The notes under the pieces: generated by a model
The model's input: the letters and a program-made list of their open reading frames with translations, nothing else
What the model was told of the DNA's origin: nothing
Databases searched by the model: none
In this document: positions 1 through 54,984 of the stretch, in pieces
Numbering within the stretch: the first letter of the stretch is position 1
How the letters are laid out: each line of letters begins with the position of its first letter
Position numbers and translations under genes: made by a program
From: Myxococcales bacterium
Lineage (GTDB): Bacteria; Myxococcota_A; UBA9160; UBA4427
Assembly: GCA_022563535.1 (NCBI GenBank)
Contig: JADFNE010000028.1
Span: forward strand, 1 to 54,984
Length of the DNA: 54,984 bases
Reading direction: 5' to 3'

Positions 1-711
1 AGTGATCGTCGCCGAAGGTTTGAGAGCCCCTTGACAACACGCAACGTCACATGGGCGGGAGTAAGTTTCTGAAAACTAGTTCGTTGTCGATGAGGCACCT
101 GGCCCCGCCCAACCCGTTTGGCCCCAGCCCCCCATGCCCAGAGGTCATGCGCTTCTGCAAGACATAGTCAGCGAGTTCGAGCTGCTTGATTACTGCCATG
201 CCTCTACTGTAGCAGGAACCATCGCCCTTATCAACCCAATAATGCGTCAGATAAACAAAATAAATACAACCACAACCCGTAAACTTTCATTCACCCCCTG
301 TCCGCGCCACCTCCACACCCCGCACCAACCCACCACCCCCCAACCACCCTTTCCCTCATTGCCCAAATGGCACCCAACCCCCGCCAAGCAAACCCCCCCA
401 CGCCTCACCCCCAAAGTCCCGCAACAACCTCACCCCCTCAACCCACAATCAACCCTATTTCTCGATCCCAGCTACAAGCCAGCCTCAGCTGGCCTCACCG
501 CGTGAGCTGTTCAAAGAAGGAGGGGTAGTTAACACTCCAATGACAGCCCAAATCCTTGTTCGTAGCGGGTTGGGACTCGGTATTTGTCTCGGATTGACTT
601 CCAGTGTGACGATTTGCTTGCCTATCCCGGGCATGAACTGCTAACTCCCTGACACCTCCCTCAGACCCGCCACCAAGCATCTCAGTGCTGATTTTTCCAA
701 ATAGGAATAGA
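1..711. other. Gene-free leader with a G-poor, C/A-rich tract
   Basis: No open frame here looks like a real protein. The longest frame (134-505, plus strand) is made of Pro/Thr/His runs that simply reflect base composition. From about 249 to 480 the plus strand is mostly C and A with very few G; I count 3 G in 301-360, 7 in 361-420 and 4 in 421-480. This is unlike the rest of the window. The segment 500-711 returns to normal composition and leads into the radical SAM gene. A purine-rich AAGGAGG lies near 517-523, but no convincing gene follows it. Confidence 0.6.
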
Positions 712-2382
712 ATGCCTATGAGTTCGGCGGTACAGACCCAATTTGTGCGCTTCCCGGTCATTCTCATCAAGCCCTCGCACTACGATGACGACGGCTATGT
801 GATCCGGTGGAAGCGCTCGGTTGTTCCTTCGAACACGTTGGCCACCTTGTATGGGCTGATGACGGATTGCATCGAGCGGCGCGTGCTCGGTGACCACGTC
901 GAGATCGAGTGCCACGCGCTGGACGAGTCCAATTCGCGCATCGATGTGCCAAAGATCATTCAGCAGATTCGCAGCGCGGGGGGTGGCCTGGTTGGACTGG
1001 TTGGTGTTCAGAGCAATCAGTTTCCCCGCGCCATGGATCTCGCTCGCGAATTTCGGGCGGCGGGAATCTCGGTTTCGATCGGCGGCTTTCACGTGAGCGG
1101 CTGCCTGGCCATGTTGCCGGGGGTGCAGCCGGACCTGCAAGAAGCCATTGACCTTGGTGTGTCGCTCTACGCCGGAGAAGCGGAAGGTCGTCTGGACGAT
1201 CTGCTGCGCGACGCCGCAAACGGTGCAATGAAACCCATCTACAATTTCCTGAACGACCTGCCGGGACTCGAAGAACAGCCCGTCCCCTTCTTGCCCCGAG
1301 ATGTCGTCGTTCGCGGCATGGGAGTACAGACTAGCTTCGATGCCGGTCGGGGCTGTCCGTTTCAGTGTTCGTTCTGCACGATCATCAACGTGCAGGGCCG
1401 GAAGTCTCGCCGCCGCAACGCGGACGACATCGAGCGCATCATCCGCTCGAATCTCTCGCAGGACGTTCACAACTTCTTCATTACCGACGACAATTTTGCG
1501 CGGAATCGAGACTGGGAATCGATCCTCGACCGACTGATTCAGATCCGAGAACAAGAGAAAATCAAGATCAATATTACGATCCAAGTCGACACGGTGTGCC
1601 ACAAGATCCCTGGCTTCATTTCAAAGGCGAGTCGGGCGGGGGTCAACAAGGTATTCATCGGACTCGAGAGCATCAATCCAGATGCACTGAAGAGTGCTGG
1701 GAAGAGGCAGAACCAGTTTTCCGAGTACCGGGCGATGATGCAGGCCTGGCATGATCAGGGTGTAATCATATTTGCGGGCTACATCATTGGCTTTCCGGGT
1801 GACACGCCCGAAACGGTGGCCCGCGATGTCGAAATCATTCAGCGCGAGCTGCCGGTGGACATTCTCGAGTTCTTCGTCCTGACGCCTCTGCCCGGTTCTC
1901 AGGACCACAAAGAGCTCTTTGACGCGGGTATCGCGATGGATGCGGACATGAACAACTACGACACATTCCACGTGACCACCGCCCATCCACTGATGTCGCC
2001 AGAGCAGTGGCGAGAAGCCTATCGAGTGGCTTGGAGTCGCTACTACACCCCCGAGCACATCAAGACATTGTTGAGACGCGCACGTGCATGCGGCATCAAG
2101 ACCCGAAAGCTGTCCAACATGGTGCTGTGGTTTCACGGTGGCTTGTCGATCGAAGGGCTGCATCCGCTCGACGGCGGCTACTTTCGCATGAAGTCACGCC
2201 ATGAACGGAGACCGAGTCTGCCGGTCGAGAGCGCAATTCGCTTCTATGCTCGTTATGGCTGGGAGATCGTGAGCAAACACGCTCGCTATCTGGTGCTCTT
2301 CGCGCAGCTGCGGTGGTTTGTCTGGAAGCTCAATCGCGACCCAGACGCGGTGAACTATCGCGACGCTTCGAGCGCGGTGTAG
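712..2382 (+). CDS. B12-binding-domain radical SAM protein
   Basis: This is a 556-residue protein. The N-terminal part (about 10-180) has the look of a cobalamin-binding Rossmann domain, with a GGFHVSG segment near residue 124. The radical SAM cluster motif CxxxCxxC follows at C215, C219 and C222 (GRGCPFQCSFC). Members of this class couple a 4Fe-4S/SAM radical to cobalamin, often for methyl transfer in lipid, cofactor or natural-product pathways; the substrate cannot be read from sequence. The frame is open back to a GTG at 685, but ATG 712 (or ATG 718) sits just after AGGA at 703-706 and is preferred. There is no partner gene downstream on the same strand, so it appears to be transcribed alone. 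Confidence 0.88.
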   Translation: MPMSSAVQTQFVRFPVILIKPSHYDDDGYVIRWKRSVVPSNTLATLYGLMTDCIERRVLGDHVEIECHALDESNSRIDVPKIIQQIRSAGGGLVGLVGVQSNQFPRAMDLAREFRAAGISVSIGGFHVSGCLAMLPGVQPDLQEAIDLGVSLYAGEAEGRLDDLLRDAANGAMKPIYNFLNDLPGLEEQPVPFLPRDVVVRGMGVQTSFDAGRGCPFQCSFCTIINVQGRKSRRRNADDIERIIRSNLSQDVHNFFITDDNFARNRDWESILDRLIQIREQEKIKINITIQVDTVCHKIPGFISKASRAGVNKVFIGLESINPDALKSAGKRQNQFSEYRAMMQAWHDQGVIIFAGYIIGFPGDTPETVARDVEIIQRELPVDILEFFVLTPLPGSQDHKELFDAGIAMDADMNNYDTFHVTTAHPLMSPEQWREAYRVAWSRYYTPEHIKTLLRRARACGIKTRKLSNMVLWFHGGLSIEGLHPLDGGYFRMKSRHERRPSLPVESAIRFYARYGWEIVSKHARYLVLFAQLRWFVWKLNRDPDAVNYRDASSAV

Positions 2383-2410
2383 GACCCTGCGTCGGCTTCG
2401 AAGTCAGCGC

Positions 2411-2953
2411 TCAGCCGGAATCATCAGTATAGGGGCGGGGTACTACGGAAAGGCAGAGATAGAGAGTCAGCGGACAGAACGCCACTTTTGCATGGATGAT
2501 TGCAGCTGCGATGTCTGGCGTGGGCGGAGGGACGCCGACACCTTCTCTGGGAATGATGACGGTTGGGATACCAATTTCCATTTTGACCGCCAGCTGCTCT
2601 AAACACCGAGTTTTGATGTTGCCAGCGATGATGTTGCAGAGTTCACCAAACGCGTCGCGAATCTCGGGGTCGGTCAGGTCTTCGTGTTTCTCTGCCTGAA
2701 GGAGTGCTCGACCGATATGGCCGGCCAGGGCTTGCGACGCGTGTAAGGAGATCAGTCCAGAGACCTGGCCCGAAAGCGTGATGACGCTGGCGATGGAAGA
2801 TTCGGGGGAGCGGTCGATTCCCACCTCGCTCTGGTGGATCCTGACTGGAACGTCTTCAAACAGGCCCTCGAGGGATTCTACCGTCGCCGCTTCCGCTGCT
2901 TCGACCACGTACCGCAGGGCGATCGAATTACGCGCAAATCCTCCCCCCGTCAT
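2411..2953 (-). CDS. CheX-like chemotaxis phosphatase-family protein
   Basis: This is a 180-residue protein resembling the CheC/CheX/FliY phosphatase fold. The helix ELCNIIAGNIK carries the family pattern E-x-x-N, whose acidic and Asn residues in CheX dephosphorylate CheY-P. The frame opens with a TTG at 2986, but ATG 2953 (or the GTG two codons earlier) follows a GGAGA sequence and is the better start. It probably tunes phosphorylation of a response regulator in the cytoplasm. It stands alone here, away from the larger signalling operon at 7176-11902, which holds two more domains of this kind. Target regulator unknown. Confidence 0.72.
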   Translation of the reverse strand: MTGGGFARNSIALRYVVEAAEAATVESLEGLFEDVPVRIHQSEVGIDRSPESSIASVITLSGQVSGLISLHASQALAGHIGRALLQAEKHEDLTDPEIRDAFGELCNIIAGNIKTRCLEQLAVKMEIGIPTVIIPREGVGVPPPTPDIAAAIIHAKVAFCPLTLYLCLSVVPRPYTDDSG

Positions 2954-3150
2954 GCTCACGATATGTCTCCAGACACTCCAGTTCAATCCTCATTGATCGG
3001 AAGTACCGTATCCACGCTTCAACACCTAACTCGGGGGTGTCAATGGCTGGTGGAGTCCAAAGTAGTCTCGGGGGAGACCGGGATGGATTCTCGAAATGAA
3101 CGGCCTCTTTGCTGTTGTCCGAAACGGCCGCCGCGCTGGCAATGAGAACG

Positions 3151-3573
3151 CTAGAAGCGCTTGTGGTGTTTGTTTTGCAGCGGATTGGCGTCGCCGCGAG
3201 AAAGCTCCACGGTCTTTTTAACGACGGTTCGCGCGGCTTCGGCGGCGGACTTGAAGGATTCGCTTGCGAGTTGCTGCTTGGCAGCGCGGAAGTCGTCGGG
3301 TCGAAACGAAGTTCCGACCCGGGGTCGCAGTGCGAAGACATGGCCCATGTTGACAGCGAGGGATGAGAAGCCGGATTTTGCTTCCTGCTTTGCAGCCTTT
3401 GCCCTTTCGGCTGGCGCCTTGCTGGCTGTCTTCTTCACAGCCGTCTGCTTTTTGCTCGCCGACTTCTTGGCCGTCTTCCTTGGCGCTTTCGTAGCTGATT
3501 TCTTCGTCGCCTTCTTGGTCGTTTTTTTCGCGGCTTTTTTCGCGGCTTTCTTGGCGGTCTTCTTGGCTGTCAT
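3151..3573 (-). CDS. Histone H1-like Lys/Ala-rich basic protein
   Basis: This is a 140-residue protein in two parts. Residues 1 to about 65 are a low-complexity tail of repeated AKKA/TKK/SKK units (start MTAKKTAKKAAKKAAKK), like the C-terminal tail of eukaryotic H1 and of bacterial H1-like proteins. Residues about 68-130 are a normal-complexity domain (FSSLAVNMGHVFALRPRVG) with predicted helices. The tail should bind DNA non-specifically and help compact the nucleoid. The gene starts only 21 bases after the end of the amidohydrolase on the same strand, so it may be cotranscribed, although it has no clear ribosome-binding site. The C-terminal domain is not one I recognise and may bind a partner. 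Confidence 0.75.
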   Translation of the reverse strand: MTAKKTAKKAAKKAAKKTTKKATKKSATKAPRKTAKKSASKKQTAVKKTASKAPAERAKAAKQEAKSGFSSLAVNMGHVFALRPRVGTSFRPDDFRAAKQQLASESFKSAAEAARTVVKKTVELSRGDANPLQNKHHKRF

Positions 3574-3594
3574 GTCGCCGAGCTTAGCGCGAAC

Positions 3595-4785
3595 TCAGGC
3601 GATCGGGGTCCACTCCCCGCGTGCGGCCACGCCGATGGGCCGGTTCAAGGCGGCAAGTCCATCCAGGGGATTGCCGTCGACGATCAAGACATCGGCACAA
3701 AGTCCTGTCCGCAGGGCGCCCGTCTCGTCAGCGAGTCCGAACGCATTGGCGGACTCGGAGGTGGCGCTGCGCAGTACGTCGACCGGCGAGCCCCCCGTGT
3801 ACTTGGAAAATACCGCCAGTGCTTCCGGTAGCTTGTGATGCATCACGCCTGGGATGCCGGCGTCGGTCGATGCGATCAACCGCACACCCCCCGCGATGAG
3901 CTGTCGAAGTGCGTGGGACATTCTTCGAAAAAAATCGGTCGGCGCCCCCTCGTGCTCAATTCGCTTTCCCCAGCCCGAGTTCACGGTGGGGGATACCCAG
4001 AGATTGGCAGCAGCCATCCGCACCACGAGTGCCGGGTCGAACGCGCTGCCAAAGCCGCCCGCTCCGGCAAACGAGCAGTGCTCGATCGTGCGAGCGCCCG
4101 CTGCGATTGCAAACGCGATTCCCTCACTACCGTGACAGTGCGCGGCCACGGGCCGGTCGTGCTGACCTGCCAACTCGACGAGTCCGCTGAGTGTTTTCAG
4201 ATCGAATTGCGTGCCGCGCGGTGACGAACCCGGTGTAAACACGCCTCCAGTCTCCATAACCTTGATCCAGTCGACCTCATGCTCGACCTGTCGTCGAATC
4301 ACCCGTTCGATGTCCTCGAGGCCGAGCGCTTCTCCACCCCAGAAGTGGCAGTGTCCTTTGGGCGTCGTGATCGGTTGCCCCGCGCAGAGAAGTCGTGGGC
4401 CGGGCAGTTTGCCGGCGAGTATGCGGTCGCGTAGCGCGATCTCCGACCAGTCGCCGCCGCCGAGATCTCGGGCCGTGGTAATCCCAGCCGTGAGCATTTC
4501 GGCCGCCCGTCGCTCCATTGCCTTGCGCCGTACGTCGGGTGCGACCGCCAACTGCTCGTCGGGAGTTTTGAGTTGTGGATCGAGGTTCAGGTGCACGTGG
4601 GCGTCGATCAGGCCCGGTATCGCCGTCGCTCCCTCAAAATCCAGAACGCGAGCATTACGTCGAAGTGAGGCATCGGTCCCGATCCCCGCGATGCGATTGC
4701 CCTCGATGCGCAGGGTCTGAAGCACTTCGGTTGCGTGCTCGGCAACACCGTCCCAGATCCTCACTCCCGCGATTGCGATTGCCAC
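3595..4785 (-). CDS. Metal-dependent amidohydrolase (imidazolonepropionase/prolidase-like)
   Basis: This is a 396-residue TIM-barrel amidohydrolase. Visible metal-site features are HxH at H63/H65 (DAHVHLN), a lysine in DWIKVMETGG (K175) that is carbamylated in relatives, AAHCHG (H216, H218), IEHCSF (H236) and the final Asp in ASTDAGIPG (D308). A small beta-sandwich is formed by the N- and C-terminal segments. The pattern fits the cytoplasmic subgroup that includes Xaa-Pro and Xaa-Arg dipeptidases and imidazolonepropionases; the exact substrate is uncertain. The start is a GTG. It is divergent from the MATE gene, with a 235-base gap that must hold both promoters. Confidence 0.85.
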   Translation of the reverse strand: MAIAIAGVRIWDGVAEHATEVLQTLRIEGNRIAGIGTDASLRRNARVLDFEGATAIPGLIDAHVHLNLDPQLKTPDEQLAVAPDVRRKAMERRAAEMLTAGITTARDLGGGDWSEIALRDRILAGKLPGPRLLCAGQPITTPKGHCHFWGGEALGLEDIERVIRRQVEHEVDWIKVMETGGVFTPGSSPRGTQFDLKTLSGLVELAGQHDRPVAAHCHGSEGIAFAIAAGARTIEHCSFAGAGGFGSAFDPALVVRMAAANLWVSPTVNSGWGKRIEHEGAPTDFFRRMSHALRQLIAGGVRLIASTDAGIPGVMHHKLPEALAVFSKYTGGSPVDVLRSATSESANAFGLADETGALRTGLCADVLIVDGNPLDGLAALNRPIGVAARGEWTPIA

Positions 4786-5020
4786 CCCTGAAGCCTAGCA
4801 GTCCGTCCTCGATCCCCCGCGGAGACGAAGCCCAACGAAGGCTATTCTGTGCGACAACGATGTAGAACGGATTTAGGCATGTGGCGCAGTGATGCCTTGA
4901 CGAGCTTCGCTCGTAGATAGGAAGTCCATACGAGATGAGGAAACCCAGTGAAGTACGACCCCTACGATTGCGGAACTGGATGCGAGTCCTGTCTGCGTCG
5001 GGTGTCAGGGATCGCTCGAT

Positions 5021-6370
5021 TTGAGCGCTGATCAATCAACCGCTCTGCCCGAACCCGGTTGGCTCGAGCGCTTCCGCGGGCGCGATCACACCCAGGGAAG
5101 TATCTATGGCTCGCTCGCGGTGCTTTCGCTTCCCATGGTGGCAACGAGTCTGTTCGGTGGAGTGATCTTCCAGATCGGCGACCTCAAGCTCATCAGTGGT
5201 CTCGGCACTGACGCGATGACGGCGATCATCATCACCAATCAGACCCTGCGACAGGTATTCATCATGGTGGTGATGGGGGCGAGCTTTGGAGCCCAGGGAA
5301 TGGTTGCCCGTGCGATTGGCAATGGAGATCAAGAGGCGGCCGATCACGTGGCGGGCCAGGTCATTCTTCTCGGAGTCGCACTGTCGGTTGTCATGGCCAG
5401 TCTCGGGATCTTCTTTCCCGCGGCAATGTTGAGGGCGATGCACGTTTCTCCTGAAGTTCTCGAGGTTGGCATTCCATACGTTCAACTCGTGATGATCCTG
5501 AACTTTGGGATGATCTTCGTTTTATTGACCAATTCAATTCTGACCGGCGCGGGCGACACCACGACCCCCTTCATGGTGTCGGTGACGCAGGCTTTGGTCG
5601 CGCTCTTTGCCGAGTATTGCCTGATCTACGGAAACTTTGGTCTGCCGGCGTTTGGCATCAGAGGTGCGGCGCTCGGTCTGATCTGCGGCCATCTGGTTTC
5701 GACTGCGATCATCGCCCGCGTCATCTTCCGGGGCAGAGCCCGGATCCATCTTCGGCGCAGACACCTGAGACCAGACGCCAAAGTACTCAAAGACATCATC
5801 AAGCAAGCCTGGCCCCCAGCCATGCAGATGCTCAGCGCCTTTCTCGTCACGATCTACTTCGTGCGCATGATGGGAAGTTTTGGGGACACCGCACAGGCAG
5901 CCTATTCGATTGGCCTGCGCCTGGGTATGGTGGGTCCCATGATCGCATTTCCGCTCGCGGGTGCGACCGCGACTCTGGTTGGGCAGATCCTCGGGGCGGG
6001 GAATCCAAGGCGAGCGTGGAAGTCTCTCTGGGTGGGACTCTCGATCCACGCGACATTGATGATCACGATGGCGATGGCTCTTTTCTTCTACCGCATTCCG
6101 TTTTTGGAGGAGTTCAGCAGCGACGCAGCAGTGGTCGAGATCGGTGACGAGATGCTCTTCTATCAATTGCTGAGTTTCATCTCTCTCGCCAACTCGATAT
6201 TCAACGTGGCGCTCGGGACGTATCTCGCCGTGGGTCTCGACTACGGACCCAGCGGGATCTTCATTTCAGGCCTCGTCAGCTCGGTTTTCGTCACCATCAC
6301 TACGGCGGGTTGGATCGCGACGGGACGCTGGACACGGAGAGGCGCGCAGCCGTTCGATGCGCCTTGTTAG
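5021..6370 (+). CDS. MATE-family multidrug/metabolite efflux transporter
   Basis: This is a 449-residue inner-membrane protein with about twelve hydrophobic segments in two related halves, the length and arrangement typical of MATE (DinF/NorM-like) antiporters. Segments such as SLPMVATSLFGGVIFQIGD and the repeated GxGDTTTP-type element (LTGAGDTTTPFMVS) are characteristic. It should export organic cations or other small molecules in exchange for Na+ or H+. The only upstream in-frame start is a TTG at 5021; the ribosome site is weak. Its stop TAG overlaps the TAA stop of the convergent TPR gene by four bases (TTAG). Confidence 0.87.
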   Translation: MSADQSTALPEPGWLERFRGRDHTQGSIYGSLAVLSLPMVATSLFGGVIFQIGDLKLISGLGTDAMTAIIITNQTLRQVFIMVVMGASFGAQGMVARAIGNGDQEAADHVAGQVILLGVALSVVMASLGIFFPAAMLRAMHVSPEVLEVGIPYVQLVMILNFGMIFVLLTNSILTGAGDTTTPFMVSVTQALVALFAEYCLIYGNFGLPAFGIRGAALGLICGHLVSTAIIARVIFRGRARIHLRRRHLRPDAKVLKDIIKQAWPPAMQMLSAFLVTIYFVRMMGSFGDTAQAAYSIGLRLGMVGPMIAFPLAGATATLVGQILGAGNPRRAWKSLWVGLSIHATLMITMAMALFFYRIPFLEEFSSDAAVVEIGDEMLFYQLLSFISLANSIFNVALGTYLAVGLDYGPSGIFISGLVSSVFVTITTAGWIATGRWTRRGAQPFDAPC

Positions 6371-7083
6371 CGGTCCCAGTCCGCCCCGGGCGATGAGACT
6401 GCTCTGGTCTCGGCATCGCTGCCCGGGCTTTGTTCTTCAACCCAACCGCGAAGCCAGGCAACGGTTTCGGGACTGATGGATGTTCCGTCGGCGGCCGAAG
6501 TCTCGGGCGCCTCGAGCCACACTTCCATCGCCGACAACAACTGGCCCGCCTTCTCGCGGTCGAGCGTCCGGAGTCGTGTGTAGCTGTGGCTCGCATCCTC
6601 GAATCGGCCGAGGGCGAGATAGGCTTCGGCTCGGTATTCGAGGGCTTCGGGGTAGCCCGGTTTCAATTTGAGTGCGAGATCATACGAGGCGATCGCTTTG
6701 TCGTACCGACCGAGTTTGCGCAGGGTATATCCGAGGCTCGAGTGTGCCTGATAGTACTTGGGCAACTGCTTGATCGCGGCCCGATAGTATTTTTCCGCCG
6801 CGGACCAGTCCTTGACCGCCTTGGACAGCTGCTTGTCGCGTTTCTTTTCAGAACTGGCGCTGATTGCCCTGGCTTCGTGCTTCAAGGCGCTGTCGCGTCT
6901 GCGCAACCCTCGGTTGTAATCCCTTTCGGCGAACCTTTCTGGACCGCGAGCGGAGCTCTTGTTGCCGCCGGCAGATCCAACACCACCATATCCCCCCCCG
7001 GCCGCGAAAACTGAGATCGGTGAGAAACACAGAGTGAATGCCACGACCAAGAGCAGGGATCGAGACGAATCTATCCGCATCAT
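6367..7083 (-). CDS. Exported TPR-repeat protein
   Basis: This is a 238-residue protein. Residues 1-28 form a signal peptide (MMRIDSSRSLLLVVAFTLCF, ending after FAA). A Gly/Ser-rich linker (GGGYGGVGSAGG) follows, then a basic helical stretch, then three tetratricopeptide units at about 90-190 (for example AHSSLGYTLRKLGRYDKAIA and ALEYRAEAYLALGRFEDA). Such proteins are usually periplasmic scaffolds. It overlaps the convergent MATE gene by four bases. There is no obvious partner; the 92-base gap to the signalling operon upstream suggests its own transcript or read-through. Confidence 0.8.
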   Translation of the reverse strand: MMRIDSSRSLLLVVAFTLCFSPISVFAAGGGYGGVGSAGGNKSSARGPERFAERDYNRGLRRRDSALKHEARAISASSEKKRDKQLSKAVKDWSAAEKYYRAAIKQLPKYYQAHSSLGYTLRKLGRYDKAIASYDLALKLKPGYPEALEYRAEAYLALGRFEDASHSYTRLRTLDREKAGQLLSAMEVWLEAPETSAADGTSISPETVAWLRGWVEEQSPGSDAETRAVSSPGADWDR

Positions 7084-7175
7084 GGCTTCAGTACTCCCTG
7101 GGCGCCAACGCCTGCGAGTAGCTGATTATGCCAGAATCGACATCCGATCGCGATTCATTCGCCTGCTGCCCTGTG

Positions 7176-8909
7176 TCACTCGCTCGGATCACCCGAGTCC
7201 CCCATGACATTAATGAGCGAGATGAGCAGATCGTCCTTGCTGATCGGCTTGGTCACCACCCCGCCCATTCCCGCTTCGAAGCAGAGATCGTGATCCTCCG
7301 CCATGGCATTGGCGGTTAGTGCGATGATGGGCACGTCGCATGTCGGGCTGGGCAATTTTCGAATTGCGCGAGTGGCGCCGTAGCCATCCAGGACCGGCAT
7401 CATGCAGTCCATCAACACCACATCAAATCGCACTCGCTTGACGAACTCCAGCGCCTCACGTCCGTCATCGGCAGTATCCACCCGACAATTCCAGCGTTCG
7501 AGAATGCGTCTTGCGACCGTCTGGTTGACGGTGTTGTCGTCCACCACCAGCACCCTCAAGCCGTCCACCTTCTCGTGCATCCGATCGGTCTGGAGCTCCG
7601 CGGCGACATCAGGTGACGCTTGACCCCTGCCCATGGTCAAGTCGATGGTGAATGTCGTCCCTCTGCCCGGAACGCTTTCAGCACTGATCTCGCCCCCCAT
7701 GAGCTCGACGAGTCCCTGGGTGATCGCCAGACCTAATCCCGTACCGCCGAATTTTCGAGTCGTGGACCCATCCGCCTGGGTGAACCGCTCGAAGATGTGG
7801 CTGAGGGCTTCAGCCTCAATGCCGACTCCTGAATCCGATACTTGAAAGGACATCCGCACCAGGTCGTCGGCCAGGGCCTCTTGCCGGAACTGTATGGTTA
7901 CCGTTCCCTCTCGCGTAAACTTGAGTGCGTTGCTCAGCAAGTTGCAGAGTATCTGCTGTAGTCGCGTGCCGTCTCCGCGAACTAGGCAATGGGATCCTTC
8001 GTCCGGCAAATCCAGCGAAAAATCGATTCCCTTGGATGAGGCTTGTCGTTCGAATAGGCTTGCGACATCGTGAAGCGTCTGAACCGGGTCGAAGTCTCTG
8101 ACTTCGAGGTTGATGAAGCCGGCTTCCATCTTCGAGTAGTCGAGGATGTCATTCAGAATGGCGAGTAGAGATTTTCCGGAGTCTACGATGGTATCGAGGT
8201 CGGCCTTCTGTTCGGGCCGATCTTCGATTTCGGCAAGGGACTCCGCGAGGCCCAGCACGCCGTTCAGTGGTGTTCTTATTTCGTGGCTCATGTTGGCGAG
8301 GAACTCGGATTTCATTCGATTCGCGATATCTGCCTGTTCGCGCAGCTCCTCCGAATTTATCAGCGCGGCCTGGAGATCTCTCTTGGTCGCCAGCAGTTCA
8401 TCGGTCAGCCGGAGGAATTCGGGTTGCATGGCGTCGACGGAGACGGTCGCGTGAAAAATCCCAAAGTGGGTCTCGAGCGCGAAGGTCTTCAGAACCACGT
8501 TGGGGAAGCGAAGAGTGCCGTAGAGAATCTTGGGGGCGTACATGGTCACGAGGGAGTTTTCGCCGACCTGCAAGAGCGAAAGGCACTCTCCCGCGGCGGT
8601 GTTCATGGCTTCTGCAAAGAGGCCTTCGTATTCTGCTCGTTCGGCTTTCCGCTCATGAATGGCCGGCAGATCATCCATGCTCAGAATTGAAGCCAGCGTC
8701 TTTTCGTCAGTAGAGACCATGAGGTTTCCGGTTTTGGTTCCGGTAAAATCAATTATGGTGGCGAGGGGTTCTGTAAACTTTTGTTCGACGTCGGACGAGA
8801 TTGTGCCGACTGCACCCATGTCGACACCGGTCATGCCGGAAATGCACTGAACGAGCTGGACAAGCAAAGCTTTGCCCAGTGCGTCGAGATCATTTTCTTC
8901 TGCCGGCAT
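7176..8909 (-). CDS. Hybrid histidine kinase with N-terminal CheX-like domain
   Basis: This is a 577-residue cytoplasmic protein. Residues 1 to about 165 resemble a CheX-like domain: the helix FAEAMNTAAGE has the E-x-x-N pattern of that family. A short coiled coil follows. The HisKA dimerisation domain has H209 in ANMSHEIRTPLNG. The HATPase domain has the N box NLLSNALKF, G1 DSGVGI and G2 GGTGLGLA. A receiver domain at about 452-570 has D501 (VVLMDCMMPVLDG) and the Lys of TKP. No membrane segment or PAS domain is present, so the CheX-like part is the likely sensor or phosphatase module. It is the last gene of the operon, 27 bases after the separate CheX gene. Confidence 0.85.
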   Translation of the reverse strand: MPAEENDLDALGKALLVQLVQCISGMTGVDMGAVGTISSDVEQKFTEPLATIIDFTGTKTGNLMVSTDEKTLASILSMDDLPAIHERKAERAEYEGLFAEAMNTAAGECLSLLQVGENSLVTMYAPKILYGTLRFPNVVLKTFALETHFGIFHATVSVDAMQPEFLRLTDELLATKRDLQAALINSEELREQADIANRMKSEFLANMSHEIRTPLNGVLGLAESLAEIEDRPEQKADLDTIVDSGKSLLAILNDILDYSKMEAGFINLEVRDFDPVQTLHDVASLFERQASSKGIDFSLDLPDEGSHCLVRGDGTRLQQILCNLLSNALKFTREGTVTIQFRQEALADDLVRMSFQVSDSGVGIEAEALSHIFERFTQADGSTTRKFGGTGLGLAITQGLVELMGGEISAESVPGRGTTFTIDLTMGRGQASPDVAAELQTDRMHEKVDGLRVLVVDDNTVNQTVARRILERWNCRVDTADDGREALEFVKRVRFDVVLMDCMMPVLDGYGATRAIRKLPSPTCDVPIIALTANAMAEDHDLCFEAGMGGVVTKPISKDDLLISLINVMGDSGDPSE

Positions 8910-8936
8910 GCGCTCTTTCAGTCCAGTCGTACGCGA

Positions 8937-9428
8937 TCAAAGCAAAAAAAGACATTTGATTCTTCCCGCCGACGTTGCCAGAGCCGACCGGCGGATCTGT
9001 AGGCGTCCGTAGCTCATCTTTCCGTAGCTCACCCGCGGTGTGCCAAACTTGAGGATTCCGAGTTCTTCGAGTTGAATTACTGCTTGGCCCACTACGCTGT
9101 TCAAGAGCTCCGAGAAAGCGTTGCTATATTCCTCTCCGACCGATTCAACCTGGGAACTCGTCGCATCCGGAGAAGTGATTGCACACGATGCCGCGGCCAC
9201 GCGTTCGTCTGTGGCGATGATGTACTCCCCGGTTGTCAAGATTTCCTTCCCGATTCCGGTGAACTGGATTCGCACAGAAAAGGGCATTTCGGTCAGATAT
9301 TTCTTGCTGGCCTGCTCAGCCTCATCCGTTGTCACCTTGGCCCCACACGCGAACATGTCTTCCAGTGCATCTTGCGTGAGTTCTCGGAAATAGCCGACGT
9401 GCTGGGCGATGACATCGTCGATGGTCAT
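8937..9428 (-). CDS. CheX-like phosphatase-family protein
   Basis: This is a 163-residue protein of the CheX/CheC type. The helix FSELLNSVVGQAV has the E-x-x-N active-site pattern that removes phosphate from CheY in known members. Its ATG overlaps the TGA of the response regulator upstream (ATGA at 9425-9428), so the two are translationally coupled. This makes the regulator its most probable substrate. The last ten residues (AGRIKCLFLL) are unusually hydrophobic and do not look like a domain end. Confidence in the fold is good; the partner is inferred from order and coupling. Confidence 0.78.
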   Translation of the reverse strand: MTIDDVIAQHVGYFRELTQDALEDMFACGAKVTTDEAEQASKKYLTEMPFSVRIQFTGIGKEILTTGEYIIATDERVAAASCAITSPDATSSQVESVGEEYSNAFSELLNSVVGQAVIQLEELGILKFGTPRVSYGKMSYGRLQIRRSALATSAGRIKCLFLL

Positions 9429-9790
9429 TTTTCGATGGCCTCCAGAATGACCCTGCGGAATTCGTTGCAGAAGGCTTCGTCACTGAATTTTAGTGGCTTT
9501 TCGATAAAGCCTCTTGCACCGAGATTCAGACAGCTCATGATCATCTTGCGATCTTTCACCGCAGAGACGATCACCGCGCGTGCGCGGTCATCCGCTTGCA
9601 AAACCTCTTCCAGGCATTGGCGACCGTCCTTGTTGGGCATTGTGATGTCCAACAAAATCAAATCGGGTCGGTGTTCGAGATAGAGGTTGACGCCCTCGAT
9701 TCCGTCTTGACCCTCGGCGACCACTTCGTGGCCCTCGGCTTCGAGAAATTTCCTGATCTGCTTCACCAGGAAGGGGCTGTCATCCATCAA
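9425..9790 (-). CDS. CheY-like response regulator, 5' end frameshifted
   Basis: This is a single receiver domain. The acidic pair (MDDSPF), the phosphorylation site Asp (LILLDITMPNKDG), the conserved Ser (VIVSAV) and the Lys of EKP are all present. The open frame begins only at TTG 9790 and lacks the first beta strand. The missing residues lie just upstream in another frame: from TTG 9809, six bases after AAAGGAG, the reading is M-A-R-I-I-L-V-D, and it then runs out of frame at a tandem CATCCATC (9781-9788). Removing one CATC restores an intact ARIILVDDSPF. The gene as sequenced is therefore either frameshifted or an assembly error. The fold is doubtful without strand one, though an internal start is possible. 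Confidence 0.75.
   Translation of the reverse strand: MMDDSPFLVKQIRKFLEAEGHEVVAEGQDGIEGVNLYLEHRPDLILLDITMPNKDGRQCLEEVLQADDRARAVIVSAVKDRKMIMSCLNLGARGFIEKPLKFSDEAFCNEFRRVILEAIEK
9781..9788. repeat. 4-bp tandem duplication (CATC)x2 that breaks the response-regulator frame
   Basis: Two adjacent copies of CATC (GATG on the coding strand) shift the reading frame at codons VD|D of the receiver domain. With one copy the receiver reads through with the normal beta1-DD motif. This is a direct sequence observation; whether it is biological or technical cannot be decided here. Confidence 0.8.
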
Positions 9791-9862
9791 CCAGTATGAT
9801 ACGTGCCAAAATCATCTCCTTTGTCTTTATGTGCTACCCGCTCGAAAGCGTGTTCGCGTTCT

Positions 9863-11017
9863 TCATTCATAGACTCCGGGCAGTTCGGGCTTTCGAATGG
9901 AAAGCCGAATGGTGACTTCGACCCCTTCACCCAGACGTGATCGAACTGCAATGGTGCCGCCCTGCCGCTCTACGGTGTGTTTCACTGCATCCATCCCCAC
10001 TCCTCTGCCGCTGAGTTCATCCACGCTTTCACGCGAACTCAACCCGACTCGGAATACGAGATCTAGCTTGTCCTGATCGCTGAGCGCTGAAGCCTCCGTC
10101 TCGCTGAGGTGCTCTGCTTCGAGGGCCTTTTGGACGAGGCGTTCGGTATCGATGCCGGCGCCGTCGTCTGACACCGAAAGAACTGCCCATTCGTCGCCGA
10201 TCTCCGCCGAGATGTCGATCTTTCCCCAACGGGATTTTCCGCGTGATGCTCGAGTCGCGTCGTCTTCGATTCCGTGGGCGATGGCGTTACGAATCAGGTG
10301 GACTAGACAGGTATCGAAGACTCGGACGATCGAGCGGGGTATCAATTGCTTGGCGCCGTGAATGTTCAACTCCGGTTCGGTCTTGCCGAGTCGTTCGGCC
10401 TGAGATTTGAGTAGCCGCGGATAGTGGGCACAACATCTGCTGAAGGGCACGGCGTCGAGCGCTTCCAGGCGTAGTGCAGCGGTCGGTCCATCGATACCTT
10501 CAGCGTGAAGCAGGCCGAGGATCGAGTCGAATCGCTCGCGATTGACCGAGAGTGATCCGGCAGAGCCTTCATTGCGCTTCTCCCGCAGGCCCTCCAGGCG
10601 CTCGATTGCACCTGCCAACTCGGGGAGTAGTCCGCGCCATTTCTCCCAATCGCCGGGATCCGGATGGGTGCGAACGCTGGCGAGCAGGTCTTCGAGGGCG
10701 CCCGCCGCACTTGCCAGGTGATCAAAGTCCAGGGTCCCAGAGTTGCCCTTCAGGGTGTGGAGGTCTCGGTGGAGCTTGCCCCCGGGATCTGCGAGATCTT
10801 CCGAGGTTCGCAGCCCTTCGGCCTCGCGCAGGGTTTCCTTGGCGACATCGGCCAACTGCTCGAGAATGGCGGGCTCAGTGCTGAAAGCACTGTGGAGTTC
10901 GCGCACTTTCGTGTCACGTTGTTGACGGGGCTTCTCGAGTGCAACTTCTGCCAGCCGAGTCTCGGTGATGTCGGTGGTGAGGATGAGGATTCGGGCCAGC
11001 TGCCCGTCCTCGAGCAC
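9863..11017 (-). CDS. CheA-like Hpt-HATPase kinase, C-terminal part after an in-frame TGA
   Basis: This is the 3' part of a gene whose 5' part is 11105-11902. Both parts are in the same frame, separated by a TGA at 11105-11107. The true coding continuation begins directly after the TGA (D-Q-Y-E-K-L-N-P-L-R-E-R), completing a PAS domain (LEYRPVLEDG, ILTTDITETR). An Hpt domain follows with the phospho-His in LHRDLHTLKGNSG. Next come a dimer-like region and a CheA-type HATPase (LIRNAIAHGIED, DDGAGID, SGRGVGMDAVK). There is no CheW-like domain. It should phosphorylate the adjacent receiver. The listed start is the first internal GTG, which may not be used. Confidence 0.75.
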   Translation of the reverse strand: MLEDGQLARILILTTDITETRLAEVALEKPRQQRDTKVRELHSAFSTEPAILEQLADVAKETLREAEGLRTSEDLADPGGKLHRDLHTLKGNSGTLDFDHLASAAGALEDLLASVRTHPDPGDWEKWRGLLPELAGAIERLEGLREKRNEGSAGSLSVNRERFDSILGLLHAEGIDGPTAALRLEALDAVPFSRCCAHYPRLLKSQAERLGKTEPELNIHGAKQLIPRSIVRVFDTCLVHLIRNAIAHGIEDDATRASRGKSRWGKIDISAEIGDEWAVLSVSDDGAGIDTERLVQKALEAEHLSETEASALSDQDKLDLVFRVGLSSRESVDELSGRGVGMDAVKHTVERQGGTIAVRSRLGEGVEVTIRLSIRKPELPGVYE

Positions 11018-11104
11018 CGGCCGGTACTCCAGGGAGAGCGTACGCGTCTGATCCCCAGATTTGATGGTGCGCTCACGCAGGGGGTTGAGTTTTTCGTATT
11101 GGTC

Positions 11105-11902
11105 TCAGCGCTTTAAAAAACGCGGTTGCTGGACGAGTTCAATCCAGTTGTCCAGCTCCTCTCGTTCGCTCTGGTTCGAGTTGAGCAACTCCGCGATGTG
11201 CACGCCGTGCAAGTCGCGTCTACCCAGCATGGAATTGGCCTTGCGCGAGTGTACGGGGCCTACGTGACCGGCTTTGTCGAAAGTCAGCACGCCTTGCCCG
11301 AGGTTGTCGAACATGAGTGAGAGCTCACCCGATACCGAGCGAATTTCTCGCTCGCCCTTCTGCAGCTGTTTTTCCATCCAGGATAGGAGCCAGGCAATCA
11401 GGGCCGTCACCGGCAAGAGAAGTGCCAACCCGAGCTTGGCGGTAAATACGAGAGCCTCGGCTGCATCTCGATGAATCTGCTCTTCGCTGAGAGCAATCAA
11501 AAAATGCCCCATGGCTTCGCCTTCGTGACTGAGAGAGGCTACCCGATAGGCGATGTCTTCATCACGACCGGTGCCTTGCGAAAGAGTCGAGCGAAGCATT
11601 TCGTCGCTCAAGGTAAAGCTCGAAGGTACGGAAAGGATGGCGTCTCCATCTACATCTAGCAGCAGACCACCGGCGAAAGCGGCATCGGATTGCAGGCTCA
11701 GGAGGAAGGCTTGGACCGCCTGGATGTCTCCGCTCTTGAGCCCCAGCTCCACGTTGGCGGTGGTGAGGATCGCCATGGTTTCTTGCCGATCTCTCGCTGA
11801 GGCGAGTGCGTCGCTCTGGCTGCGCTTGGCCAGGATTGTCACGGTGGCGGTGGACGCCCCGACCAGGAGCAAGAGAATGATTACGAGGATCGCACGGCGC
11901 AC
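11105..11902 (-). CDS. Membrane sensor with PAS domain: N-terminal part of the broken CheA-like kinase
   Basis: The coding start is best placed at GTG 11902, preceded by GAGGAG, although the frame is open further upstream. The protein starts with a membrane segment (AILVIILLLLVGASTATVT), then a periplasmic sensor region of about 130 residues, a second membrane segment (LGLALLLPVTALIAWLLSW), a coiled linker, and the first half of a PAS domain (LMFDNLGQGVLTFD). It stops at TGA 11105-11107 after PRFLKR. The same frame continues as the rest of the PAS, Hpt and HATPase domains. A Trp (TGG to TGA) is the likely ancestral residue. As sequenced this product would be a sensor without a catalytic part. 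Confidence 0.75.
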   Translation of the reverse strand: MRRAILVIILLLLVGASTATVTILAKRSQSDALASARDRQETMAILTTANVELGLKSGDIQAVQAFLLSLQSDAAFAGGLLLDVDGDAILSVPSSFTLSDEMLRSTLSQGTGRDEDIAYRVASLSHEGEAMGHFLIALSEEQIHRDAAEALVFTAKLGLALLLPVTALIAWLLSWMEKQLQKGEREIRSVSGELSLMFDNLGQGVLTFDKAGHVGPVHSRKANSMLGRRDLHGVHIAELLNSNQSEREELDNWIELVQQPRFLKR

Positions 11903-12232
11903 TGCGCACACTCCTCGATTCGTCGATGAAAGATCGAACGGTTGAAGCCATGTGCTGCCGGTAGCAACGCGGACACGACTTGCCTCTCGTTTGCGAAAGA
12001 AAAAAATCAGGCAATCCAGATCTTTCCAACCCGGTATCGCCTTCGCGCTCTCTCCAATATCGACGTGAGCCGGATGGGGCTTGAGATGGCGAAGCGATCG
12101 AATTCGATCTCGTCGTCCTGCACAGTTCAGTCTCAATCGGTCCTGAAGCAGGTGCTCAGGTGTTCTACCGAGATAGCCAGGATGGTGTGCCGCGGTTGCG
12201 AACGAAAGCTGGGAAACCCAGGCAACAGGCTG
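11903..12232. other. Intergenic region upstream of the signalling operon
   Basis: No gene is seen here. A perfect 14-bp palindrome GATCGAATTCGATC lies at 12096-12109, some 190 bases before the sensor start, and could be a regulator site. A small hairpin CTGGG-AAA-CCCAG at 12209-12221, just after the M50 protease stop on the minus strand, may help end that transcript. Both are read directly from the sequence; the functions are inference. Confidence 0.4.
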
Positions 12233-12922
12233 CTAGGGCAGCACCCACACTCGGACAAAACCGAATACCCAGCGGAACAAGTCGCCAAACAAGGTCCATG
12301 CGAGAAGCAGCCCAATCCACCCAAACATTGGGCGGCGCATCGCATTTTGAACGCGGCGCGCGTTGTCGTCCGAGAGCAACAGGGCAATGGCCATGCTGCC
12401 GTCGAGCGGGGGCACGGGCAGCATGTTGAAGACGAATAGAATCAGGTTCATCGAGAACAAGATGCTCAGCACGTGTGCGACGGAGGGCCAGATCCCCTCG
12501 TTCAGGGCCCCTACGAGGTGACCCAGCTGCAGTGAAGCACCGGAGACGAACAGTCCCGAAGCGGCGCCAGCCTGAAAGCACAGAGCACAGAAGACAACGA
12601 TCGCGAGATTGGCCCCCGGCCCGGCCAGCGACATCCACGCCGCGCGTTTTGGGTGGCGATATGCCCATTCGAGGTTGTATGGCGCGCTTGCAAATCCGAG
12701 CGGCCAACCGATGTACATGATCGACAAGATCGGCATCACCACCATGCCAATGGGCGAACGCCGAATATGCGGCTCGGGGTCGAGCGAAACTTGCCCGCCC
12801 AGATAGGCTGTCGGGTCGCCACCGCGCAACGCCGCCCAGGCGTGCGCTGCCTCGTGACAGGTCACGGAGACCAGGAAGGCCAGGTACCACAACACCCCAT
12901 CGCCCCAATTATCCAACGCCAC
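12233..12922 (-). CDS. Site-2 protease family (M50) membrane metalloprotease
   Basis: This is a 229-residue polytopic inner-membrane protein. The zinc-binding HExxH lies in the first membrane segment (TCHEAAHAW). The third ligand is in the later motif NMLPVPPLDGS, the family NxxPxxxLDG pattern. About five or six hydrophobic segments are visible. The short form, without PDZ or CBS domains, matches the minimal rhomboid-like M50 proteins that cleave within membranes. Its substrate is unknown. It is divergent from nothing close: the DUF2167 gene upstream is on the same strand with a 28-base gap, so the two may form an operon. Confidence 0.88.
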   Translation of the reverse strand: MALDNWGDGVLWYLAFLVSVTCHEAAHAWAALRGGDPTAYLGGQVSLDPEPHIRRSPIGMVVMPILSIMYIGWPLGFASAPYNLEWAYRHPKRAAWMSLAGPGANLAIVVFCALCFQAGAASGLFVSGASLQLGHLVGALNEGIWPSVAHVLSILFSMNLILFVFNMLPVPPLDGSMAIALLLSDDNARRVQNAMRRPMFGWIGLLLAWTLFGDLFRWVFGFVRVWVLP

Positions 12923-12950
12923 TCTCCGGGTTCAACATCATGGGTGGAGA

Positions 12951-13940
12951 CTAGTCATGTCCGGGGGAGTCAGGGGGAATCCCGGATTGCGTCAGATCGG
13001 AGTGTGGATCCGATTTACGGCTCCCGAATACGCGCTTGAGAATCCCCCCCGCTCCGATCAACAGTACGATGGCGTACTTTTTGAATACCAGGAGCAGCGG
13101 CGCAAACTTGGCCAGGAGTCCCGCCTTGGCGGCCAGCTTGCCCGCGACCAACGCGCCAATTCCGTATGCGGCGACGGTGTCGACATCCGGGTCGAAGTCG
13201 ACATAGCGACTCCCCACATCAAACTCGATCAACGGCAGCAAGCCCTGCATGGCGCTCTGCACTTCCCATAGCTGGTCCGTCGTAGACACCGCGTTCATGA
13301 CCAGCACGCCGCGTCGACTGAGCGCGCGAATGTTGTAGTTGAGGGTGTGTCGCTCCGCATCGCCAAAGACCAGTTCTTTGGCCCAGTACAGCTGGTGGGT
13401 GTCGACGTCGTAGTACGGTGGTTCGGCCCAACCCACGAGTTCGATCCGGCTGTAGCCCGCGTGCTCTCGTTCGTCGCTCGCGGCCCGGGTTTCGGCTTGC
13501 ATTTCGACCAGGAGTTCGTCGTACCGAATGTCGGCCGCGTCCTCGTCGGAGACGTAGCCATCCTCGTCGAACGAAAGGATGACGGCCCAGGTCTCAGAAC
13601 CGAATACTGAAAACTCCGCTGGAACGATTGCGCCGAGGGTCTCGGCACCGGGCGGGTTGCCCCAGGCTTCTACGAGTATGCGCGCAGTTTGTTGCGGGTC
13701 GAGATAGCGATACGCGGAACTGAGGTGCAACTGCGCGTTGGCAGCCTCGAGTTCGATGTCACCAGACTGATACTCGAGCGCTGCTTCGAACTCTGCCGCC
13801 CAGCGCTGCGCTTCTTCATCGCTGGGTTGTGCCGCAGCGACGAGAGGTGCTGCGGCCATTCTGCAGAGCAGCAGTGCCGCGAGCGCGGCTGCCGCCCAGC
13901 CGTTGCAGGTGAGAGATCTATTGATGTCGAATCGCTGCAT
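12951..13940 (-). CDS. DUF2167 family membrane-anchored protein
   Basis: The protein has 329 residues from ATG 13940, which is preceded by GGAG at good spacing; the frame extends to a weaker TTG at 13976. It has an N-terminal signal sequence (AALAALLLCRMAAAPLVAAA). The body has the DUF2167 features: SGDIELEAANAQLHLSSAYRYLD, a WGNPPG, LGAIVPAEFSVF, then FDEDGYVSDEDA. Near the C-terminus there are one or two membrane segments (FAPLLLVFKKYAIVLLIGAGG). Members are found in many proteobacteria, are exported and membrane-bound, and have no known function. Confidence 0.85.
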   Translation of the reverse strand: MQRFDINRSLTCNGWAAAALAALLLCRMAAAPLVAAAQPSDEEAQRWAAEFEAALEYQSGDIELEAANAQLHLSSAYRYLDPQQTARILVEAWGNPPGAETLGAIVPAEFSVFGSETWAVILSFDEDGYVSDEDAADIRYDELLVEMQAETRAASDEREHAGYSRIELVGWAEPPYYDVDTHQLYWAKELVFGDAERHTLNYNIRALSRRGVLVMNAVSTTDQLWEVQSAMQGLLPLIEFDVGSRYVDFDPDVDTVAAYGIGALVAGKLAAKAGLLAKFAPLLLVFKKYAIVLLIGAGGILKRVFGSRKSDPHSDLTQSGIPPDSPGHD

Positions 13941-14241
13941 CAAAACTCCAATCGTAGGGTCGCGGAGTGTAGGCAAAACGGCCGCCGACCTCGCACCGGA
14001 CTTTTCACGGACCGCATTTTCTCGGCGACTCGTTCGATGACCGGCAACCCCCCGTCGTTACTACTGAAAATCCCTCGAGAATCAGCTCAAGATAGACTCG
14101 GTCGCGCCGATCCTCGGAGGCAGATGGCGCACGAGAAAATCACGGCCCGCGGGTCGTGGAAGCTGTCGCAGTACTCGTAGACATAGGTCGATTTTCTGAT
14201 CGGCGTACCCGTCGATGTTCTTGTCGAGATAGGAGGACGCT
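13941..14241. other. Divergent intergenic region before the glycan cluster
   Basis: This is about 300 bases between the DUF2167 gene and the SGNH-like gene, which point away from each other, so it should hold promoters for both. I see no gene, repeat or clear promoter hexamers. The only firm element is a perfect AGGAGG at 14231-14236, at its downstream edge. Confidence 0.4.
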
Positions 14242-15573
14242 CTGTCGTCCGCGGTTCGCATAAAAAGCCTGGTCGAAGCCCTGATGTTCGCCACCCTCAT
14301 ATTGGGCGCGCTCGAACTCGCAGGTTGGGGTTACAACCGCTACGCCCGGGCCGTTGCCTACGGCGACATGGGGCAGGAGAAGATTCAGCTCCTGGCTCAG
14401 CTCCCCAATGCACAGATTGAAGACTTCAAGTTTGACCCCGTGATCGTGGTCGGGGCGATTTCGCGCGAATTGCATCCCTACTTTGGTTACGTCACTGGCC
14501 AGGATACCCCGGGGATCAACAACCAGGGGTTCCGCAGCGACGTCGACTATCCCTACCGGTCCGCGCCAGGTGAGTTTGTCGTCGGAGTCTTTGGTGGCTC
14601 AGTCGCGATGCAGCTCGCCGGGGACGAAGCCAGTCGAGAACGTCTCGAAGCGGGGCTGCTCGAAATGCTCGCGGGTCGCGGAATTGAGCGCGTCACCGTG
14701 CTCTCGCTTGCCAACGGTGGTTGGCGTCAGCCACAGACCTTCAACACCTTTGTCTACTTCGTCGATCTACTCGACGCGGCGATCATCCTCGACGGCTTCA
14801 ATGAGATCACTCCGCTTTACCGGCCTCATGCCAATCATTGGCCGACACGTTTTCCCTGGAAGAAAGTCTTCTCCCAATTTTCCCAACCCAATACCACCCC
14901 AGCTCAACTCATGCTGCTCGGCGAGCTAACCCAATTGAGTCATGCCGCCAAATCATGGACGCGGCTATTTCAACAGCCCGTTCTAAAGAACAGTGCCATG
15001 GCACATGCGATTTGGAACGGGCGGGCGAGCCGGTATTCGCAGCGCATTCATGAAATCCGCAAAGCGCTCGGCAACAACGACGAGGTTGAAACTGGGTTCG
15101 CGCGGCTTGCGCCTCAGGACGAGGTCGAAGCAAAGCAGCAGATCGACGACTACTACGCGCTCTACGCTCGACTGTCCAGGTGGCAGGGGCTGATCGCCAA
15201 GGATCGAGGAGTTTCGCTATTTCATTTCATCCAGCCCAACCAGTATGTGCGAGATTCAAAGTCGTTCAGCGACGAAGAGCTCAAGCGCTTCGTGACACGC
15301 AGCGCGGTTTGGACCGACCACGTGACTGAGAGCTACGAGGCTCTCGATCGCGTACTGGCGGAGTTGGAACAGGCTGGGATTACCACCCAAAACCTGAAGA
15401 ACGTCTTTCGGCCGCATTCCGAGACGGTCTATTCCGACGATTGCTGTCATCTGCGGAGGGTGGGGTTGGTGGCCGTCGCAGACGCGATGCTCGTGCGCAT
15501 AGCCGAATCGGGGGCCCTGACCGACGAGACGATCGCCCGGTCGCCCAAGATCGCCTCACGGGGACACCAATAG
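14242..15573 (+). CDS. SGNH/GDSL-like membrane-anchored protein of the glycan cluster
   Basis: The protein shows an N-terminal membrane anchor (MFATLILGALELAGWG), then an SGNH-hydrolase-like body. Block I is VGVFGGSVA with the candidate nucleophile Ser, a middle motif is DGFNE, and the last block is SDDCCHLRRVG with the Asp/His pair. Such proteins often add or remove acyl groups on polysaccharides outside the membrane. The first ATG is 14284, with no ribosome site. A perfect AGGAGG lies five bases before an in-frame CTG at 14242, which would add the basic residues SSAVRIKS ahead of the anchor; I list that start, but ATG 14284 is the conservative choice. Confidence 0.7.
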   Translation: MSSAVRIKSLVEALMFATLILGALELAGWGYNRYARAVAYGDMGQEKIQLLAQLPNAQIEDFKFDPVIVVGAISRELHPYFGYVTGQDTPGINNQGFRSDVDYPYRSAPGEFVVGVFGGSVAMQLAGDEASRERLEAGLLEMLAGRGIERVTVLSLANGGWRQPQTFNTFVYFVDLLDAAIILDGFNEITPLYRPHANHWPTRFPWKKVFSQFSQPNTTPAQLMLLGELTQLSHAAKSWTRLFQQPVLKNSAMAHAIWNGRASRYSQRIHEIRKALGNNDEVETGFARLAPQDEVEAKQQIDDYYALYARLSRWQGLIAKDRGVSLFHFIQPNQYVRDSKSFSDEELKRFVTRSAVWTDHVTESYEALDRVLAELEQAGITTQNLKNVFRPHSETVYSDDCCHLRRVGLVAVADAMLVRIAESGALTDETIARSPKIASRGHQ

Positions 15574-15657
15574 ACCGGCATTAGAGCCTCCATTGGCCGG
15601 AAAACCCTCAGAATATTCCTAACATCGGGGGGCAATTACGCCGATGTTGGCTAGACG

Positions 15658-16497
15658 ATGGTCCCCGGCGAACCCACACTTTGGCGACGTTTGCGACGTG
15701 CCGCGCTGACCTCACTGCGCGGTTCTCACGCCTACTTCCGCTTCGAATCTCGGCATGCCCGGATCAATCCGGAACTCGCCAGCCTGCGCGGGAGTGGGAA
15801 GGGCAAGCGCTGCGTGATCATGGGCGGAGGCCCATCGCTGAAGGCCGTGGACCCCGATCTCTTGAAGGACGAGGTGACCTTTGGCGTCAACGGCATATTT
15901 CTCATCGAGGACTGGCTCGGTTTCCTTCCCACCTATTACGTCGTAGAAGACGCACTGGTCGTCGAGGATCGCGCCGACGCGATCGCTTCGCTCGAGGGCC
16001 CAACCAAGATTTATGGTTCTGTTTATCGCAACAGAATTAGAGAAACGGGGGACGTGCGCTATGCGAACGTCCTCTACGACTATTCGGCCTATCCCGAGTT
16101 TCCCTATTTCAGCGCAGACGCATCCCGTTGTCTCTGGGTAGGGGGGACGGTGAGCTATCTCTGTCTCCAGCTCGCCTACTACATGGAATTCGATCCTGTC
16201 ATCCTGGTGGGCTTCGATCACAACTACAGCGAACCCGCGGATGTGGTCAAGGGCAGCAACCAGAACGAATGGACTTCTCAGTCCGACGATCCCAATCACT
16301 TTCACCCCGACTATTTCGGCAAGGGCAAGCGCTGGCACGCACCGCGCACCGACCGCATGGAACTCGCCTATGAGAAGGCTAGGGCGGAGTTCGACAAGGT
16401 CGGGCGCAAGGTCATCAATGCGACCGAAGGGGGCAAACTCGAGGTCTTTGAGCGAGTGCCGTTCGACATGTTGTTTGCCCGAAAGGTTGGCCAGTGA
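15658..16497 (+). CDS. 6-hydroxymethylpterin pyrophosphokinase MptE-like (DUF115) protein
   Basis: This is a 279-residue protein with the MptE-like/DUF115 fold. It shows a nucleotide-type loop (CVIMGGGPSLKAVDPDLL), a segment VTFGVNGIFL and the family ILVGFDHNY motif followed by HFHPDYFGKG. In archaea MptE makes pterin precursors. In bacteria similar domains occur in Maf flagellin-glycosylation factors and in polysaccharide loci, where they may transfer or activate sugars. The surrounding glycosyltransferase and ABC exporter favour a glycan role. Its TGA overlaps the GTG of the next gene by four bases, so the two are coupled. Confidence 0.8.
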   Translation: MVPGEPTLWRRLRRAALTSLRGSHAYFRFESRHARINPELASLRGSGKGKRCVIMGGGPSLKAVDPDLLKDEVTFGVNGIFLIEDWLGFLPTYYVVEDALVVEDRADAIASLEGPTKIYGSVYRNRIRETGDVRYANVLYDYSAYPEFPYFSADASRCLWVGGTVSYLCLQLAYYMEFDPVILVGFDHNYSEPADVVKGSNQNEWTSQSDDPNHFHPDYFGKGKRWHAPRTDRMELAYEKARAEFDKVGRKVINATEGGKLEVFERVPFDMLFARKVGQ

Positions 16498-17420
16498 AGG
16501 ATCCTGTGCTCAGCCTGTGCGTGTGCACTCTCGACGGAGCCTCTCGCATCGCCGACACCCTCTGGAGCCTCGTCTGCCAGAGTGCCGACCCGGATCGCTA
16601 TGAAATTCTCGTCATCGAGAACGATGTTCAGGCCCAGGCCGCTACGAAGCGTGTGGTCGATGACATATGTGGGACGGGACGTGAGATCCGACTGGTCATA
16701 GAACCCAAGCTCGGTCTGTCGAACGCGCGCAACCGCGCAGTGCTCGAGAGCCGAGGCGACTTTGTCTTCTTCATCGACGACGACGCAACCGCGTCGCCCC
16801 GATTGGTCGAGAGTTACATCCGTGCGATCGAGGAACAGAGTCCAGACGTGATCGGGGGCAATATCCAGCCTTTGTTCGAACAGCCACCTCCCCCCGAGCT
16901 GGAGTACAGCTGGTGGCCCCACTGGTCTCTCAAACACTTTGGCGCGCAAGACCGTTGGCTTGCCACCGACGAGTATTTCTTGGGTACCAACGTCGGCGCC
17001 TCGCGCACGTTGCTGATGGAGCACGCCTTTGATGCGCGGCTGGGGCGCACCGGTGAGGATCTGACCGGAGGCGAAGAGTGGTATCTCGGCGATCAGCGCT
17101 TTCGCCGCCGCTTCGTCGCCGCCGCAACCGTGTTTCACCAGGTTCCAGTGGAACGCATGCAGCCGCGATATTTCGTGAAACGCATGTACTTCGGCACGAT
17201 CTCACGTGCGCGCATTACAGATCCGAATGCAAGCCTCCCCACGCTCCCACGGGTCGAGCGTTTGCGCCGGCACTTGCGTCGACCCGCTGGGCAGGCGGCA
17301 CTGCTATTTCGCAAACTCGTCTGGGCTGCGCGCATCGCCTTTGAGCGCCGCCGCTTCATCCGAGAGAAGATCCGAGAAAAGAACGCGAGCGAAGAACGCG
17401 GAAACGGAGGTGTGAAGTGA
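16494..17420 (+). CDS. Family 2 glycosyltransferase
   Basis: This is a 308-residue GT-A fold enzyme. The start LSLCVCTLDGASRIADTL is the typical N-terminal nucleotide-sugar strand. The metal-binding DxD lies in FFIDDDATASP at about residue 95. The acceptor region has GGNIQPLFEQ and, later, GEDLTGGEEWYLGDQRF with the acidic catalytic pair. The last 40 residues are strongly basic (RRRFIREKIREK) and may lie on the inner membrane. It overlaps both neighbours by GTGA, placing it firmly within the glycan operon, where it should add one sugar to a lipid-linked chain. Confidence 0.87.
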   Translation: MKDPVLSLCVCTLDGASRIADTLWSLVCQSADPDRYEILVIENDVQAQAATKRVVDDICGTGREIRLVIEPKLGLSNARNRAVLESRGDFVFFIDDDATASPRLVESYIRAIEEQSPDVIGGNIQPLFEQPPPPELEYSWWPHWSLKHFGAQDRWLATDEYFLGTNVGASRTLLMEHAFDARLGRTGEDLTGGEEWYLGDQRFRRRFVAAATVFHQVPVERMQPRYFVKRMYFGTISRARITDPNASLPTLPRVERLRRHLRRPAGQAALLFRKLVWAARIAFERRRFIREKIREKNASEERGNGGVK

Positions 17421-18826
17421 GCGATCCTTCGCTGCCCCGCCCCGATCCCGAACTCCAGGCATTTCTCGAACGCTTTCGCCTTGCGAGTCCTACGGGGATG
17501 GATGATCTCGCCGCGCGTTCAGCAGCGTCGATCGGAGAATCCCCGATCCGTCGAGCTGCGAAGGGCGGGATCGAACCCTTGGTCGAATGGGACCACTACC
17601 CGATCAGCATCACCTTTGATCCGACTGGCCGCTGCAATGTTGTCTGCGAGATGTGCGATTTCCATCGCGTTCGCAGCGACAAGGGCTGGAAGGTTCGACA
17701 GATGCCCGAACTCGATCCCGAAGTTTTGCGTGCGCGTTTGCGCGAAGAAGTACCCATGCGTCAAGTGATGTTCAGCGGGGGTGGGGCTGAGTTCTTCGTG
17801 CATAAGCGCTGGCCCGAGCTCGTCGAAGCGGCCCGGAGTCGGGCGCGGGAGATCGCTGTCATCACCAACGGTACGGCGATCACCGAAAAGGTGCGCGAGC
17901 GAATCGTCGATCTGCAAATGGAAGTGATTCGAGTTTCGCTCCACGGCGCAACAGCCAAGACCGCGATGGAGATCATGCGCGGTTCGCAGTTCGAGGCCGT
18001 AAAGGAGAACCTCTCCAAACTCGTGCGCCTGCGCGACGAACGCGGCGTTCGCTATCCGCGCCTGCATATCTCGTTTGTGGGTATGAAGAAAAATATCGCC
18101 GAGTTCCCCGACTTTGTGGAACTAGCAGCGGATCTCGGCGCCGATTCCGTGACCCTGAGCAGCTTGATGGAGCGCCCGGCCGACGGCATGGAACACACCC
18201 AGGGCCAAAGCCTGGTGCACGATCCAGATCGCCTGCGTGAAATCTGGCGATCGGCGTCGGCCAACGCCAGCAAGCGCGGCATCTCGTTGCTCGTCAACGA
18301 ACCGTATCGAAACCTCGTCGAGCATGTTGCGGAAGGCGTGGCCGTGAGTGACGACGACGACTTCGACGACGAACCGCATTCTCCGGTGAGTCGCGGCGAG
18401 ACGAAGCTTTGCCTGTTTCCCTTCGAGAAGCCCTTCGTAGGCTTGAACGGAAGCGTAGGCTTGTGCTGCTCGACCACGGGTCGTGATGTCGAGATGGGCA
18501 ATGCCGACGTTTCCTCCTTCGGTGCGGTATGGCACGGAGAATCCTACACGGCGTTGCGCCGTTCGCTCTTGACCGGAGAGAACCTGCCCGGTTTTTGTGC
18601 GCAGTGCCCTCGCGCCCCAAATGTAAAGCCCAAGACGATGGAGCTGCACGCAGCACTTCTCCACGCGCGCACGACCGGGAGGTTTACCGGCATTGCGATT
18701 GCATTGCGGAACCTCGCTCACTACCGCCGCTACCGGAGCGAATTGGCGCAGCTCCACATGCCACACATCCGCGTGATGTCGATTGCAAAGTCGGTGGTGC
18801 GTCGACTGCTCGGGATGGAGGTGTAG
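17417..18826 (+). CDS. Radical SAM protein with SPASM-like C-terminus
   Basis: This is a 469-residue protein. The 4Fe-4S motif CxxxCxxC is C73, C77 and C80 (GRCNVVCEMCDF). A GGGAE glycine motif follows near residue 121. The C-terminal cysteines C332, C350, C351, C394 and C397 suggest a SPASM-type domain with extra iron-sulfur clusters (VGLCCSTTGR, GFCAQCP). SPASM enzymes modify peptides or sugars; in polysaccharide loci they can be sugar epimerases, dehydrogenases or deoxygenases. The start overlaps the glycosyltransferase by four bases. Action on a glycan intermediate is inferred from context only. Confidence 0.85.
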   Translation: MSDPSLPRPDPELQAFLERFRLASPTGMDDLAARSAASIGESPIRRAAKGGIEPLVEWDHYPISITFDPTGRCNVVCEMCDFHRVRSDKGWKVRQMPELDPEVLRARLREEVPMRQVMFSGGGAEFFVHKRWPELVEAARSRAREIAVITNGTAITEKVRERIVDLQMEVIRVSLHGATAKTAMEIMRGSQFEAVKENLSKLVRLRDERGVRYPRLHISFVGMKKNIAEFPDFVELAADLGADSVTLSSLMERPADGMEHTQGQSLVHDPDRLREIWRSASANASKRGISLLVNEPYRNLVEHVAEGVAVSDDDDFDDEPHSPVSRGETKLCLFPFEKPFVGLNGSVGLCCSTTGRDVEMGNADVSSFGAVWHGESYTALRRSLLTGENLPGFCAQCPRAPNVKPKTMELHAALLHARTTGRFTGIAIALRNLAHYRRYRSELAQLHMPHIRVMSIAKSVVRRLLGMEV

Positions 18827-18829
18827 ACC

Positions 18830-19675
18830 GTGGCTGAAATCCCCATTACCTACATCAACCCTGAATCGGTCTCGGCCCGGCACTTCCTGGGCGAGTACTG
18901 GCACTATCGGGATCTGCTCTACTTCCTTACCTGGCGCGACGTCAAGGTGCGGTACAAGCAGACGCTGCTCGGCGTAGCCTGGGCGGTGCTCGTTCCCATG
19001 ATGCAAATGCTGATCTTTGGTGTGATTTTTGGCAAGGTCGCAAAACTTCCGTCAAACGGTCTCGACCCATTTGTCTTCTATTTGTGCGCGCTAGTTCCCT
19101 GGCAGTTCTTCGCCAATGCCCTCACCGCGTCGAGCGGTTCATTGGTCGCGCAGTCACATCTCCTCACCAAGGTCTATTTCCCGCGACTCTTCATCCCAGT
19201 GAGTGCGTGCGTGGCGAGCAGTATCGACTTCGCGATCTCTTTTGTGATGATGCTCCTGGTCATCATCGCTTTCGGCATCGTCCCCGCCGACACCATTGTC
19301 CTGATTCCCCCGATCATGCTCCTCTTCTTCTTGAACGCGGTTGGGGTCGGGACGCTGTTTGCCGCACTCGCAGTGCGCTACCGGGACGTTCGCTTCGTGG
19401 TGCCCGTGCTGGTGCAAACCTGGATGTACGCGTCGGTGCTCCTTCCTTTCAATCAATTGCCCGAGAGTTGGGGAGTCTGGCGATATCTCTATGCCCTCAA
19501 TCCACTGGTCGGCGAGATTGAAGCCTTTCGCTGGTGTCTCGTGCATCACGAAATGACGGATGCCAGCCCGCCCTGGATGCTGCTGGCGTTGGGAGTGCCC
19601 GCCAGCGTGTTGTTCATGGTCGTCGGGCTCCGCTATTTCCATCGGATGGAACGGAAGTTTGCCGATGCGGTCTGA
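18830..19675 (+). CDS. wzm: ABC-2 type polysaccharide export permease (Wzm-like)
   Basis: This is a 281-residue inner-membrane protein with six hydrophobic segments, the normal length for Wzm/KpsM permeases. The N-terminal amphipathic stretch LLYFLTWRDVKVRYKQTLLG and the segment LCALVPWQFFANAL are hallmarks of the family. It forms the channel that moves a finished undecaprenyl-linked O-antigen or similar polymer across the membrane. It starts at GTG 18830, three bases after the radical SAM gene, and is followed by its ATPase partner. The symbol reflects family resemblance rather than proven orthology. Confidence 0.88.
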   Translation: MAEIPITYINPESVSARHFLGEYWHYRDLLYFLTWRDVKVRYKQTLLGVAWAVLVPMMQMLIFGVIFGKVAKLPSNGLDPFVFYLCALVPWQFFANALTASSGSLVAQSHLLTKVYFPRLFIPVSACVASSIDFAISFVMMLLVIIAFGIVPADTIVLIPPIMLLFFLNAVGVGTLFAALAVRYRDVRFVVPVLVQTWMYASVLLPFNQLPESWGVWRYLYALNPLVGEIEAFRWCLVHHEMTDASPPWMLLALGVPASVLFMVVGLRYFHRMERKFADAV

Positions 19676-19699
19676 TCTCGTATAGGAGTCGAGCACGCG

Positions 19700-21025
19700 A
19701 TGAGCAATGACATCGCCATTCGCACCGAAGGACTCGGGAAGTGTTACCGGGTTGGAGAAGCTTCCGACCTCACCCTGAGCTTTCGCGAAGCCGCCATGGG
19801 TCGGCTGTGGGGCCAACTCCGCCGGTTCGTTCCGTCGATCGGTGGCAATGCCCACGCTGCGGTCGAGCGCGAGCTCTTCTGGGCATTGCGAAACTTTGAT
19901 CTCGAGGTGAAGAAAGGTGAGGTCATCGGGATCCTCGGTCGCAACGGTGCGGGCAAGTCGACACTGCTCAAGGTGCTCTCGCGCATCACGGCTCCAACTG
20001 AAGGCCGCGCTGAAATTCACGGCAGGGTGGGATCGCTACTCGAAGTGGGAACCGGGTTCCATCTCGAGTTGACCGGACGCGAAAATGTATTCTTGAACGG
20101 GGCCATCCTCGGGATGCGCAAAGCCGAGATCAAGGCTCGCTTCGACGAGATCGTCGATTTCTCCGAGATCGGAACCTTTATCGATACGCCTGTGAAGCGC
20201 TACTCGAGCGGCATGCGGATGCGCCTCGGATTTGTGGTCGCGGCTTTTCTCGAGCCCGAGATCCTCTTTATCGATGAAGTATTGGCGGTGGGAGACGCCG
20301 AATTTCGACGCAAGTGCATGGGGAAGATGGATTCCATCGCCGGGGAAGGGCGGACCATCCTCTTCGTGAGCCACAACATGTCCGCAATCTCGAATCTCTG
20401 CACTCGTGCGATCCTGATCGAGGATGGACGCTGTGTACTTTCTGGCGAACCCCAGGGCGTCATTCAGGATTACCTCGATCGGTCGGCCGCGGAATCGAGC
20501 GAACTCACTCCCGGCAGCTTCGATCTATCGGCTCGCAAAAACGCTTGGTCGGGGCCCGATCTGATCATCCGCAAGCTCGAGTTGCTCGATGCTGAGATGA
20601 ACCCGCGCAGCAGCTTCGCAATGGGAGAGAAGCTGTTCGTGCGCGTCCACCTCGAAGGAATGTCGGCTTCCAAGGGGGCGAGCGTCAGTTTGATCGTGAA
20701 GGACGGTAATGACCGCTGGCTCTGCGACCTCAATACGGCGATGAGCTGCAGCGGGATCAAGGAACCGAGGTCCTGGTCGGAAATCGCGACCCTCGAAATC
20801 GACCGCATTCCCTTTGTCCCAGGGCGCTATCCCCTTGCGATCAGCGTGGCCAGCGTCGGCACGAAAGGGCGGCTCGATTATGTCGATCGGGCAGCTGTGC
20901 TCGAGGTTACCGATGCAGATGTCTACGATAGCGGCTACAGCCTGAGCCGTTCGAAGGGCGTTCTCTATCTCGAGGGTCGCTGGAGCATCGAGGGCGCGCA
21001 GGACGACGAACCGTCCAGCGAGTAA
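19700..21025 (+). CDS. wzt: ABC transporter ATPase with C-terminal carbohydrate-binding domain (Wzt-like)
   Basis: This is a 441-residue protein. The ATPase domain has Walker A GRNGAGKST (80-88), the signature YSSGMRMRLGF (168-178), Walker B ILFIDEVLAVGD (188-199) and the His of FVSHNMS. Residues about 265-430 form a separate beta-rich domain (for example KLFVRVHLEG, PFVPGRYPLAISV) like the Wzt C-terminal domain. That domain reads the chemical cap of the O-antigen and decides which glycan is exported. This predicts that the glycan is finished with a terminal modification before export. It ends the operon; a hairpin overlaps its stop codon. Confidence 0.9.
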   Translation: MSNDIAIRTEGLGKCYRVGEASDLTLSFREAAMGRLWGQLRRFVPSIGGNAHAAVERELFWALRNFDLEVKKGEVIGILGRNGAGKSTLLKVLSRITAPTEGRAEIHGRVGSLLEVGTGFHLELTGRENVFLNGAILGMRKAEIKARFDEIVDFSEIGTFIDTPVKRYSSGMRMRLGFVVAAFLEPEILFIDEVLAVGDAEFRRKCMGKMDSIAGEGRTILFVSHNMSAISNLCTRAILIEDGRCVLSGEPQGVIQDYLDRSAAESSELTPGSFDLSARKNAWSGPDLIIRKLELLDAEMNPRSSFAMGEKLFVRVHLEGMSASKGASVSLIVKDGNDRWLCDLNTAMSCSGIKEPRSWSEIATLEIDRIPFVPGRYPLAISVASVGTKGRLDYVDRAAVLEVTDADVYDSGYSLSRSKGVLYLEGRWSIEGAQDDEPSSE

Positions 21026-21047
21026 CCGCCTCTACCTGAGGGCGGTT
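21024..21047 (+). terminator. Hairpin after the Wzt gene
   Basis: AACCGCC at 21024-21030 pairs with GGCGGTT at 21041-21047, and bases inside the loop can extend the stem with one bulge. It overlaps the stop codon of the ATPase gene. Only a short T run follows, so termination may be partial. It marks the end of the glycan operon. Confidence 0.5.
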
Positions 21048-21121
21048 TGCTAACCTCGCACGTGCATTGGGTTGCCAATCCGGCAACTGCCCAATCAATA
21101 GACATCAATAGACTCACAAAT

Positions 21122-21664
21122 ATGAACGGCATCAGAACGGAGGGCCGACCGATTCCGGAAGCCAGGGACGACAGCGATCGAAAGGTGATCCACGACGTGA
21201 ATACTCACGGGTGGCACGTTGTGAACATCTTGCCAGAAAACGAAACCCCGGGATGGGCCTTCACGATCGGCCTTGAGCAGAGCCTGAAACATCCCGAGAT
21301 CGTGGTCTTCGGCCTCGACTCGGAACTTGCCCATCCGCTCCTCAACGATCTTGGCGATGCAATTCGCGAGGGCCAGGTCTACGAACCGGGGCGCGAGTAC
21401 GCAGGACTTCTCGAAGGCGTGCAACTCACCTTTCGTCCAGTGCTGCCGGTCTGGTACCGGCCGTTTCTCGGAACCGCCCTCTGGTTCAACGACGGACCGT
21501 CTTTTTCCACTCTCCAGCTACTCTGGCCCGACAAGGGCGACCGCTTCCCCTGGCAGGACGGCTTTGACCCAGACTGGACCTGGGCGCAGCCCATGCTCTT
21601 CGAGTCCGATCCGGTCAGCGCAAATGTCGAAGCACTTTTGCGTTCACTCGGAGACCCGCAGTAG
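21122..21664 (+). CDS. DUF4262 domain protein
   Basis: This is a 180-residue protein from ATG 21122; the frame is open back to TTG 21047. The DUF4262 pattern is clear: VIHDVNTHGWHVVNILPENETPGWAFTIGL near the start, then HPEIVVFGL, and the C-terminal FNDGPSFSTLQLLWPDKGDRFPW. The family is widespread, cytoplasmic and uncharacterised. There is no strong ribosome site before either start. Its neighbours are unrelated, so no function is proposed. Confidence 0.82.
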   Translation: MNGIRTEGRPIPEARDDSDRKVIHDVNTHGWHVVNILPENETPGWAFTIGLEQSLKHPEIVVFGLDSELAHPLLNDLGDAIREGQVYEPGREYAGLLEGVQLTFRPVLPVWYRPFLGTALWFNDGPSFSTLQLLWPDKGDRFPWQDGFDPDWTWAQPMLFESDPVSANVEALLRSLGDPQ

Positions 21665-21751
21665 GGTCGTGAGTAGGGTCGTGCATTCGGGGTTTGGTAA
21701 CGTTCTGGTGGCGCGCCGATCGCCAGCGCCACACTGCGCATTGGAGGTGTC

Positions 21752-22135
21752 ATGCCAGAAGACGGACCAAAAGACGGACGACCTGGCGTGTGGATTGGCC
21801 ACGTTGAACTCCCGACCCAGGACGTCAAGACGATGTCCGAATTCATGGTTCAACTCGGTATGCGGCTGCTGATGGAGGGCGATGAGTTCGCAATTCTCGA
21901 GCTCCGCGGTGGGACTCATCTGGTTCTCACGAACTGCGACGAGCCCGCATCGGGTGAGGCTCCCTTCGATCTGATGGTCGAAGATCTGGACGCCAGCTAC
22001 GAGCGAATTCGCGCGCTCAATTATGTCACGTCGGAAATTGAGTCGGGGGAAATCCACAGTTCCTTCACGGTTACCGCACCATCCGGACACACGATCAAGT
22101 TCAACTCAAACCACGTATCCGACCAGCCGGTCTAG
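21752..22135 (+). CDS. VOC (glyoxalase/bleomycin resistance) superfamily protein
   Basis: This is a 127-residue, single-module-pair VOC protein. It begins WIGHVELPTQDVKTMSEFMV with the usual metal-ligand His, includes FAILELRGGTHLVLTN and ends FTVTAPSGHTIKFNSNH. The gene is preceded by a good GGAGGT site. VOC proteins act as metal-dependent isomerases, dioxygenases or binding proteins; the activity is not predictable here. The gap to the response regulator downstream is about 50 bases. Confidence 0.78.
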   Translation: MPEDGPKDGRPGVWIGHVELPTQDVKTMSEFMVQLGMRLLMEGDEFAILELRGGTHLVLTNCDEPASGEAPFDLMVEDLDASYERIRALNYVTSEIESGEIHSSFTVTAPSGHTIKFNSNHVSDQPV

Positions 22136-22186
22136 ACGCCAACATGGCCGAGAACTGATTTATTCACGAGCGTATCGAGGCGGGCC

Positions 22187-22747
22187 ATGTCACCTTTGAA
22201 ACTCCTGCTGGTTGAAGACAACGAATCACATTCGGTGCTCATGACTGAGCGGCTCACGGGACTTGGGGCAGAGGTTGTCCCCGTGCGTACGATCGCAGGC
22301 GCGATCCGGTTGCTCGAGACTGAATCTGCATTTGACCTCGCAGTTCTCGATCAAAACTTGCCCGATGGGTCCGGGTTCGAAGTGCAAGACTTCTTGAGCA
22401 AGCGCTCGAACCCCTTGCCCGTGCTCTTCGTAACCGCTGACGACCATGCGGAGCATGCGGTGCGGGCGATGAAACGGGGAGCCAGGGGATACGTCGTCAA
22501 GAGACCCGAGTATCTCAGCGAGCTGAGCGAGGAAGTTTCTTCGATCATCGATCTACACCAACTACACGAGAGACAACCCACAAGTTTCGTGTCCGAAACT
22601 CGTAGCGAGTACGAAATACAAGAGCGCGGCAAGCTGGCCGAAGCTCTCCAGCGAAATTGTTGGAACGTCTCGGCCACAGCCCGAGAGCTGGGCATCGGTC
22701 GAGGGAAGTTGCGCAGTCGCATGTCTACGCTGGGACTGGACGAGTAA
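22187..22747 (+). CDS. Response regulator with Fis-type DNA-binding domain, no AAA+ domain
   Basis: This is a 186-residue protein. The receiver domain spans about 4-125, with the acidic pair EDN, phosphorylation site Asp in LAVLDQNLPDGSG, and the Thr and Lys of VTADD and VVKRPEYL. A Fis-type helix-turn-helix follows at about 145-183 (NCWNVSATARELGIGRGKLRSRM). It resembles PrrA/ActR-type regulators, which lack the ATPase domain. Its receiver is similar to that of the next gene (shared DGSG, ADD, KRPEYL segments), suggesting a tandem duplication. No kinase is adjacent. Confidence 0.85.
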   Translation: MSPLKLLLVEDNESHSVLMTERLTGLGAEVVPVRTIAGAIRLLETESAFDLAVLDQNLPDGSGFEVQDFLSKRSNPLPVLFVTADDHAEHAVRAMKRGARGYVVKRPEYLSELSEEVSSIIDLHQLHERQPTSFVSETRSEYEIQERGKLAEALQRNCWNVSATARELGIGRGKLRSRMSTLGLDE

Positions 22748-22897
22748 CGCCAGCCGGCGACGTACTCGATCCTGCGTTCGTTCAATCGACCAAGCCACAG
22801 CCAATCCGAGCCAATTGCGACCAGACCCGACCAACTGTGGAGCAGGGCGCTCGAGCCCGCATCCAGGCATGTTATAAGCAACACGCGCGAAATTTCC

Positions 22898-22907
22898 GGG
22901 GGGGGGG
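22898..22907. repeat. G10 homopolymer just before the sigma-54 activator start
   Basis: Ten consecutive G residues end one base before the GTG start at 22909, in the place where a ribosome-binding site should be. Runs of this length can slip during replication and change the spacing or strength of translation initiation. The tract may also be misread in sequencing. Confidence 0.7.
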
Positions 22908-22908
22908 C

Positions 22909-24264
22909 GTGACTGCATCGGATGCCGTGTCACCGAGTTTGCTCATCGTTGAGGATGATCCCACTACAGCAACCTTGATCACCCAAGCGCTGTCCGCGAT
23001 CGACATTCGGCCCGAGATTGCTTCCAACTGTAGAGATGCATACCGCGCACTTCATCGCAGAGAGTATGCCTGTGTGGTGATCGACCTGGGCCTGCCCGAC
23101 GGCAGCGGGCACGATATTCAGAAAACGATTTCTCGCAAAGGGAACCCACCGCCAGTTGTGTTCGTTTCTGCAGATGATCAAGCCGAATCTGCAATTCAGG
23201 TTCTCCAGGCGGGTGCCGCGGAGTATGTGGTCAAACGTCCTGAGTACCTGGATCTGCTCCGAGACACGGTGATCAATCTGGTGAATCTCAACGTAGACGA
23301 TCGAACTTTCGCTAAGTCTCCGGGTGAACAGAGGAGCGGCGGTTCTGCCTCATGCACACTGATTGGAAACAGCAGGCAGATGCGCGAGGTGCGAAGCCGG
23401 ATTGATCGCTGCGCCAACGGTGATGTAACGGTGCTGATCACCGGCGAAACCGGAACCGGAAAAGAATTGGTTGCCCGCGCAATACACCGCGCCGGACCCG
23501 GCGCCGACGCGCCGTTTGTCGCCGTCAATTGTGCGGCGATCACGGGAAGTCTTTTCGAAAGTGAACTCTTCGGGTCGATTCGCGGCGCCTTCACCGGAGC
23601 GGTTCGCGACCGACGGGGGCTATTTGCGGCCGCGGGCCGCGGCACGATCTTTCTGGACGAAATCGGAGAGTTGCCCCTCGACGCCCAGGCAAAGCTTTTG
23701 CGGGTGCTCGAAGACAAGAGCTATCGACGTGTAGGAGATACGCGAGAAATCCACTCCCAGGCTCGAGTCGTCATTGCCACGAACCGCGACTTGCTCGAAG
23801 AAGTCGAGCAAGGAAATTTTCGAGAGGATCTGTTCTACCGGCTCGATGTCATGGGCATCGCTGTCCCGCCCATGCGCGAGCATCTGGTCGATCTACCGAT
23901 GCTCGTGGATCACTTTTTGGCTGCCGAAGCCGGGGATTTCGGATTGCGGCGCGCATCCACACCGGCGCTGGACCAGCTTCGAGTTCACTCCTGGCCGGGC
24001 AATGTTCGAGAGTTGCGTCACGCGATCACCCGCACCTTGTTGTGGACCGACGAAGTGGAGATCCAGCGTTTCGAACTTCGCTCCGGCGGCAATTCGCAGG
24101 TTTCCTCCCAGAACAGACGGGGGTTGGGATGGAGCCAAGTGGCTGCGGCCCTGTGCGCGCACAAAGGTCGCCTGGGGCCAACGTCCGAAGCCCTCGATGT
24201 GAGTGTGAGGACGCTTCAGCGGCGCATTCGCGATCTCAGAATGAACACGCGAGATTTTCGCTAA
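22909..24264 (+). CDS. Sigma-54-dependent NtrC-family response regulator
   Basis: This is a 451-residue protein. The receiver domain has the EDD pair and Asp in VVIDLGLPDGSG. The AAA+ domain has Walker A GETGTGKE, the GAFTGA loop that contacts sigma-54 (IRGAFTGAVRDR), Walker B GTIFLDEIGEL, and later FREDLFYRLDV and WPGNVREL. The C-terminal Fis-like helix-turn-helix is at about 415-447 (PTSEALDVSVRTLQRRIRDL). It activates RNA polymerase at -24/-12 promoters when phosphorylated. The frame is open further upstream, but GTG 22909 is where receiver homology begins. The stop overlaps the convergent gene by four bases. Confidence 0.9.
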   Translation: MTASDAVSPSLLIVEDDPTTATLITQALSAIDIRPEIASNCRDAYRALHRREYACVVIDLGLPDGSGHDIQKTISRKGNPPPVVFVSADDQAESAIQVLQAGAAEYVVKRPEYLDLLRDTVINLVNLNVDDRTFAKSPGEQRSGGSASCTLIGNSRQMREVRSRIDRCANGDVTVLITGETGTGKELVARAIHRAGPGADAPFVAVNCAAITGSLFESELFGSIRGAFTGAVRDRRGLFAAAGRGTIFLDEIGELPLDAQAKLLRVLEDKSYRRVGDTREIHSQARVVIATNRDLLEEVEQGNFREDLFYRLDVMGIAVPPMREHLVDLPMLVDHFLAAEAGDFGLRRASTPALDQLRVHSWPGNVRELRHAITRTLLWTDEVEIQRFELRSGGNSQVSSQNRRGLGWSQVAAALCAHKGRLGPTSEALDVSVRTLQRRIRDLRMNTRDFR

Positions 24265-25925
24265 CGGTTTCCGCGCGTGAGAGGGTCGGGCGCTTCGGTG
24301 CGACGGTAGATGGCCATCCAACTCGATGACCTGGGCGGCCAGATCGTGGGTCTACCCCAGTGAACAGCTGACGCTTTGGCGCCCGCTTCAGTCCACCCCA
24401 CGATCTGATAGCGGTTCCTGTACTCCGAGAGCCAGTCGAAGATCAAAGTGGAAGATCGCCTGTTCATCATCCACGAACTGGGATCGTGGACGTAAACGAG
24501 ATATTTTGGAGAGGCGGCTTCGATTTCGCGCGCCATTTCCAGCTGCATCGTCGCGGCCTGAGGACGGTCTTCCATCAAGGGATAAGTGAAAATATGACCC
24601 GTGGCAGATTTTCGCTGGGCATAGAAGTAGATCTGCGGTTCGGAGCCGATCACCGCAATGGTTTCGTCCCATTGGGTGTGCTCTCGCAAGTAACTGCCAA
24701 TCGAGACCGCCTCGGAAAAGGAATTGATGCCATAAGTCCTGCGCAACAACTGGTCGGGGGTGGCGTGGAGCAGGTCGCCCTGGTTCACCGCAAGCGTGAC
24801 CAGCACGACGATCAGCGCGATGGCGCCGGGCAGGGCACGAAGCAGACTGTTGTGAGTGAAATCGCAAAGGATTTGATAGCAACGATCCAGACTGGCCCCG
24901 GCGAGCATTGTCGCAGCAGGCAACAGCAAGACAAAATCGTGGGGCCGAAAGAAGAGCCCCGGGCACACTGCCAAGAACGACAATAGAGCGAACAGAAGAA
25001 GGCGCATCGAAGCAAAACGACGAGCCGGAGACCAGTCGAGACACAGCGGAGCTACTGCAGCCAAGAGTCCCACAGCGGTTGCCTGCTGCCAGACCGCTCC
25101 GCCCGTGTGCAAGAAATTGAACCAGCCGCGCTCGAAGCTGTTGCTGACAGTGTACGGGGACGCGAAGTCGGTCGTCCAATACAAGAATTTGTCAAAGCTA
25201 CCCAAGGCCAATGCGATCAACGCCATCAGTGCAATGGGAAGCGCAGCGCCTCCTGCGAGACTGGAAAATGCACGCATGGCGGTTTGCCACTGGCCCGTCC
25301 GCGTGACGAAGAGCTTCCATCCGAGGCATAGTCCCACAAACAACAGGAACGCGGCGCCCTGCTGTTTCATCAAAATGCCACAGCCGAGTAGCAGGCCCGA
25401 GATCAGCAGATCTCGGTATCGCGAGTCGTCCAGCCAGCGGAAGTACGCCGTGATTCCCGCCAGCGCAAAGGGCAGGACGAAGTGTTCGGCGTTGGCCCAC
25501 AACCCCTCGACTGCGGGCAATGTCGAAGTTACGGCGAAGAAAGCCGCCGCCGAAATCCCGGAAAATTTTCCGATCAGCCGCCGGCCCACTGCGAAGATCA
25601 ACCAGCCCGTCAGGGCATTGATCAGGAGCAGGCCGAAGTGTATTCCAACGTGAGTCTGCCCAAATGGCAACATCATGCTGGCGTAGACCGCCGGCACGCT
25701 GGGAAGTTTCATCGTGTATGCGAGTTCGTAGGGTGAGATGCCCTGGAGCATGAGCTGCCCCGCGTAGGCGTACTCGCCCTCGTTTCGTTCGAAGGGCAGC
25801 GAGAGCAGGCGAAAACGTAGCGCGGCGCCCAGGGCGATGGCGGCGGCCAGTAGCCATGCCGTACCACGAGCGCTCACGAGACGCCGGATTCGCTCGCTCC
25901 TTGGCCGCCCCCAATCGCCCGTCAT
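24261..25925 (-). CDS. GT-C-type (PMT/ArnT-like) integral membrane glycosyltransferase-like protein
   Basis: This is a 554-residue protein with about ten membrane segments. The first periplasmic loop has the pattern of lipid-sugar-dependent transferases: LPFERNEGEYAYAGQLMLQG, whose acidic residues occupy the catalytic position of the PMT/ArnT family, followed by PSVPAVYASMM. A C-terminal soluble region (about 430-554) follows. It probably transfers a sugar from a polyprenyl phosphate to a lipid or protein outside the inner membrane. It lies 46 bases after the SDR gene on the same strand and may be the tail of that operon. Confidence 0.8.
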   Translation of the reverse strand: MTGDWGRPRSERIRRLVSARGTAWLLAAAIALGAALRFRLLSLPFERNEGEYAYAGQLMLQGISPYELAYTMKLPSVPAVYASMMLPFGQTHVGIHFGLLLINALTGWLIFAVGRRLIGKFSGISAAAFFAVTSTLPAVEGLWANAEHFVLPFALAGITAYFRWLDDSRYRDLLISGLLLGCGILMKQQGAAFLLFVGLCLGWKLFVTRTGQWQTAMRAFSSLAGGAALPIALMALIALALGSFDKFLYWTTDFASPYTVSNSFERGWFNFLHTGGAVWQQATAVGLLAAVAPLCLDWSPARRFASMRLLLFALLSFLAVCPGLFFRPHDFVLLLPAATMLAGASLDRCYQILCDFTHNSLLRALPGAIALIVVLVTLAVNQGDLLHATPDQLLRRTYGINSFSEAVSIGSYLREHTQWDETIAVIGSEPQIYFYAQRKSATGHIFTYPLMEDRPQAATMQLEMAREIEAASPKYLVYVHDPSSWMMNRRSSTLIFDWLSEYRNRYQIVGWTEAGAKASAVHWGRPTIWPPRSSSWMAIYRRTEAPDPLTRGNR

Positions 25926-25971
25926 CCCGTTCTCTGCTCCTCACTTCCGCGCGCTCATGTGATCCCGGTTG

Positions 25972-26820
25972 CTAAAGATCCGTCCCCGTCGCCGCACTCG
26001 CAATTTTCCACAAGCGCAGAGAGAAGTTGGTATCGAAGTCGAGGGGGTTTTCTCGCAGCTTCATCGAGCGGTAGTAGCCACCGCTCGCATCTTTCAGGCT
26101 GGGATCGGTCGCGAGCATCATGGCAGTGCGGGCAGCGCGGTCGGCGCTCGGAAACAGGTACTTGATCATGGGCTTGGCGATTGAATAGAGGAGGCCCGGG
26201 TTGTTGGCTCCGATGTTCGAAGCGACCGGTCCCGGGTCCACGGCGTTTACGGTGACGCCCTGTCCCGCGGTGCGCAGCGCGAGTTCTCGGGTGAAGTAAA
26301 CCACCGCGAGTTTCGAGCGCGAATAGGCGTTGGCCACCGAATAGGGTTCGAGGGCCAGATTGTCGAGGTCGAGGTTGCCGATCTTGTAGGTGTCGGAGGA
26401 GAGATTGATCACCCGGGCGGGTGCGCTTTCGACCAATCGCGGCCAAAGGCGCATGGTCAATTGGAACATTGCGAAGAAGTTCACCGCCAGCACGAGTTCA
26501 TGGCCGTCTACGCTCTCCTGACGCTCGAGACTCACCATGCCAGCGTTGTTGACCAGAATGTCGAGAGGGCGCCCGCTTGCGAGGTACTGCGCGGCCGCTG
26601 CATCGATCGATTCTCGAGAGGCGAGATCACAGAGTAAGACCTGGGGAAGCTTGCCGCCACTGTGCGCGGCAATCTCTTGTTGCACGGCGGCGCACTTTTC
26701 GGGGTTGCGACCGTGGACGACGACGTCCGCGCCGAGCTTTGCGAGTTGCCTGGCCATCGCGCGGCCGTGGCCGTCCGTGGCTCCTGTGACGAGACAGACT
26801 TTGCCTTCGAGTGAGTTCAT
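25972..26820 (-). CDS. Short-chain dehydrogenase/reductase
   Basis: This is a 282-residue classical SDR. The cofactor loop is TGATDGHG (12-19), the NNAG motif is in DILVNNAGMV, and the catalytic Ser, Tyr and Lys are in NLSSDTY and AYSRSK (YxxxK). The Arg after the first beta strands (HGRNPEK) suggests a preference for NADP(H). The form is close to retinol-dehydrogenase-like oxidoreductases, which act on hydroxy or keto groups of lipids. Its ATG overlaps the TGA of the sulfotransferase gene by four bases, so the pair is coupled and may act on the same small molecule. Confidence 0.88.
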   Translation of the reverse strand: MNSLEGKVCLVTGATDGHGRAMARQLAKLGADVVVHGRNPEKCAAVQQEIAAHSGGKLPQVLLCDLASRESIDAAAAQYLASGRPLDILVNNAGMVSLERQESVDGHELVLAVNFFAMFQLTMRLWPRLVESAPARVINLSSDTYKIGNLDLDNLALEPYSVANAYSRSKLAVVYFTRELALRTAGQGVTVNAVDPGPVASNIGANNPGLLYSIAKPMIKYLFPSADRAARTAMMLATDPSLKDASGGYYRSMKLRENPLDFDTNFSLRLWKIASAATGTDL

Positions 26821-28055
26821 GACTCGATCGGTACCCCGTAAAGGTCGCGATACGCCCTGAAGTGAGAGTCGAGGGCTTCGCGATCGAGCCCAAAGTCCGC
26901 CAGCTCATAGCCGTGCACGCCGTGTTTTGTCTGGGTGTTGACGCGCAGCCATTGTTTCATTGCGCCTTCGGTCGTCGGTTCGAGTTCCATGCCGATGAAG
27001 TCGTAGACGCGCCGCACCTGCTTGAGCGGGTCGCTGACCAGATCCTGATAGAGAACGTCGAGAAATGCGCCCGGGTCGATGCGTCGCCGAGCTTGCATCG
27101 ATCGCTCAACGGCGCGAATGGCCTTGGCGCTGAATTGCTCGCCAATTTCCACGGGATCGACCCGGTCGGCGAACATGGCCCGCGAATGACCCATCATGCT
27201 GCAAAAGCTTGCCACAGTCCGCGTTGGGTCTCGGTGGGTGATGATGACCTTTGCGTCTGGGAACACGGTCAACAGCTCGTCGAGGTACTCGAGGTGGTGG
27301 GGGGTCTTGCCCAGCCAGCGACCTGGACGTTGCCACAACAAGAATTGGATGAGTCGGCGCATGTATCGGTAGGCGGGGAGCTGATCCACTTGACAAAACC
27401 AAGCCTGGTAACTCGGCACCCGAGCGATGGCGTCGACCGCTGGACTCACAAAGCTCAGGTCGAGCAGGTGAATGTCTTCTTCGGGTTCTTCGGCCTCGAT
27501 GGGATGAATGGCAAAGAGTTCCGGGGAGAGATAGCGAAGCGCCCGCTCTGCAATCTTTGCCAGTCGGATGCGAGGATCCGGTCCGCCCGGATTGGCGGAG
27601 TCTGGAAAGGGGGCGGGGTTGAGTCCTTCCCAGGCTGGCATTGCACGCAGGCGCGGTTCACAGGTCAGTAGACGCTGCAGCATCGTCGTGCCCGTGCGTT
27701 GGAGACCCACAACGAAGACAGGATTCTCCACTGGTGTTGCGCCGATTTCCGGATGACGGGCACTCAGGTCTTCGAGCCGCAAGCGGTTTACCAATGCGCG
27801 AATCAGGCTTTCGCGCATCGTGGCCCGGCCCAGTGGATGGAGCGCTCCCTCGTGTTCGAGCGAGTGCAACATGAGCCGCATGGGTTCGCGAAACGATTCG
27901 TCGACGAAGTCGTGCAGTCCTGCAGACTTACGAGCCGCGCGGATGAGATTCTCCTGGTTGAGGGAGACCCGTCCGATCCCGATGCGCGACAATCCTCGCC
28001 AGCCGGCGAGAAGGGCCCGCGCTGGCAGCGGAAAGGGTTTGGTTTCGAAGCTCAC
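26817..28055 (-). CDS. Sulfotransferase family protein
   Basis: This is a 412-residue protein from GTG 28055, which overlaps the previous gene's TGA as GTGA; the frame runs on to 28085. The 5'-phosphosulfate-binding loop is VFVVGLQRTGTTMLQRLL and the 3'-phosphate-binding motif is IITHRDPTRTVASFCSMM, both typical of the Sulfotransfer_3-type family using PAPS. The N-terminal 100 residues are helical. The acceptor is unknown; small lipids or sugars are usual. Its tight coupling to an SDR and a DUF1214 gene suggests a shared pathway. Confidence 0.88.
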   Translation of the reverse strand: MSFETKPFPLPARALLAGWRGLSRIGIGRVSLNQENLIRAARKSAGLHDFVDESFREPMRLMLHSLEHEGALHPLGRATMRESLIRALVNRLRLEDLSARHPEIGATPVENPVFVVGLQRTGTTMLQRLLTCEPRLRAMPAWEGLNPAPFPDSANPGGPDPRIRLAKIAERALRYLSPELFAIHPIEAEEPEEDIHLLDLSFVSPAVDAIARVPSYQAWFCQVDQLPAYRYMRRLIQFLLWQRPGRWLGKTPHHLEYLDELLTVFPDAKVIITHRDPTRTVASFCSMMGHSRAMFADRVDPVEIGEQFSAKAIRAVERSMQARRRIDPGAFLDVLYQDLVSDPLKQVRRVYDFIGMELEPTTEGAMKQWLRVNTQTKHGVHGYELADFGLDREALDSHFRAYRDLYGVPIES

Positions 28056-29158
28056 GACAACTCCGACAGCTTGACGACCCGGCACTTCGGCTGGGGATGT
28101 TCAGCAGCCCGAATCCAGCGAAAGCACATCGTGCCCTGGGCGTGTCCCGCGGTCTCGATCCAATTCGGAACTCCCGGATCGCGATGGGCGACAACGATGC
28201 GTACAGACCCGTCTTCTTCGTATACCGCCGTGTGTTTGTTGACATGGATCTTGTGAAAACGGTAGTCGAGAGATTCCATCCAGTGATTGTTGAGTTGGAA
28301 GTTCCACGCATCGCACTCGGGTGGCGTGGCTTCGATCACCAATGCTTCCTCCGGGCCGAGGTTCCAATAGGAGTGGTAGTAGCAGATGTTGGGGTCGCCC
28401 CCGGCTCCCATGGAAACCGAATCGTCGAACTTGGGCAGTTCGTTGGTGTGATCTTGAAAGCCGCGAGCCCAACTCGAAAACAAGGCAGCGCACGAAACTA
28501 CGAGCCCCGATGCCCGAGCGAGTCCGGCGTCGAGAGCTTCGGGGGTGAGCTGGGTGGGCTTTCCGTCTCCGCCGATGCGCTCGATGGTCAGGTCGGCGGG
28601 GATTTCCGTGTCTCGATCGGCGAAGGTCTGCCGCACCAGTAGCGCAGTGGTGTCCGGAGTCATGCGCAGCCAGTTGCCCGGCTTTTCGTCGCAGCTGATC
28701 TGAATGGTGAAGCACCCCTCGTCGTCCATGACGAGACCGGAGCTGTCGAGGTGTCCGCCCTGTTGGGAATCACCGCTGCTCGCAATTCCGTCGCTCTGGG
28801 TGGCGAAGTCGAGATACTGGATCGTGTTTCGCTTGCCCTTGATCAGGTAGTCGTGCGCTCCGGATAGGGTTGCGTGCTGGTAGTAGTTGTCAGGGTTGTC
28901 CGCCCCGATCTTTGCCGTTTCGTGGATCGGTCGATTGAGTACCGGTGCCAGTGGGTCAGAATATTCGAGGAAGGTCTCGAGCGCGGCACGGGTAAGCCGA
29001 CTCAAATAGCGAAAGCCCTCGGCGCGGTCGAGGGCGGCCTCGGGCTGGCCCTCGGCGAGGATCGTCTTTCCCGCGCTCTTGAGGGTGTCGCAAAAGTCGT
29101 CCCAGGTTTCGCCACTCATCAGACGATCGTGTGGGGTATTGCTCTTCGGGTCGGTCAT
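28052..29158 (-). CDS. DUF1214 domain protein
   Basis: This is a 368-residue protein. The C-terminal half matches the DUF1214 pattern: YYHSYWNLGPEEALVIE, then CDAWNFQLNNHWMESLDYR and a final WIETAGHAQGTMCFRW. The N-terminal half (about 1-200) includes NPDNYYQHATLSGAHDYLIKG. There is no DUF1254 domain, unlike many family members, and no signal peptide. The function of the family is not known. It is coupled by 4-base overlap to the sulfotransferase and lies 36 bases after an SRPBCC gene, making a four-gene operon. Confidence 0.83.
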   Translation of the reverse strand: MTDPKSNTPHDRLMSGETWDDFCDTLKSAGKTILAEGQPEAALDRAEGFRYLSRLTRAALETFLEYSDPLAPVLNRPIHETAKIGADNPDNYYQHATLSGAHDYLIKGKRNTIQYLDFATQSDGIASSGDSQQGGHLDSSGLVMDDEGCFTIQISCDEKPGNWLRMTPDTTALLVRQTFADRDTEIPADLTIERIGGDGKPTQLTPEALDAGLARASGLVVSCAALFSSWARGFQDHTNELPKFDDSVSMGAGGDPNICYYHSYWNLGPEEALVIEATPPECDAWNFQLNNHWMESLDYRFHKIHVNKHTAVYEEDGSVRIVVAHRDPGVPNWIETAGHAQGTMCFRWIRAAEHPQPKCRVVKLSELS

Positions 29159-29194
29159 GTACTTCTCCGGGTGCGGGGCGGACGCTCGCGAGGT

Positions 29195-29638
29195 TCAACC
29201 TTCGGCGCGTTTCTTCAGTGCGAGGGCACAGTCTTCGAAACCTCGCTGCATCGCGGGGCCAAAAAAACGAATCACTAGAGGTGTCAACAAGCCACTGATC
29301 GCGTCGGTGCAAATGTAACGCGTGCGCCCACCCGCAAGGGGTTCGAGGGTTTGGCAACGATCCGCGCGGATCAAGAAACGCCACGGGATATTCGCGCCCC
29401 AGCAAAGTCGAACAGGGCGTTGGTTGGCGGTTACGTATTCCACCTGACGCTTCAGCCGGGAGCCGGTGCCGAGACGGACCTGCATTCGCACCGGGGTTCC
29501 CACCTCGAGGGTCGATTCGATATGCGGCGTGAAGGGATTCCACTCGGAATACTTCGCCAGGTCCGTGAGAATATCGAACACGACCTCGGGCGACGCGTCG
29601 ATCTCGATTTCGGCTTTGACGATCTGAGGAGTCGGCAT
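29195..29638 (-). CDS. SRPBCC (polyketide cyclase/START-like) domain protein
   Basis: This is a 147-residue protein from ATG 29638; the longer frame to 29689 has no better start. The fold is indicated by EIEIDASPEVVFDILTDLAKYSEWNPF at the start, the standard SRPBCC opening, and by GGRTRYICTDAISGLL and a long C-terminal helix (MQRGFEDCALALKKRA). Such proteins bind hydrophobic ligands in a deep pocket. As the first gene of the operon with DUF1214, sulfotransferase and SDR genes, it may carry the ligand on which they act; this is inference from order. Confidence 0.82.
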   Translation of the reverse strand: MPTPQIVKAEIEIDASPEVVFDILTDLAKYSEWNPFTPHIESTLEVGTPVRMQVRLGTGSRLKRQVEYVTANQRPVRLCWGANIPWRFLIRADRCQTLEPLAGGRTRYICTDAISGLLTPLVIRFFGPAMQRGFEDCALALKKRAEG

Positions 29639-29734
29639 ATTCTCAAACGCTACAACGCCGCGCGGCGTCCCACCTCGCCCAGCGAGCAATTTTCTTGGGT
29701 CGCGGCGAATTTCGTCAGATCTTCGTGCGGCCCG

Positions 29735-30505
29735 CTAGTGGGGTTTCTGGGCCTTTCCGGTCATCGGGACGAAGCGCACGGGAAAAATCGACTCGCGCTC
29801 GATTCCGCTGGGTGTCTTGGTGTAGACGACGAGTTCCTGATCCCAGGTACCGACCGGAACGATCAGTCTTCCCCCCACAGCGAGTTGTTCGAGCAAAGGC
29901 TCGGGTACCGAGGGGGGCGCTGCCGTCACCAGGATCGCATCGAATGGCGCGGCTTTTGGCCAACCCTGGTAGCCGTCGCCTTGGCGCAGGTGAACTTCGC
30001 CGAACCCGAGTCGCGGCAGCCTCTTGAGGGCGAGTTGGGCCAGCGCCTCGATGATCTCGATGCTGTAGACCTCACCCGCGACGAACTGGAGGATGGCGGC
30101 CTGATAACCCGAGCCCGTACCGATCTCGAGCACCCGCGAGTTTTTGTCGAGTCGGCCGAGTTCAGTCATGATGGCGACGATGTATGGCTGGCTGATGGTC
30201 TGGCCTTCTTCGATCGGGAGAGGCCTGTCCGAGTATGCAATCTCGCGCAGTTGCTCGCTCACAAACTCGTGGCGCGGAACCTGGCCCATGGCGGCCAACA
30301 CGTTTTGGTCGACAATGCCTCGCGCGATGAGCTGATCCTTGACCATGCGGCGTCGGGCCTCGCGATGGCGGTTCTCTGAGCGTTCACTTGCGATTCCAGG
30401 ATTCGATTCGCGTGCGGGAGTTTTCAACGGCGCATCGGAAAACGCTGGGCCCGGGTAGAGTAGCAGCCAAGCCATTGACGTGACTGCCACGGCTGAGAGA
30501 ATCAC
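29735..30505 (-). CDS. pcm: Protein-L-isoaspartate O-methyltransferase, exported form
   Basis: This is a 256-residue protein. The catalytic domain (about 55-245) shows REARRRMVKDQLIARGI, the family RHEFV, the substrate loop EEGQTISQPYIVA and the SAM-binding VLEIGTGSGYQAAIL. PCMT methylates damaged isoaspartyl residues to repair proteins. Residues 1-23 form a signal peptide (ILSAVAVTSMAWLLLY, ending near FSDA), so this copy should act in the periplasm, unlike E. coli Pcm. SAM supply there is unclear, as for other predicted periplasmic PCMTs. It is upstream of the SRPBCC gene by 96 bases on the same strand. Confidence 0.87.
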   Translation of the reverse strand: MILSAVAVTSMAWLLLYPGPAFSDAPLKTPARESNPGIASERSENRHREARRRMVKDQLIARGIVDQNVLAAMGQVPRHEFVSEQLREIAYSDRPLPIEEGQTISQPYIVAIMTELGRLDKNSRVLEIGTGSGYQAAILQFVAGEVYSIEIIEALAQLALKRLPRLGFGEVHLRQGDGYQGWPKAAPFDAILVTAAPPSVPEPLLEQLAVGGRLIVPVGTWDQELVVYTKTPSGIERESIFPVRFVPMTGKAQKPH

Positions 30506-30577
30506 GCGCTCCCTCCTCTGCCACCCGCTGGCGGTTTCGCGCGGGCAGTGTTGAACAACCGAACAAAGCGCCCAGAT

Positions 30578-32443
30578 TCAGGGTTCCAGCAACGCCCGAA
30601 TGGCGCTCGCGAAGGACTTGAAACCGAAGGGCTTGGCGAGCATGCCAGAGTAATGGAGCCCTTTGCAGCGCTTCTTTACTTCGGCTTCGGTGTGTCCGCT
30701 ACACAATAGGACCGGAACTTCTGCGTCGATTCTTCGGATCTTCGCGAGAGTTTCCGCTCCATCCATGCCTGGCATTGTCAGGTCCAACACGATCAGATTC
30801 AGGCTGCCGGGCGGAAGTTGCTTGATGATCTCGAGGGCTTCGTTGCCGCCTTCCGCCGTCAGTGGCTGCAGGCCGCATCCAGTCAGGATTCGATGTGTTG
30901 CTCTGCGCAGGCCCGGATCGTCGTCTACCACGAGTACGGTACCACTGCCTCGCCATTCGTCGATCGCATCGAATTCATCTGGAGGCTTGGGTCTTGCTTG
31001 CGCCTCGAGGACCGGGATCAGGATCCGGATCTGCGTCCCGACTTCGAGCTTGCTCTCGACCTCGATGGCTCCACGATGACCGCGTACGATGCCAAGGACC
31101 GCTGCAAGTCCCAAACCTCGACCGGTGAACTTGGTGCTGTAAAACGGATCGAATAGGTTGGAAATGACTTCTTCGTTCATTCCGCTGCCGGTGTCGCTGA
31201 CTTGTAAGAATGCGTATTGCCCGGGCAGGAGCTCGTCGTCGATGTAACTCCCAGCGAGGGTCTCGGTATCTGCATAGACCACTCCGGAACTGATCGTGAT
31301 CGAGCCCTCGCCCTCCGGCATGGCCTCCCAGGCGTTTGTGATCAAACTCATGATGACCTGGCGCAATTGGCCGGGATTACCCTGAACTGGGGCCATCGAT
31401 GCTTCAGGATCGAAGCGCAGACTGACCGAAGCTGGGAGTGTATTGTCGAGTACGTCCGACAACTCCTTTGCGAGACTCGAAAGGTCAACCAACTCGAGCT
31501 CGGTGTCGGCCTGGCCCGAGTAGTCGAGCATCTGACGGCAGAGTACTGCCGCATTCTGTGCGGCGATCTCAATTTGACGGAGCTCTTCATCGACCGCCCC
31601 ACCGTTATTCAAATCAAACCTGACGATGTCGACGTTGGCCATGATGCTGACCAACAAATTATTGAAATCGTGTGCGACGCCGCGCGCCAACATTCCGAGG
31701 CTTTCGAGCTTTTCGGATTGCATCATGCGCTGTTCGAGCGCTCGCCGCTCTGCTTCGACCGTCTTCTGCTCGGTAATGTCCACAGAAAAGGAGTAGAAGC
31801 CAGATACGGATCCATCGGAATCAAAGCGAGGTACATAAACCGAATCAAAGTAGAGAGGGTGGCCGCCAGCTTCCGGGTTCGGAAACTCGACTTCGAAACG
31901 GACTCGTTCGCCTCGCAGTGCCCGGCGAATGTAGGGTTCAACGATTGCGAAGGCTGACTCTCCAATCGTGTCGAGAATGCTGGCTCCGACGAAGCTATGC
32001 GCAGGACGCCCGTGTTGATCTTGCTGGGCACGGTTTGCGTATTCGAAGCGAGCTTCCGCGTCGACCACGCAGATCAGCGTGGGCACCGAGTCGAGGAGGG
32101 CCCGCATATCAGATTCGAATATTGGAAGATCTGACGACTCGGGCGAACGCTTTTCGGGGCTCGTTTCAACTGGCCGTCGCAGACCCGAAACGAAACCAAA
32201 AGATGAACCAAGAGATGAACCGGTAATTGAAATCGCGGCCCAGGCTGCGCCGGCCGCGAACGCCCACAGCCACGCTCCACGGGAGAGCGCCACGCCCAAA
32301 CCCAGCGCGAGCAATCCCGCGATTCCGTTTGCCGCGAAACCTGTCCATTTACCGTGCATCGTCCCGCAGCTCCCGTGTAGCAAGTCGTCGGACGACAAGA
32401 ATAGACTGCGTTTCGGCTTTCGAGAAGAGGCAGGCGAAGGCAT
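30578..32443 (-). CDS. Membrane-anchored PAS hybrid histidine kinase
   Basis: This is a 621-residue protein. Two short membrane segments lie at about 36-85 (GIAGLLALGLGVAL, AFAAGAAWAAISITG). A PAS domain is at about 112-225 (LDSVPTLICVVDAEARFEYAN ending in SVDITEQK). The HisKA domain has H258 in RGVAHDFNNLL, a form typical of kinases with large HATPase loops. The HATPase shows SLITNAWEAM, DTGSGM and TGRGLGLAAVLG. The C-terminal receiver has VVDDD and the Asp in LIVLDLTMPGMDG. It is divergent from the sulfatase gene with a gap of about 55 bases; no separate regulator gene is next to it. Confidence 0.9.
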   Translation of the reverse strand: MPSPASSRKPKRSLFLSSDDLLHGSCGTMHGKWTGFAANGIAGLLALGLGVALSRGAWLWAFAAGAAWAAISITGSSLGSSFGFVSGLRRPVETSPEKRSPESSDLPIFESDMRALLDSVPTLICVVDAEARFEYANRAQQDQHGRPAHSFVGASILDTIGESAFAIVEPYIRRALRGERVRFEVEFPNPEAGGHPLYFDSVYVPRFDSDGSVSGFYSFSVDITEQKTVEAERRALEQRMMQSEKLESLGMLARGVAHDFNNLLVSIMANVDIVRFDLNNGGAVDEELRQIEIAAQNAAVLCRQMLDYSGQADTELELVDLSSLAKELSDVLDNTLPASVSLRFDPEASMAPVQGNPGQLRQVIMSLITNAWEAMPEGEGSITISSGVVYADTETLAGSYIDDELLPGQYAFLQVSDTGSGMNEEVISNLFDPFYSTKFTGRGLGLAAVLGIVRGHRGAIEVESKLEVGTQIRILIPVLEAQARPKPPDEFDAIDEWRGSGTVLVVDDDPGLRRATHRILTGCGLQPLTAEGGNEALEIIKQLPPGSLNLIVLDLTMPGMDGAETLAKIRRIDAEVPVLLCSGHTEAEVKKRCKGLHYSGMLAKPFGFKSFASAIRALLEP

Positions 32444-32498
32444 GGTAGACTAGGCCCCGAGAAAACATGGTGCGTTGAACCCAACACGAGTCCCGGGA

Positions 32499-34145
32499 AT
32501 GCGGTCGAGCGGAATCAAATTGTGGCTATCGGTTGCGGCCGCAATCGCCTTTGCCATCACAACCGTATCCTTCTGGGGGACGGCGACAGGGTTCGGCGAT
32601 GATGGACCCGAACTCGGAAATGCAGCGTCGCCATCCAATTCGAGATCTGCGGAGGGTTCGCCGCGCCCACCCAACATCTTGATGATCATCGCAGACGATC
32701 TGGGCGTCGATCAAGTTGGGGTCTACGGCGAAGGCACTCAACCCCCTCGAACCCCCACGATCGATGCTCTCGCGGCGCGAGGCGTCATGTTTCGAAACGT
32801 CTGGTCGAATCCCGTTTGTTCTTCGACTCGCGCCACCATCTTGACCGGCCGCTATAGCTTTCGCACTGGAGTGGGCTTCGTGGCCCGAACGGGTGCGGAC
32901 CTGAAAGATCGGGAGCACACGCTCCCCGAAGTTCTGGTACGTCATCCCAACGCCCACTACGGAACTGCGGCCTTCGGCAAATGGCATTTGAACGCTGGTG
33001 CAACCAGCAGTAATGACCGCAGGTATTTGGCGGCTCCGATTCGGGCGGGCTTTTCGTATTTCCGAGGAGTGTTCGAGAACATTCGATACAGCTATTCGCA
33101 CTGGAGCGAAATAAAAATCGTTTCAGTCGCCAACGATTCCACGAGAATCGAGGGGCCGATGATCAACTCGAAATACAATACGAGCGAGATCGTCAGTCAC
33201 GCAGGGCAGTGGATTCGCGACTTCGAAACGCAGCGTCCCGACGATCCGTGGTTCGTATGGCTCGCGTTCAATGCCGCTCACAGTCCCTTCCACAAGCCTC
33301 CGGCCGAACTTCACCGGGGTGATTTATCGGACGCAAAGCTCACCTGTAGTAATTTTCCTCTGTATGAACATCCCGAGAACCTCATTCCGTGTTACCACGC
33401 GATGATTGAAGCGATGGACAGCGAAATTGGTCGGCTGCTGAACCGGGAGATGTCTGCAGAATCCCTGGGTCGAACGACGGTGATTTTTGTCGGAGACAAT
33501 GGGACGATCAAGGAAGCTGCGTCCGACAGTTTCCTTGCAAGTCGTGCCAAGGGCACGCCTTATGAAGGCGGAATCAATGTTCCTCTCGTGATCGCGGGTG
33601 CGCGGGTCGAGAATACGGCTCCGACAGGCGGAAGGGAAAGCCAGGTGTTGGTCAACACGACCGACCTGTTTGCAACCGTTCTCGAATTGGCGGGGCTCGA
33701 TGTCGACGCCAGCGTGCCGAGTAGATATCCATCATCCATGCCCGAAATATCGAGATCGCAAGAGAGCGCGATTTTGGATGTTGAATCCGAGGTCGTGTTG
33801 GACTCGCACAGTCTGCTGCCGGTTCTCCAATCGTCAGATCCCGACGTTTCAACGTTTGCGAGGCGCTTCGTATATACAGAGCTCTTCTTCAGGACAGAGG
33901 AACCAGAGGACCAGTTTCCCGTCGCAAACGCCATTCGGGATGTTCGAGGCTTCAAGCTCATTCGCTTCCAAAAAGAGAATCCCCGCGAGTGGAACGATGA
34001 GCTGTACGATCTCGCAAACGACCCCCTCGAACGGAACAACTTGATCGGGCCGGAAATGGGTGAAGAAGCTCGACGCGCCCAATTCGCGCTGCAAGAGCAA
34101 CTCGATGGGATCGTGGCATCCGGCTGGAGACCCCACGGCGAGTGA
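32499..34145 (+). CDS. Exported arylsulfatase-type sulfatase
   Basis: This is a type I sulfatase of about 548 residues. An N-terminal signal sequence (IKLWLSVAAAIAFAITTVSF) precedes the catalytic domain. The metal-binding Asp pair is in ILMIIADDLGVDQ. The formylglycine site is the Cys of NPVCSSTRATILTGR, fitting C-x-[A/P/S]-x-R; FGKWHLN and VGDNGT supply other active-site residues. It should remove sulfate esters in the periplasm after modification of the Cys. ATG 32499 is preferred over the upstream TTG 32475. A second, unrelated sulfatase is at the end of the window. No sulfatase-maturating enzyme is seen here. Confidence 0.87.
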   Translation: MRSSGIKLWLSVAAAIAFAITTVSFWGTATGFGDDGPELGNAASPSNSRSAEGSPRPPNILMIIADDLGVDQVGVYGEGTQPPRTPTIDALAARGVMFRNVWSNPVCSSTRATILTGRYSFRTGVGFVARTGADLKDREHTLPEVLVRHPNAHYGTAAFGKWHLNAGATSSNDRRYLAAPIRAGFSYFRGVFENIRYSYSHWSEIKIVSVANDSTRIEGPMINSKYNTSEIVSHAGQWIRDFETQRPDDPWFVWLAFNAAHSPFHKPPAELHRGDLSDAKLTCSNFPLYEHPENLIPCYHAMIEAMDSEIGRLLNREMSAESLGRTTVIFVGDNGTIKEAASDSFLASRAKGTPYEGGINVPLVIAGARVENTAPTGGRESQVLVNTTDLFATVLELAGLDVDASVPSRYPSSMPEISRSQESAILDVESEVVLDSHSLLPVLQSSDPDVSTFARRFVYTELFFRTEEPEDQFPVANAIRDVRGFKLIRFQKENPREWNDELYDLANDPLERNNLIGPEMGEEARRAQFALQEQLDGIVASGWRPHGE

Positions 34146-34184
34146 CGGTCCGTTAGTTCGAGCAGTGCCCACAGAAAAACCGAG

Positions 34185-34214
34185 CTAGGAGCCTTCTGCC
34201 GCGCAGACTCCTAG
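34185..34214 (-). terminator. Strong intrinsic terminator at the end of the orphan gene
   Basis: CTAGGAG (34185-34191) pairs with CTCCTAG (34208-34214), with an inner stem TCTGC/GCAGA around a CGC loop. On the minus strand it is followed within five bases by TTTTT, giving a standard Rho-independent terminator. It overlaps the stop codon of the minus-strand gene and can also act on transcripts from the convergent sulfatase. Confidence 0.75.
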
Positions 34215-34726
34215 ATGTCGGATTCGACGGGTTCCGCACAGGTCATCAGTGGCCGTTGATCGCGCTGGTGATCGATCCAGTCTTCCGCGGCCTGGAACCA
34301 GAAAGTGCAATCTTCCGGCAGCTTCATCCCCGGCGGCTCTTCGTAAAGCGCCGCGCTCATGGTCTCGAGGACGTCGGGTCGAAGCGGCGGCTGGTCGGAG
34401 GTTCGCAGCAGAAAACGCAGCCAACTCCCCCGGCGCAGCTGTTCGATCCGTTTCTCTCCGAACAGGTCCTTTGCCAGCGAACGCAGGACAACCGAAATGC
34501 CAACGGCGCAACGAACGGGGTCTCTGTGTACGTCGTATCGCGCACGAACGAGCGTGAGTTCTTCGAGAGCGACGTCGCGGAGCGCGCGGTTGAGCGTAGC
34601 CGCAGAGAGATCGAGAGTGGGTAGGGAAAGCATATCCCCGACCAGGTATAACTCCGAAGCGGCGTCCATATTCGCGAGGTCTCGACCGGCAATCTCGTAC
34701 TTGGTGGCTGAGTTCGTGACTGACAT
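34211..34726 (-). CDS. Hypothetical protein, no recognised family
   Basis: This is a 171-residue, mostly helical, soluble protein with no signal peptide. The frame is open back to 34939, but ATG 34726 follows GGAG at six bases and is the best start; the upstream extension holds an odd Cys-rich stretch and may be a leader or non-coding. The sequence has an Asp/Glu-rich first half (NMDAASELYLVGDMLSLP) and a C-terminal WFQAAEDWIDHQRDQ. I do not recognise the family. A strong terminator at its end supports it as a real, separate transcript. Confidence 0.55.
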   Translation of the reverse strand: MSVTNSATKYEIAGRDLANMDAASELYLVGDMLSLPTLDLSAATLNRALRDVALEELTLVRARYDVHRDPVRCAVGISVVLRSLAKDLFGEKRIEQLRRGSWLRFLLRTSDQPPLRPDVLETMSAALYEEPPGMKLPEDCTFWFQAAEDWIDHQRDQRPLMTCAEPVESDI

Positions 34727-35111
34727 GATGAACTCCAACTCTTGGCGACTTTCGACGTCCCAGCAGTTATTTCGGAGCTTCGACCCCAAAGCCCTTGTCC
34801 GGCAGGGGCGACTCGGGTGGCAAATTTCACCGACGCAATTCTCAATAGAAATCGGCTGCATCAGATCGCCGCCTACTGATAGCGTTCTGCGGACATTGTG
34901 GTAGTCGCACGAAGAATTATCTTCAAGAAATTCGCTCAATCAAGATGTTTATCGCACACCCAGGAGGGTTCTCATACGCGATTTCGTTGACACACTGTTC
35001 GAGCGAAGAACTCGCGACGGCTAATACACTGTTTGATGTACGATGATGTCCACAATGGCTCCGTGGGAACCAGTCAACCCTTGGTTCGCTATCCGAATTG
35101 GAGGTGTAGCA
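34727..35111. other. Divergent intergenic region
   Basis: The region separates the orphan gene from the VOC gene. An in-frame upstream extension of the orphan gene covers 34727-34939, but codon content there is not convincing. TTGACA at 34986-34991 resembles a -35 element, but no -10 hexamer lies at normal spacing. I see no other gene here. Confidence 0.4.
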
Positions 35112-35864
35112 ATGAGAATTCGACAGATCGCACTCGTCGCAAAAGATCTCGAACCCACGGTACACACGCTCTGCTCAGTTCTGGGTCTGGAGGTCGCCTT
35201 CCGAGATCCGGGGGTCTCGGTCTTTGGGCTTTCCAATGTGGTCATTCCCGTTGGCGATACGTTCCTCGAAGTGGTGTCACCCGTGGAGGAGGATACGGCC
35301 GCGGGGCGATTGCTCGACCGGCGTCTCGGCGACGGTGGCTACATGGTGATCCTTCAGACCGAAGATCTGGATGTTCATCGCAAGCAACTCGCTGAGATCG
35401 GAGTGCGCATTACCTTCGAGCACGCACTCGAAGACATTGCGACGATTCACCTGCACCCCAAGGACGTCGGTGGGGCGATCCTGTCCCTCGATGTTGCGAA
35501 GCCCCCGAGCTCATGGCATTGGGCCGGTCCGGATTGGGAATCGCATCGGTTGACCCATACGACTTGCTGGATCGACGGCGTCCAAATACAAACGAGCGCT
35601 ATGCGCGAGACGGCCGAGCGCTGGTCTCGCATCACCGGACATCCGATCATTGATGCGATTGACGGCGGTATCGAGATCCCACTCGAAGCGGGGTGCCTGC
35701 GTTTCACTCGAGCACGCGATGGCCGAGGAGATGGTGTGTGTGCGGTAGATCTGATCGTCCACGATGTGGACGAAGTCATCGGTCGAGCCAGGCGCCACGG
35801 ACTCGAAACCCATGCCAACGAGTTTACGGCTTGCGGTACGCGCATGGTGCTGCGCGAAGCCTAG
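35112..35864 (+). CDS. VOC-superfamily (glyoxalase-like) two-domain protein
   Basis: This is a 250-residue protein from ATG 35112, which has GGAGGT seven bases upstream; the frame extends to 35043. Two VOC modules are visible: the first from IRQIALVAKDLEPTVHTLCS to HLHPKDVGGAILSLD, the second from LTHTTCWI to FTACGTRMVL. The pattern IHLHPKDVGGAILSLD is typical of methylmalonyl-CoA epimerase-like or glyoxalase-like members. The metal ligands are partly changed in the second half, so it may be a binding protein. It converges on the RND pump with a 22-base gap. Confidence 0.8.
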   Translation: MRIRQIALVAKDLEPTVHTLCSVLGLEVAFRDPGVSVFGLSNVVIPVGDTFLEVVSPVEEDTAAGRLLDRRLGDGGYMVILQTEDLDVHRKQLAEIGVRITFEHALEDIATIHLHPKDVGGAILSLDVAKPPSSWHWAGPDWESHRLTHTTCWIDGVQIQTSAMRETAERWSRITGHPIIDAIDGGIEIPLEAGCLRFTRARDGRGDGVCAVDLIVHDVDEVIGRARRHGLETHANEFTACGTRMVLREA

Positions 35865-35886
35865 CGTGCTCTACGGCCGCGCCGGT

Positions 35887-38800
35887 TCAACTCGCGATGA
35901 TATCGAGATCGTCGGAAATGGGAACCAATTCGGCATCGCCGCCAGGGTCTGAGCGATCGACGGTTTCACGCTCGCGTCTGCGGAAGAACTGCAGCCAGTC
36001 ATCCAGAATGACATAGCCACACGGCACCAGGAACAACGTCATGATCGACGCGTAGAGCACGCCATATCCCAACGAGATCGCCATGGGGATCAATGGCCGC
36101 GCGGGAGCCGCCTCTTCGAACATCAAGGGCAGAAGACCCAGATAGGTGGTGACAGAGGTCAGCGCGATGGGCCGGAAGCGCTGAATGCTCGCCGTGGTAA
36201 CGGATTCGAGGAAGCCCATTCCTTGGTCGCGTCGTCGGTTGATCGTATGCACCAGGACCAGGGACGCATTCACGACGACTCCGGACAGAGCCACGATCCC
36301 GAGAATCGAAAAGAACACGATGTCCCAACCCATCAGGAAGTGTCCCAAGATGGCGCCGACCGCTCCAAAGGGAATTACACTCATGATGATGAAGGGCTGG
36401 ACATAGGACTTGAGCGGGACTGCAAGCAAACCGTAGATGATCAACAGCGCGAGCAGAGCGCCCCGCATCAGGCCGAGCATTGCCTCGTGGTGATGCTCTT
36501 GTTCACCGCCCAACCGGTAGGTCACGCCTGGAAACTCGGCGAGCAGCTCGGGAAGCTTCTCTTGGACGCTTGCCAAAATCATCTCGGGCGTTGCGATGGC
36601 TCGGTCGACATCGGCGGTCACGGTGACGACGCGCTGTCGATCCGTGCGCTGGATTGTCGCAAATCCCCGGGTCAATTTGACGTCCGCTACGGCGGCGAAC
36701 GGTACTTCAACGCCTTCTGATGTTCGGATGCGCATGTCGTCGAGTGAACTGAGGGAAAGGCGCTCTGCTTTCGGATACCGCACCATGACGCGGACTTCGT
36801 CTCGGCCTCGTTGAATGCGCTGAACTTCTTCTCCATGAAACGATTGGCGAACCTGGCGTGCGAGATCCTGCTGGGTGATGCCAAGCAACCGAGCTTCGTC
36901 GCGCAGGGCGAGCTGGACTTCCTGCTTGCCCGCGCGAAACGAGTCGGCGATGTCCGATATGCCGACATAGGTGGCGAGTTCGGCCCGGAGCTTCGCGGCC
37001 GCCCGCGCCAACGTTTCAATCTCGCCACCCCGGAGTTCGATGTGGATCGGTATTCCCACCGAAAATGACATCACGTTGAACGACAACTCGACTGCGTCTG
37101 GCACCGGACCACTGAGCTCCCGCCAGCGCTTGGCCACGTCCACCGACTCGATTTCTCGCTCCATCGCCGAGATCAGTTCCAAGCCCACCTCGGCGATGTG
37201 GCTGCTTCCCGCATTGGCATCGGGCGGTTGTGGCCCCTCACGTGCCAACCGGTCGCCGATTGAAACCAAAACGTGGGTAATCACTGAGGAGCCTGGAGTC
37301 GACTCGTCGAGTTCGAGCTTCAAGCGGGCAGCCGCGTCCTGGAGCTGGGCGACGGCGGCTTCAGTGCGCTCGAGGGGAATGCCCTGGGGCATCGTCAAGG
37401 TGGCGTAGATCATGTCGCCATCCATCGGTGGAAAGAACTGATACCGCATACGCCCGCTCGAGAAGAGCGCAACGGTCAGGATCAGAATACCTACGGCGCC
37501 CGCGCAACTCGCGTAGCGCCAGTCGATAGCCCGGTCGAGCAAGTTCCCATAGCCATTGCGAGCGAACCGCTCCAAACCATTTGCCATGCCCTGCTGAAAC
37601 TTTTGCCAGCGCGCTACCAACGGGTTGGGCTGGCCGTGTTTCGACGATGTGCGTCGGTGGGCGAGATGGGAGGGCAGGATCAGCTGCGATTCGATCAATG
37701 AAAAAACCAGGCAGATGATTGCCGCGTACCCGATCACTCCGAAGAACTGGCCCATGCTTCCCGGCACGAGAATCAGGGGCAGGAACGCCGCCACCGTCGT
37801 CATGACGCCGAAGGTCACGGGAACGAAGACTTCCAGGGTTCCGTCGATCGCCGCATCTTCCTGGGACTTGCCCATTTGTTCGTGGGAGTGGACGCTTTCG
37901 CCGATCACGATCGCGTCGTCGACGAGAATGCCCAGCACCAGGATGAACGCCATCACTGTGAGGGTCGAAATCGAGATGTCATTCGCGGGGAACAGCATTA
38001 CCGCGCCGAGCAACGAGATGGGGACACCGGCCGCCACCCACATGGCGAGCCGAAAGCGCAGGAACAGCGTGAGAACCAGGAGTACCAGGAGAATGCCGCT
38101 GCGGGCATTGCGGGTGAGCGCCTCGAGACGGATTACTAGGTCAGCTGCTTCGTTGTTGAAGATCAGCACTTCGACGCCTTCGGGTACCGACGCCAAGAAC
38201 GAGTCCACCCAACCTTCGACGTCCCCGGCCGCTCTGAGAATGTCCTCATCTCCGATCAAACTCACCTCTACAATGAGAGCCGGTCGACCGTTGAACTGGG
38301 CCCGCAAATCGGAGTCTTCGAAGCCGTCAACGATCGTGGCAATCTCGCCGAGGCGAACCAGGGTGCCGTCGTTGCGGGTCAAGACGATGATTTCTTCGAA
38401 CTCAGCCCCTGCGTACGCCTGTCCGATGGTGCGCAGCAGAATCTCGCCACCTCGGGTCTTGACCGACCCACCCGGCAGATCGAGCGATGATCCCCGTACC
38501 GCGTGGGCAACCTGATCGATCGTGAGGCCGTGTCGCCGCAGGGTGTCTTCCGAAATCTCGATCGAAATTTCGTAGCTTCGGTCGTACTTGAGTTCGGCCT
38601 GGGACACGTTCGGGAGGTCGGCAATTTCGTCCCGCGCGCGTTGGCCCAACAGCTTCAGGTCGCGTTCGTCCACATTGCCGGAGATCGCCACCTGAAGCAC
38701 TTTTCGCTTCATGACGAGCTTTGAGATCACCGGTTTTTTGGCATTCGCTGGAAACGTATCGATGGCGTTGACCTTGCTTTTGATTTCGCTGACGGTGGCA

Positions 38801-39108
38801 TCGATATCTGCACCCACCACCAACTCCAGCGTAACCACACACGCGTCCTCGACGGCCCGGGTATTGATACGCAAGATGCCTGGCGTGCCGTCGATCTCCT
38901 CTTCGATGCGGAGACAAATGGACTCTTCGATTTCGGCCGGCGATGCGCCCAGATATTCGACGGTGATCTGGGCGGCGTCGGTATCGATTGCTGGGAACTC
39001 TTCCTGACGAATGGTCGGCAGGGTGAGGAGCCCTCCGGTGACCATCAGGAACATCAGTAGATTGGCCGCGACCGGATTGTGGACGAACCACGCGATCATG
39101 CGACTCAC
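35887..39108 (-). CDS. RND efflux pump inner-membrane transporter
   Basis: This is a 1073-residue protein with the twelve-segment AcrB/MdtB plan. It starts MIAWFVHNPVAANLLMFLMV and has large periplasmic loops after segments 1 and 7. The proton-relay Asp pair is in LGILVDDAIVIGESVHSHE. The opening FVHNPVAANL and lack of heavy-metal motifs place it with hydrophobic-compound exporters rather than CusA types. It works as a trimer with the adjacent adaptor. Its ATG overlaps the adaptor stop (ATGA). No outer-membrane TolC-like gene is in the window, so it must use one encoded elsewhere. Confidence 0.92.
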   Translation of the reverse strand: MSRMIAWFVHNPVAANLLMFLMVTGGLLTLPTIRQEEFPAIDTDAAQITVEYLGASPAEIEESICLRIEEEIDGTPGILRINTRAVEDACVVTLELVVGADIDATVSEIKSKVNAIDTFPANAKKPVISKLVMKRKVLQVAISGNVDERDLKLLGQRARDEIADLPNVSQAELKYDRSYEISIEISEDTLRRHGLTIDQVAHAVRGSSLDLPGGSVKTRGGEILLRTIGQAYAGAEFEEIIVLTRNDGTLVRLGEIATIVDGFEDSDLRAQFNGRPALIVEVSLIGDEDILRAAGDVEGWVDSFLASVPEGVEVLIFNNEAADLVIRLEALTRNARSGILLVLLVLTLFLRFRLAMWVAAGVPISLLGAVMLFPANDISISTLTVMAFILVLGILVDDAIVIGESVHSHEQMGKSQEDAAIDGTLEVFVPVTFGVMTTVAAFLPLILVPGSMGQFFGVIGYAAIICLVFSLIESQLILPSHLAHRRTSSKHGQPNPLVARWQKFQQGMANGLERFARNGYGNLLDRAIDWRYASCAGAVGILILTVALFSSGRMRYQFFPPMDGDMIYATLTMPQGIPLERTEAAVAQLQDAAARLKLELDESTPGSSVITHVLVSIGDRLAREGPQPPDANAGSSHIAEVGLELISAMEREIESVDVAKRWRELSGPVPDAVELSFNVMSFSVGIPIHIELRGGEIETLARAAAKLRAELATYVGISDIADSFRAGKQEVQLALRDEARLLGITQQDLARQVRQSFHGEEVQRIQRGRDEVRVMVRYPKAERLSLSSLDDMRIRTSEGVEVPFAAVADVKLTRGFATIQRTDRQRVVTVTADVDRAIATPEMILASVQEKLPELLAEFPGVTYRLGGEQEHHHEAMLGLMRGALLALLIIYGLLAVPLKSYVQPFIIMSVIPFGAVGAILGHFLMGWDIVFFSILGIVALSGVVVNASLVLVHTINRRRDQGMGFLESVTTASIQRFRPIALTSVTTYLGLLPLMFEEAAPARPLIPMAISLGYGVLYASIMTLFLVPCGYVILDDWLQFFRRRERETVDRSDPGGDAELVPISDDLDIIAS

Positions 39109-40286
39109 GAGCGTGTCTCCCGGTCCGGTGCTTCATCGTCGGCTATCGGTATCACCCGCATGCCGTCCACTACGACCTGAAGCGGCGAGACACAGAGGCG
39201 CTCACCTGGTTCCAGCGCTCCCACGATCAGCACGTCATCGCCGTCAATTCGCAGGATCTCGACTTTGCGCTCGCGCAGTCGATCTTCGCGGTCAATCACG
39301 AGGATGTGGTCCTGATCGCGCATCGCGTAGCGAGGAACGATGATGATGTTTTCCACAACAGGGCCCTCGATCTCGGCTTGCACGAACAAACCAACCGTGA
39401 GGGGCGGCTTGTCTTCGTTTCCCGGTTCGACCGCATAGGGATCTGCGACCCGCGCGATTACGTGCACCATGCGGCTCTTCGGATCAATTTCGCCCTCGGT
39501 GCGGACCACGGTCCCGCGCCAGGTGTGTTCCTTGCCTGCGAACCGCGCGCGCAGATGCACGGTGGGGAACTCGACGTCTGCGGCCATGGGATGGCGCGGA
39601 AGATCGAGGTACGCGAGCTGGTAATCCGCGATCGGCAAGCGAATCTCCGCGTAGTCGGTTGCGTATAGAGTTGCCACCGATGCGCCCGGGCTCACGACTT
39701 GCCCGACATCGACTCGCTCTTCGCGCACCCGCCCGTCATACGGCGCTCGAATTTCGGTTCGTTCGAGATCCCACTCGGCTTGCTCGAGTGCGAGCTTGGC
39801 GTCGGTAAGGTTGGCTCGTGCCACCTGATCATTGCGCCGCGCCTCACTGAGCTGCACCGCACTGGCGACGCTTCGGGCCGACAGGCTCTGCTGGCGCTCG
39901 AGTTCGTCCGCTGCAAACTCGACTTCGCTCGCGGCACGCGCCACGGCCACCCTCGCTCGCGCCACAGTCATGTTGTAGCCACGCTGTTGAATGCGAAGCA
40001 GCGCTTCACCTTCTTTGAAGAATCCACCCGACACCAGTACCGGTGATACCCACACGACTCGCCCCGAAACCTCCGGCACCAACGTGCTCTCGGTGCGCGG
40101 AGCGACGGTTCCCTGGGTGCGCACGAGCATCTGCACGCTCTGGGGTTGTGGATCGCGGACCCTTACCGCGGTCACCGCGTGCTCGGGGACGATGTTCTCG
40201 ACCGAAGGCGCAGTGGCGACCAGGAGAAAGGCTCCCAGGCTGGACAAAATCAGGACGAGCGCAGGTACCAGCAGTTTCTTCTTCAC
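39105..40286 (-). CDS. RND periplasmic adaptor (membrane fusion protein)
   Basis: This is a 393-residue HlyD/AcrA-like protein. An N-terminal membrane anchor (LLVPALVLILSSLGAFLLVA) is followed by the beta-barrel/lipoyl halves (VAPRTESTLVPEVSGRVVWV and IRAPYDGRVREERVDVGQVVSPG) around a coiled-coil hairpin at about 110-170. Later segments (GLFVQAEIEG, VPRYAMRDQDHILVID) match the membrane-proximal domain. It links the pump to an outer-membrane channel. It overlaps both the regulator upstream and the pump downstream by four bases, so all three are translated together. Confidence 0.9.
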   Translation of the reverse strand: MKKKLLVPALVLILSSLGAFLLVATAPSVENIVPEHAVTAVRVRDPQPQSVQMLVRTQGTVAPRTESTLVPEVSGRVVWVSPVLVSGGFFKEGEALLRIQQRGYNMTVARARVAVARAASEVEFAADELERQQSLSARSVASAVQLSEARRNDQVARANLTDAKLALEQAEWDLERTEIRAPYDGRVREERVDVGQVVSPGASVATLYATDYAEIRLPIADYQLAYLDLPRHPMAADVEFPTVHLRARFAGKEHTWRGTVVRTEGEIDPKSRMVHVIARVADPYAVEPGNEDKPPLTVGLFVQAEIEGPVVENIIIVPRYAMRDQDHILVIDREDRLRERKVEILRIDGDDVLIVGALEPGERLCVSPLQVVVDGMRVIPIADDEAPDRETRS

Positions 40287-41008
40287 GACGACATCCTTTC
40301 CAGGGACAGGCGCTCTCGTTCATTCGTCATGGCCGCAATGGCGTGGATTCGAAGTTCGAGGGTTAGTTCAATTACCGCGTCTGACGCGGCTGCTCCGTCT
40401 TTCGCATCGATCGCCTCTGCGAGCTTGTCGAACAAGGCTTGATTCGGAGAAATCGGAGGTAGGAGGTGCGGGTGGCGCCTGTCGAGCTCTTCAATGAAGC
40501 CGGTCTTGACGCCTCTCCGCACCAACGTCAACACGAGATTGTCGCTGGCCTCTACGAAGAGATCGACGAGTTGATGCATGAGTTCGATGTGATCGGGGTT
40601 GGAAAGCTTCTGCTTGGCTCTGGCGAGAAGCTTGTGGATATCGACTCGCTGCTGTTCGGTGGCGCGTTCGGCGCACAATCGAGCGGCCGTGCTGAACAGC
40701 CCGCTCATCACCTCAAACACCTGGTCGACAATTTTGGGATCGGGGGGATCTTCGAGATTGATCAGGTGTTCGACGACGTCGAGGCTGGCCTCCTCGATCG
40801 GCGCAACCCGTGCTCCGCCGGGATGAATTTTGGCGACCCCGAGTTGCTCCAGGCGTTTCAACGCCTCGCGCACCGCTCCTCGGTGCACTCCAAAGCGTTC
40901 GGCCAGATCTCGCTCGGAGGGCAGGCGTTCTCCGCAGCGATACTGGCCGCGCAGAATTTCGTCGCGCAACTCCGCAGCGATTGCCGCGCTTCGAGAAATC
41001 GATTGCAT
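40283..41008 (-). CDS. FadR-subfamily GntR transcriptional regulator
   Basis: This is a 241-residue protein. The winged helix is at about 1-75 (ELRDEILRGQYRCGERLPSE, then RFGVHRGAVREALKRLEQLG). The C-terminal all-helical FCD domain (about 85-235) binds a ligand, often with a metal held by Asp and His residues. As first gene of the operon, overlapping the adaptor gene, it probably represses the pump and itself until an effector binds. The palindrome TTGGTC-T-GACCAA about 100 bases upstream fits the FadR-type operator pattern and is the likely site. Confidence 0.88.
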   Translation of the reverse strand: MQSISRSAAIAAELRDEILRGQYRCGERLPSERDLAERFGVHRGAVREALKRLEQLGVAKIHPGGARVAPIEEASLDVVEHLINLEDPPDPKIVDQVFEVMSGLFSTAARLCAERATEQQRVDIHKLLARAKQKLSNPDHIELMHQLVDLFVEASDNLVLTLVRRGVKTGFIEELDRRHPHLLPPISPNQALFDKLAEAIDAKDGAAASDAVIELTLELRIHAIAAMTNERERLSLERMSS

Positions 41009-41104
41009 CTGTAAATTGCTCCGGCGGGCGCGCTGGAGTGCCTGTCTCGGCCTTGGCTTCAGCCTGGTCTGGTCATGCCAGGGCGCTCGATTGGTCGGTC
41101 CATA

Positions 41105-41117
41105 TTGGTCTGACCAA
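41105..41117. promoter_or_regulatory. FadR-type operator upstream of the RND operon
   Basis: TTGGTC-T-GACCAA is a perfect 13-bp inverted repeat. It matches the TGGTNNNACCA pattern bound by FadR-subfamily regulators, and the FadR-family gene starts about 97 bases away. Further TGGTC half-sites occur nearby at 41065-41100. The rest of the 295-base gap to the next gene holds no evident gene. Confidence 0.7.
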
Positions 41118-41303
41118 ATTTTGATCGGGCAATGATAGCCAGCGCCGAATCCACGTCTAGACCGAGAAGCACAAATTTACGCGTCGGAGAGGATTGAAGT
41201 GTATCCCCGCGGGGTGACGTCGATCGGATTCGGAAACTCCTGCCCAGCGGGCGGGCTATGCGAACAGGCACCCAAATCTCACTGCGACCTGGCGCGCTGG
41301 TTT

Positions 41304-41804
41304 TCAGTATTCCGGAACGTAGATCTCGCATGCGAGCTTGTCCCCGCCAGCGATCACCAGCAGGCGACCGAGAGCGAGGTATTGGCCGATCATCATGCCC
41401 AGTTCCGCGATCTCAGCATCTGCAAAGCACTTGCGAAGTTCCGCTTTGAAGGCCGAATCCACGGTCCGAAAGTCTGTTGCGAGCTTCTCTGCGAAGCGCA
41501 CAGCCAGGGCCTCCCGGGGATCGAGTTTGCGCTCTGCTTCGGGCAAGTGAATCTGTGCAATGGTCTCTTCGTCGAGTCCCTGACGCGTCGCCGACGCGTA
41601 CCGAGCGAACAGTCAGGTGTCGCATCCATTGAGGGCGGCAATCTTGAGGCGTGCGAGCTCCTTGATGCGACAGGGAACGACTCCCTCCAGATGTCCTGGG
41701 CGGAAGAACTCGAAAAACCGGGCGAAGTGCTCGGGGATGAGCTCCATGAGGTTCAGGCTTTCATCGGCGGGATTCGAGTTCGCGATGGGTTGCATGCTGT
41801 CCAT
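41304..41804 (-). CDS. Putative selenoprotein: AhpD/CMD-like with CxxU redox motif
   Basis: This is one 166-residue protein when the in-frame TGA at 41613-41615 is read as selenocysteine; ordinary calling splits it. The start is ATG 41804, five bases after AAGGAG. The carboxymuconolactone decarboxylase/AhpD-like region runs RIKELARLKIAALNGCDT, then U64, then LFARYASATRQGLDEETIAQI, and on to an intact helical C-terminus (EALAVRFAEKLATDF). The TGA falls exactly where the second Cys of the CxxC redox pair belongs (C61-x-x-U64). A hairpin with a GGC loop follows at SECIS distance. The gene ends with another TGA. A Cys-to-stop mutation is the alternative, but the hairpin and intact downstream frame argue against decay. 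Confidence 0.75.
41583..41599 (-). promoter_or_regulatory. Candidate bacterial SECIS element
   Basis: Reading the minus strand, a perfect 7-bp stem ACGCGTC-GGC-GACGCGT starts 13 nt after the TGA, so 20 nt separate the TGA from the apical loop. The loop starts with G. These features fit the bacterial SECIS model: a stem-loop just downstream of UGA, with a G in the first two loop positions. It lies within the coding region, as in other bacterial selenoprotein genes. Confidence 0.7.
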
Positions 41805-41989
41805 GTTGACTCCTTGCAGCACTGGGGTTCGGCCCGAAAGTGTATCAACCCGCAAATCGGGTTGCCCGCGCCGGAGATTCTCAACCCAGCCCGATCGATA
41901 TTTGTATATATAGAAGCAAGAGTTGCACTCGGGTCTGCGCAGGCCTCCCCAAGCGGCTCATGGCAAGACCCAGAGCGACTCCGACTGTC

Positions 41990-42397
41990 TCAGGGAGCCA
42001 GGGCCAACGCCCTGTCGCGAGGCACATCCGTGCGGATGGCGACCTGGTGGGCCGCAAACAACTTCCGGTCGTTGATGCGCCGCAACTGGTCCATCATTCG
42101 TAAAGTCCGATCTTGGAGGATCAGGTCTACATCGCGTCTGGTGTTTTCCGCGAGTTTCTTCAGGGTCGCTTGCAGCAATGACGTGTCCAGCTGATGACCG
42201 AGTGTTTCAATTGAACTGGGGGCAGAATTGACAGCACCCGCTGCAACGTCGACAGAGTGCGGAACGGTCTTCGGCAGTTCGTCTGCCGTGCTGGGGATTG
42301 CGACGACGAGACAAAGCGAACAGAGCAGCCCGCGCAGTGGGCGCAAATTTCGGGAACGCATTGCAGTGGTCGGGTGGGGGCGCGGCAGCTGGAACAT
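41990..42397 (-). CDS. Small exported hypothetical protein
   Basis: This is a 135-residue protein. Residues 1-38 form a long signal peptide (RGLLCSLCLVVAIPSTADE, cut near TADE). The mature part is polar and helical, with LLQATLKKLAENTRRDVDLILQD at about 80-100. I do not recognise the family. The ATG at 42397 follows AGGAGAAGAG. The neighbouring genes (AhpD-like downstream, TonB system divergent upstream) give no hint of function. The 185-base gap to the selenoprotein gene suggests separate transcription. Confidence 0.5.
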   Translation of the reverse strand: MFQLPRPHPTTAMRSRNLRPLRGLLCSLCLVVAIPSTADELPKTVPHSVDVAAGAVNSAPSSIETLGHQLDTSLLQATLKKLAENTRRDVDLILQDRTLRMMDQLRRINDRKLFAAHQVAIRTDVPRDRALALAP

Positions 42398-42641
42398 CGG
42401 TTGCTCTTCTCCTGGCGAAAGCTAGGTAGAGCTATCGGTAGCCACTCGCTAAAGTTGACTGCAATTCATCACGCTGCCAATCTTTTGTACCGGCGGCCTC
42501 CGGGACCTTCGATCTTCCGTACCGAGCAGTATGGTTGAGTTCCCGCGCGATGAACTCTTGATCGCACGCACTCCGCGTCGTCCTTCTACTATTCTCCCTC
42601 GCCCGGTTGCATGGTGCTAGAGTGGTCTATCCGAATTTTTT
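42398..42641. other. Intergenic region upstream of the TonB operon promoter
   Basis: No gene is seen here. A run of eight T (42636-42643) precedes and touches the -35 element of the TonB-operon promoter, and may act as an AT-rich up-element. The region must also contain the promoter for the small exported gene on the minus strand, which I cannot locate. Confidence 0.4.
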
Positions 42642-42671
42642 TTGACGGCAAATGCTCCCGCCGTCTAGAAT
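42642..42671 (+). promoter_or_regulatory. Sigma-70-type promoter of the TonB operon
   Basis: TTGACG (42642-42647) and TAGAAT (42666-42671) match the -35 and -10 consensus at five of six positions each, with an 18-base spacer. The spacer contains a short inverted repeat ACGGC/GCCGT. The start codon of the first gene is 39 bases past the -10. Confidence 0.7.
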
Positions 42672-42684
42672 GACCCACGGTTGC

Positions 42685-42697
42685 TGAAAAATTTTCA
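42685..42697. promoter_or_regulatory. Palindrome in the TonB-operon leader
   Basis: TGAAAA-A-TTTTCA is a perfect 13-bp inverted repeat between the -10 element and the ribosome site (AAAAGGAA), directly in the expected 5' leader. It could be an operator for a regulator of the TonB system. It does not match the Fur box. Confidence 0.5.
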
Positions 42698-42709
42698 AAA
42701 GGAACGAGC

Positions 42710-43507
42710 ATGAACTGGATGGCTCCCCCGAATCGCTATGTGGCTATATGCGCGGCGCTTCTTCTCTCTCTGGTGGTTGTCCCCGTGGCAGCTCTGTCGG
42801 AACCGCTCAACGAAGCCAAGTCGGTCCGCCGTCAGGGCAACGTCGACGGCGCCGAATCGCAAAAGCGAATCGATACGGTGAGCGCCGAGACCGAGAGTTT
42901 GTTCACGCAATATCACAATGCGTTGGCGCAGATCGATTCAATTCGCATCTACAACGGTCAGATGAAGAGATTGATCAGCGACCAGGACAAGGAGATCGCG
43001 TCGCTGCGGGAACAGGTGGATCGTGTCGAGGTGGTCGGCCGCAGCGTCACCCCTCTGATGCTTCGCATGATCGAAGCCATTGCCGCGACCGTGGAGCTCG
43101 ACATTCCGTTTCTCGCAGATGAACGTGCCAAGCGAATTGCGGACCTGCGCGAGTTGATGGGCCGGGCCGACGTGAGCAACGCTGAGAAGTACCGACAGAT
43201 CATGGAGGCCTATCAGGTGGAGAACGAGTACGGCCGCACGATCGAAGCCTACCGCTCGACCTTGGAGGTGAACGGCGTTGAAGTGAAGGCCGACCTGCTT
43301 CGCTTCGGCCGCATCGCCCTCGTGTATCAGACCCTGGATCAAAAATCGGCTGGGGTGTGGAACCAAAAACTTGGCGTTTGGGAACCCCTTGATGCCGGTT
43401 ACCGATCGGCGATCAAGGAAGGACTCAAGATTGCGCGCAAGCAAATGGCGCCGGATCTGATCCGGTTGCCACTCCCAGCCGCCCGGGCTCTGGGAGGAGC
43501 AAGCTGA
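42710..43507 (+). CDS. DUF3450 periplasmic protein of a TonB system
   Basis: This is a 265-residue protein. A signal peptide (YVAICAALLLSLVVVPVAALS) is followed by a coiled coil at about 48-110 (SLFTQYHNALAQIDSIRIYN, QDKEIASLREQVDRVEVV) and a globular C-terminal part (TIEAYRSTLEVNGVEVKADLLRFGR split over about 185-250). DUF3450 proteins are regularly the first gene of TtpC-type TonB clusters and act in the periplasm, possibly linking TtpC to the cell wall. The ATG follows AAAAGGAACGAGC. Its stop and the next start overlap by one base (TGATG). Confidence 0.88.
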   Translation: MNWMAPPNRYVAICAALLLSLVVVPVAALSEPLNEAKSVRRQGNVDGAESQKRIDTVSAETESLFTQYHNALAQIDSIRIYNGQMKRLISDQDKEIASLREQVDRVEVVGRSVTPLMLRMIEAIAATVELDIPFLADERAKRIADLRELMGRADVSNAEKYRQIMEAYQVENEYGRTIEAYRSTLEVNGVEVKADLLRFGRIALVYQTLDQKSAGVWNQKLGVWEPLDAGYRSAIKEGLKIARKQMAPDLIRLPLPAARALGGAS

Positions 43508-44898
43508 TGCGCGCAGCTACAACGACTCGGTTGCTGATTTGCAACATGGCTCTGGCAATAGTCTTCGGCTTCGCGGCGGTGTCGACCGCGCAAGACCAGC
43601 CCAAGTCCCCCGAACCCAAGACCCTCGAAGAATTGCTCGAGATGGTGAAAGAGGGTTTCATTGCCGAATCCGACGACAACGCCGCGCGCGAGGCGCGGTT
43701 TCTGGCGGCTCGGAACGATCAGCAACGCCTGCTCGACGATGCCCTCGCAGTGCTTGCTGGCGAGGAAGCGATCAGCCAGGCCCTCGAATCCACCTACAAC
43801 GACAACGAGCCCTTGATCGGCACGCTCCAGGAAACGTTGACAGAGCGCCTGGGACAGATGGGTGAACTCTTTGGTGTCGTGCGTCAGGTCTCGAACGATT
43901 TGAGTGGGCAGGTCTGGGAATCGCTGACGAGCTCACAGCTCAGCGATCGCACAATACTTCTCGACAGACTCGGTCGCAGCAAGGAACTCCCGTCGACCAA
44001 GGATCTCGAAGGTCTCTGGTTCGAAATGCAGCGGGAAATCACCGCCCAAGGCGAGATCGAACGTTTCGTCACGACGGTTTTGACTACAAAGGGAGGCGAG
44101 GTCGAGCGCGAGGTCGTCCGAGTGGGTCCGTTTACCGTGATTTCGAATGGCGGCTACCTCTTGTGGGATCCCAAAGCACAACAGCTGGCAGAGCTACCGC
44201 GCCAACCTCCTGCCAAGTACCTCGACACTGTGGAGGGTTTCGAGACGGCCACCACCGGTTTCGTCAAATTGGCGGTCGATCCATCAAAGGGCGCACTGCT
44301 CGAATCCCTGCTCGAAACACCGAGTCCGCGTGAACGCGTCGAACAGGGCGGTGGCGTCGGTTACGTGATCATCTGCCTCGGTGTGGGGGCATTGCTCGTG
44401 GGTGTCTGGCGCTGGTTCCTGATCTCCGCGACCAGTCGCAAGGTCAGGGCCCAGCAGAAGAGTAGTAGGACCAGCTCCGACAACCCGCTCGGTCGCATCT
44501 TGGTGATCCCCGAAGCTTCGAAGGACATGGACAGTGAAGTGCTCGAGCTGAGGCTCGACGAGGCGGTGCTCAAGGAAAGCAGTGATCTCGAGCGCTACCT
44601 GTGGGTGGTCAAGACGGTCTCGGTCGTATCGCCGCTGCTCGGCCTGCTCGGCACGGTGACGGGCATGATCAAGACCTTCCAGTCGATCACGTTGTTCGGC
44701 GCCGGCGATCCCAAGATGATGGCGGGGGGTATTTCCGAGGCTCTGGTCACCACGATGCTCGGGCTCATCGTCGCGATTCCCCTGGTGCTGCTCTACGACA
44801 TACTCAGCAACAGTGCCAGTCGCATTATCGACATTTTGGATTATCAGAGCGCAGGCCTGATCGCGTCACGAGCGGAGGGGATCGATGTGGGAGATTGA
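43507..44898 (+). CDS. ttpC: TtpC-like long ExbB/MotA-TolQ-ExbB family protein
   Basis: This is a 463-residue protein. The signal peptide (LLICNMALAIVFGFAAVSTA) and a periplasmic region of about 270 residues precede the membrane part. That part has three segments: VGYVIICLGVGALLVGVWRWFL, then VVSPLLGLLGTVTGMIKTFQS, then ALVTTMLGLIVAIPLVLLYD. This ExbB core with a large N-terminal extension is the TtpC type known from Vibrio TonB2 systems. It starts within the stop of DUF3450 and overlaps the second ExbB gene by 14 bases. It should bridge the TonB complex to the periplasm. Confidence 0.88.
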   Translation: MRAATTTRLLICNMALAIVFGFAAVSTAQDQPKSPEPKTLEELLEMVKEGFIAESDDNAAREARFLAARNDQQRLLDDALAVLAGEEAISQALESTYNDNEPLIGTLQETLTERLGQMGELFGVVRQVSNDLSGQVWESLTSSQLSDRTILLDRLGRSKELPSTKDLEGLWFEMQREITAQGEIERFVTTVLTTKGGEVEREVVRVGPFTVISNGGYLLWDPKAQQLAELPRQPPAKYLDTVEGFETATTGFVKLAVDPSKGALLESLLETPSPRERVEQGGGVGYVIICLGVGALLVGVWRWFLISATSRKVRAQQKSSRTSSDNPLGRILVIPEASKDMDSEVLELRLDEAVLKESSDLERYLWVVKTVSVVSPLLGLLGTVTGMIKTFQSITLFGAGDPKMMAGGISEALVTTMLGLIVAIPLVLLYDILSNSASRIIDILDYQSAGLIASRAEGIDVGD

Positions 44899-45439
44899 GG
44901 CCTTCGCAGCCGTCCGCGGGTTCATTGAAACCGGCGGCAATGTGCTGCTGGTCATCGCCTTCGTGACGGCCACGATGTGGACCCTGATCATCGAGCGGAT
45001 CTGGTACTTCCGCCTGGGATATCGCGTCGATGCCGCAAGGATCGAAGCCTTCTGGAATGCCCGGACTGACCATTCGTCGTGGAACGCGCACATGCTTCGC
45101 GAACTGCTCATGTCTCGAATGGAACTCAAGCTGACCGATAGCTTGAGCATGATTCGCACCTTGGTCGCCGTGTGCCCGATGCTCGGCCTGCTCGGCACCG
45201 TGACCGGCATGATCGAAGTATTCGATGTGATGGCCAGCGGCGGTGGCAACACCCGTGGGATGGCGGCCGGCGTGTCAAAGGCGACGCTCCCCACGATGGC
45301 TGGCATGGTGGCCGCTATATCTGGGATGCTGCTCAGCACCCAGCTCGATCAGTTCGCCGATGGCGAAACATCTCGAGGCCAAGATAGCCTCGAGATCATT
45401 CACACTCCAAAGCGAGATCGAGAGAGTCATGCGACGTAG
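44885..45439 (+). CDS. exbB: ExbB-like proton channel subunit
   Basis: This is a 184-residue MotA/TolQ/ExbB protein. It has three membrane segments: FIETGGNVLLVIAFVTATMW, then VAVCPMLGLLGTVTGMIEVF and TMAGMVAAISGMLLSTQ. It forms the pentameric proton channel of the TonB motor with ExbD. It is much shorter than the TtpC-like paralogue upstream. It starts at GTG 44885, inside the previous gene, and overlaps ExbD by 11 bases. Confidence 0.9.
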   Translation: MWEIEAFAAVRGFIETGGNVLLVIAFVTATMWTLIIERIWYFRLGYRVDAARIEAFWNARTDHSSWNAHMLRELLMSRMELKLTDSLSMIRTLVAVCPMLGLLGTVTGMIEVFDVMASGGGNTRGMAAGVSKATLPTMAGMVAAISGMLLSTQLDQFADGETSRGQDSLEIIHTPKRDRESHAT

Positions 45440-45833
45440 AAGAAACAAACACAGACCGGAAAACGAAGTCAACCTGACCCCAATGCTCGATGTCGTGTTC
45501 ATCATGTTGATCTTCTTCATCGTTACGGCATCGTTCGTGAAGGAGTCGGGGATCGAGATCACTCGGCCCAGTGCGGCGACCGCCACGCGCAACGAAAAGG
45601 GCAATATCCTGATTGCCATCACCAGCACCAATCAGGTGTGGATGGATCGCCGACAAATCGATCCCAAGGCGCTGCGCGCGAACATCGAGCGAATGCGCGC
45701 GGAAAACCCCAACGGCGCAGTAATTATTCAAGCCGACGAAAAGAGCGAAAACGGCTTGCTGGTCAAGGTCATGGACGCCGCAAGGCTCGCCGGAGTCAAG
45801 AGCATTTCCCTCGCGGCCGAGATCATCAAGTAA
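45429..45833 (+). CDS. exbD: ExbD-like biopolymer transport protein
   Basis: This is a 134-residue protein from ATG 45429, the usual ExbD length; the frame is open further upstream but only inside exbB. A basic N-terminus (MRRRRNKHRPENEVNLTPML) leads to one membrane helix with the essential proton-carrying Asp (LDVVFIMLIFFIVTASF). The periplasmic domain follows (NQVWMDRRQIDPKALRANIE). It overlaps exbB and abuts tonB (stop TAA then ATG), so all are translated as a unit. Confidence 0.9.
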   Translation: MRRRRNKHRPENEVNLTPMLDVVFIMLIFFIVTASFVKESGIEITRPSAATATRNEKGNILIAITSTNQVWMDRRQIDPKALRANIERMRAENPNGAVIIQADEKSENGLLVKVMDAARLAGVKSISLAAEIIK

Positions 45834-46445
45834 ATGATTTCGCGGCTTCCGCTCGCGCTCGTGATTGCTTGCGTGGTCACGTTCGGTCTGTTTTGGACCA
45901 TGCAGGCGCTAGTGAGTACCGACGCGCAACTGATCGACAGCAAGCCGTCGCCCAAGATCGAGTTTGTGCGCTTGCGTCGCGACACCACGCCCGAGATCAA
46001 GAAGCGCGAGCCTCCCAAGCGACAAAAACCCGAAGAAGCTCCGCCTCCGCCGGAAATCAATGTGTCCAAGGCCAGCCTCGAACCTTCGGGAGATCTATCG
46101 GCATTCACCGCAAACTTCAACGCGGGTGATGCGCTCGTGGGCGGAGTCGGCATGGGCAGTGGGTCGGATCGGGACGCTACACCGCTGGTGCGGATCGAAC
46201 CCGAGTATCCAATGCGAATGCGCCAGCGAAGAATCGAGGGCGCCGTTGGAATCACCTTCACAATTGCAAAAGCCGGTACGGTAAAGGACGCGCAGATCGA
46301 TTATTCGCAACCTCCCGGCGTATTCGACAAGGCCGCTCTAGCCGCTGTACGCCGTTGGCGTTACAACCCAAAAATCGTGGATGGCAGGGCAGTCGAACGT
46401 CCGGGTCAGAAGGTCTGGTTCCCGTTCTCGATGGAGGACAAGTAG
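45834..46445 (+). CDS. tonB: TonB energy-transducing protein
   Basis: This is a 203-residue protein. A single N-terminal membrane helix (LPLALVIACVVTFGLFWTMQ) is followed by a Lys/Pro-rich spanning region (KKREPPKRQKPEEAPPPPEI). The C-terminal domain starts at about 118 (VRIEPEYPMRMRQRRIEGAV) and has the family ...FDKAALAAVRRWRYNP ending. It carries proton-motive energy to outer-membrane receptors such as the one at 51134. The spanning region is short for TonB, as in TonB2-type proteins that rely on TtpC. Confidence 0.9.
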   Translation: MISRLPLALVIACVVTFGLFWTMQALVSTDAQLIDSKPSPKIEFVRLRRDTTPEIKKREPPKRQKPEEAPPPPEINVSKASLEPSGDLSAFTANFNAGDALVGGVGMGSGSDRDATPLVRIEPEYPMRMRQRRIEGAVGITFTIAKAGTVKDAQIDYSQPPGVFDKAALAAVRRWRYNPKIVDGRAVERPGQKVWFPFSMEDK

Positions 46446-47734
46446 TGGAACCCGTGCGGAATGGCGAGGGGCAACGCGCTGGTGCACGGATGAACTCGGC
46501 GGCGCTCGTGCTCGCTGTCCTGTTTTGGACGGCGGGGTGCGTGTTCGCTGGGAATGCTCTTGCGCAGCGAGACGGCGAGCAGAAGAGCCGCAGTTGGGCG
46601 CGCAAACACGAAATCGACCAACTGACCGGGAGGCGCCTGCTGAAGGCGCAGGAATTCCTGGTTGAGGACAAGTGGGACGAGGCCGAAGCAGCTCTCGGCA
46701 AGCTGCGCCTCCGCAGTCTGAACGCAGCGGAAAGAACCAAGTTCTACACCCTCAGTGGGTACGTAGCGATGGGACGGAAAGATCTATCCCGTGCGCGAGA
46801 ACTGTTCGAATTGACGATTGCTCAGGATTTCTTGCCCCTGGAAGAACGGGCTGATTTCCGTTTTATCATCGCGCGAATCTGCATGGAGCAAGACAATTGG
46901 GCGGACGCGATCGTGAACCTGAAAAGGTGGTTCCTGATCGAAGAGGAGCCCAATGCTTCTTCGTATTACTTGCTGGCCCTGGCGTACTGGCAGGCAAAGG
47001 ACACCGACGCGGCCCTGGCACCCGCATTGAAGGCGGTTGCGATCGCGAATGCGCCGCAGGAAAACTGGCTCAAACTCTTGCTTGCAATTCGCCTCACTCG
47101 CAAAGAGTACAAGGAGACGATTCCGCTTCTCGATCAGATGATCCGGAGCTATCCGAACAAGACCTATTGGATCCAACTTTCCACACTTCACGGCGCGCTG
47201 GGCAACTACCCAGAGTCATTGATCCCGCTTCAGCTCGCCTATACCCAGGGCCTGTTGACCGAAGACCCGGAGATTCGCCGCCTGGCCGAGTTGTTGCTTT
47301 ACCTCGAACTACCCTATCGCGCAGCGGATGTAATGAAGTTCGGTCTCGAGAGCAGTGTGGTGGATGAGGACTCCGAGTATTTCGAACTCTTGAGCAACAG
47401 CTGGATCATGGCGCGGGAGTACGACAAGGCGATCGATCCGCTGATTCGCGCCGCCGAACTTGCGGAAGGGGGGCGCATCTACCAGCGCCTGGCGGAAGTC
47501 CACATTCAGCAAGAACGCTGGCAGGAAGCGGCAGAAGCCTTGGGTCTGGCGCTCGAAAAAGGGGACTTGCCGAAACCCGGTCAAGCCACACTGTTGATGG
47601 GAATCGTCCTCTACAGCCAGAAGAAGCCAGACCAGGCGCTCCCGTGGTTCGAAAAGGCCAAAGCGTTTTCGGATTCGGAGCAAGAGGCGAATACCTGGGT
47701 CAAGCACATCAAGCGTGAAATGGCCGCGAGCTAG
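46445..47734 (+). CDS. TPR protein of the TonB system
   Basis: This is a 429-residue protein. GTG 46445 follows GGAGGA and overlaps the TonB stop by one base; the first ATG is 46490. An N-terminal hydrophobic segment (AALVLAVLFWTAGCVFAGNA) ends in a possible signal cleavage site. About eight TPR-like repeats fill the rest (for example YYLLALAYWQAKDTDAALA, YQRLAEVHIQQERWQEAAEA). TPR proteins at this position are regular members of TtpC/TonB2 clusters, but their role is unclear. It converges on the membrane-protein gene, overlapping it by four bases (CTAG). Confidence 0.85.
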   Translation: MEPVRNGEGQRAGARMNSAALVLAVLFWTAGCVFAGNALAQRDGEQKSRSWARKHEIDQLTGRRLLKAQEFLVEDKWDEAEAALGKLRLRSLNAAERTKFYTLSGYVAMGRKDLSRARELFELTIAQDFLPLEERADFRFIIARICMEQDNWADAIVNLKRWFLIEEEPNASSYYLLALAYWQAKDTDAALAPALKAVAIANAPQENWLKLLLAIRLTRKEYKETIPLLDQMIRSYPNKTYWIQLSTLHGALGNYPESLIPLQLAYTQGLLTEDPEIRRLAELLLYLELPYRAADVMKFGLESSVVDEDSEYFELLSNSWIMAREYDKAIDPLIRAAELAEGGRIYQRLAEVHIQQERWQEAAEALGLALEKGDLPKPGQATLLMGIVLYSQKKPDQALPWFEKAKAFSDSEQEANTWVKHIKREMAAS

Positions 47735-49980
47735 CGACTCAGGTTAGCGGTTGCACTCAACGCTTTTCGCAGCTCCGGTGTCGCCATGCCCGCTCTCAAG
47801 TTTCGGGCTTCCGCAAAGGTGAAAACCGGCAGCCGGGCGATCTTTCCAGCGAGCTTTTCTTCTGCCCCTTCCTCGGTGGTTCCCTCAGCGGCGATTCTGG
47901 CGATCTTTCCCGCCGCTTGAAGCAGGGGATCTGCCTGGCCTCGCAGGGGTCGAAATTCTGCCAGCTTCACCGCGTCGGCGAACGCCCCGACGCGCAGTGA
48001 ACACCAGGCGAGTCTTCTGCGCGCAATTGAAACATCTGGGAATTGTTCGAGCAGCCCGCGGTCGATCTCGATCGCTTCGTCGTAGAGTCCGAGCGCGCTG
48101 TAGAACGAAGCGAGCAGGCTGAGAGAACGCAGGCCCTGCTGCGACTTTGCGTCGCTCGAATTTGCGACGAGTTGATCGTAGTAGGTCGGGATCACTCCGT
48201 TTGTAATTGCCCAGCTCCGGGCGTCGCGGATCACGCGCGCCGTGTCGAAACCGCGAGCTGAATCGAACGCCACACCCCGGTCGCGATAGTAGACGGCGAC
48301 CCGCGCGAGGTTTTCGGCGTTTCGCCGATTGTCCCTCAGGTACACCGAGGACGTTATGTTTCGAAACACGAGAATCCAGCCCGGCGTATTCTCGAGATGG
48401 GCAGTGGTGTGATACCAGGGACGGTTGCCCAATTTGAGACGGGGCAGGCCCATCCCCAAGAAAACGTCTATCCCCTGGCGGTCGAGAAGTTCCAGGAAAC
48501 TTTCGCCGGCCAAAACGCCTCGGTGCTCTCGGATCGGGAGATTCGCGTCCATTGCGTCGCGCGAGACATTCAAGCTGCCATTGACGAAGGTTCGCAACCG
48601 AGGTGCGAGCCAATATCCGAGAAACCCTCCCATGTAATACTCGTTGAAGAGGTTTCCCTCGAGGTTTGCATCGTCGAGCATCCATGCCGCGTGGGCCTGA
48701 TACTTGGCTGCGAAATAGGGTTGGGCAAATTGTTGCAGGGTTGGGGGAATGGAACGCGATACCCCGGGCCAGTCCCCGAACTGAATGAAGCCAACAAGGA
48801 GTACGAGTGCGGCCGCGGTGCTGCATCCCAATGCCGCGAGAGATCGTGTTTTGCCTTCGGGGGTTTTCTGCGCTTGGTGAACGGGGTGCGAGTTCAGCCA
48901 CGAGCCCAAAGGCATACTCAGCCATGAGCCCAAAGACGTGCTTAGCAACAGCAACGGAAAGATCCCCAGCCAGATAAATCGCACTGCAACGAGTGGGGCG
49001 ACGACACCGAGAGCCGAGAGTGCGAGTAGCACGGGGTTGACGTTCAACGGTGTGCCACGCTCATTGCGGCCGAGATGTTTCAGTGCCCCAATCCCTGCCA
49101 GCAGGGAACCCGACAAGAGCAGCCAGAATATGATCCAGGCCATTGGCGTGGGTTGGCTCCCCGCTTGCGGAAAGCGAAATGCGGCGAGCGCAACCCATTC
49201 GTCGGCAACCCGGGTCAAGCTGGGTGTTTCGGAACCGGCGACCAGGTAGGCCATGTGGGGATCGATGCCCGCCGGGTTGAACCCCGTCGCTAGCGTCCCG
49301 AGCACGAGAGCGATACCGAGCCACAAGACCCTCGGAGTTCTGACGGGTGCGAAACTTCGCGCAGATCCAATCTCATAGATGACAAGACCTGCAATTCCGA
49401 CCCCTAGCAAAACCGGGCCCAGCAAGAAGCCAGCGTGAAGGTTCGCCCATAATGCGCACAGCGCGACGGCCTCTATAACCCGGCGGCGCGAGGGGCACTC
49501 TTTGGACTCGAGCAGCAGCCGGTAGAGAATCAAGCTGAACAGGATCGTCAACAGATGGGGCCGGAGTTGAATGAGTCGATATGCGGACAGCACGATGAAT
49601 GCGCCGGTGCAAAGGCTCGCAGCGACCCGCGAATGGCTCGTGCGCCTGAGCAGAGACCAGGCCAGAGCCAGAATCGCGGTGACGAGCAGTACGTGAGTCA
49701 ATCGAAGAGCGGTGAAGCCCCAAAGGTTTGTGATCGAGGCCAGGCCGAGATCGGCGAGCCATGCCGCCGCGACCGGTGGACCCGACGAAGTAAACAAGAG
49801 AGGGTCGTGGGCCAGCCAGGGACCGCCTTGCGCGTAGGCATCTCCGAGGGCGAGGTGCCACCAAAGGTCGTCGGTCATGATGGGTTGACCCACGGCTACC
49901 AGAACCAGGGCCACGAGCAAGCCGATGATGATGTGAGGTAGGAGTTCGAATCGCCGATTAGGAATGGACTCGGTGAACAT
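47731..49980 (-). CDS. Large polytopic membrane protein, GT-C-like
   Basis: This is a 749-residue protein with about ten or eleven membrane helices in the first 440 residues, then a soluble region. The first loop DDLWWHLALGDAYAQGGPWLAHDP resembles the opening of GT-C membrane glycosyltransferases, with the acidic residues in the catalytic position. The C-terminal part (about 640-720) has TPR-like helices (LLASFYSALGLYDEAIEIDRG). The substrate is unknown; polyprenyl-linked sugar transfer is plausible. It is convergent with the TPR gene. Confidence 0.75.
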   Translation of the reverse strand: MFTESIPNRRFELLPHIIIGLLVALVLVAVGQPIMTDDLWWHLALGDAYAQGGPWLAHDPLLFTSSGPPVAAAWLADLGLASITNLWGFTALRLTHVLLVTAILALAWSLLRRTSHSRVAASLCTGAFIVLSAYRLIQLRPHLLTILFSLILYRLLLESKECPSRRRVIEAVALCALWANLHAGFLLGPVLLGVGIAGLVIYEIGSARSFAPVRTPRVLWLGIALVLGTLATGFNPAGIDPHMAYLVAGSETPSLTRVADEWVALAAFRFPQAGSQPTPMAWIIFWLLLSGSLLAGIGALKHLGRNERGTPLNVNPVLLALSALGVVAPLVAVRFIWLGIFPLLLLSTSLGSWLSMPLGSWLNSHPVHQAQKTPEGKTRSLAALGCSTAAALVLLVGFIQFGDWPGVSRSIPPTLQQFAQPYFAAKYQAHAAWMLDDANLEGNLFNEYYMGGFLGYWLAPRLRTFVNGSLNVSRDAMDANLPIREHRGVLAGESFLELLDRQGIDVFLGMGLPRLKLGNRPWYHTTAHLENTPGWILVFRNITSSVYLRDNRRNAENLARVAVYYRDRGVAFDSARGFDTARVIRDARSWAITNGVIPTYYDQLVANSSDAKSQQGLRSLSLLASFYSALGLYDEAIEIDRGLLEQFPDVSIARRRLAWCSLRVGAFADAVKLAEFRPLRGQADPLLQAAGKIARIAAEGTTEEGAEEKLAGKIARLPVFTFAEARNLRAGMATPELRKALSATANLSR

Positions 49981-50010
49981 TAGACCCCTACCGCGATGTG
50001 ATTCGGATCG

Positions 50011-50979
50011 CTATTCGGGAACCAGTCGTACGCGAATTCCGAAGAATCCCTGGTAGGACCACCGTGCATTCGTGTAGTGAACTTCAAATGTTTCGTCGTA
50101 CTCGCTTGTTGCTTTGACGTCGATGTCCATGTTTCCGAGCATTCGATATACGCGAGCGCCCATGAACGTCGATACCACGAAGGGGCCGGCGCGTTTTGAA
50201 TCTACTTCGATTTCCAGTCCCGGTCCAATTCCGTTCAATACTTTGGTGTTGTGCCCCGCCAGGATGATCTGGCGGAATCCATCTATTTTTGGGGTAGGGA
50301 GAGGGCTTACCAACTTGACGAGTCGGCGTACATCTCCGATCACTACGATCTTCTCGCGAATCCATTCAACGGACGGCTTGATTCGTATACGTCGGTCGAA
50401 GACGTCGAACGTGAGAGCGAGACCTCCACCGGCCGACCAAACCAGGGTGTCGACATAGGCTTGACCGCGACTCCCCTGACCCAGGATGTCGGTTTCCGCT
50501 GGGTTTGCGAGATTCGGAACGTCGAACTCGCCGACCTCTCCCTCCTTCGCAAGATCGTATTTTTGCGAGAAACTCGCGGCGACGTCTCCGTGCACAAAGA
50601 GCCGGGGGCGTCCGGGGATTGCGATGTCCGTCACGAACGGTACGTAGAGCAGGCCGGGCGTCATCAGTTCTATAGAGGCGTGGGCGATTGGCGCGAACAT
50701 GAGGTTTTTGCCGCTGGCTGGCGGCCTGATCGCGGGTTTCGACGTCCCAAAGGGTAGGGGGTCAGGTTCTAGAATGTCGCTGGACTCGGAGGCGGCACTG
50801 CCGCGTTGCAGCAACATGCCCAGTGAGACGGAGAGTGCGGGAACCCATCGTTCGAGCTCATCTCTCGCAGGTTCGATCTCTACCTTTGCTCGTTCTTCGG
50901 CAGCAGAGAAGCTCCCCTGCGCGAGCACGAATAGAAGAATGAAGAACATGCCCCGCAATCTCTTGACTGGAAATAACAT
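50011..50979 (-). CDS. Exported outer-membrane-type protein, hypothetical
   Basis: This is a 322-residue protein. A signal peptide (GMFFILLFVLAQGSFSAAEE) is followed by a body rich in alternating polar/hydrophobic strands and ending in VRLVPE. Regions such as AYVDTLVWSAGGGLALTFDVFDRRIRIKPSVEW and ARWSYQGFFGIRVRL suggest a small beta-barrel, but I cannot name the family. It lies divergent from the TonB-dependent receptor gene, with about 150 bases between them, and 30 bases before the GT-C-like gene on the same strand. Function unknown; a role with the receptor is possible. Confidence 0.6.
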   Translation of the reverse strand: MLFPVKRLRGMFFILLFVLAQGSFSAAEERAKVEIEPARDELERWVPALSVSLGMLLQRGSAASESSDILEPDPLPFGTSKPAIRPPASGKNLMFAPIAHASIELMTPGLLYVPFVTDIAIPGRPRLFVHGDVAASFSQKYDLAKEGEVGEFDVPNLANPAETDILGQGSRGQAYVDTLVWSAGGGLALTFDVFDRRIRIKPSVEWIREKIVVIGDVRRLVKLVSPLPTPKIDGFRQIILAGHNTKVLNGIGPGLEIEVDSKRAGPFVVSTFMGARVYRMLGNMDIDVKATSEYDETFEVHYTNARWSYQGFFGIRVRLVPE

Positions 50980-51133
50980 CGGAGCGAGGATCGCTCATTG
51001 GGGTGCCACAGTGCAATAGTCTCTACGAGCTGACTCGAGCTCTGGGTCAATATTGAATGGATCGATTCGCGGGGTTCGAAGAGTGTTGCACGTCTATCAG
51101 CAAACAGCGGATCGCATTGCCACCGGCCGCTTG

Positions 51134-53905
51134 ATGTCAGCATGTTGCGCATCGGGTTCCTATTTCGTCCGTTGTTGCGCACTAATTCTATTGTTCATGT
51201 TGCCGGTCGCCCCAAGTGCGAGCTGGGCGCAGGAACCGACCGAGAGCGTGACCGGCGAGGCGCAACCGGGTCCCGTCGAGAGCGAAAGCGTACCGACCGT
51301 CACGGACCCACAGGGCGATGATCTCGTTGAGGGAGATGATCTGGACGAGGTTGAAGCGATCGCAGCACCACCGGCGCCGACCGGCCCGATCCAGCCACCA
51401 GAGGGCTACGAAGTCATCAAGATCAAAGGCCGCGCAGTCAGCGGTATTGAAACGGATGTTCCCGAGTCCGTGACGCAATTTGATGCCGAATCGATCGCAG
51501 CCCTGGGCGCCGGGAACATTGCCGATCTGGCGAAGGTAACACCCAACGTCGAGATTGTGGTCGCGGGGGCGACGGCGGCCACGTTCTTCATTCGCGGCGT
51601 GGGACTCGCTGATTTCAGCGCCAATGCGGTGGGCGCCGTGGCCATCTACAAAGACGATATTGTCATGAACTCACCCGCAATTCAGCTCGGGCTGCTGTTT
51701 GACTTGCGCGCTGTGGACTTCATCCTGGGGCCGGCGGGTATTGGCCCGCATCGAAACGCGTCGGCGGGCGCAATCAAGTTATACGGAAACAAGCCGACGC
51801 TGGAGTACGCGGCTCGGGTCAAGCAGAGTGTTGGCAGTTTCTGGAGCAAGGATGCCCGCGACGCGTTCATTCGCGACACCGAGGGTTTCATCAATCTTCC
51901 GTTAATCGACGAGATGTTGGCCATGCGCGTTGCATTTCGCGTGTCCAAGGTAGATCCGTTCATGACCAACGGTTGTGGCGATGCGCTGCCCTTCGCCGAC
52001 CGGATAGGACCACCGCTTCTTTTTCCTCCGGGCATGAATCCAGCTGCGGTCTGCAGCGAAGGTTTGATCCGCCGCAATGCCATTTCTCCAGTGCCAGAGA
52101 ATCTGCCAAAGAAAGTGGGCGGAAGAGGAGCCTGGGCAGCGCGTGGAGCGCTCCGGTTGCAACCTCCTGGCACGGACATGGACTGGCTCGTCAGTTTTCA
52201 TGGCAGTCGCCTGGATCAAGATTCAACCCTCGGACAGGCGATCGGCGTCGGCGGCACCATCGATGCGTTGGGAGGAATAAATTCCCTAGCTTATTGGGAA
52301 CCCGATACTTTGGCGGAATACAGCGAGACTAAATGGTTTAGTGCGGGGGTCACGAGCGAAGCGCAATTTCGTCTGCTACCCGCCGCCGACAGACGTGACG
52401 CAGAAAACGAAGCCAAAGTGGTGCTGGCCAAAAACTTGGCGGACCGGCCGTTGGATAGAAACCCATACCGCGGTGACTACAATCGCGTAGGGAAAACGAC
52501 CCTTGATATCTGGGGCGGGCATCTGCGAGGAGAGTTTTCTCTCGGGCGGATCGATGTGACGACGATCACCGGATTCGAAACATACGAACGCTTTCGGGAC
52601 CAGGACCGAGACTTTACTCCGGATTCGCTCTTCGAGGCGATCTCGACCGACGAAGCGAAGCAGTTCACCCAGGAGTTCAATCTTTCGGGTCAGCTTTTTG
52701 ATTCTGCAGTTCGCTGGAACCTGGGTGCTTCCTTCATTCAGGAGAAACTCCACAGCAGTAGAATAGACTTTCAGATAATCGCCGGCGGACCGCTTCCGTT
52801 CAAACTCACAACCAAGACGTTTGTCTTCGACGTTGATCAAAACACCTCCAGCTACATGACCTACGGTGACTTCACCTGGGACTTCTTGGAAGATTTTAGT
52901 TTGCAGATGGGCGCTCGATTGAACGTGGAAAAGAAGGACTTCCACGTAGGCCGTACGTCACAAGCTGGGTTCCTGGAGCGCGACCGTTCGGAACGGTGGA
53001 GCGAGCCGACGGGGAAGATCGCCCTCAGCTACCACGTGAGCGATGCCGTGACGTTACACACCAAGTACACCCGCGGTTACAAAGCCGGCCACTTCAATTC
53101 AGGCAATGTTGATTTCAAGGTGGCAGCAAAGCCAGAATTTGTGGACGCGTTCGAGTGGAGTCTCAATCTCAACGCATTCGAGAGCCGGTTCATTGCCCGG
53201 GCGGGTTTCTTCTTCTACAAATACAAAGATTACCAGGTCTTCCTCTTTACCGATGAGCCTGCAGTATTCAACACCCCCAAGCTTGTCATCGTCAATGCGA
53301 GTCGGGTCCAACAATATGGATCCGAGGTCAACCTCACGCTAAAACCGCTACAGGACTGGGCGCCAGAACTGTTGGACGGCCTGAAGCTCGCCGTTGAATT
53401 CGGCTGGCTTGCAAGTGAGTACCTCGATTTTACGAATATCGTCTTTCGTACCAACGTCACGGGCGGAAATATTCAAATCGCGGACGATTTTTCCGGGAAT
53501 CAACTGATCAACTCTCCGAAATTCAAGGTCAGTGGCAACGTCGAGTGGCCGCTCGATTTTGGCGAATGGGGCGAGATCACGCCGCGCTACGGTTTTATCT
53601 GGGTCGACGATCTCCCCTTTGATGCAAGCAAAGGACGAGGGTCGCCGGGTCTGAACTTCACCACCCGGGAAACCTTCGACAGGTTGCCCAAGCACGCCGT
53701 GGGACAGAAGGCGCACTGGATCCACAATGTTCGACTCAGCTACAAGACGCCCATGAGGAATGTCGAAATCTCAGCGTGGGTCAGGAACGTCCTGGACGCT
53801 CGGTACAAGACCTACGCGTTCGATGTGTCGAATTTTTTCCATACCACGATCAACTACGTTGGAGATCCGCGCTCGTTTGGCGTCGACATGGTCATCACCT
53901 GGTGA
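51134..53905 (+). CDS. TonB-dependent outer-membrane receptor
   Basis: This is a receptor of about 923 residues from ATG 51134; the frame opens at TTG 51053. The signal peptide (CCALILLFMLPVAPSASWA) is cut before QEPTES. A Pro/Asp-rich linker precedes the plug domain: YEVIKIKGRAVSGIETDVPESV, whose start is a possible TonB box, then ATFFIRGVGLADFSANAVGAV and the FILGPAGIGPHRNASAGAI loop. The barrel follows, with AVTLHTKYTRGYKAGHFNSG and the C-terminal strand SFGVDMVITW. It resembles receptors for large or hydrophobic substrates such as steroids or glycans. The upstream TonB system could power it. Confidence 0.9.
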   Translation: MSACCASGSYFVRCCALILLFMLPVAPSASWAQEPTESVTGEAQPGPVESESVPTVTDPQGDDLVEGDDLDEVEAIAAPPAPTGPIQPPEGYEVIKIKGRAVSGIETDVPESVTQFDAESIAALGAGNIADLAKVTPNVEIVVAGATAATFFIRGVGLADFSANAVGAVAIYKDDIVMNSPAIQLGLLFDLRAVDFILGPAGIGPHRNASAGAIKLYGNKPTLEYAARVKQSVGSFWSKDARDAFIRDTEGFINLPLIDEMLAMRVAFRVSKVDPFMTNGCGDALPFADRIGPPLLFPPGMNPAAVCSEGLIRRNAISPVPENLPKKVGGRGAWAARGALRLQPPGTDMDWLVSFHGSRLDQDSTLGQAIGVGGTIDALGGINSLAYWEPDTLAEYSETKWFSAGVTSEAQFRLLPAADRRDAENEAKVVLAKNLADRPLDRNPYRGDYNRVGKTTLDIWGGHLRGEFSLGRIDVTTITGFETYERFRDQDRDFTPDSLFEAISTDEAKQFTQEFNLSGQLFDSAVRWNLGASFIQEKLHSSRIDFQIIAGGPLPFKLTTKTFVFDVDQNTSSYMTYGDFTWDFLEDFSLQMGARLNVEKKDFHVGRTSQAGFLERDRSERWSEPTGKIALSYHVSDAVTLHTKYTRGYKAGHFNSGNVDFKVAAKPEFVDAFEWSLNLNAFESRFIARAGFFFYKYKDYQVFLFTDEPAVFNTPKLVIVNASRVQQYGSEVNLTLKPLQDWAPELLDGLKLAVEFGWLASEYLDFTNIVFRTNVTGGNIQIADDFSGNQLINSPKFKVSGNVEWPLDFGEWGEITPRYGFIWVDDLPFDASKGRGSPGLNFTTRETFDRLPKHAVGQKAHWIHNVRLSYKTPMRNVEISAWVRNVLDARYKTYAFDVSNFFHTTINYVGDPRSFGVDMVITW

Positions 53906-53906
53906 T

Positions 53907-53930
53907 CGGTACCCGAAGGTTCCTGTACCG
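53907..53930. terminator. Hairpin between convergent receptor and sulfatase genes
   Basis: CGGTAC (53907-53912) pairs with GTACCG (53925-53930) around a 12-base loop, one base after the receptor stop codon. It lies between two convergent genes and could end transcription from either side. There is no T run, so the call is tentative. Confidence 0.4.
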
Positions 53931-53965
53931 GTGTGACGCTCTACCACCGTGTCTCTACCTGGAGC

Positions 53966-54984
53966 TCAAGGGATCTTGTAGCCGAGCGCGCGGAGTTGAT
54001 TGAGTTGCATTTCGTCCATTTCGAGGTCGGGGGCATCGTCCTTCCAGGTAGGTCGCTGCTGCATGTAATCGATCGCCAGCTTGCGCAAACGGGTCATCAC
54101 CTCGGGTTGGTCGATTTCCGTGAGTTCGCCTGGGTCATCCCGGTTGTCGAAGAGCTGTTCGGAAGCCTTGCCCTCGGGGCCGTTCCAGTTGACGACGTAG
54201 CGGAAGCTGTCTTCCACCACCGCGACGGTGGGTAACTCGGGCATTCCTCGCTTGCCCCAATTCTGGTCCAGGTACGCGATTGCGACGTTGCCATCGTCTG
54301 CCATTGGCTCGCCTCGCGCGGCGGCGAGGATTTCCGGAACCCGAGACTGACCATCGACCCCAGCCATCTCGGGCAGACCGAGCAAGTCCAGAATGGTCGG
54401 CCAGATGTCGATGTTGCGGGTCCTCTGCGAGACGACGAGACCGGGCTCGAGCCGGAATGGAAAGCTCATGATGAGGGGAACTTCGGTGGTTTCTCGAAAC
54501 ACTCTGCGCGCGTGTCCCTCGAATCCGCGCTCCGAGAACGCCTCACCGTGATCCGAGGTGATTACGATGAGGGTATTGTCCAGATGCCCCCCGTGATTGA
54601 GTTGTCCCAGGAGTTCTTCGAGTATGAGGTTCTCGCGCAAGATCGCGTTGTCGTAGATATCGCCGTAGATCGTTCCGAACTTTGCCGAATCTTCGTCGTA
54701 GAGATACTCGTGCAGATCCATCATGTGCAAATACAAAAACCAGCGACGATCTCCGTTGATCCTGGCGAACTCGACGGTGGCTGGAATGAGAGCGGCGTCG
54801 GTGTTGGTGGTTTTGAGCGTCGGGTTTTCTCTGCGCACTGCGGCCGACGGGCCCGAGGCCATCGGACGCATGTAGACGTCAAAGCCCTGATCGAAGCCGA
54901 AGTAACCCTCGACCCAGCCGTTGCGAAACAACCCGACCGTTTGAAATCCGGCATCGCGCATGATCTCTGCCGGACGTGTGGCTT
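53966..54984 (-). CDS. Sulfatase (alkaline phosphatase superfamily), N-terminus cut by the window edge
   Basis: This is the C-terminal two-thirds of a sulfatase. The frame stays open past the window end, reading ATRPAEI before the internal MRDAGFQTVGLF, the usual LRDAGY-type segment. Later motifs are WFLYLHMMDLHEYL, the metal-binding ITSDHGEAFSERG, and the C-terminal RYVVNWNGPEGKASEQLFD and DDPGELTEI typical of sulfatases. The formylglycine Cys/Ser and the first metal-binding Asp lie outside the window, so active-site type cannot be judged. It is convergent with the receptor gene. Together with the sulfatase at 32499, it points to use of sulfated compounds. Confidence 0.85.
   Translation of the reverse strand, partial: ATRPAEIMRDAGFQTVGLFRNGWVEGYFGFDQGFDVYMRPMASGPSAAVRRENPTLKTTNTDAALIPATVEFARINGDRRWFLYLHMMDLHEYLYDEDSAKFGTIYGDIYDNAILRENLILEELLGQLNHGGHLDNTLIVITSDHGEAFSERGFEGHARRVFRETTEVPLIMSFPFRLEPGLVVSQRTRNIDIWPTILDLLGLPEMAGVDGQSRVPEILAAARGEPMADDGNVAIAYLDQNWGKRGMPELPTVAVVEDSFRYVVNWNGPEGKASEQLFDNRDDPGELTEIDQPEVMTRLRKLAIDYMQQRPTWKDDAPDLEMDEMQLNQLRALGYKIP

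Follow-up and report, generated by a model that had tools for sequence, protein, structure and literature searches.

In the tetranucleotide phase variation of Haemophilus influenzae, the count of 4-bp units close to the gene start decides the reading frame, and a Haemophilus repeat survey took tetramers as phase-variable candidates only where they had more than two units (PMC2651432). According to a 2025 review, a locus should be called phase-variable only once spontaneous reversion has been seen (PMC11868660). Frame-shifting indels in natural populations of M. tuberculosis are the subject of the ScarTrek survey (PMC8339072).

The window (the whole 54,984-nucleotide stretch of DNA analysed here) resembles the Haemophilus loci in that the number of 4-bp units sets the frame near a gene start. 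Read directly on the minus strand, AAAGGAG (9822-9816) is followed by ATGATT, by TTG (9809-9807) and by the codons GCA CGT ATC ATA CTG GTT GAT GGA TGA. The frame from this TTG encodes M-ARIILVDG and is closed by TGA 9782-9780, inside the region of GATGGATG, where GATG stands in two copies (9788-9785 and 9784-9781). The remaining receiver (MDDSPF...) is open in a different frame, from TTG 9790 or ATG 9787 to a stop at 9425, and matches Pfam Response_reg from profile position 4 onwards (PF00072, 77.5 bits with a cut-off of 30.2, profile positions 4-103 of 111). An earlier note, made from the letters alone, had placed and described this frame break correctly; its proposal that a four-base net gain at the GATG tandem breaks the regulator start is borne out by the comparison with orthologues given below. 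The stub is more than a chance frame because of the protein evidence, not because of the repeat: ARIILVD ranks first among the 109,928 seven-residue windows in all six frames of the window, as scored with a table derived from 22 orthologues. With the four bases discounted, the spacing from TTG to the first Asp is 7 residues (start counted), as in the closest orthologues. The features of the locus are listed in Table 1.

Table 1. Features of the interrupted kinase-regulator pair and of the genes downstream (positions in the window).
Feature	Positions	Strand	Evidence
GATGGATG, two-copy 4-bp tandem, frame-breaking excess relative to orthologues	9781..9788	-	absent in 22/22 orthologues
Stub frame TTG-ARIILVDG-stop: receiver start and beta-1 strand	9780..9809	-	sequence, orthologue scoring table
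AAAGGAG, Shine-Dalgarno-like, 6 nt ahead of TTG 9809	9816..9822	-	sequence
Response regulator remainder (MDDSPF...AIEK), 27/27 invariant columns, without beta-1	9425..9790	-	PF00072, alignment
In-frame TGA in the partner kinase	11105..11107	-	Trp in 16/16 orthologous kinases
Kinase after TGA: Hpt and HATPase_c domains	9863..11104	-	Pfam, from GTG 11017
Kinase before TGA: membrane/sensor part and start of PAS-like region	11108..11980	-	continuous alignment to L123 kinase
CheX-like protein, intact frame	8937..9428	-	hit in L124; weak self-similarity to CheX part of hybrid kinase
Hybrid histidine kinase: CheX-like N-terminus, HisKA, HATPase_c, receiver; intact frame	7176..8909	-	Pfam

The orthologues come from a scan of named genomes with the open part of the regulator as the query, which kept 80 loci (140 relatives among 209 stretches); the top 22 (L123-L144, 43-60% identical over most of the protein) form the orthologue set, and the other 58 were left out of the alignment. 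Their record titles name Gemmatimonadetes, Calditrichia, SAR324, Gammaproteobacteria (including Beggiatoa-like), Fibrobacteres, Chitinivibrionales, Desulfobacterales and others, and the invariant motif LDITMPNKDG is common to all 22 and to the window. The frame through M..VDDS is unbroken in every one of the 22 and GATGGATG occurs near this motif in none of them, so that the window's frame is disrupted relative to a uniformly intact set, as is expected of a pseudogene. The open part keeps 27 of 27 invariant receiver columns of the family alignment, among them D2 and D3, D47, S75 and K97, which we take to be the acidic pair, the phospho-acceptor, the Thr/Ser position and the Lys position, respectively. 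Querying 60 relatives with the regulator returned mainly a different CheY-like family (36-45% identical), whose 29 loci (L004-L032) served only for layout inspection. No strain close enough for dating the lesions was found among 97 related genomes, in genome_contigs or by the regulator scan, and the genome holds no second copy of the gene (nothing but the window itself matches beyond 52 bases).

Relative to the orthologue with the closest layout (L123), which reads GTTGATGACAGC where the window reads GTTGATGGATGACAGC, the excess is exactly four bases. Because the repeat is absent from all 22 orthologues, the parent sequence likely carried a single GATG, and the simplest history that the alignments suggest would be that GATG was newly duplicated in tandem rather than gained by slippage inside an existing tract. 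The event had been described in the earlier note as classic slippage; with the repeat in 0 of 22 orthologues there was probably no pre-existing tract, and the description is not supported. By itself, a two-copy GATG repeat is unremarkable. We counted 181 two-copy tetramer tracts where shuffled sequence gives about 164, and 6 occurrences of GATGGATG (2.79 expected), and the window contains no three-copy tetramer tract; at only two units, the copy number is not above chance, as it would be in a simple-sequence-repeat phase-variable gene.

The partner kinase carries a lesion of its own. Its frame is interrupted by TGA 11107-11105 (LKR*DQYEKLNP), at a site occupied by Trp in all 16 orthologous kinases that reach it, a count made solely on kinases from the 22 regulator-orthologue loci (ten are shown in a separate alignment). 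Three additional kinases at L124, L142 and L131, which are separate genes next to the orthologous one, show Leu, Phe and a gap in this column. TGG becomes TGA through one G-to-A substitution. Across the interruption, the alignment to the L123 kinase (3929-5929) is continuous (34% identity, E 7e-121). Searching 377 genomes of the phylum with the kinase gave matches in 279, none of them a full-length orthologue; 17 kinase stretches from other genomes were aligned, and the TGA site aligns poorly there. Selenocysteine at this TGA was considered and rejected, given Trp in the orthologues and no strong hairpin after the codon (fold z -0.72); the genome does have a tRNA-Sec (C65:8600-8694). Elsewhere in the window, a carboxymuconolactone decarboxylase/AhpD-like frame (41304-41855, minus strand) is a candidate selenoprotein: its TGA (41615-41613) falls at the second position of C-x-x-C (NGCDT*LFARYA), Pfam CMD is matched at 33.8 bits when read through, an NCBIfam match to a YciW-related (seleno)protein is weak (34.3 bits, far below the cut-off), and the 7-bp hairpin after the TGA folds no better than shuffles (z -0.19).

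Both genes belong to an operon-like run on the minus strand, comprising a CheA-like kinase (about 11980-9863), the regulator (9809-9425), the CheX-like gene, whose start overlaps the regulator stop (ATGA, 9428-9425), and the hybrid kinase. A DUF2167 membrane protein (12951-13976, minus strand; strong match at 276 bits) is encoded upstream of the kinase. The same order of kinase, regulator, CheX-containing protein(s) and hybrid kinase is found in L123 (a Gemmatimonadetes MAG) and L124 (a Calditrichia MAG), whose regulators are 55-58% identical to that of the window; unlike in the window, their kinase and regulator frames are unbroken, with kinases of 702 and 758 aa, and the CheX-containing genes are likewise unbroken. 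In L123, the kinase, regulator and CheX-hybrid genes follow the window's order. No promoter-like site was found in 7000-12300, where the only three minus-strand terminator-like sites all lie upstream of the regulator, and the window has no Rfam match. The CheX-like protein and the CheX-hybrid kinase (7176-9428) reach at most marginal scores in 96 related genomes: querying these genomes (the window's own not counted) with the CheX-like protein gave 2 weak matches (E about 5e-4), and genome_contigs gave no match to it. Regulator orthologues are scattered across distant phyla. Because the CheX genes are nearly absent from related genomes while regulator orthologues occur so far afield, the operon may have been acquired by horizontal transfer. 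A plasmid search returned general regulators only, below 60% identity.

We compared predicted structures of the open part and of the intact L124 orthologue, both built with the same 23 sequences. While L124 is modelled with five strands, the open part (mean pLDDT 92, a confidence that does not imply a stable truncated protein) has only three, at 44-47, 71-75 and 93-96. The piece missing from the model is beta-1, and beta-2 is left without its partner; no single frame encodes the five-stranded receiver fold, since the beta-1 codons lie in another frame. The best solved matches are CheY-type receivers, including CheX-bound CheY (3hzh), aligned from residue 9-10 on; in the best alignments, model residue 3 corresponds to residue 10 of Thermotoga CheY, and residues 1-9 have no counterpart.

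Interrupted signalling genes also occur elsewhere in this genome. One of its 126 receiver matches, of which 123 exceed the Pfam cut-off, contains an internal TGA, and among 79 HATPase matches (75 above the cut-off) one contains a TAA, amounting to about one broken signalling gene per hundred domains, a figure that is a rough guide and not a test. The former is a receiver gene with an in-frame TGA inside the conserved domain (L116, G000:C52:11439-11771), while in the latter the TAA lies near the end of the HATPase domain (L207, G000:C44:34232-34564). None of 53 receiver matches in a related genome of the genus is broken. Of the 123 receivers, 8 start after profile position 2, and the window's is the sole one of these in a short frame; the other 7 have open frames 348-855 aa long (two were translated). 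Because breaks affect about one domain per hundred and yet both lesions fall in one neighbouring pair, it is suggestive that the unit is under relaxed selection.

Taken together, these observations argue, with a probability of about three in four, that the regulator is a young pseudogene and that its pair with the kinase is in the course of being lost. On this account, a single-domain CheY-like regulator would have been inactivated by a 4-bp GATG tandem duplication at codons 8-9. Translation from TTG 9809 would end after a short stub, and a restart at ATG 9787, which precedes the first base of the stop by five bases, would yield a receiver without its first strand, which should be unstable or inert. 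The kinase would have been hit independently, by a Trp-to-TGA nonsense change in its PAS-like region. Two separate lesions make it most likely that the pair, as a signalling unit, died recently or is dying, and the retention of all 27 invariant receiver residues makes the lesion look recent. The frame break, its size relative to the orthologues and the kinase stop stand in the sequence itself, as does the conservation around them; from these we infer a loss of activity, and likewise any order of events and any polarity on the downstream genes. The earlier note had named decay as an alternative, which is consistent with two lesions in the pair. Against decay, all 27 invariant columns are kept, the downstream genes are open and no decay is visible elsewhere; either mild decay or errors would account for the in-frame stops in other signalling genes, one among 123 receivers and one among 75 HATPase domains.

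The main rival is an error of assembly or consensus, by which the organism would have a single GATG and an intact regulator. The genome is probably metagenome-derived (97.88% complete, 1.43% contaminated) and comes in 147 contigs, the window being one of them; the receiver remainder is perfectly conserved at invariant sites, and two lesions in one operon could equally be two consensus errors. We nevertheless consider this unlikely: no homopolymer is involved, gain of a 4-bp tandem is not a usual error of short-read or long-read consensus, and a separate lesion, of a single base, hits an invariant Trp of the adjoining kinase. It is very unlikely, to the point of being barely credible, that a departed insertion element, and not a replication error, left the four extra bases as its target-site duplication; duplication ends free of microhomology, as judged against GTTGATGACAGC of L123, suit a staggered cut, but no element remnant is present at the site, an element that departs precisely and leaves only the duplication is rare, and the functional outcome would be identical to that of the pseudogene reading.

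Other explanations would keep the module useful. There is a slight chance that the gene still works, through +1 frameshifting at GGA-UGA-C or a restart at ATG 9787, together with leaky reading of UGA as Trp in the kinase, so that a little of both proteins would still be made, enough to be of use. A C after UGA makes for a poor stop context, as in prfB, and at a Trp site UGA is, of the stops, the one that most readily gives the native residue by misreading; ATG 9787 sits 5 bases upstream of the stop, and the downstream CheX-like and hybrid genes are intact. However, no orthologue needs recoding (22 of 22 are in frame), a product restarted there is without beta-1 and is modelled with two strands fewer than the usual five, and ATG 9787 lies 28 bases away from the Shine-Dalgarno-like sequence. 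The earlier note had also suggested a reversible on/off switch, in which gain or loss of one GATG would act as phase variation. Dropping one copy would restore the frame, and a position near the start is where phase-variable tracts act, but the tract has only two copies in a window without three-copy tetramers, is absent from all 22 orthologues, and its contraction would leave the kinase nonsense codon in place. It also falls short of the more than two units that the Haemophilus survey required (PMC2651432), and we saw no reversion of the kind that the 2025 review demands (PMC11868660); we therefore regard a switch as highly improbable. Literature searches for printed cases by combined terms, and for the lacI tetramer, found no case and nothing useful. 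Finally, it is a far-fetched idea, which nothing directly supports, that the pair is leaky-off, with UGA read as Trp giving some full-length kinase, one-copy and two-copy forms of the regulator coexisting, and the module recoverable by one common mutation.

As it stands, the preferred reading, a young pseudogene in a pair being lost, describes an ordinary inactivating mutation and an example of the first steps of module loss, with both genes hit once and the rest still conserved. It also carries a warning: the frequency of two-copy tetramers and the intactness of the partner gene should be checked before a switch is inferred. The locus departs from Haemophilus influenzae in having two units and not a long tract, orthologues without a tract, and a partner gene that is also broken (PMC2651432). 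It is closer to frameshift pseudogenes of two-component systems and to the cases of the ScarTrek survey, in that an otherwise conserved gene is put out of frame by a small indel, which a second indel could in principle reverse. Whereas that survey covers populations, the window comes from one assembly, and an unrelated nonsense codon interrupts the partner gene.

Follow-up and report, generated by a model that had tools for sequence, protein, structure and literature searches.

The gene at 41804-41304 on the minus strand of the window (the whole 54,984-nucleotide stretch of Myxococcales DNA analysed here) is almost certainly a genuine bacterial selenoprotein gene, encoding an oxidoreductase of the carboxymuconolactone decarboxylase (CMD)/AhpD fold with SECIS-directed selenocysteine (Sec) at codon 64. 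This reading follows from comparative evidence of four kinds: the recoding codon itself, evolutionary constraint on the SECIS element, exchange between Sec and Cys among relatives, and a complete Sec machinery in the source genome. The features of the locus, in the order in which they are transcribed, are as follows.

41810..41815, minus strand: Shine-Dalgarno sequence AAGGAG, recognised from the sequence 5 nt before ATG 41804
41304..41804, minus strand: predicted selenoprotein gene, CMD/AhpD-like, 166 aa with U64, from the translation with TGA read as U, the PF02627 match and the relatives
41658..41660, minus strand: codon of E49, matching the relay Glu of AhpD proteins (Glu36 of PA0269, Glu118 of M. 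tuberculosis AhpD), judged by its distance of 12 residues from the first Cys
41613..41615, minus strand: in-frame UGA, predicted Sec codon, U64 of C61xxU64, with TGA in 34 and TGC in 2 of 36 distinct members
41601..41603, minus strand: codon of R68, which occupies the site of the relay His in AhpD proteins (His55 of PA0269, His137 of M. tuberculosis AhpD), from the alignment
41583..41599, minus strand: putative bSECIS upper stem-loop ACGCGTC-GGC-GACGCGT, from pairing, covariation, frozen stem codons and -9.1 kcal/mol
41306-41304, minus strand: terminal stop TGA of the gene, from the translation

The read-through gene and its hairpin

Open reading frames 41613-41855 and 41304-41546 lie in a common phase on the minus strand, with the TGA at 41615-41613 as their sole separator. 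The initial annotation had proposed that these two frames form one intact CMD/AhpD-like protein, with the TGA replacing the second Cys of a CxxC pair and a Shine-Dalgarno sequence ahead of ATG 41804. On rechecking, the coordinates proved exact, AAGGAG was found at 41815-41810 with a gap of 5 nt, and translation of TGA as U gave a product of 166 aa with the motif C61-D-T-U64, which passes the PF02627 cut-off (34.1 bits versus a gathering score of 23, E 2.8e-8, residues 25-106). Relatives match across the read-through at 53-86% identity.

The hairpin downstream has the geometry that had been described for it. Its arms (41599-41593 and 41589-41583) form seven of seven Watson-Crick pairs around the loop GGC (41592-41590), the stem beginning 13 nt and the apical loop 20 nt after the TGA, and the stem-loop alone has a predicted energy of -9.1 kcal/mol; together with the covariation described below, these are features of a SECIS-type element. 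By itself, however, such a hairpin is not beyond chance in this GC-rich window. Within the window, hairpins with 7 or more perfectly paired bp, a G among the first two loop nucleotides and a distance in the SECIS range follow 7 of 1615 TGAs, and the rate at arbitrary positions is 0.63%. Folding of the locus as a single sequence gave z = -0.34, with a minimum free energy structure that is a different, longer fold than the SECIS stem, and an Rfam scan of the locus returned no match. A structural argument from the single sequence is thus insufficient, and it is conservation across relatives that decides. Another SECIS-like match in the window, at 52960 on the minus strand, was rejected as chance; it runs antisense within a 950-aa plus-strand ORF.

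Conservation of the recoding element and the selenocysteine machinery

Scanning 84,980 species genomes for close relatives yielded ten, each bearing TGA at the corresponding codon, in records labelled Myxococcota, Myxococcales, Deltaproteobacteria or plain 'bacterium'. The search was extended first to 91 class genomes and later to 379 of the phylum, with a threshold of E 1e-15 or better, and among the latter, matches at this level were confined to one class. Removal of duplicates left 36 distinct members with intact flanks, 34 with TGA and two with TGC at the codon in question, the TGA-bearing members coming from different genera and families within the class. Most of the family genomes are metagenome-assembled, and a few genomes hold two members each, so that strict orthology may not hold for all members and some may be paralogues. 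One further candidate, from Desulfobacteraceae (L031), was set aside because it comprises just a C-terminal fragment in which no CxxU part can be recognised. Alignment places Sec or Cys opposite U64 in every family member, and Cys in the solved homologues, as the initial annotation had anticipated.

Constraint on the hairpin is visible throughout the Sec forms. The GGC triloop stands 20 nt after the TGA in all 34, and the stem pairs at seven of seven positions in 33 of them and at six of seven in the other. The stem sequence of the window itself is retained in 28; among the remainder are stems with paired changes (ATGCGCA-GGC-TGCGCAT, ACGCGCA-GGC-TGCGCGT and ACGCGCC-GGC-GGCGCGT). Across the alignment 99.6% of cells are paired, and 12 cells, at three pairs, are altered on both sides. 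The covariation score is 0.188; shuffled alignments averaged 0.073, none of the 500 reaching the observed value, and slid partners never exceeded 0.037. The bare count of covarying pairs, which 30 of 500 shuffles reach, is less telling because a few lineages account for most of the changes. Furthermore, the codons of the stem are nearly without synonymous variation (GCG 34/34, TCG 29/29, ACG 28/28, CGT 31/31), whereas codons for the same residues (Ala, Ser and Arg) outside it vary widely; some of the two-sided stem changes come with amino-acid replacement. In both TGC members the stem is reduced, to three and four of its seven pairs. These observations support the view that the hairpin is selected as a structure in Sec forms and lost in Cys forms. 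Taken together, triloop, covariation, frozen codons and decay in Cys forms are hard to explain other than by the predicted Sec recoding, and frozen synonymous sites alongside a covarying SECIS in Sec forms and a decayed stem in Cys forms make this an unusually clean comparative case.

The machinery for such recoding is present. The source genome (4.63 Mb in 147 contigs, 97.9% complete) encodes tRNA-Sec with anticodon UCA (73 bits), SelB (283 bits), SelD (336 bits) and SelA (540 bits), so that the search for selA, selB, selC and selD suggested at the outset found all four. The SelD of the source genome is itself predicted to be a selenoprotein, with an in-frame TGA followed, 27 nt downstream, by an 8-bp stem with a GGU triloop:

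G000, contig C15, 56143-57069, minus strand: SelD gene (L017), in-frame TGA in a GG-U context

SelA was found in 84 of the 91 class genomes, among them all those that carry a close family member. It is also still encoded by the genomes of both Cys members, L062 (genome G073) and L063 (genome G006). In a maximum-likelihood tree L062 falls among the Sec forms, its exact place being unsettled, and this position together with the SelA gene suggests a change from Sec to Cys without loss of the machinery.

Two explanations would dispense with selenocysteine. The TGA could be a sequencing error, or a nonsense mutation that disrupted a CMD gene of the Cys type: Cys-bearing CMD genes are common, and the TGC of two members is one base away. 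An identical TGA in 34 distinct members across genera and families, a conserved protein beyond it and a covarying stem argue against this, and the conservation has already refuted a reading that we regard as vanishingly improbable. Ordinary suppression of the UGA, or its decoding as another amino acid such as Trp, with the hairpin as a by-product of codon usage, is very improbable too, if a shade less so. Hairpins are common in a GC-rich genome, and a comparable stem occurs at 0.4-0.6% of positions; against this, TGA is the terminal stop in 24 of the 36 members, members without the TGA have Cys and never Trp, pairing is kept by two-sided changes and lost in Cys forms, and the genome holds tRNA-Sec(UCA) with SelA, SelB and SelD. 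Of the refuting tests proposed in the initial annotation, all that could be computed were run, and none of them refuted the selenoprotein reading.

Beyond the family itself, six distant CMD paralogues from the same class (L069, L070, L073, L075, L079 and L080; about 31-35% identical) have TGA in place of the second Cys codon of CxxC and a SECIS-like stem of their own, for example CTGCTGA-GGG-TCAGCAG or ACTGTCTC-GGC-GAGACAGT. The class apparently harbours more than one CMD subfamily of selenoproteins, several in all and separate from one another.

Active site, proposed mechanism and relation to known proteins

The chemistry of the protein is less readily read from its relatives. Both PA0269 and M. 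tuberculosis AhpD have a Glu 12 residues ahead of the first Cys and a His four after the second, the proton relay of AhpD-like proteins follows the pattern Glu-Cys-X-His/Tyr-Cys-His, and His55 is invariant among the AhpD-like structures compared (PMC3141380). The present family departs from this pattern: E49 (invariant in 36 of 36 members), C61 and U64 are in place, but the position of the catalytic His is Arg in all 36 (CxxUxxxR), and the His/Tyr position is Thr in 35 members and Leu in one. With His replaced by Arg in every member, AhpD chemistry may not carry over. An AlphaFold2 model of moderate confidence (mean pLDDT 80, pTM 0.76) matched the AhpD-like group in Foldseek (PA0269, Atu0492) at TM 0.65-0.68, with weak E-values (best 1.4e-3).

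We propose that SelB and tRNA-Sec(UCA) would read the UGA at codon 64 as Sec under the direction of the stem-loop that starts 13 nt after it, with the terminal UGA serving as an ordinary stop. U64 would then act as the attacking selenolate, E49 helping to deprotonate it and the invariant R68 lying close by, and C61 would serve as the resolving thiol. The selenolate may reduce a hydroperoxide or another electrophile, forming a selenenylsulfide with C61 that would be recycled by a thiol reductant. Sec at the position of a redox Cys would be expected to confer extra reactivity. The protein may have a peroxidase activity of the AhpD type.

A competing view, which bears on this inferred function and not on recoding, is that CxxUxxxR belongs to a selenoprotein that is no peroxidase and acts on some other electrophile, such as an organohalide or a protein disulfide. 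We consider this a serious if less probable alternative. The Arg in place of the relay His in all 36 members speaks for it, as do NCBIfam AhpD and peroxidase-related models that score below their cut-offs and the presence of the debrominase Bmp8 among the fold matches. On the other side, AhpD-like antioxidant proteins outrank Bmp8 in the fold search, the AhpD Glu and both redox positions are retained, and the genomic context indicates no substrate. Somewhat more doubtful still is the bolder proposal that these proteins form a selenoenzyme family of their own, which dispenses with the AhpD His, reduces something other than a hydroperoxide and is one of several CMD-fold subfamilies that radiated in the class. 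The active-site Arg calls the usual AhpD peroxidase label into question.

The genomic neighbourhood holds two conspicuous gene groups. Downstream of the selenoprotein gene, a GntR/FCD regulator, a HlyD-like adaptor and an AcrB-type RND pump form one run (35887-41008, minus strand), and in two relatives a GntR gene lies about 2-6 kb from the selenoprotein gene. On the plus strand, DUF3450, two MotA/TolQ/ExbB, ExbD and TonB C-terminal domain genes in a row (42710-46445) make up a TonB-type energy-transduction cluster, and a 950-aa ORF (51053-53905, plus strand) resembles a TonB-dependent outer-membrane receptor in its translation, read by eye. No operon partner conserved across the family was found, and the adjacency of the GntR-HlyD-RND and DUF3450-ExbB-ExbD-TonB genes is not kept beyond close relatives, so no function is inferred from context.

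Selenoproteins of this kind have been predicted before. CxxU selenoproteins were predicted from Sargasso Sea data in 2005 (four with a CMD domain and 27 AhpD-like; PMC1088965), CxxU CMD/AhpD-like selenoproteins were predicted from GOS data in 2008 (PMC2398784), and a 2026 review lists them (PMC13188914). With the CMD-like CxxU selenoproteins (PMC1088965, PMC13188914), among which 'AhpD-like 2' of the GOS study (PMC2398784) possibly belongs, the window protein has in common PF02627, Sec at the second position and a bSECIS downstream. Compared by description with the Sargasso and GOS proteins, the present subfamily differs in being known here only from one Myxococcota class. On the window protein, every NCBIfam model (June 2026) stays below its cut-off. 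The best, NF053654 (GroundWater_YciW, 'YciW-related (seleno)protein'), matches over the CxxU region with 34.6 against 310 bits, and NF041047 (GSU3128 family (seleno)protein) matches over the same region with 18.7 against 110; judged by these scores, the protein is related to both families and a member of neither. Of solved proteins, PA0269 (2o4d/2ijc/7xw1; E about 3e-9) is closest in sequence and has the relay Glu and both Cys positions in common, followed by Atu0492 (2gmy; E 9e-6), also a fold match; both have Cys where the window protein has Sec, and His where the family has Arg. The peroxidase activity reported for PA0269 is no more than weak (PMC3141380). A literature search on Myxococcota selenoproteins found no paper. 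The description of this gene as a likely undescribed selenoprotein therefore probably stands for the subfamily, which is unnamed and without an NCBIfam model above cut-off, but not for the CxxU CMD/AhpD kind, predicted since 2005: the novelty is at the subfamily level only, published representatives having been compared by description.

Overall, what looked like a broken gene becomes a well-supported selenoprotein family, of a sort that automatic annotation would probably split or shorten. The family also draws attention to a bacterial class whose genomes nearly all encode SelA and in which Sec apparently occurs in several subfamilies of the CMD fold.

Follow-up and report, generated by a model that had tools for sequence, protein, structure and literature searches.

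A predicted bacterial SECIS hairpin behind an in-frame TGA in a CMD/AhpD-fold gene of an uncultured Myxococcota-type bacterium

An in-frame TGA and the hairpin that follows it

A short inverted repeat lies just 3' of an in-frame TGA on contig JADFNE010000028.1 of a Myxococcales bacterium (54,984 nucleotides, the whole stretch analysed here and hereinafter the window), raising the question of whether this TGA ends a gene or is read as selenocysteine (Sec) under the direction of an RNA element embedded in the coding sequence. ORF calling by standard rules breaks the gene at 41804-41304 at this internal codon. Read through, the frame encodes a predicted selenoprotein of the CMD/AhpD fold (41304..41804, minus strand; 166 residues) with an ATG start, a C-D-T-U motif, and a terminal TGA stop, and direct reading finds a Shine-Dalgarno sequence (AAGGAG; 41810..41815, minus strand) 5 nt 5' of the ATG. 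The partner Cys of the CxxU motif, C61, has a TGC codon (41622..41624, minus strand) that is invariant in the alignment, while the in-frame TGA (41613..41615, minus strand, i.e., 41615-41613 in reading direction) takes the second position of the C-D-T-U motif as the predicted Sec residue, U64.

The preliminary description had placed a perfect 7-bp stem with a GGC loop at 41583-41599, and direct reading confirms it: the 17-nt inverted repeat ACGCGTC-GGC-GACGCGT is present exactly there on the minus strand, with the 5' arm at 41599-41593 (ACGCGTC), the loop at 41592-41590 (GGC), and the 3' arm at 41589-41583 (GACGCGT). The stem starts 13 nt and the loop 20 nt 3' of the TGA. The codons under the hairpin are TAC GCG TCG GCG ACG CGT (Y-A-S-A-T-R); the residues given earlier, R-Y-A-S-A-T-R-Q, hold for these six, the outer R and Q lying on its flanks.

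The published model of the bacterial SECIS element (bSECIS) has a stem of 4-16 bp, an apical loop of 3-9 nt with a G in its first two bases, then usually G or U, a distance of 16-37 nt from the UGA to the apical loop, and a minimum free energy (MFE) at or below -7.5 kcal/mol (PMC13188914). The hairpin falls within these bounds, with its 7 bp and 3 nt, a GGC loop whose first base is G in 81/81 relatives (see below), a spacing of 20 nt in a register shared by those 81, and an MFE of -9.1 kcal/mol (z -1.9) for the isolated 17-nt hairpin. Its pairing is further maintained by covarying changes in Sec genes and missing from Cys genes, and the element thus agrees with the model in every respect that can be judged from sequence. 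The initial suggestion that its location and loop base suit recognition by SelB is therefore in keeping with the published rule (PMC13188914), and selB is present in the same genome. The element resembles that of E. coli fdhF in being a stem-loop directly 3' of the UGA, within the coding sequence and with a G-rich apical loop (PMC13188914 and general knowledge). It differs from the fdhF element in having a GGC loop of 3 nt and seven stem pairs without interruption; the E. coli stem has a bulged U that the window hairpin lacks.

Taken as a single sequence, the hairpin has to be weighed against the possibility that the TGA is a real stop, the locus then holding two short ORFs, a pseudogene, or a sequencing error, and the palindrome reflecting chance or GC codon bias. 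Perfect 7-bp/3-nt hairpins do arise by chance (n=4 in the 55-kb window), and in this GC-rich context the surrounding 38-51 nt fold with a z-score near 0. A hairpin of at least 7 Watson-Crick pairs obeying the bSECIS spacing and loop rule follows 7 of the 1,625 TGA triplets in the window (0.43%), and a perfect Watson-Crick stem results from 4 of the 4,608 synonymous encodings of YASATR (8 if GU is counted). The earlier judgment that a chance origin is unlikely hence stands, with moderate force, for the single sequence; folding energy by itself is not decisive, and the comparative evidence is. An Rfam search of the window returned no family above threshold, which weighs neither way. A scan of the window for other in-frame TGA genes with bSECIS-like hairpins gave four candidates, all weaker, with stems of 5-6 bp; one of them, at plus 19673, looks like an ordinary gene end.

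The stem among TGA- and TGC-encoding relatives

Relatives were gathered from a GTDB contig scan (75) and, beyond these, from searches of whole genomes across the family, class, and phylum. Every relative alignable at this site has either TGA or TGC, with no other codon seen: an identically placed TGA occurs in 81 distinct genes from at least four phyla, and TGC in four. The frame through the TGA is open in all 81, with coding conservation both 5' and 3' of it. In their gap-free alignment from the TGA, the seven stem pairs are formed in 98.1% of cells vs 66.3% in shuffles, and both-side changes affect all seven pairs (221 cells vs 86.5), these shuffles of the counting tool ignoring relatedness. 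Relatedness is accounted for by controls with the partner slid by 1-3 bases, which score 0.025-0.162 for covariation against 0.898 in register, and by a count on the protein tree, where one parsimony reconstruction gives 29 pair-type changes, including about 16 double compensatory changes and 4 via G-U. Compensatory changes that keep the stem, which the preliminary description had proposed as a check, are accordingly seen among the TGA relatives. The stem types include ACGCGTC/GACGCGT, ACGCGCA/TGCGCGT, ATGCGCA/TGCGCAT, ACGCGCC/GGCGCGT, TTTCCATC/GATGGAAA, TTCTGCA/TGCAGAA, and CTCCTGCA/TGCAGGAG, all in a constant register. In 11/81 Sec genes, the pair at one end of the stem, outermost or innermost, does not form, which would fit 6-bp stems or larger loops in these.

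The silent sites over the stem tell the same way. Synonymous diversity among 33 close orthologues averages 0.06 over the six stem codons vs 0.48 in 62 other well-conserved codons, and the sixth stem residue, when Arg, is always encoded by CGT, a minority Arg codon elsewhere in these genes. When the protein sequence is held constant and synonymous codons are drawn at the frequencies seen in these genes, 4.1 of the seven pairs are expected in Sec genes as against 6.9 observed, and 2.2 in Cys genes as against 3.0 observed. Residue changes over the stem are themselves linked, S-A-T having changed to Q-A-A separately in two branches and to P-A-A in a third, and they appear to follow the RNA pairing. 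The same-place TGA in at least four phyla with coding conservation on both sides, and a stem that covaries to a degree codon resampling does not explain, speak against a real stop; the joint conservation of the TGA, the downstream frame, and the stem refutes it, and we consider a pseudogene or sequencing error extremely improbable.

The fate of the stem where Cys replaces Sec was followed in four distinct TGC homologues, representing about three independent lineages. The stem is gone in 4/4, with 42.9% of cells paired, equal to the shuffled value, so that the loss of the stem foreseen for Cys-containing homologues is indeed found. One of them (L114), from a genome (G029) of the same family as the window, is 68% identical and nested in the Sec clade, with the surrounding branches well supported and its own branch long; it is best read as a probable change from Sec to Cys followed by decay of the stem. 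Its genome still has selA. In a second genome (G035), two forms of the gene coexist: L131, which has TGA and the stem, and L027/L130, which has TGC and no stem. The third Cys lineage comprises two Sphingomonadaceae sequences.

These data also bear on whether the palindrome might act, in addition or instead, as a DNA operator, an mRNA stability element, or a translational pause, with Sec insertion using something else. The sequence is palindromic, and pairing alone would be compatible with a DNA-binding role; yet the sequence changes wholesale between lineages while the pairing, the register relative to the TGA, and the loop G stay, and the stem is lost together with the TGA. For these reasons, an RNA signal decoded jointly with the UGA is favored over an operator, and we regard these other roles as very improbable.

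Selenocysteine machinery and the proposed mechanism

The genome to which the window belongs (97.9% complete) encodes the full Sec machinery, namely selA, selB (with GTPase domains and the RNA-binding winged helices PF09106/PF09107), selD, and a tRNA-Sec with anticodon TCA (tRNA-Sec(UCA)); across the class, selA occurs in 84/90 genomes. The selB ORF directly follows serS, the two overlapping or adjoining (L001, contig C31 of this genome, 373-3613, minus strand). As serS makes Ser-tRNA, the substrate of Sec synthesis, this linkage may be meaningful. SelD of this genome (L085, contig C15, about 56143-57069) has an in-frame TGA of its own in LVPAGGU, followed by the hairpin GGGCCTG-GGT-CAGGTCC with the GGT loop about 27 nt downstream; SelD is hence likely itself a selenoprotein, as predicted from these features, and its hairpin a second bSECIS in this genome.

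A further reading of the TGA is an alternative genetic code, in which it would be an ordinary amino acid throughout and the hairpin unrelated to it. Such a code accounts for the open frame with TGA read as sense, but the gene's own end is a TGA, the neighboring genes are normal under table 11, and the aligned residue is always Cys in homologues without the TGA. That TGA also terminates this very gene, and that the genome has the full Sec machinery, refutes this alternative, the probability of which we put as vanishingly small.

We conclude that the hairpin is almost certainly, to judge from its comparative record, the bSECIS element of a selenoprotein gene, directing Sec at the UGA. In the proposed mechanism, the mRNA would form the 7-bp stem with its GGC loop 20 nt after the in-frame UGA, and SelB with GTP and Sec-tRNA(UCA) would bind the loop and deliver Sec at the UGA in place of termination. 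That SelB binds and that Sec is inserted we infer from what is established for bacteria and from the bSECIS rules as published (PMC13188914). The product would be an AhpD/CMD-fold protein with the C-D-T-Sec motif in its active site, and probably works as a thiol/selenol redox enzyme.

Protein family, predicted chemistry, and gene neighborhood

The read-through protein scores 33.7 bits with PF02627 (cut-off 23, E=3.6e-8), and its AlphaFold model (pLDDT 86.7) finds P. aeruginosa AhpD as its best PDB match (7xw1; Foldseek E 8.4e-5; TM-score 0.85 on the 7xw1 chain), placing it among the CMD/AhpD-like proteins. With M. tuberculosis AhpD and P. aeruginosa PA0269 (2ijc, 7xw1), it shares the fold, a Glu placed 12 residues ahead of the first Cys, and the C-x-x-C/U pair (PMC3141380). 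The relay of M. tuberculosis AhpD consists of Glu118, Cys130, His132, Cys133, and His137 (PMC3141380), of which the window protein keeps the Glu and first Cys, has Sec in place of the second Cys, and has both His replaced: His137 by Arg (R68) in every aligned member, and His132 by Thr (T63) or another non-His residue. The subfamily thus departs from the AhpD proton relay in having Sec near an invariant Arg where AhpD has the relay His. Thiol/selenol redox chemistry is likely for the product, while a role as AhpC adaptor or peroxidase is uncertain. One tentative proposal, to which we give rather less than even weight and hold as doubtful, is that the RNA pairing and not protein function drives the SAT to QAA/PAA changes, and that the subfamily catalyzes a reaction other than the peroxide/adaptor type, e.g., a reductive dehalogenation like that of its fold relative Bmp8.

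The Sargasso Sea and GOS surveys reported AhpD-like/CMD-domain CxxU selenoproteins (PMC1088965, PMC2398784), and a 2026 review lists them (PMC13188914); such proteins have been known since 2005, and the window gene adds a member. They have in common with it the PF02627/AhpD fold, Sec as the second residue of CxxU, and a bSECIS immediately 3' of the UGA whose small loop contains G, the likeness to the 'AhpD-like 2' and 'CMD-like' selenoproteins being one of description. Other Sec-containing AhpD relatives are the (seleno)proteins of the NCBIfam models NF053654 (GroundWater_YciW), NF041047 (GSU3128), and NF041238 (AhpD_rel_CFYUT). No NCBIfam model was matched above its cut-off by the window protein. 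All 38/38 aligned members do match NF053654 (best E 2.9e-21), but the window protein, at 34.6 bits against a cut-off of 310, does not belong to GroundWater_YciW, nor, at 18.7 bits, to another of these models, which has a 110-bit cut-off. Since it lies so far below these cut-offs, its subfamily appears to have no NCBIfam model of its own.

A second, more distant CMD/AhpD-like set with an in-frame TGA occurs in the same class (L116, L118, L135, L136, L137, and L138) and carries CHVU, CGFU, and CNLU motifs. One of these (L138) has a perfect stem, TTGCCTT-GGC-AAGGCAA, in the register of the window gene, and four others (L118 and L135-L137) have stems in a shifted position; one genome (G027) holds a total of three TGA copies.

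Comparison of the neighborhoods of the relatives found no neighbor gene conserved across lineages, and the neighborhood consequently gives no clue to function or substrate. In the window, genes for an AcrB-type efflux pump, an HlyD membrane-fusion protein, and a GntR/FCD regulator adjoin the selenoprotein gene (35887-41008, minus strand), and a row comprising DUF3450, two MotA/ExbB genes, and a TonB C-terminal gene (42710-46442, plus strand) is likely a TonB-energizing operon.

The gene at 41804-41304, which standard annotation would cut in two at its TGA, can now be assigned. The subfamily offers an unusually clean comparative case for a bacterial SECIS in uncultured Myxococcota-type bacteria and marine Pseudomonadota. 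Its naturally occurring Sec and Cys counterparts, which coexist in one genome, form a ready test set for the contribution of Sec to the fold, and for the extent to which an intragenic RNA signal can steer the sequence of the protein.
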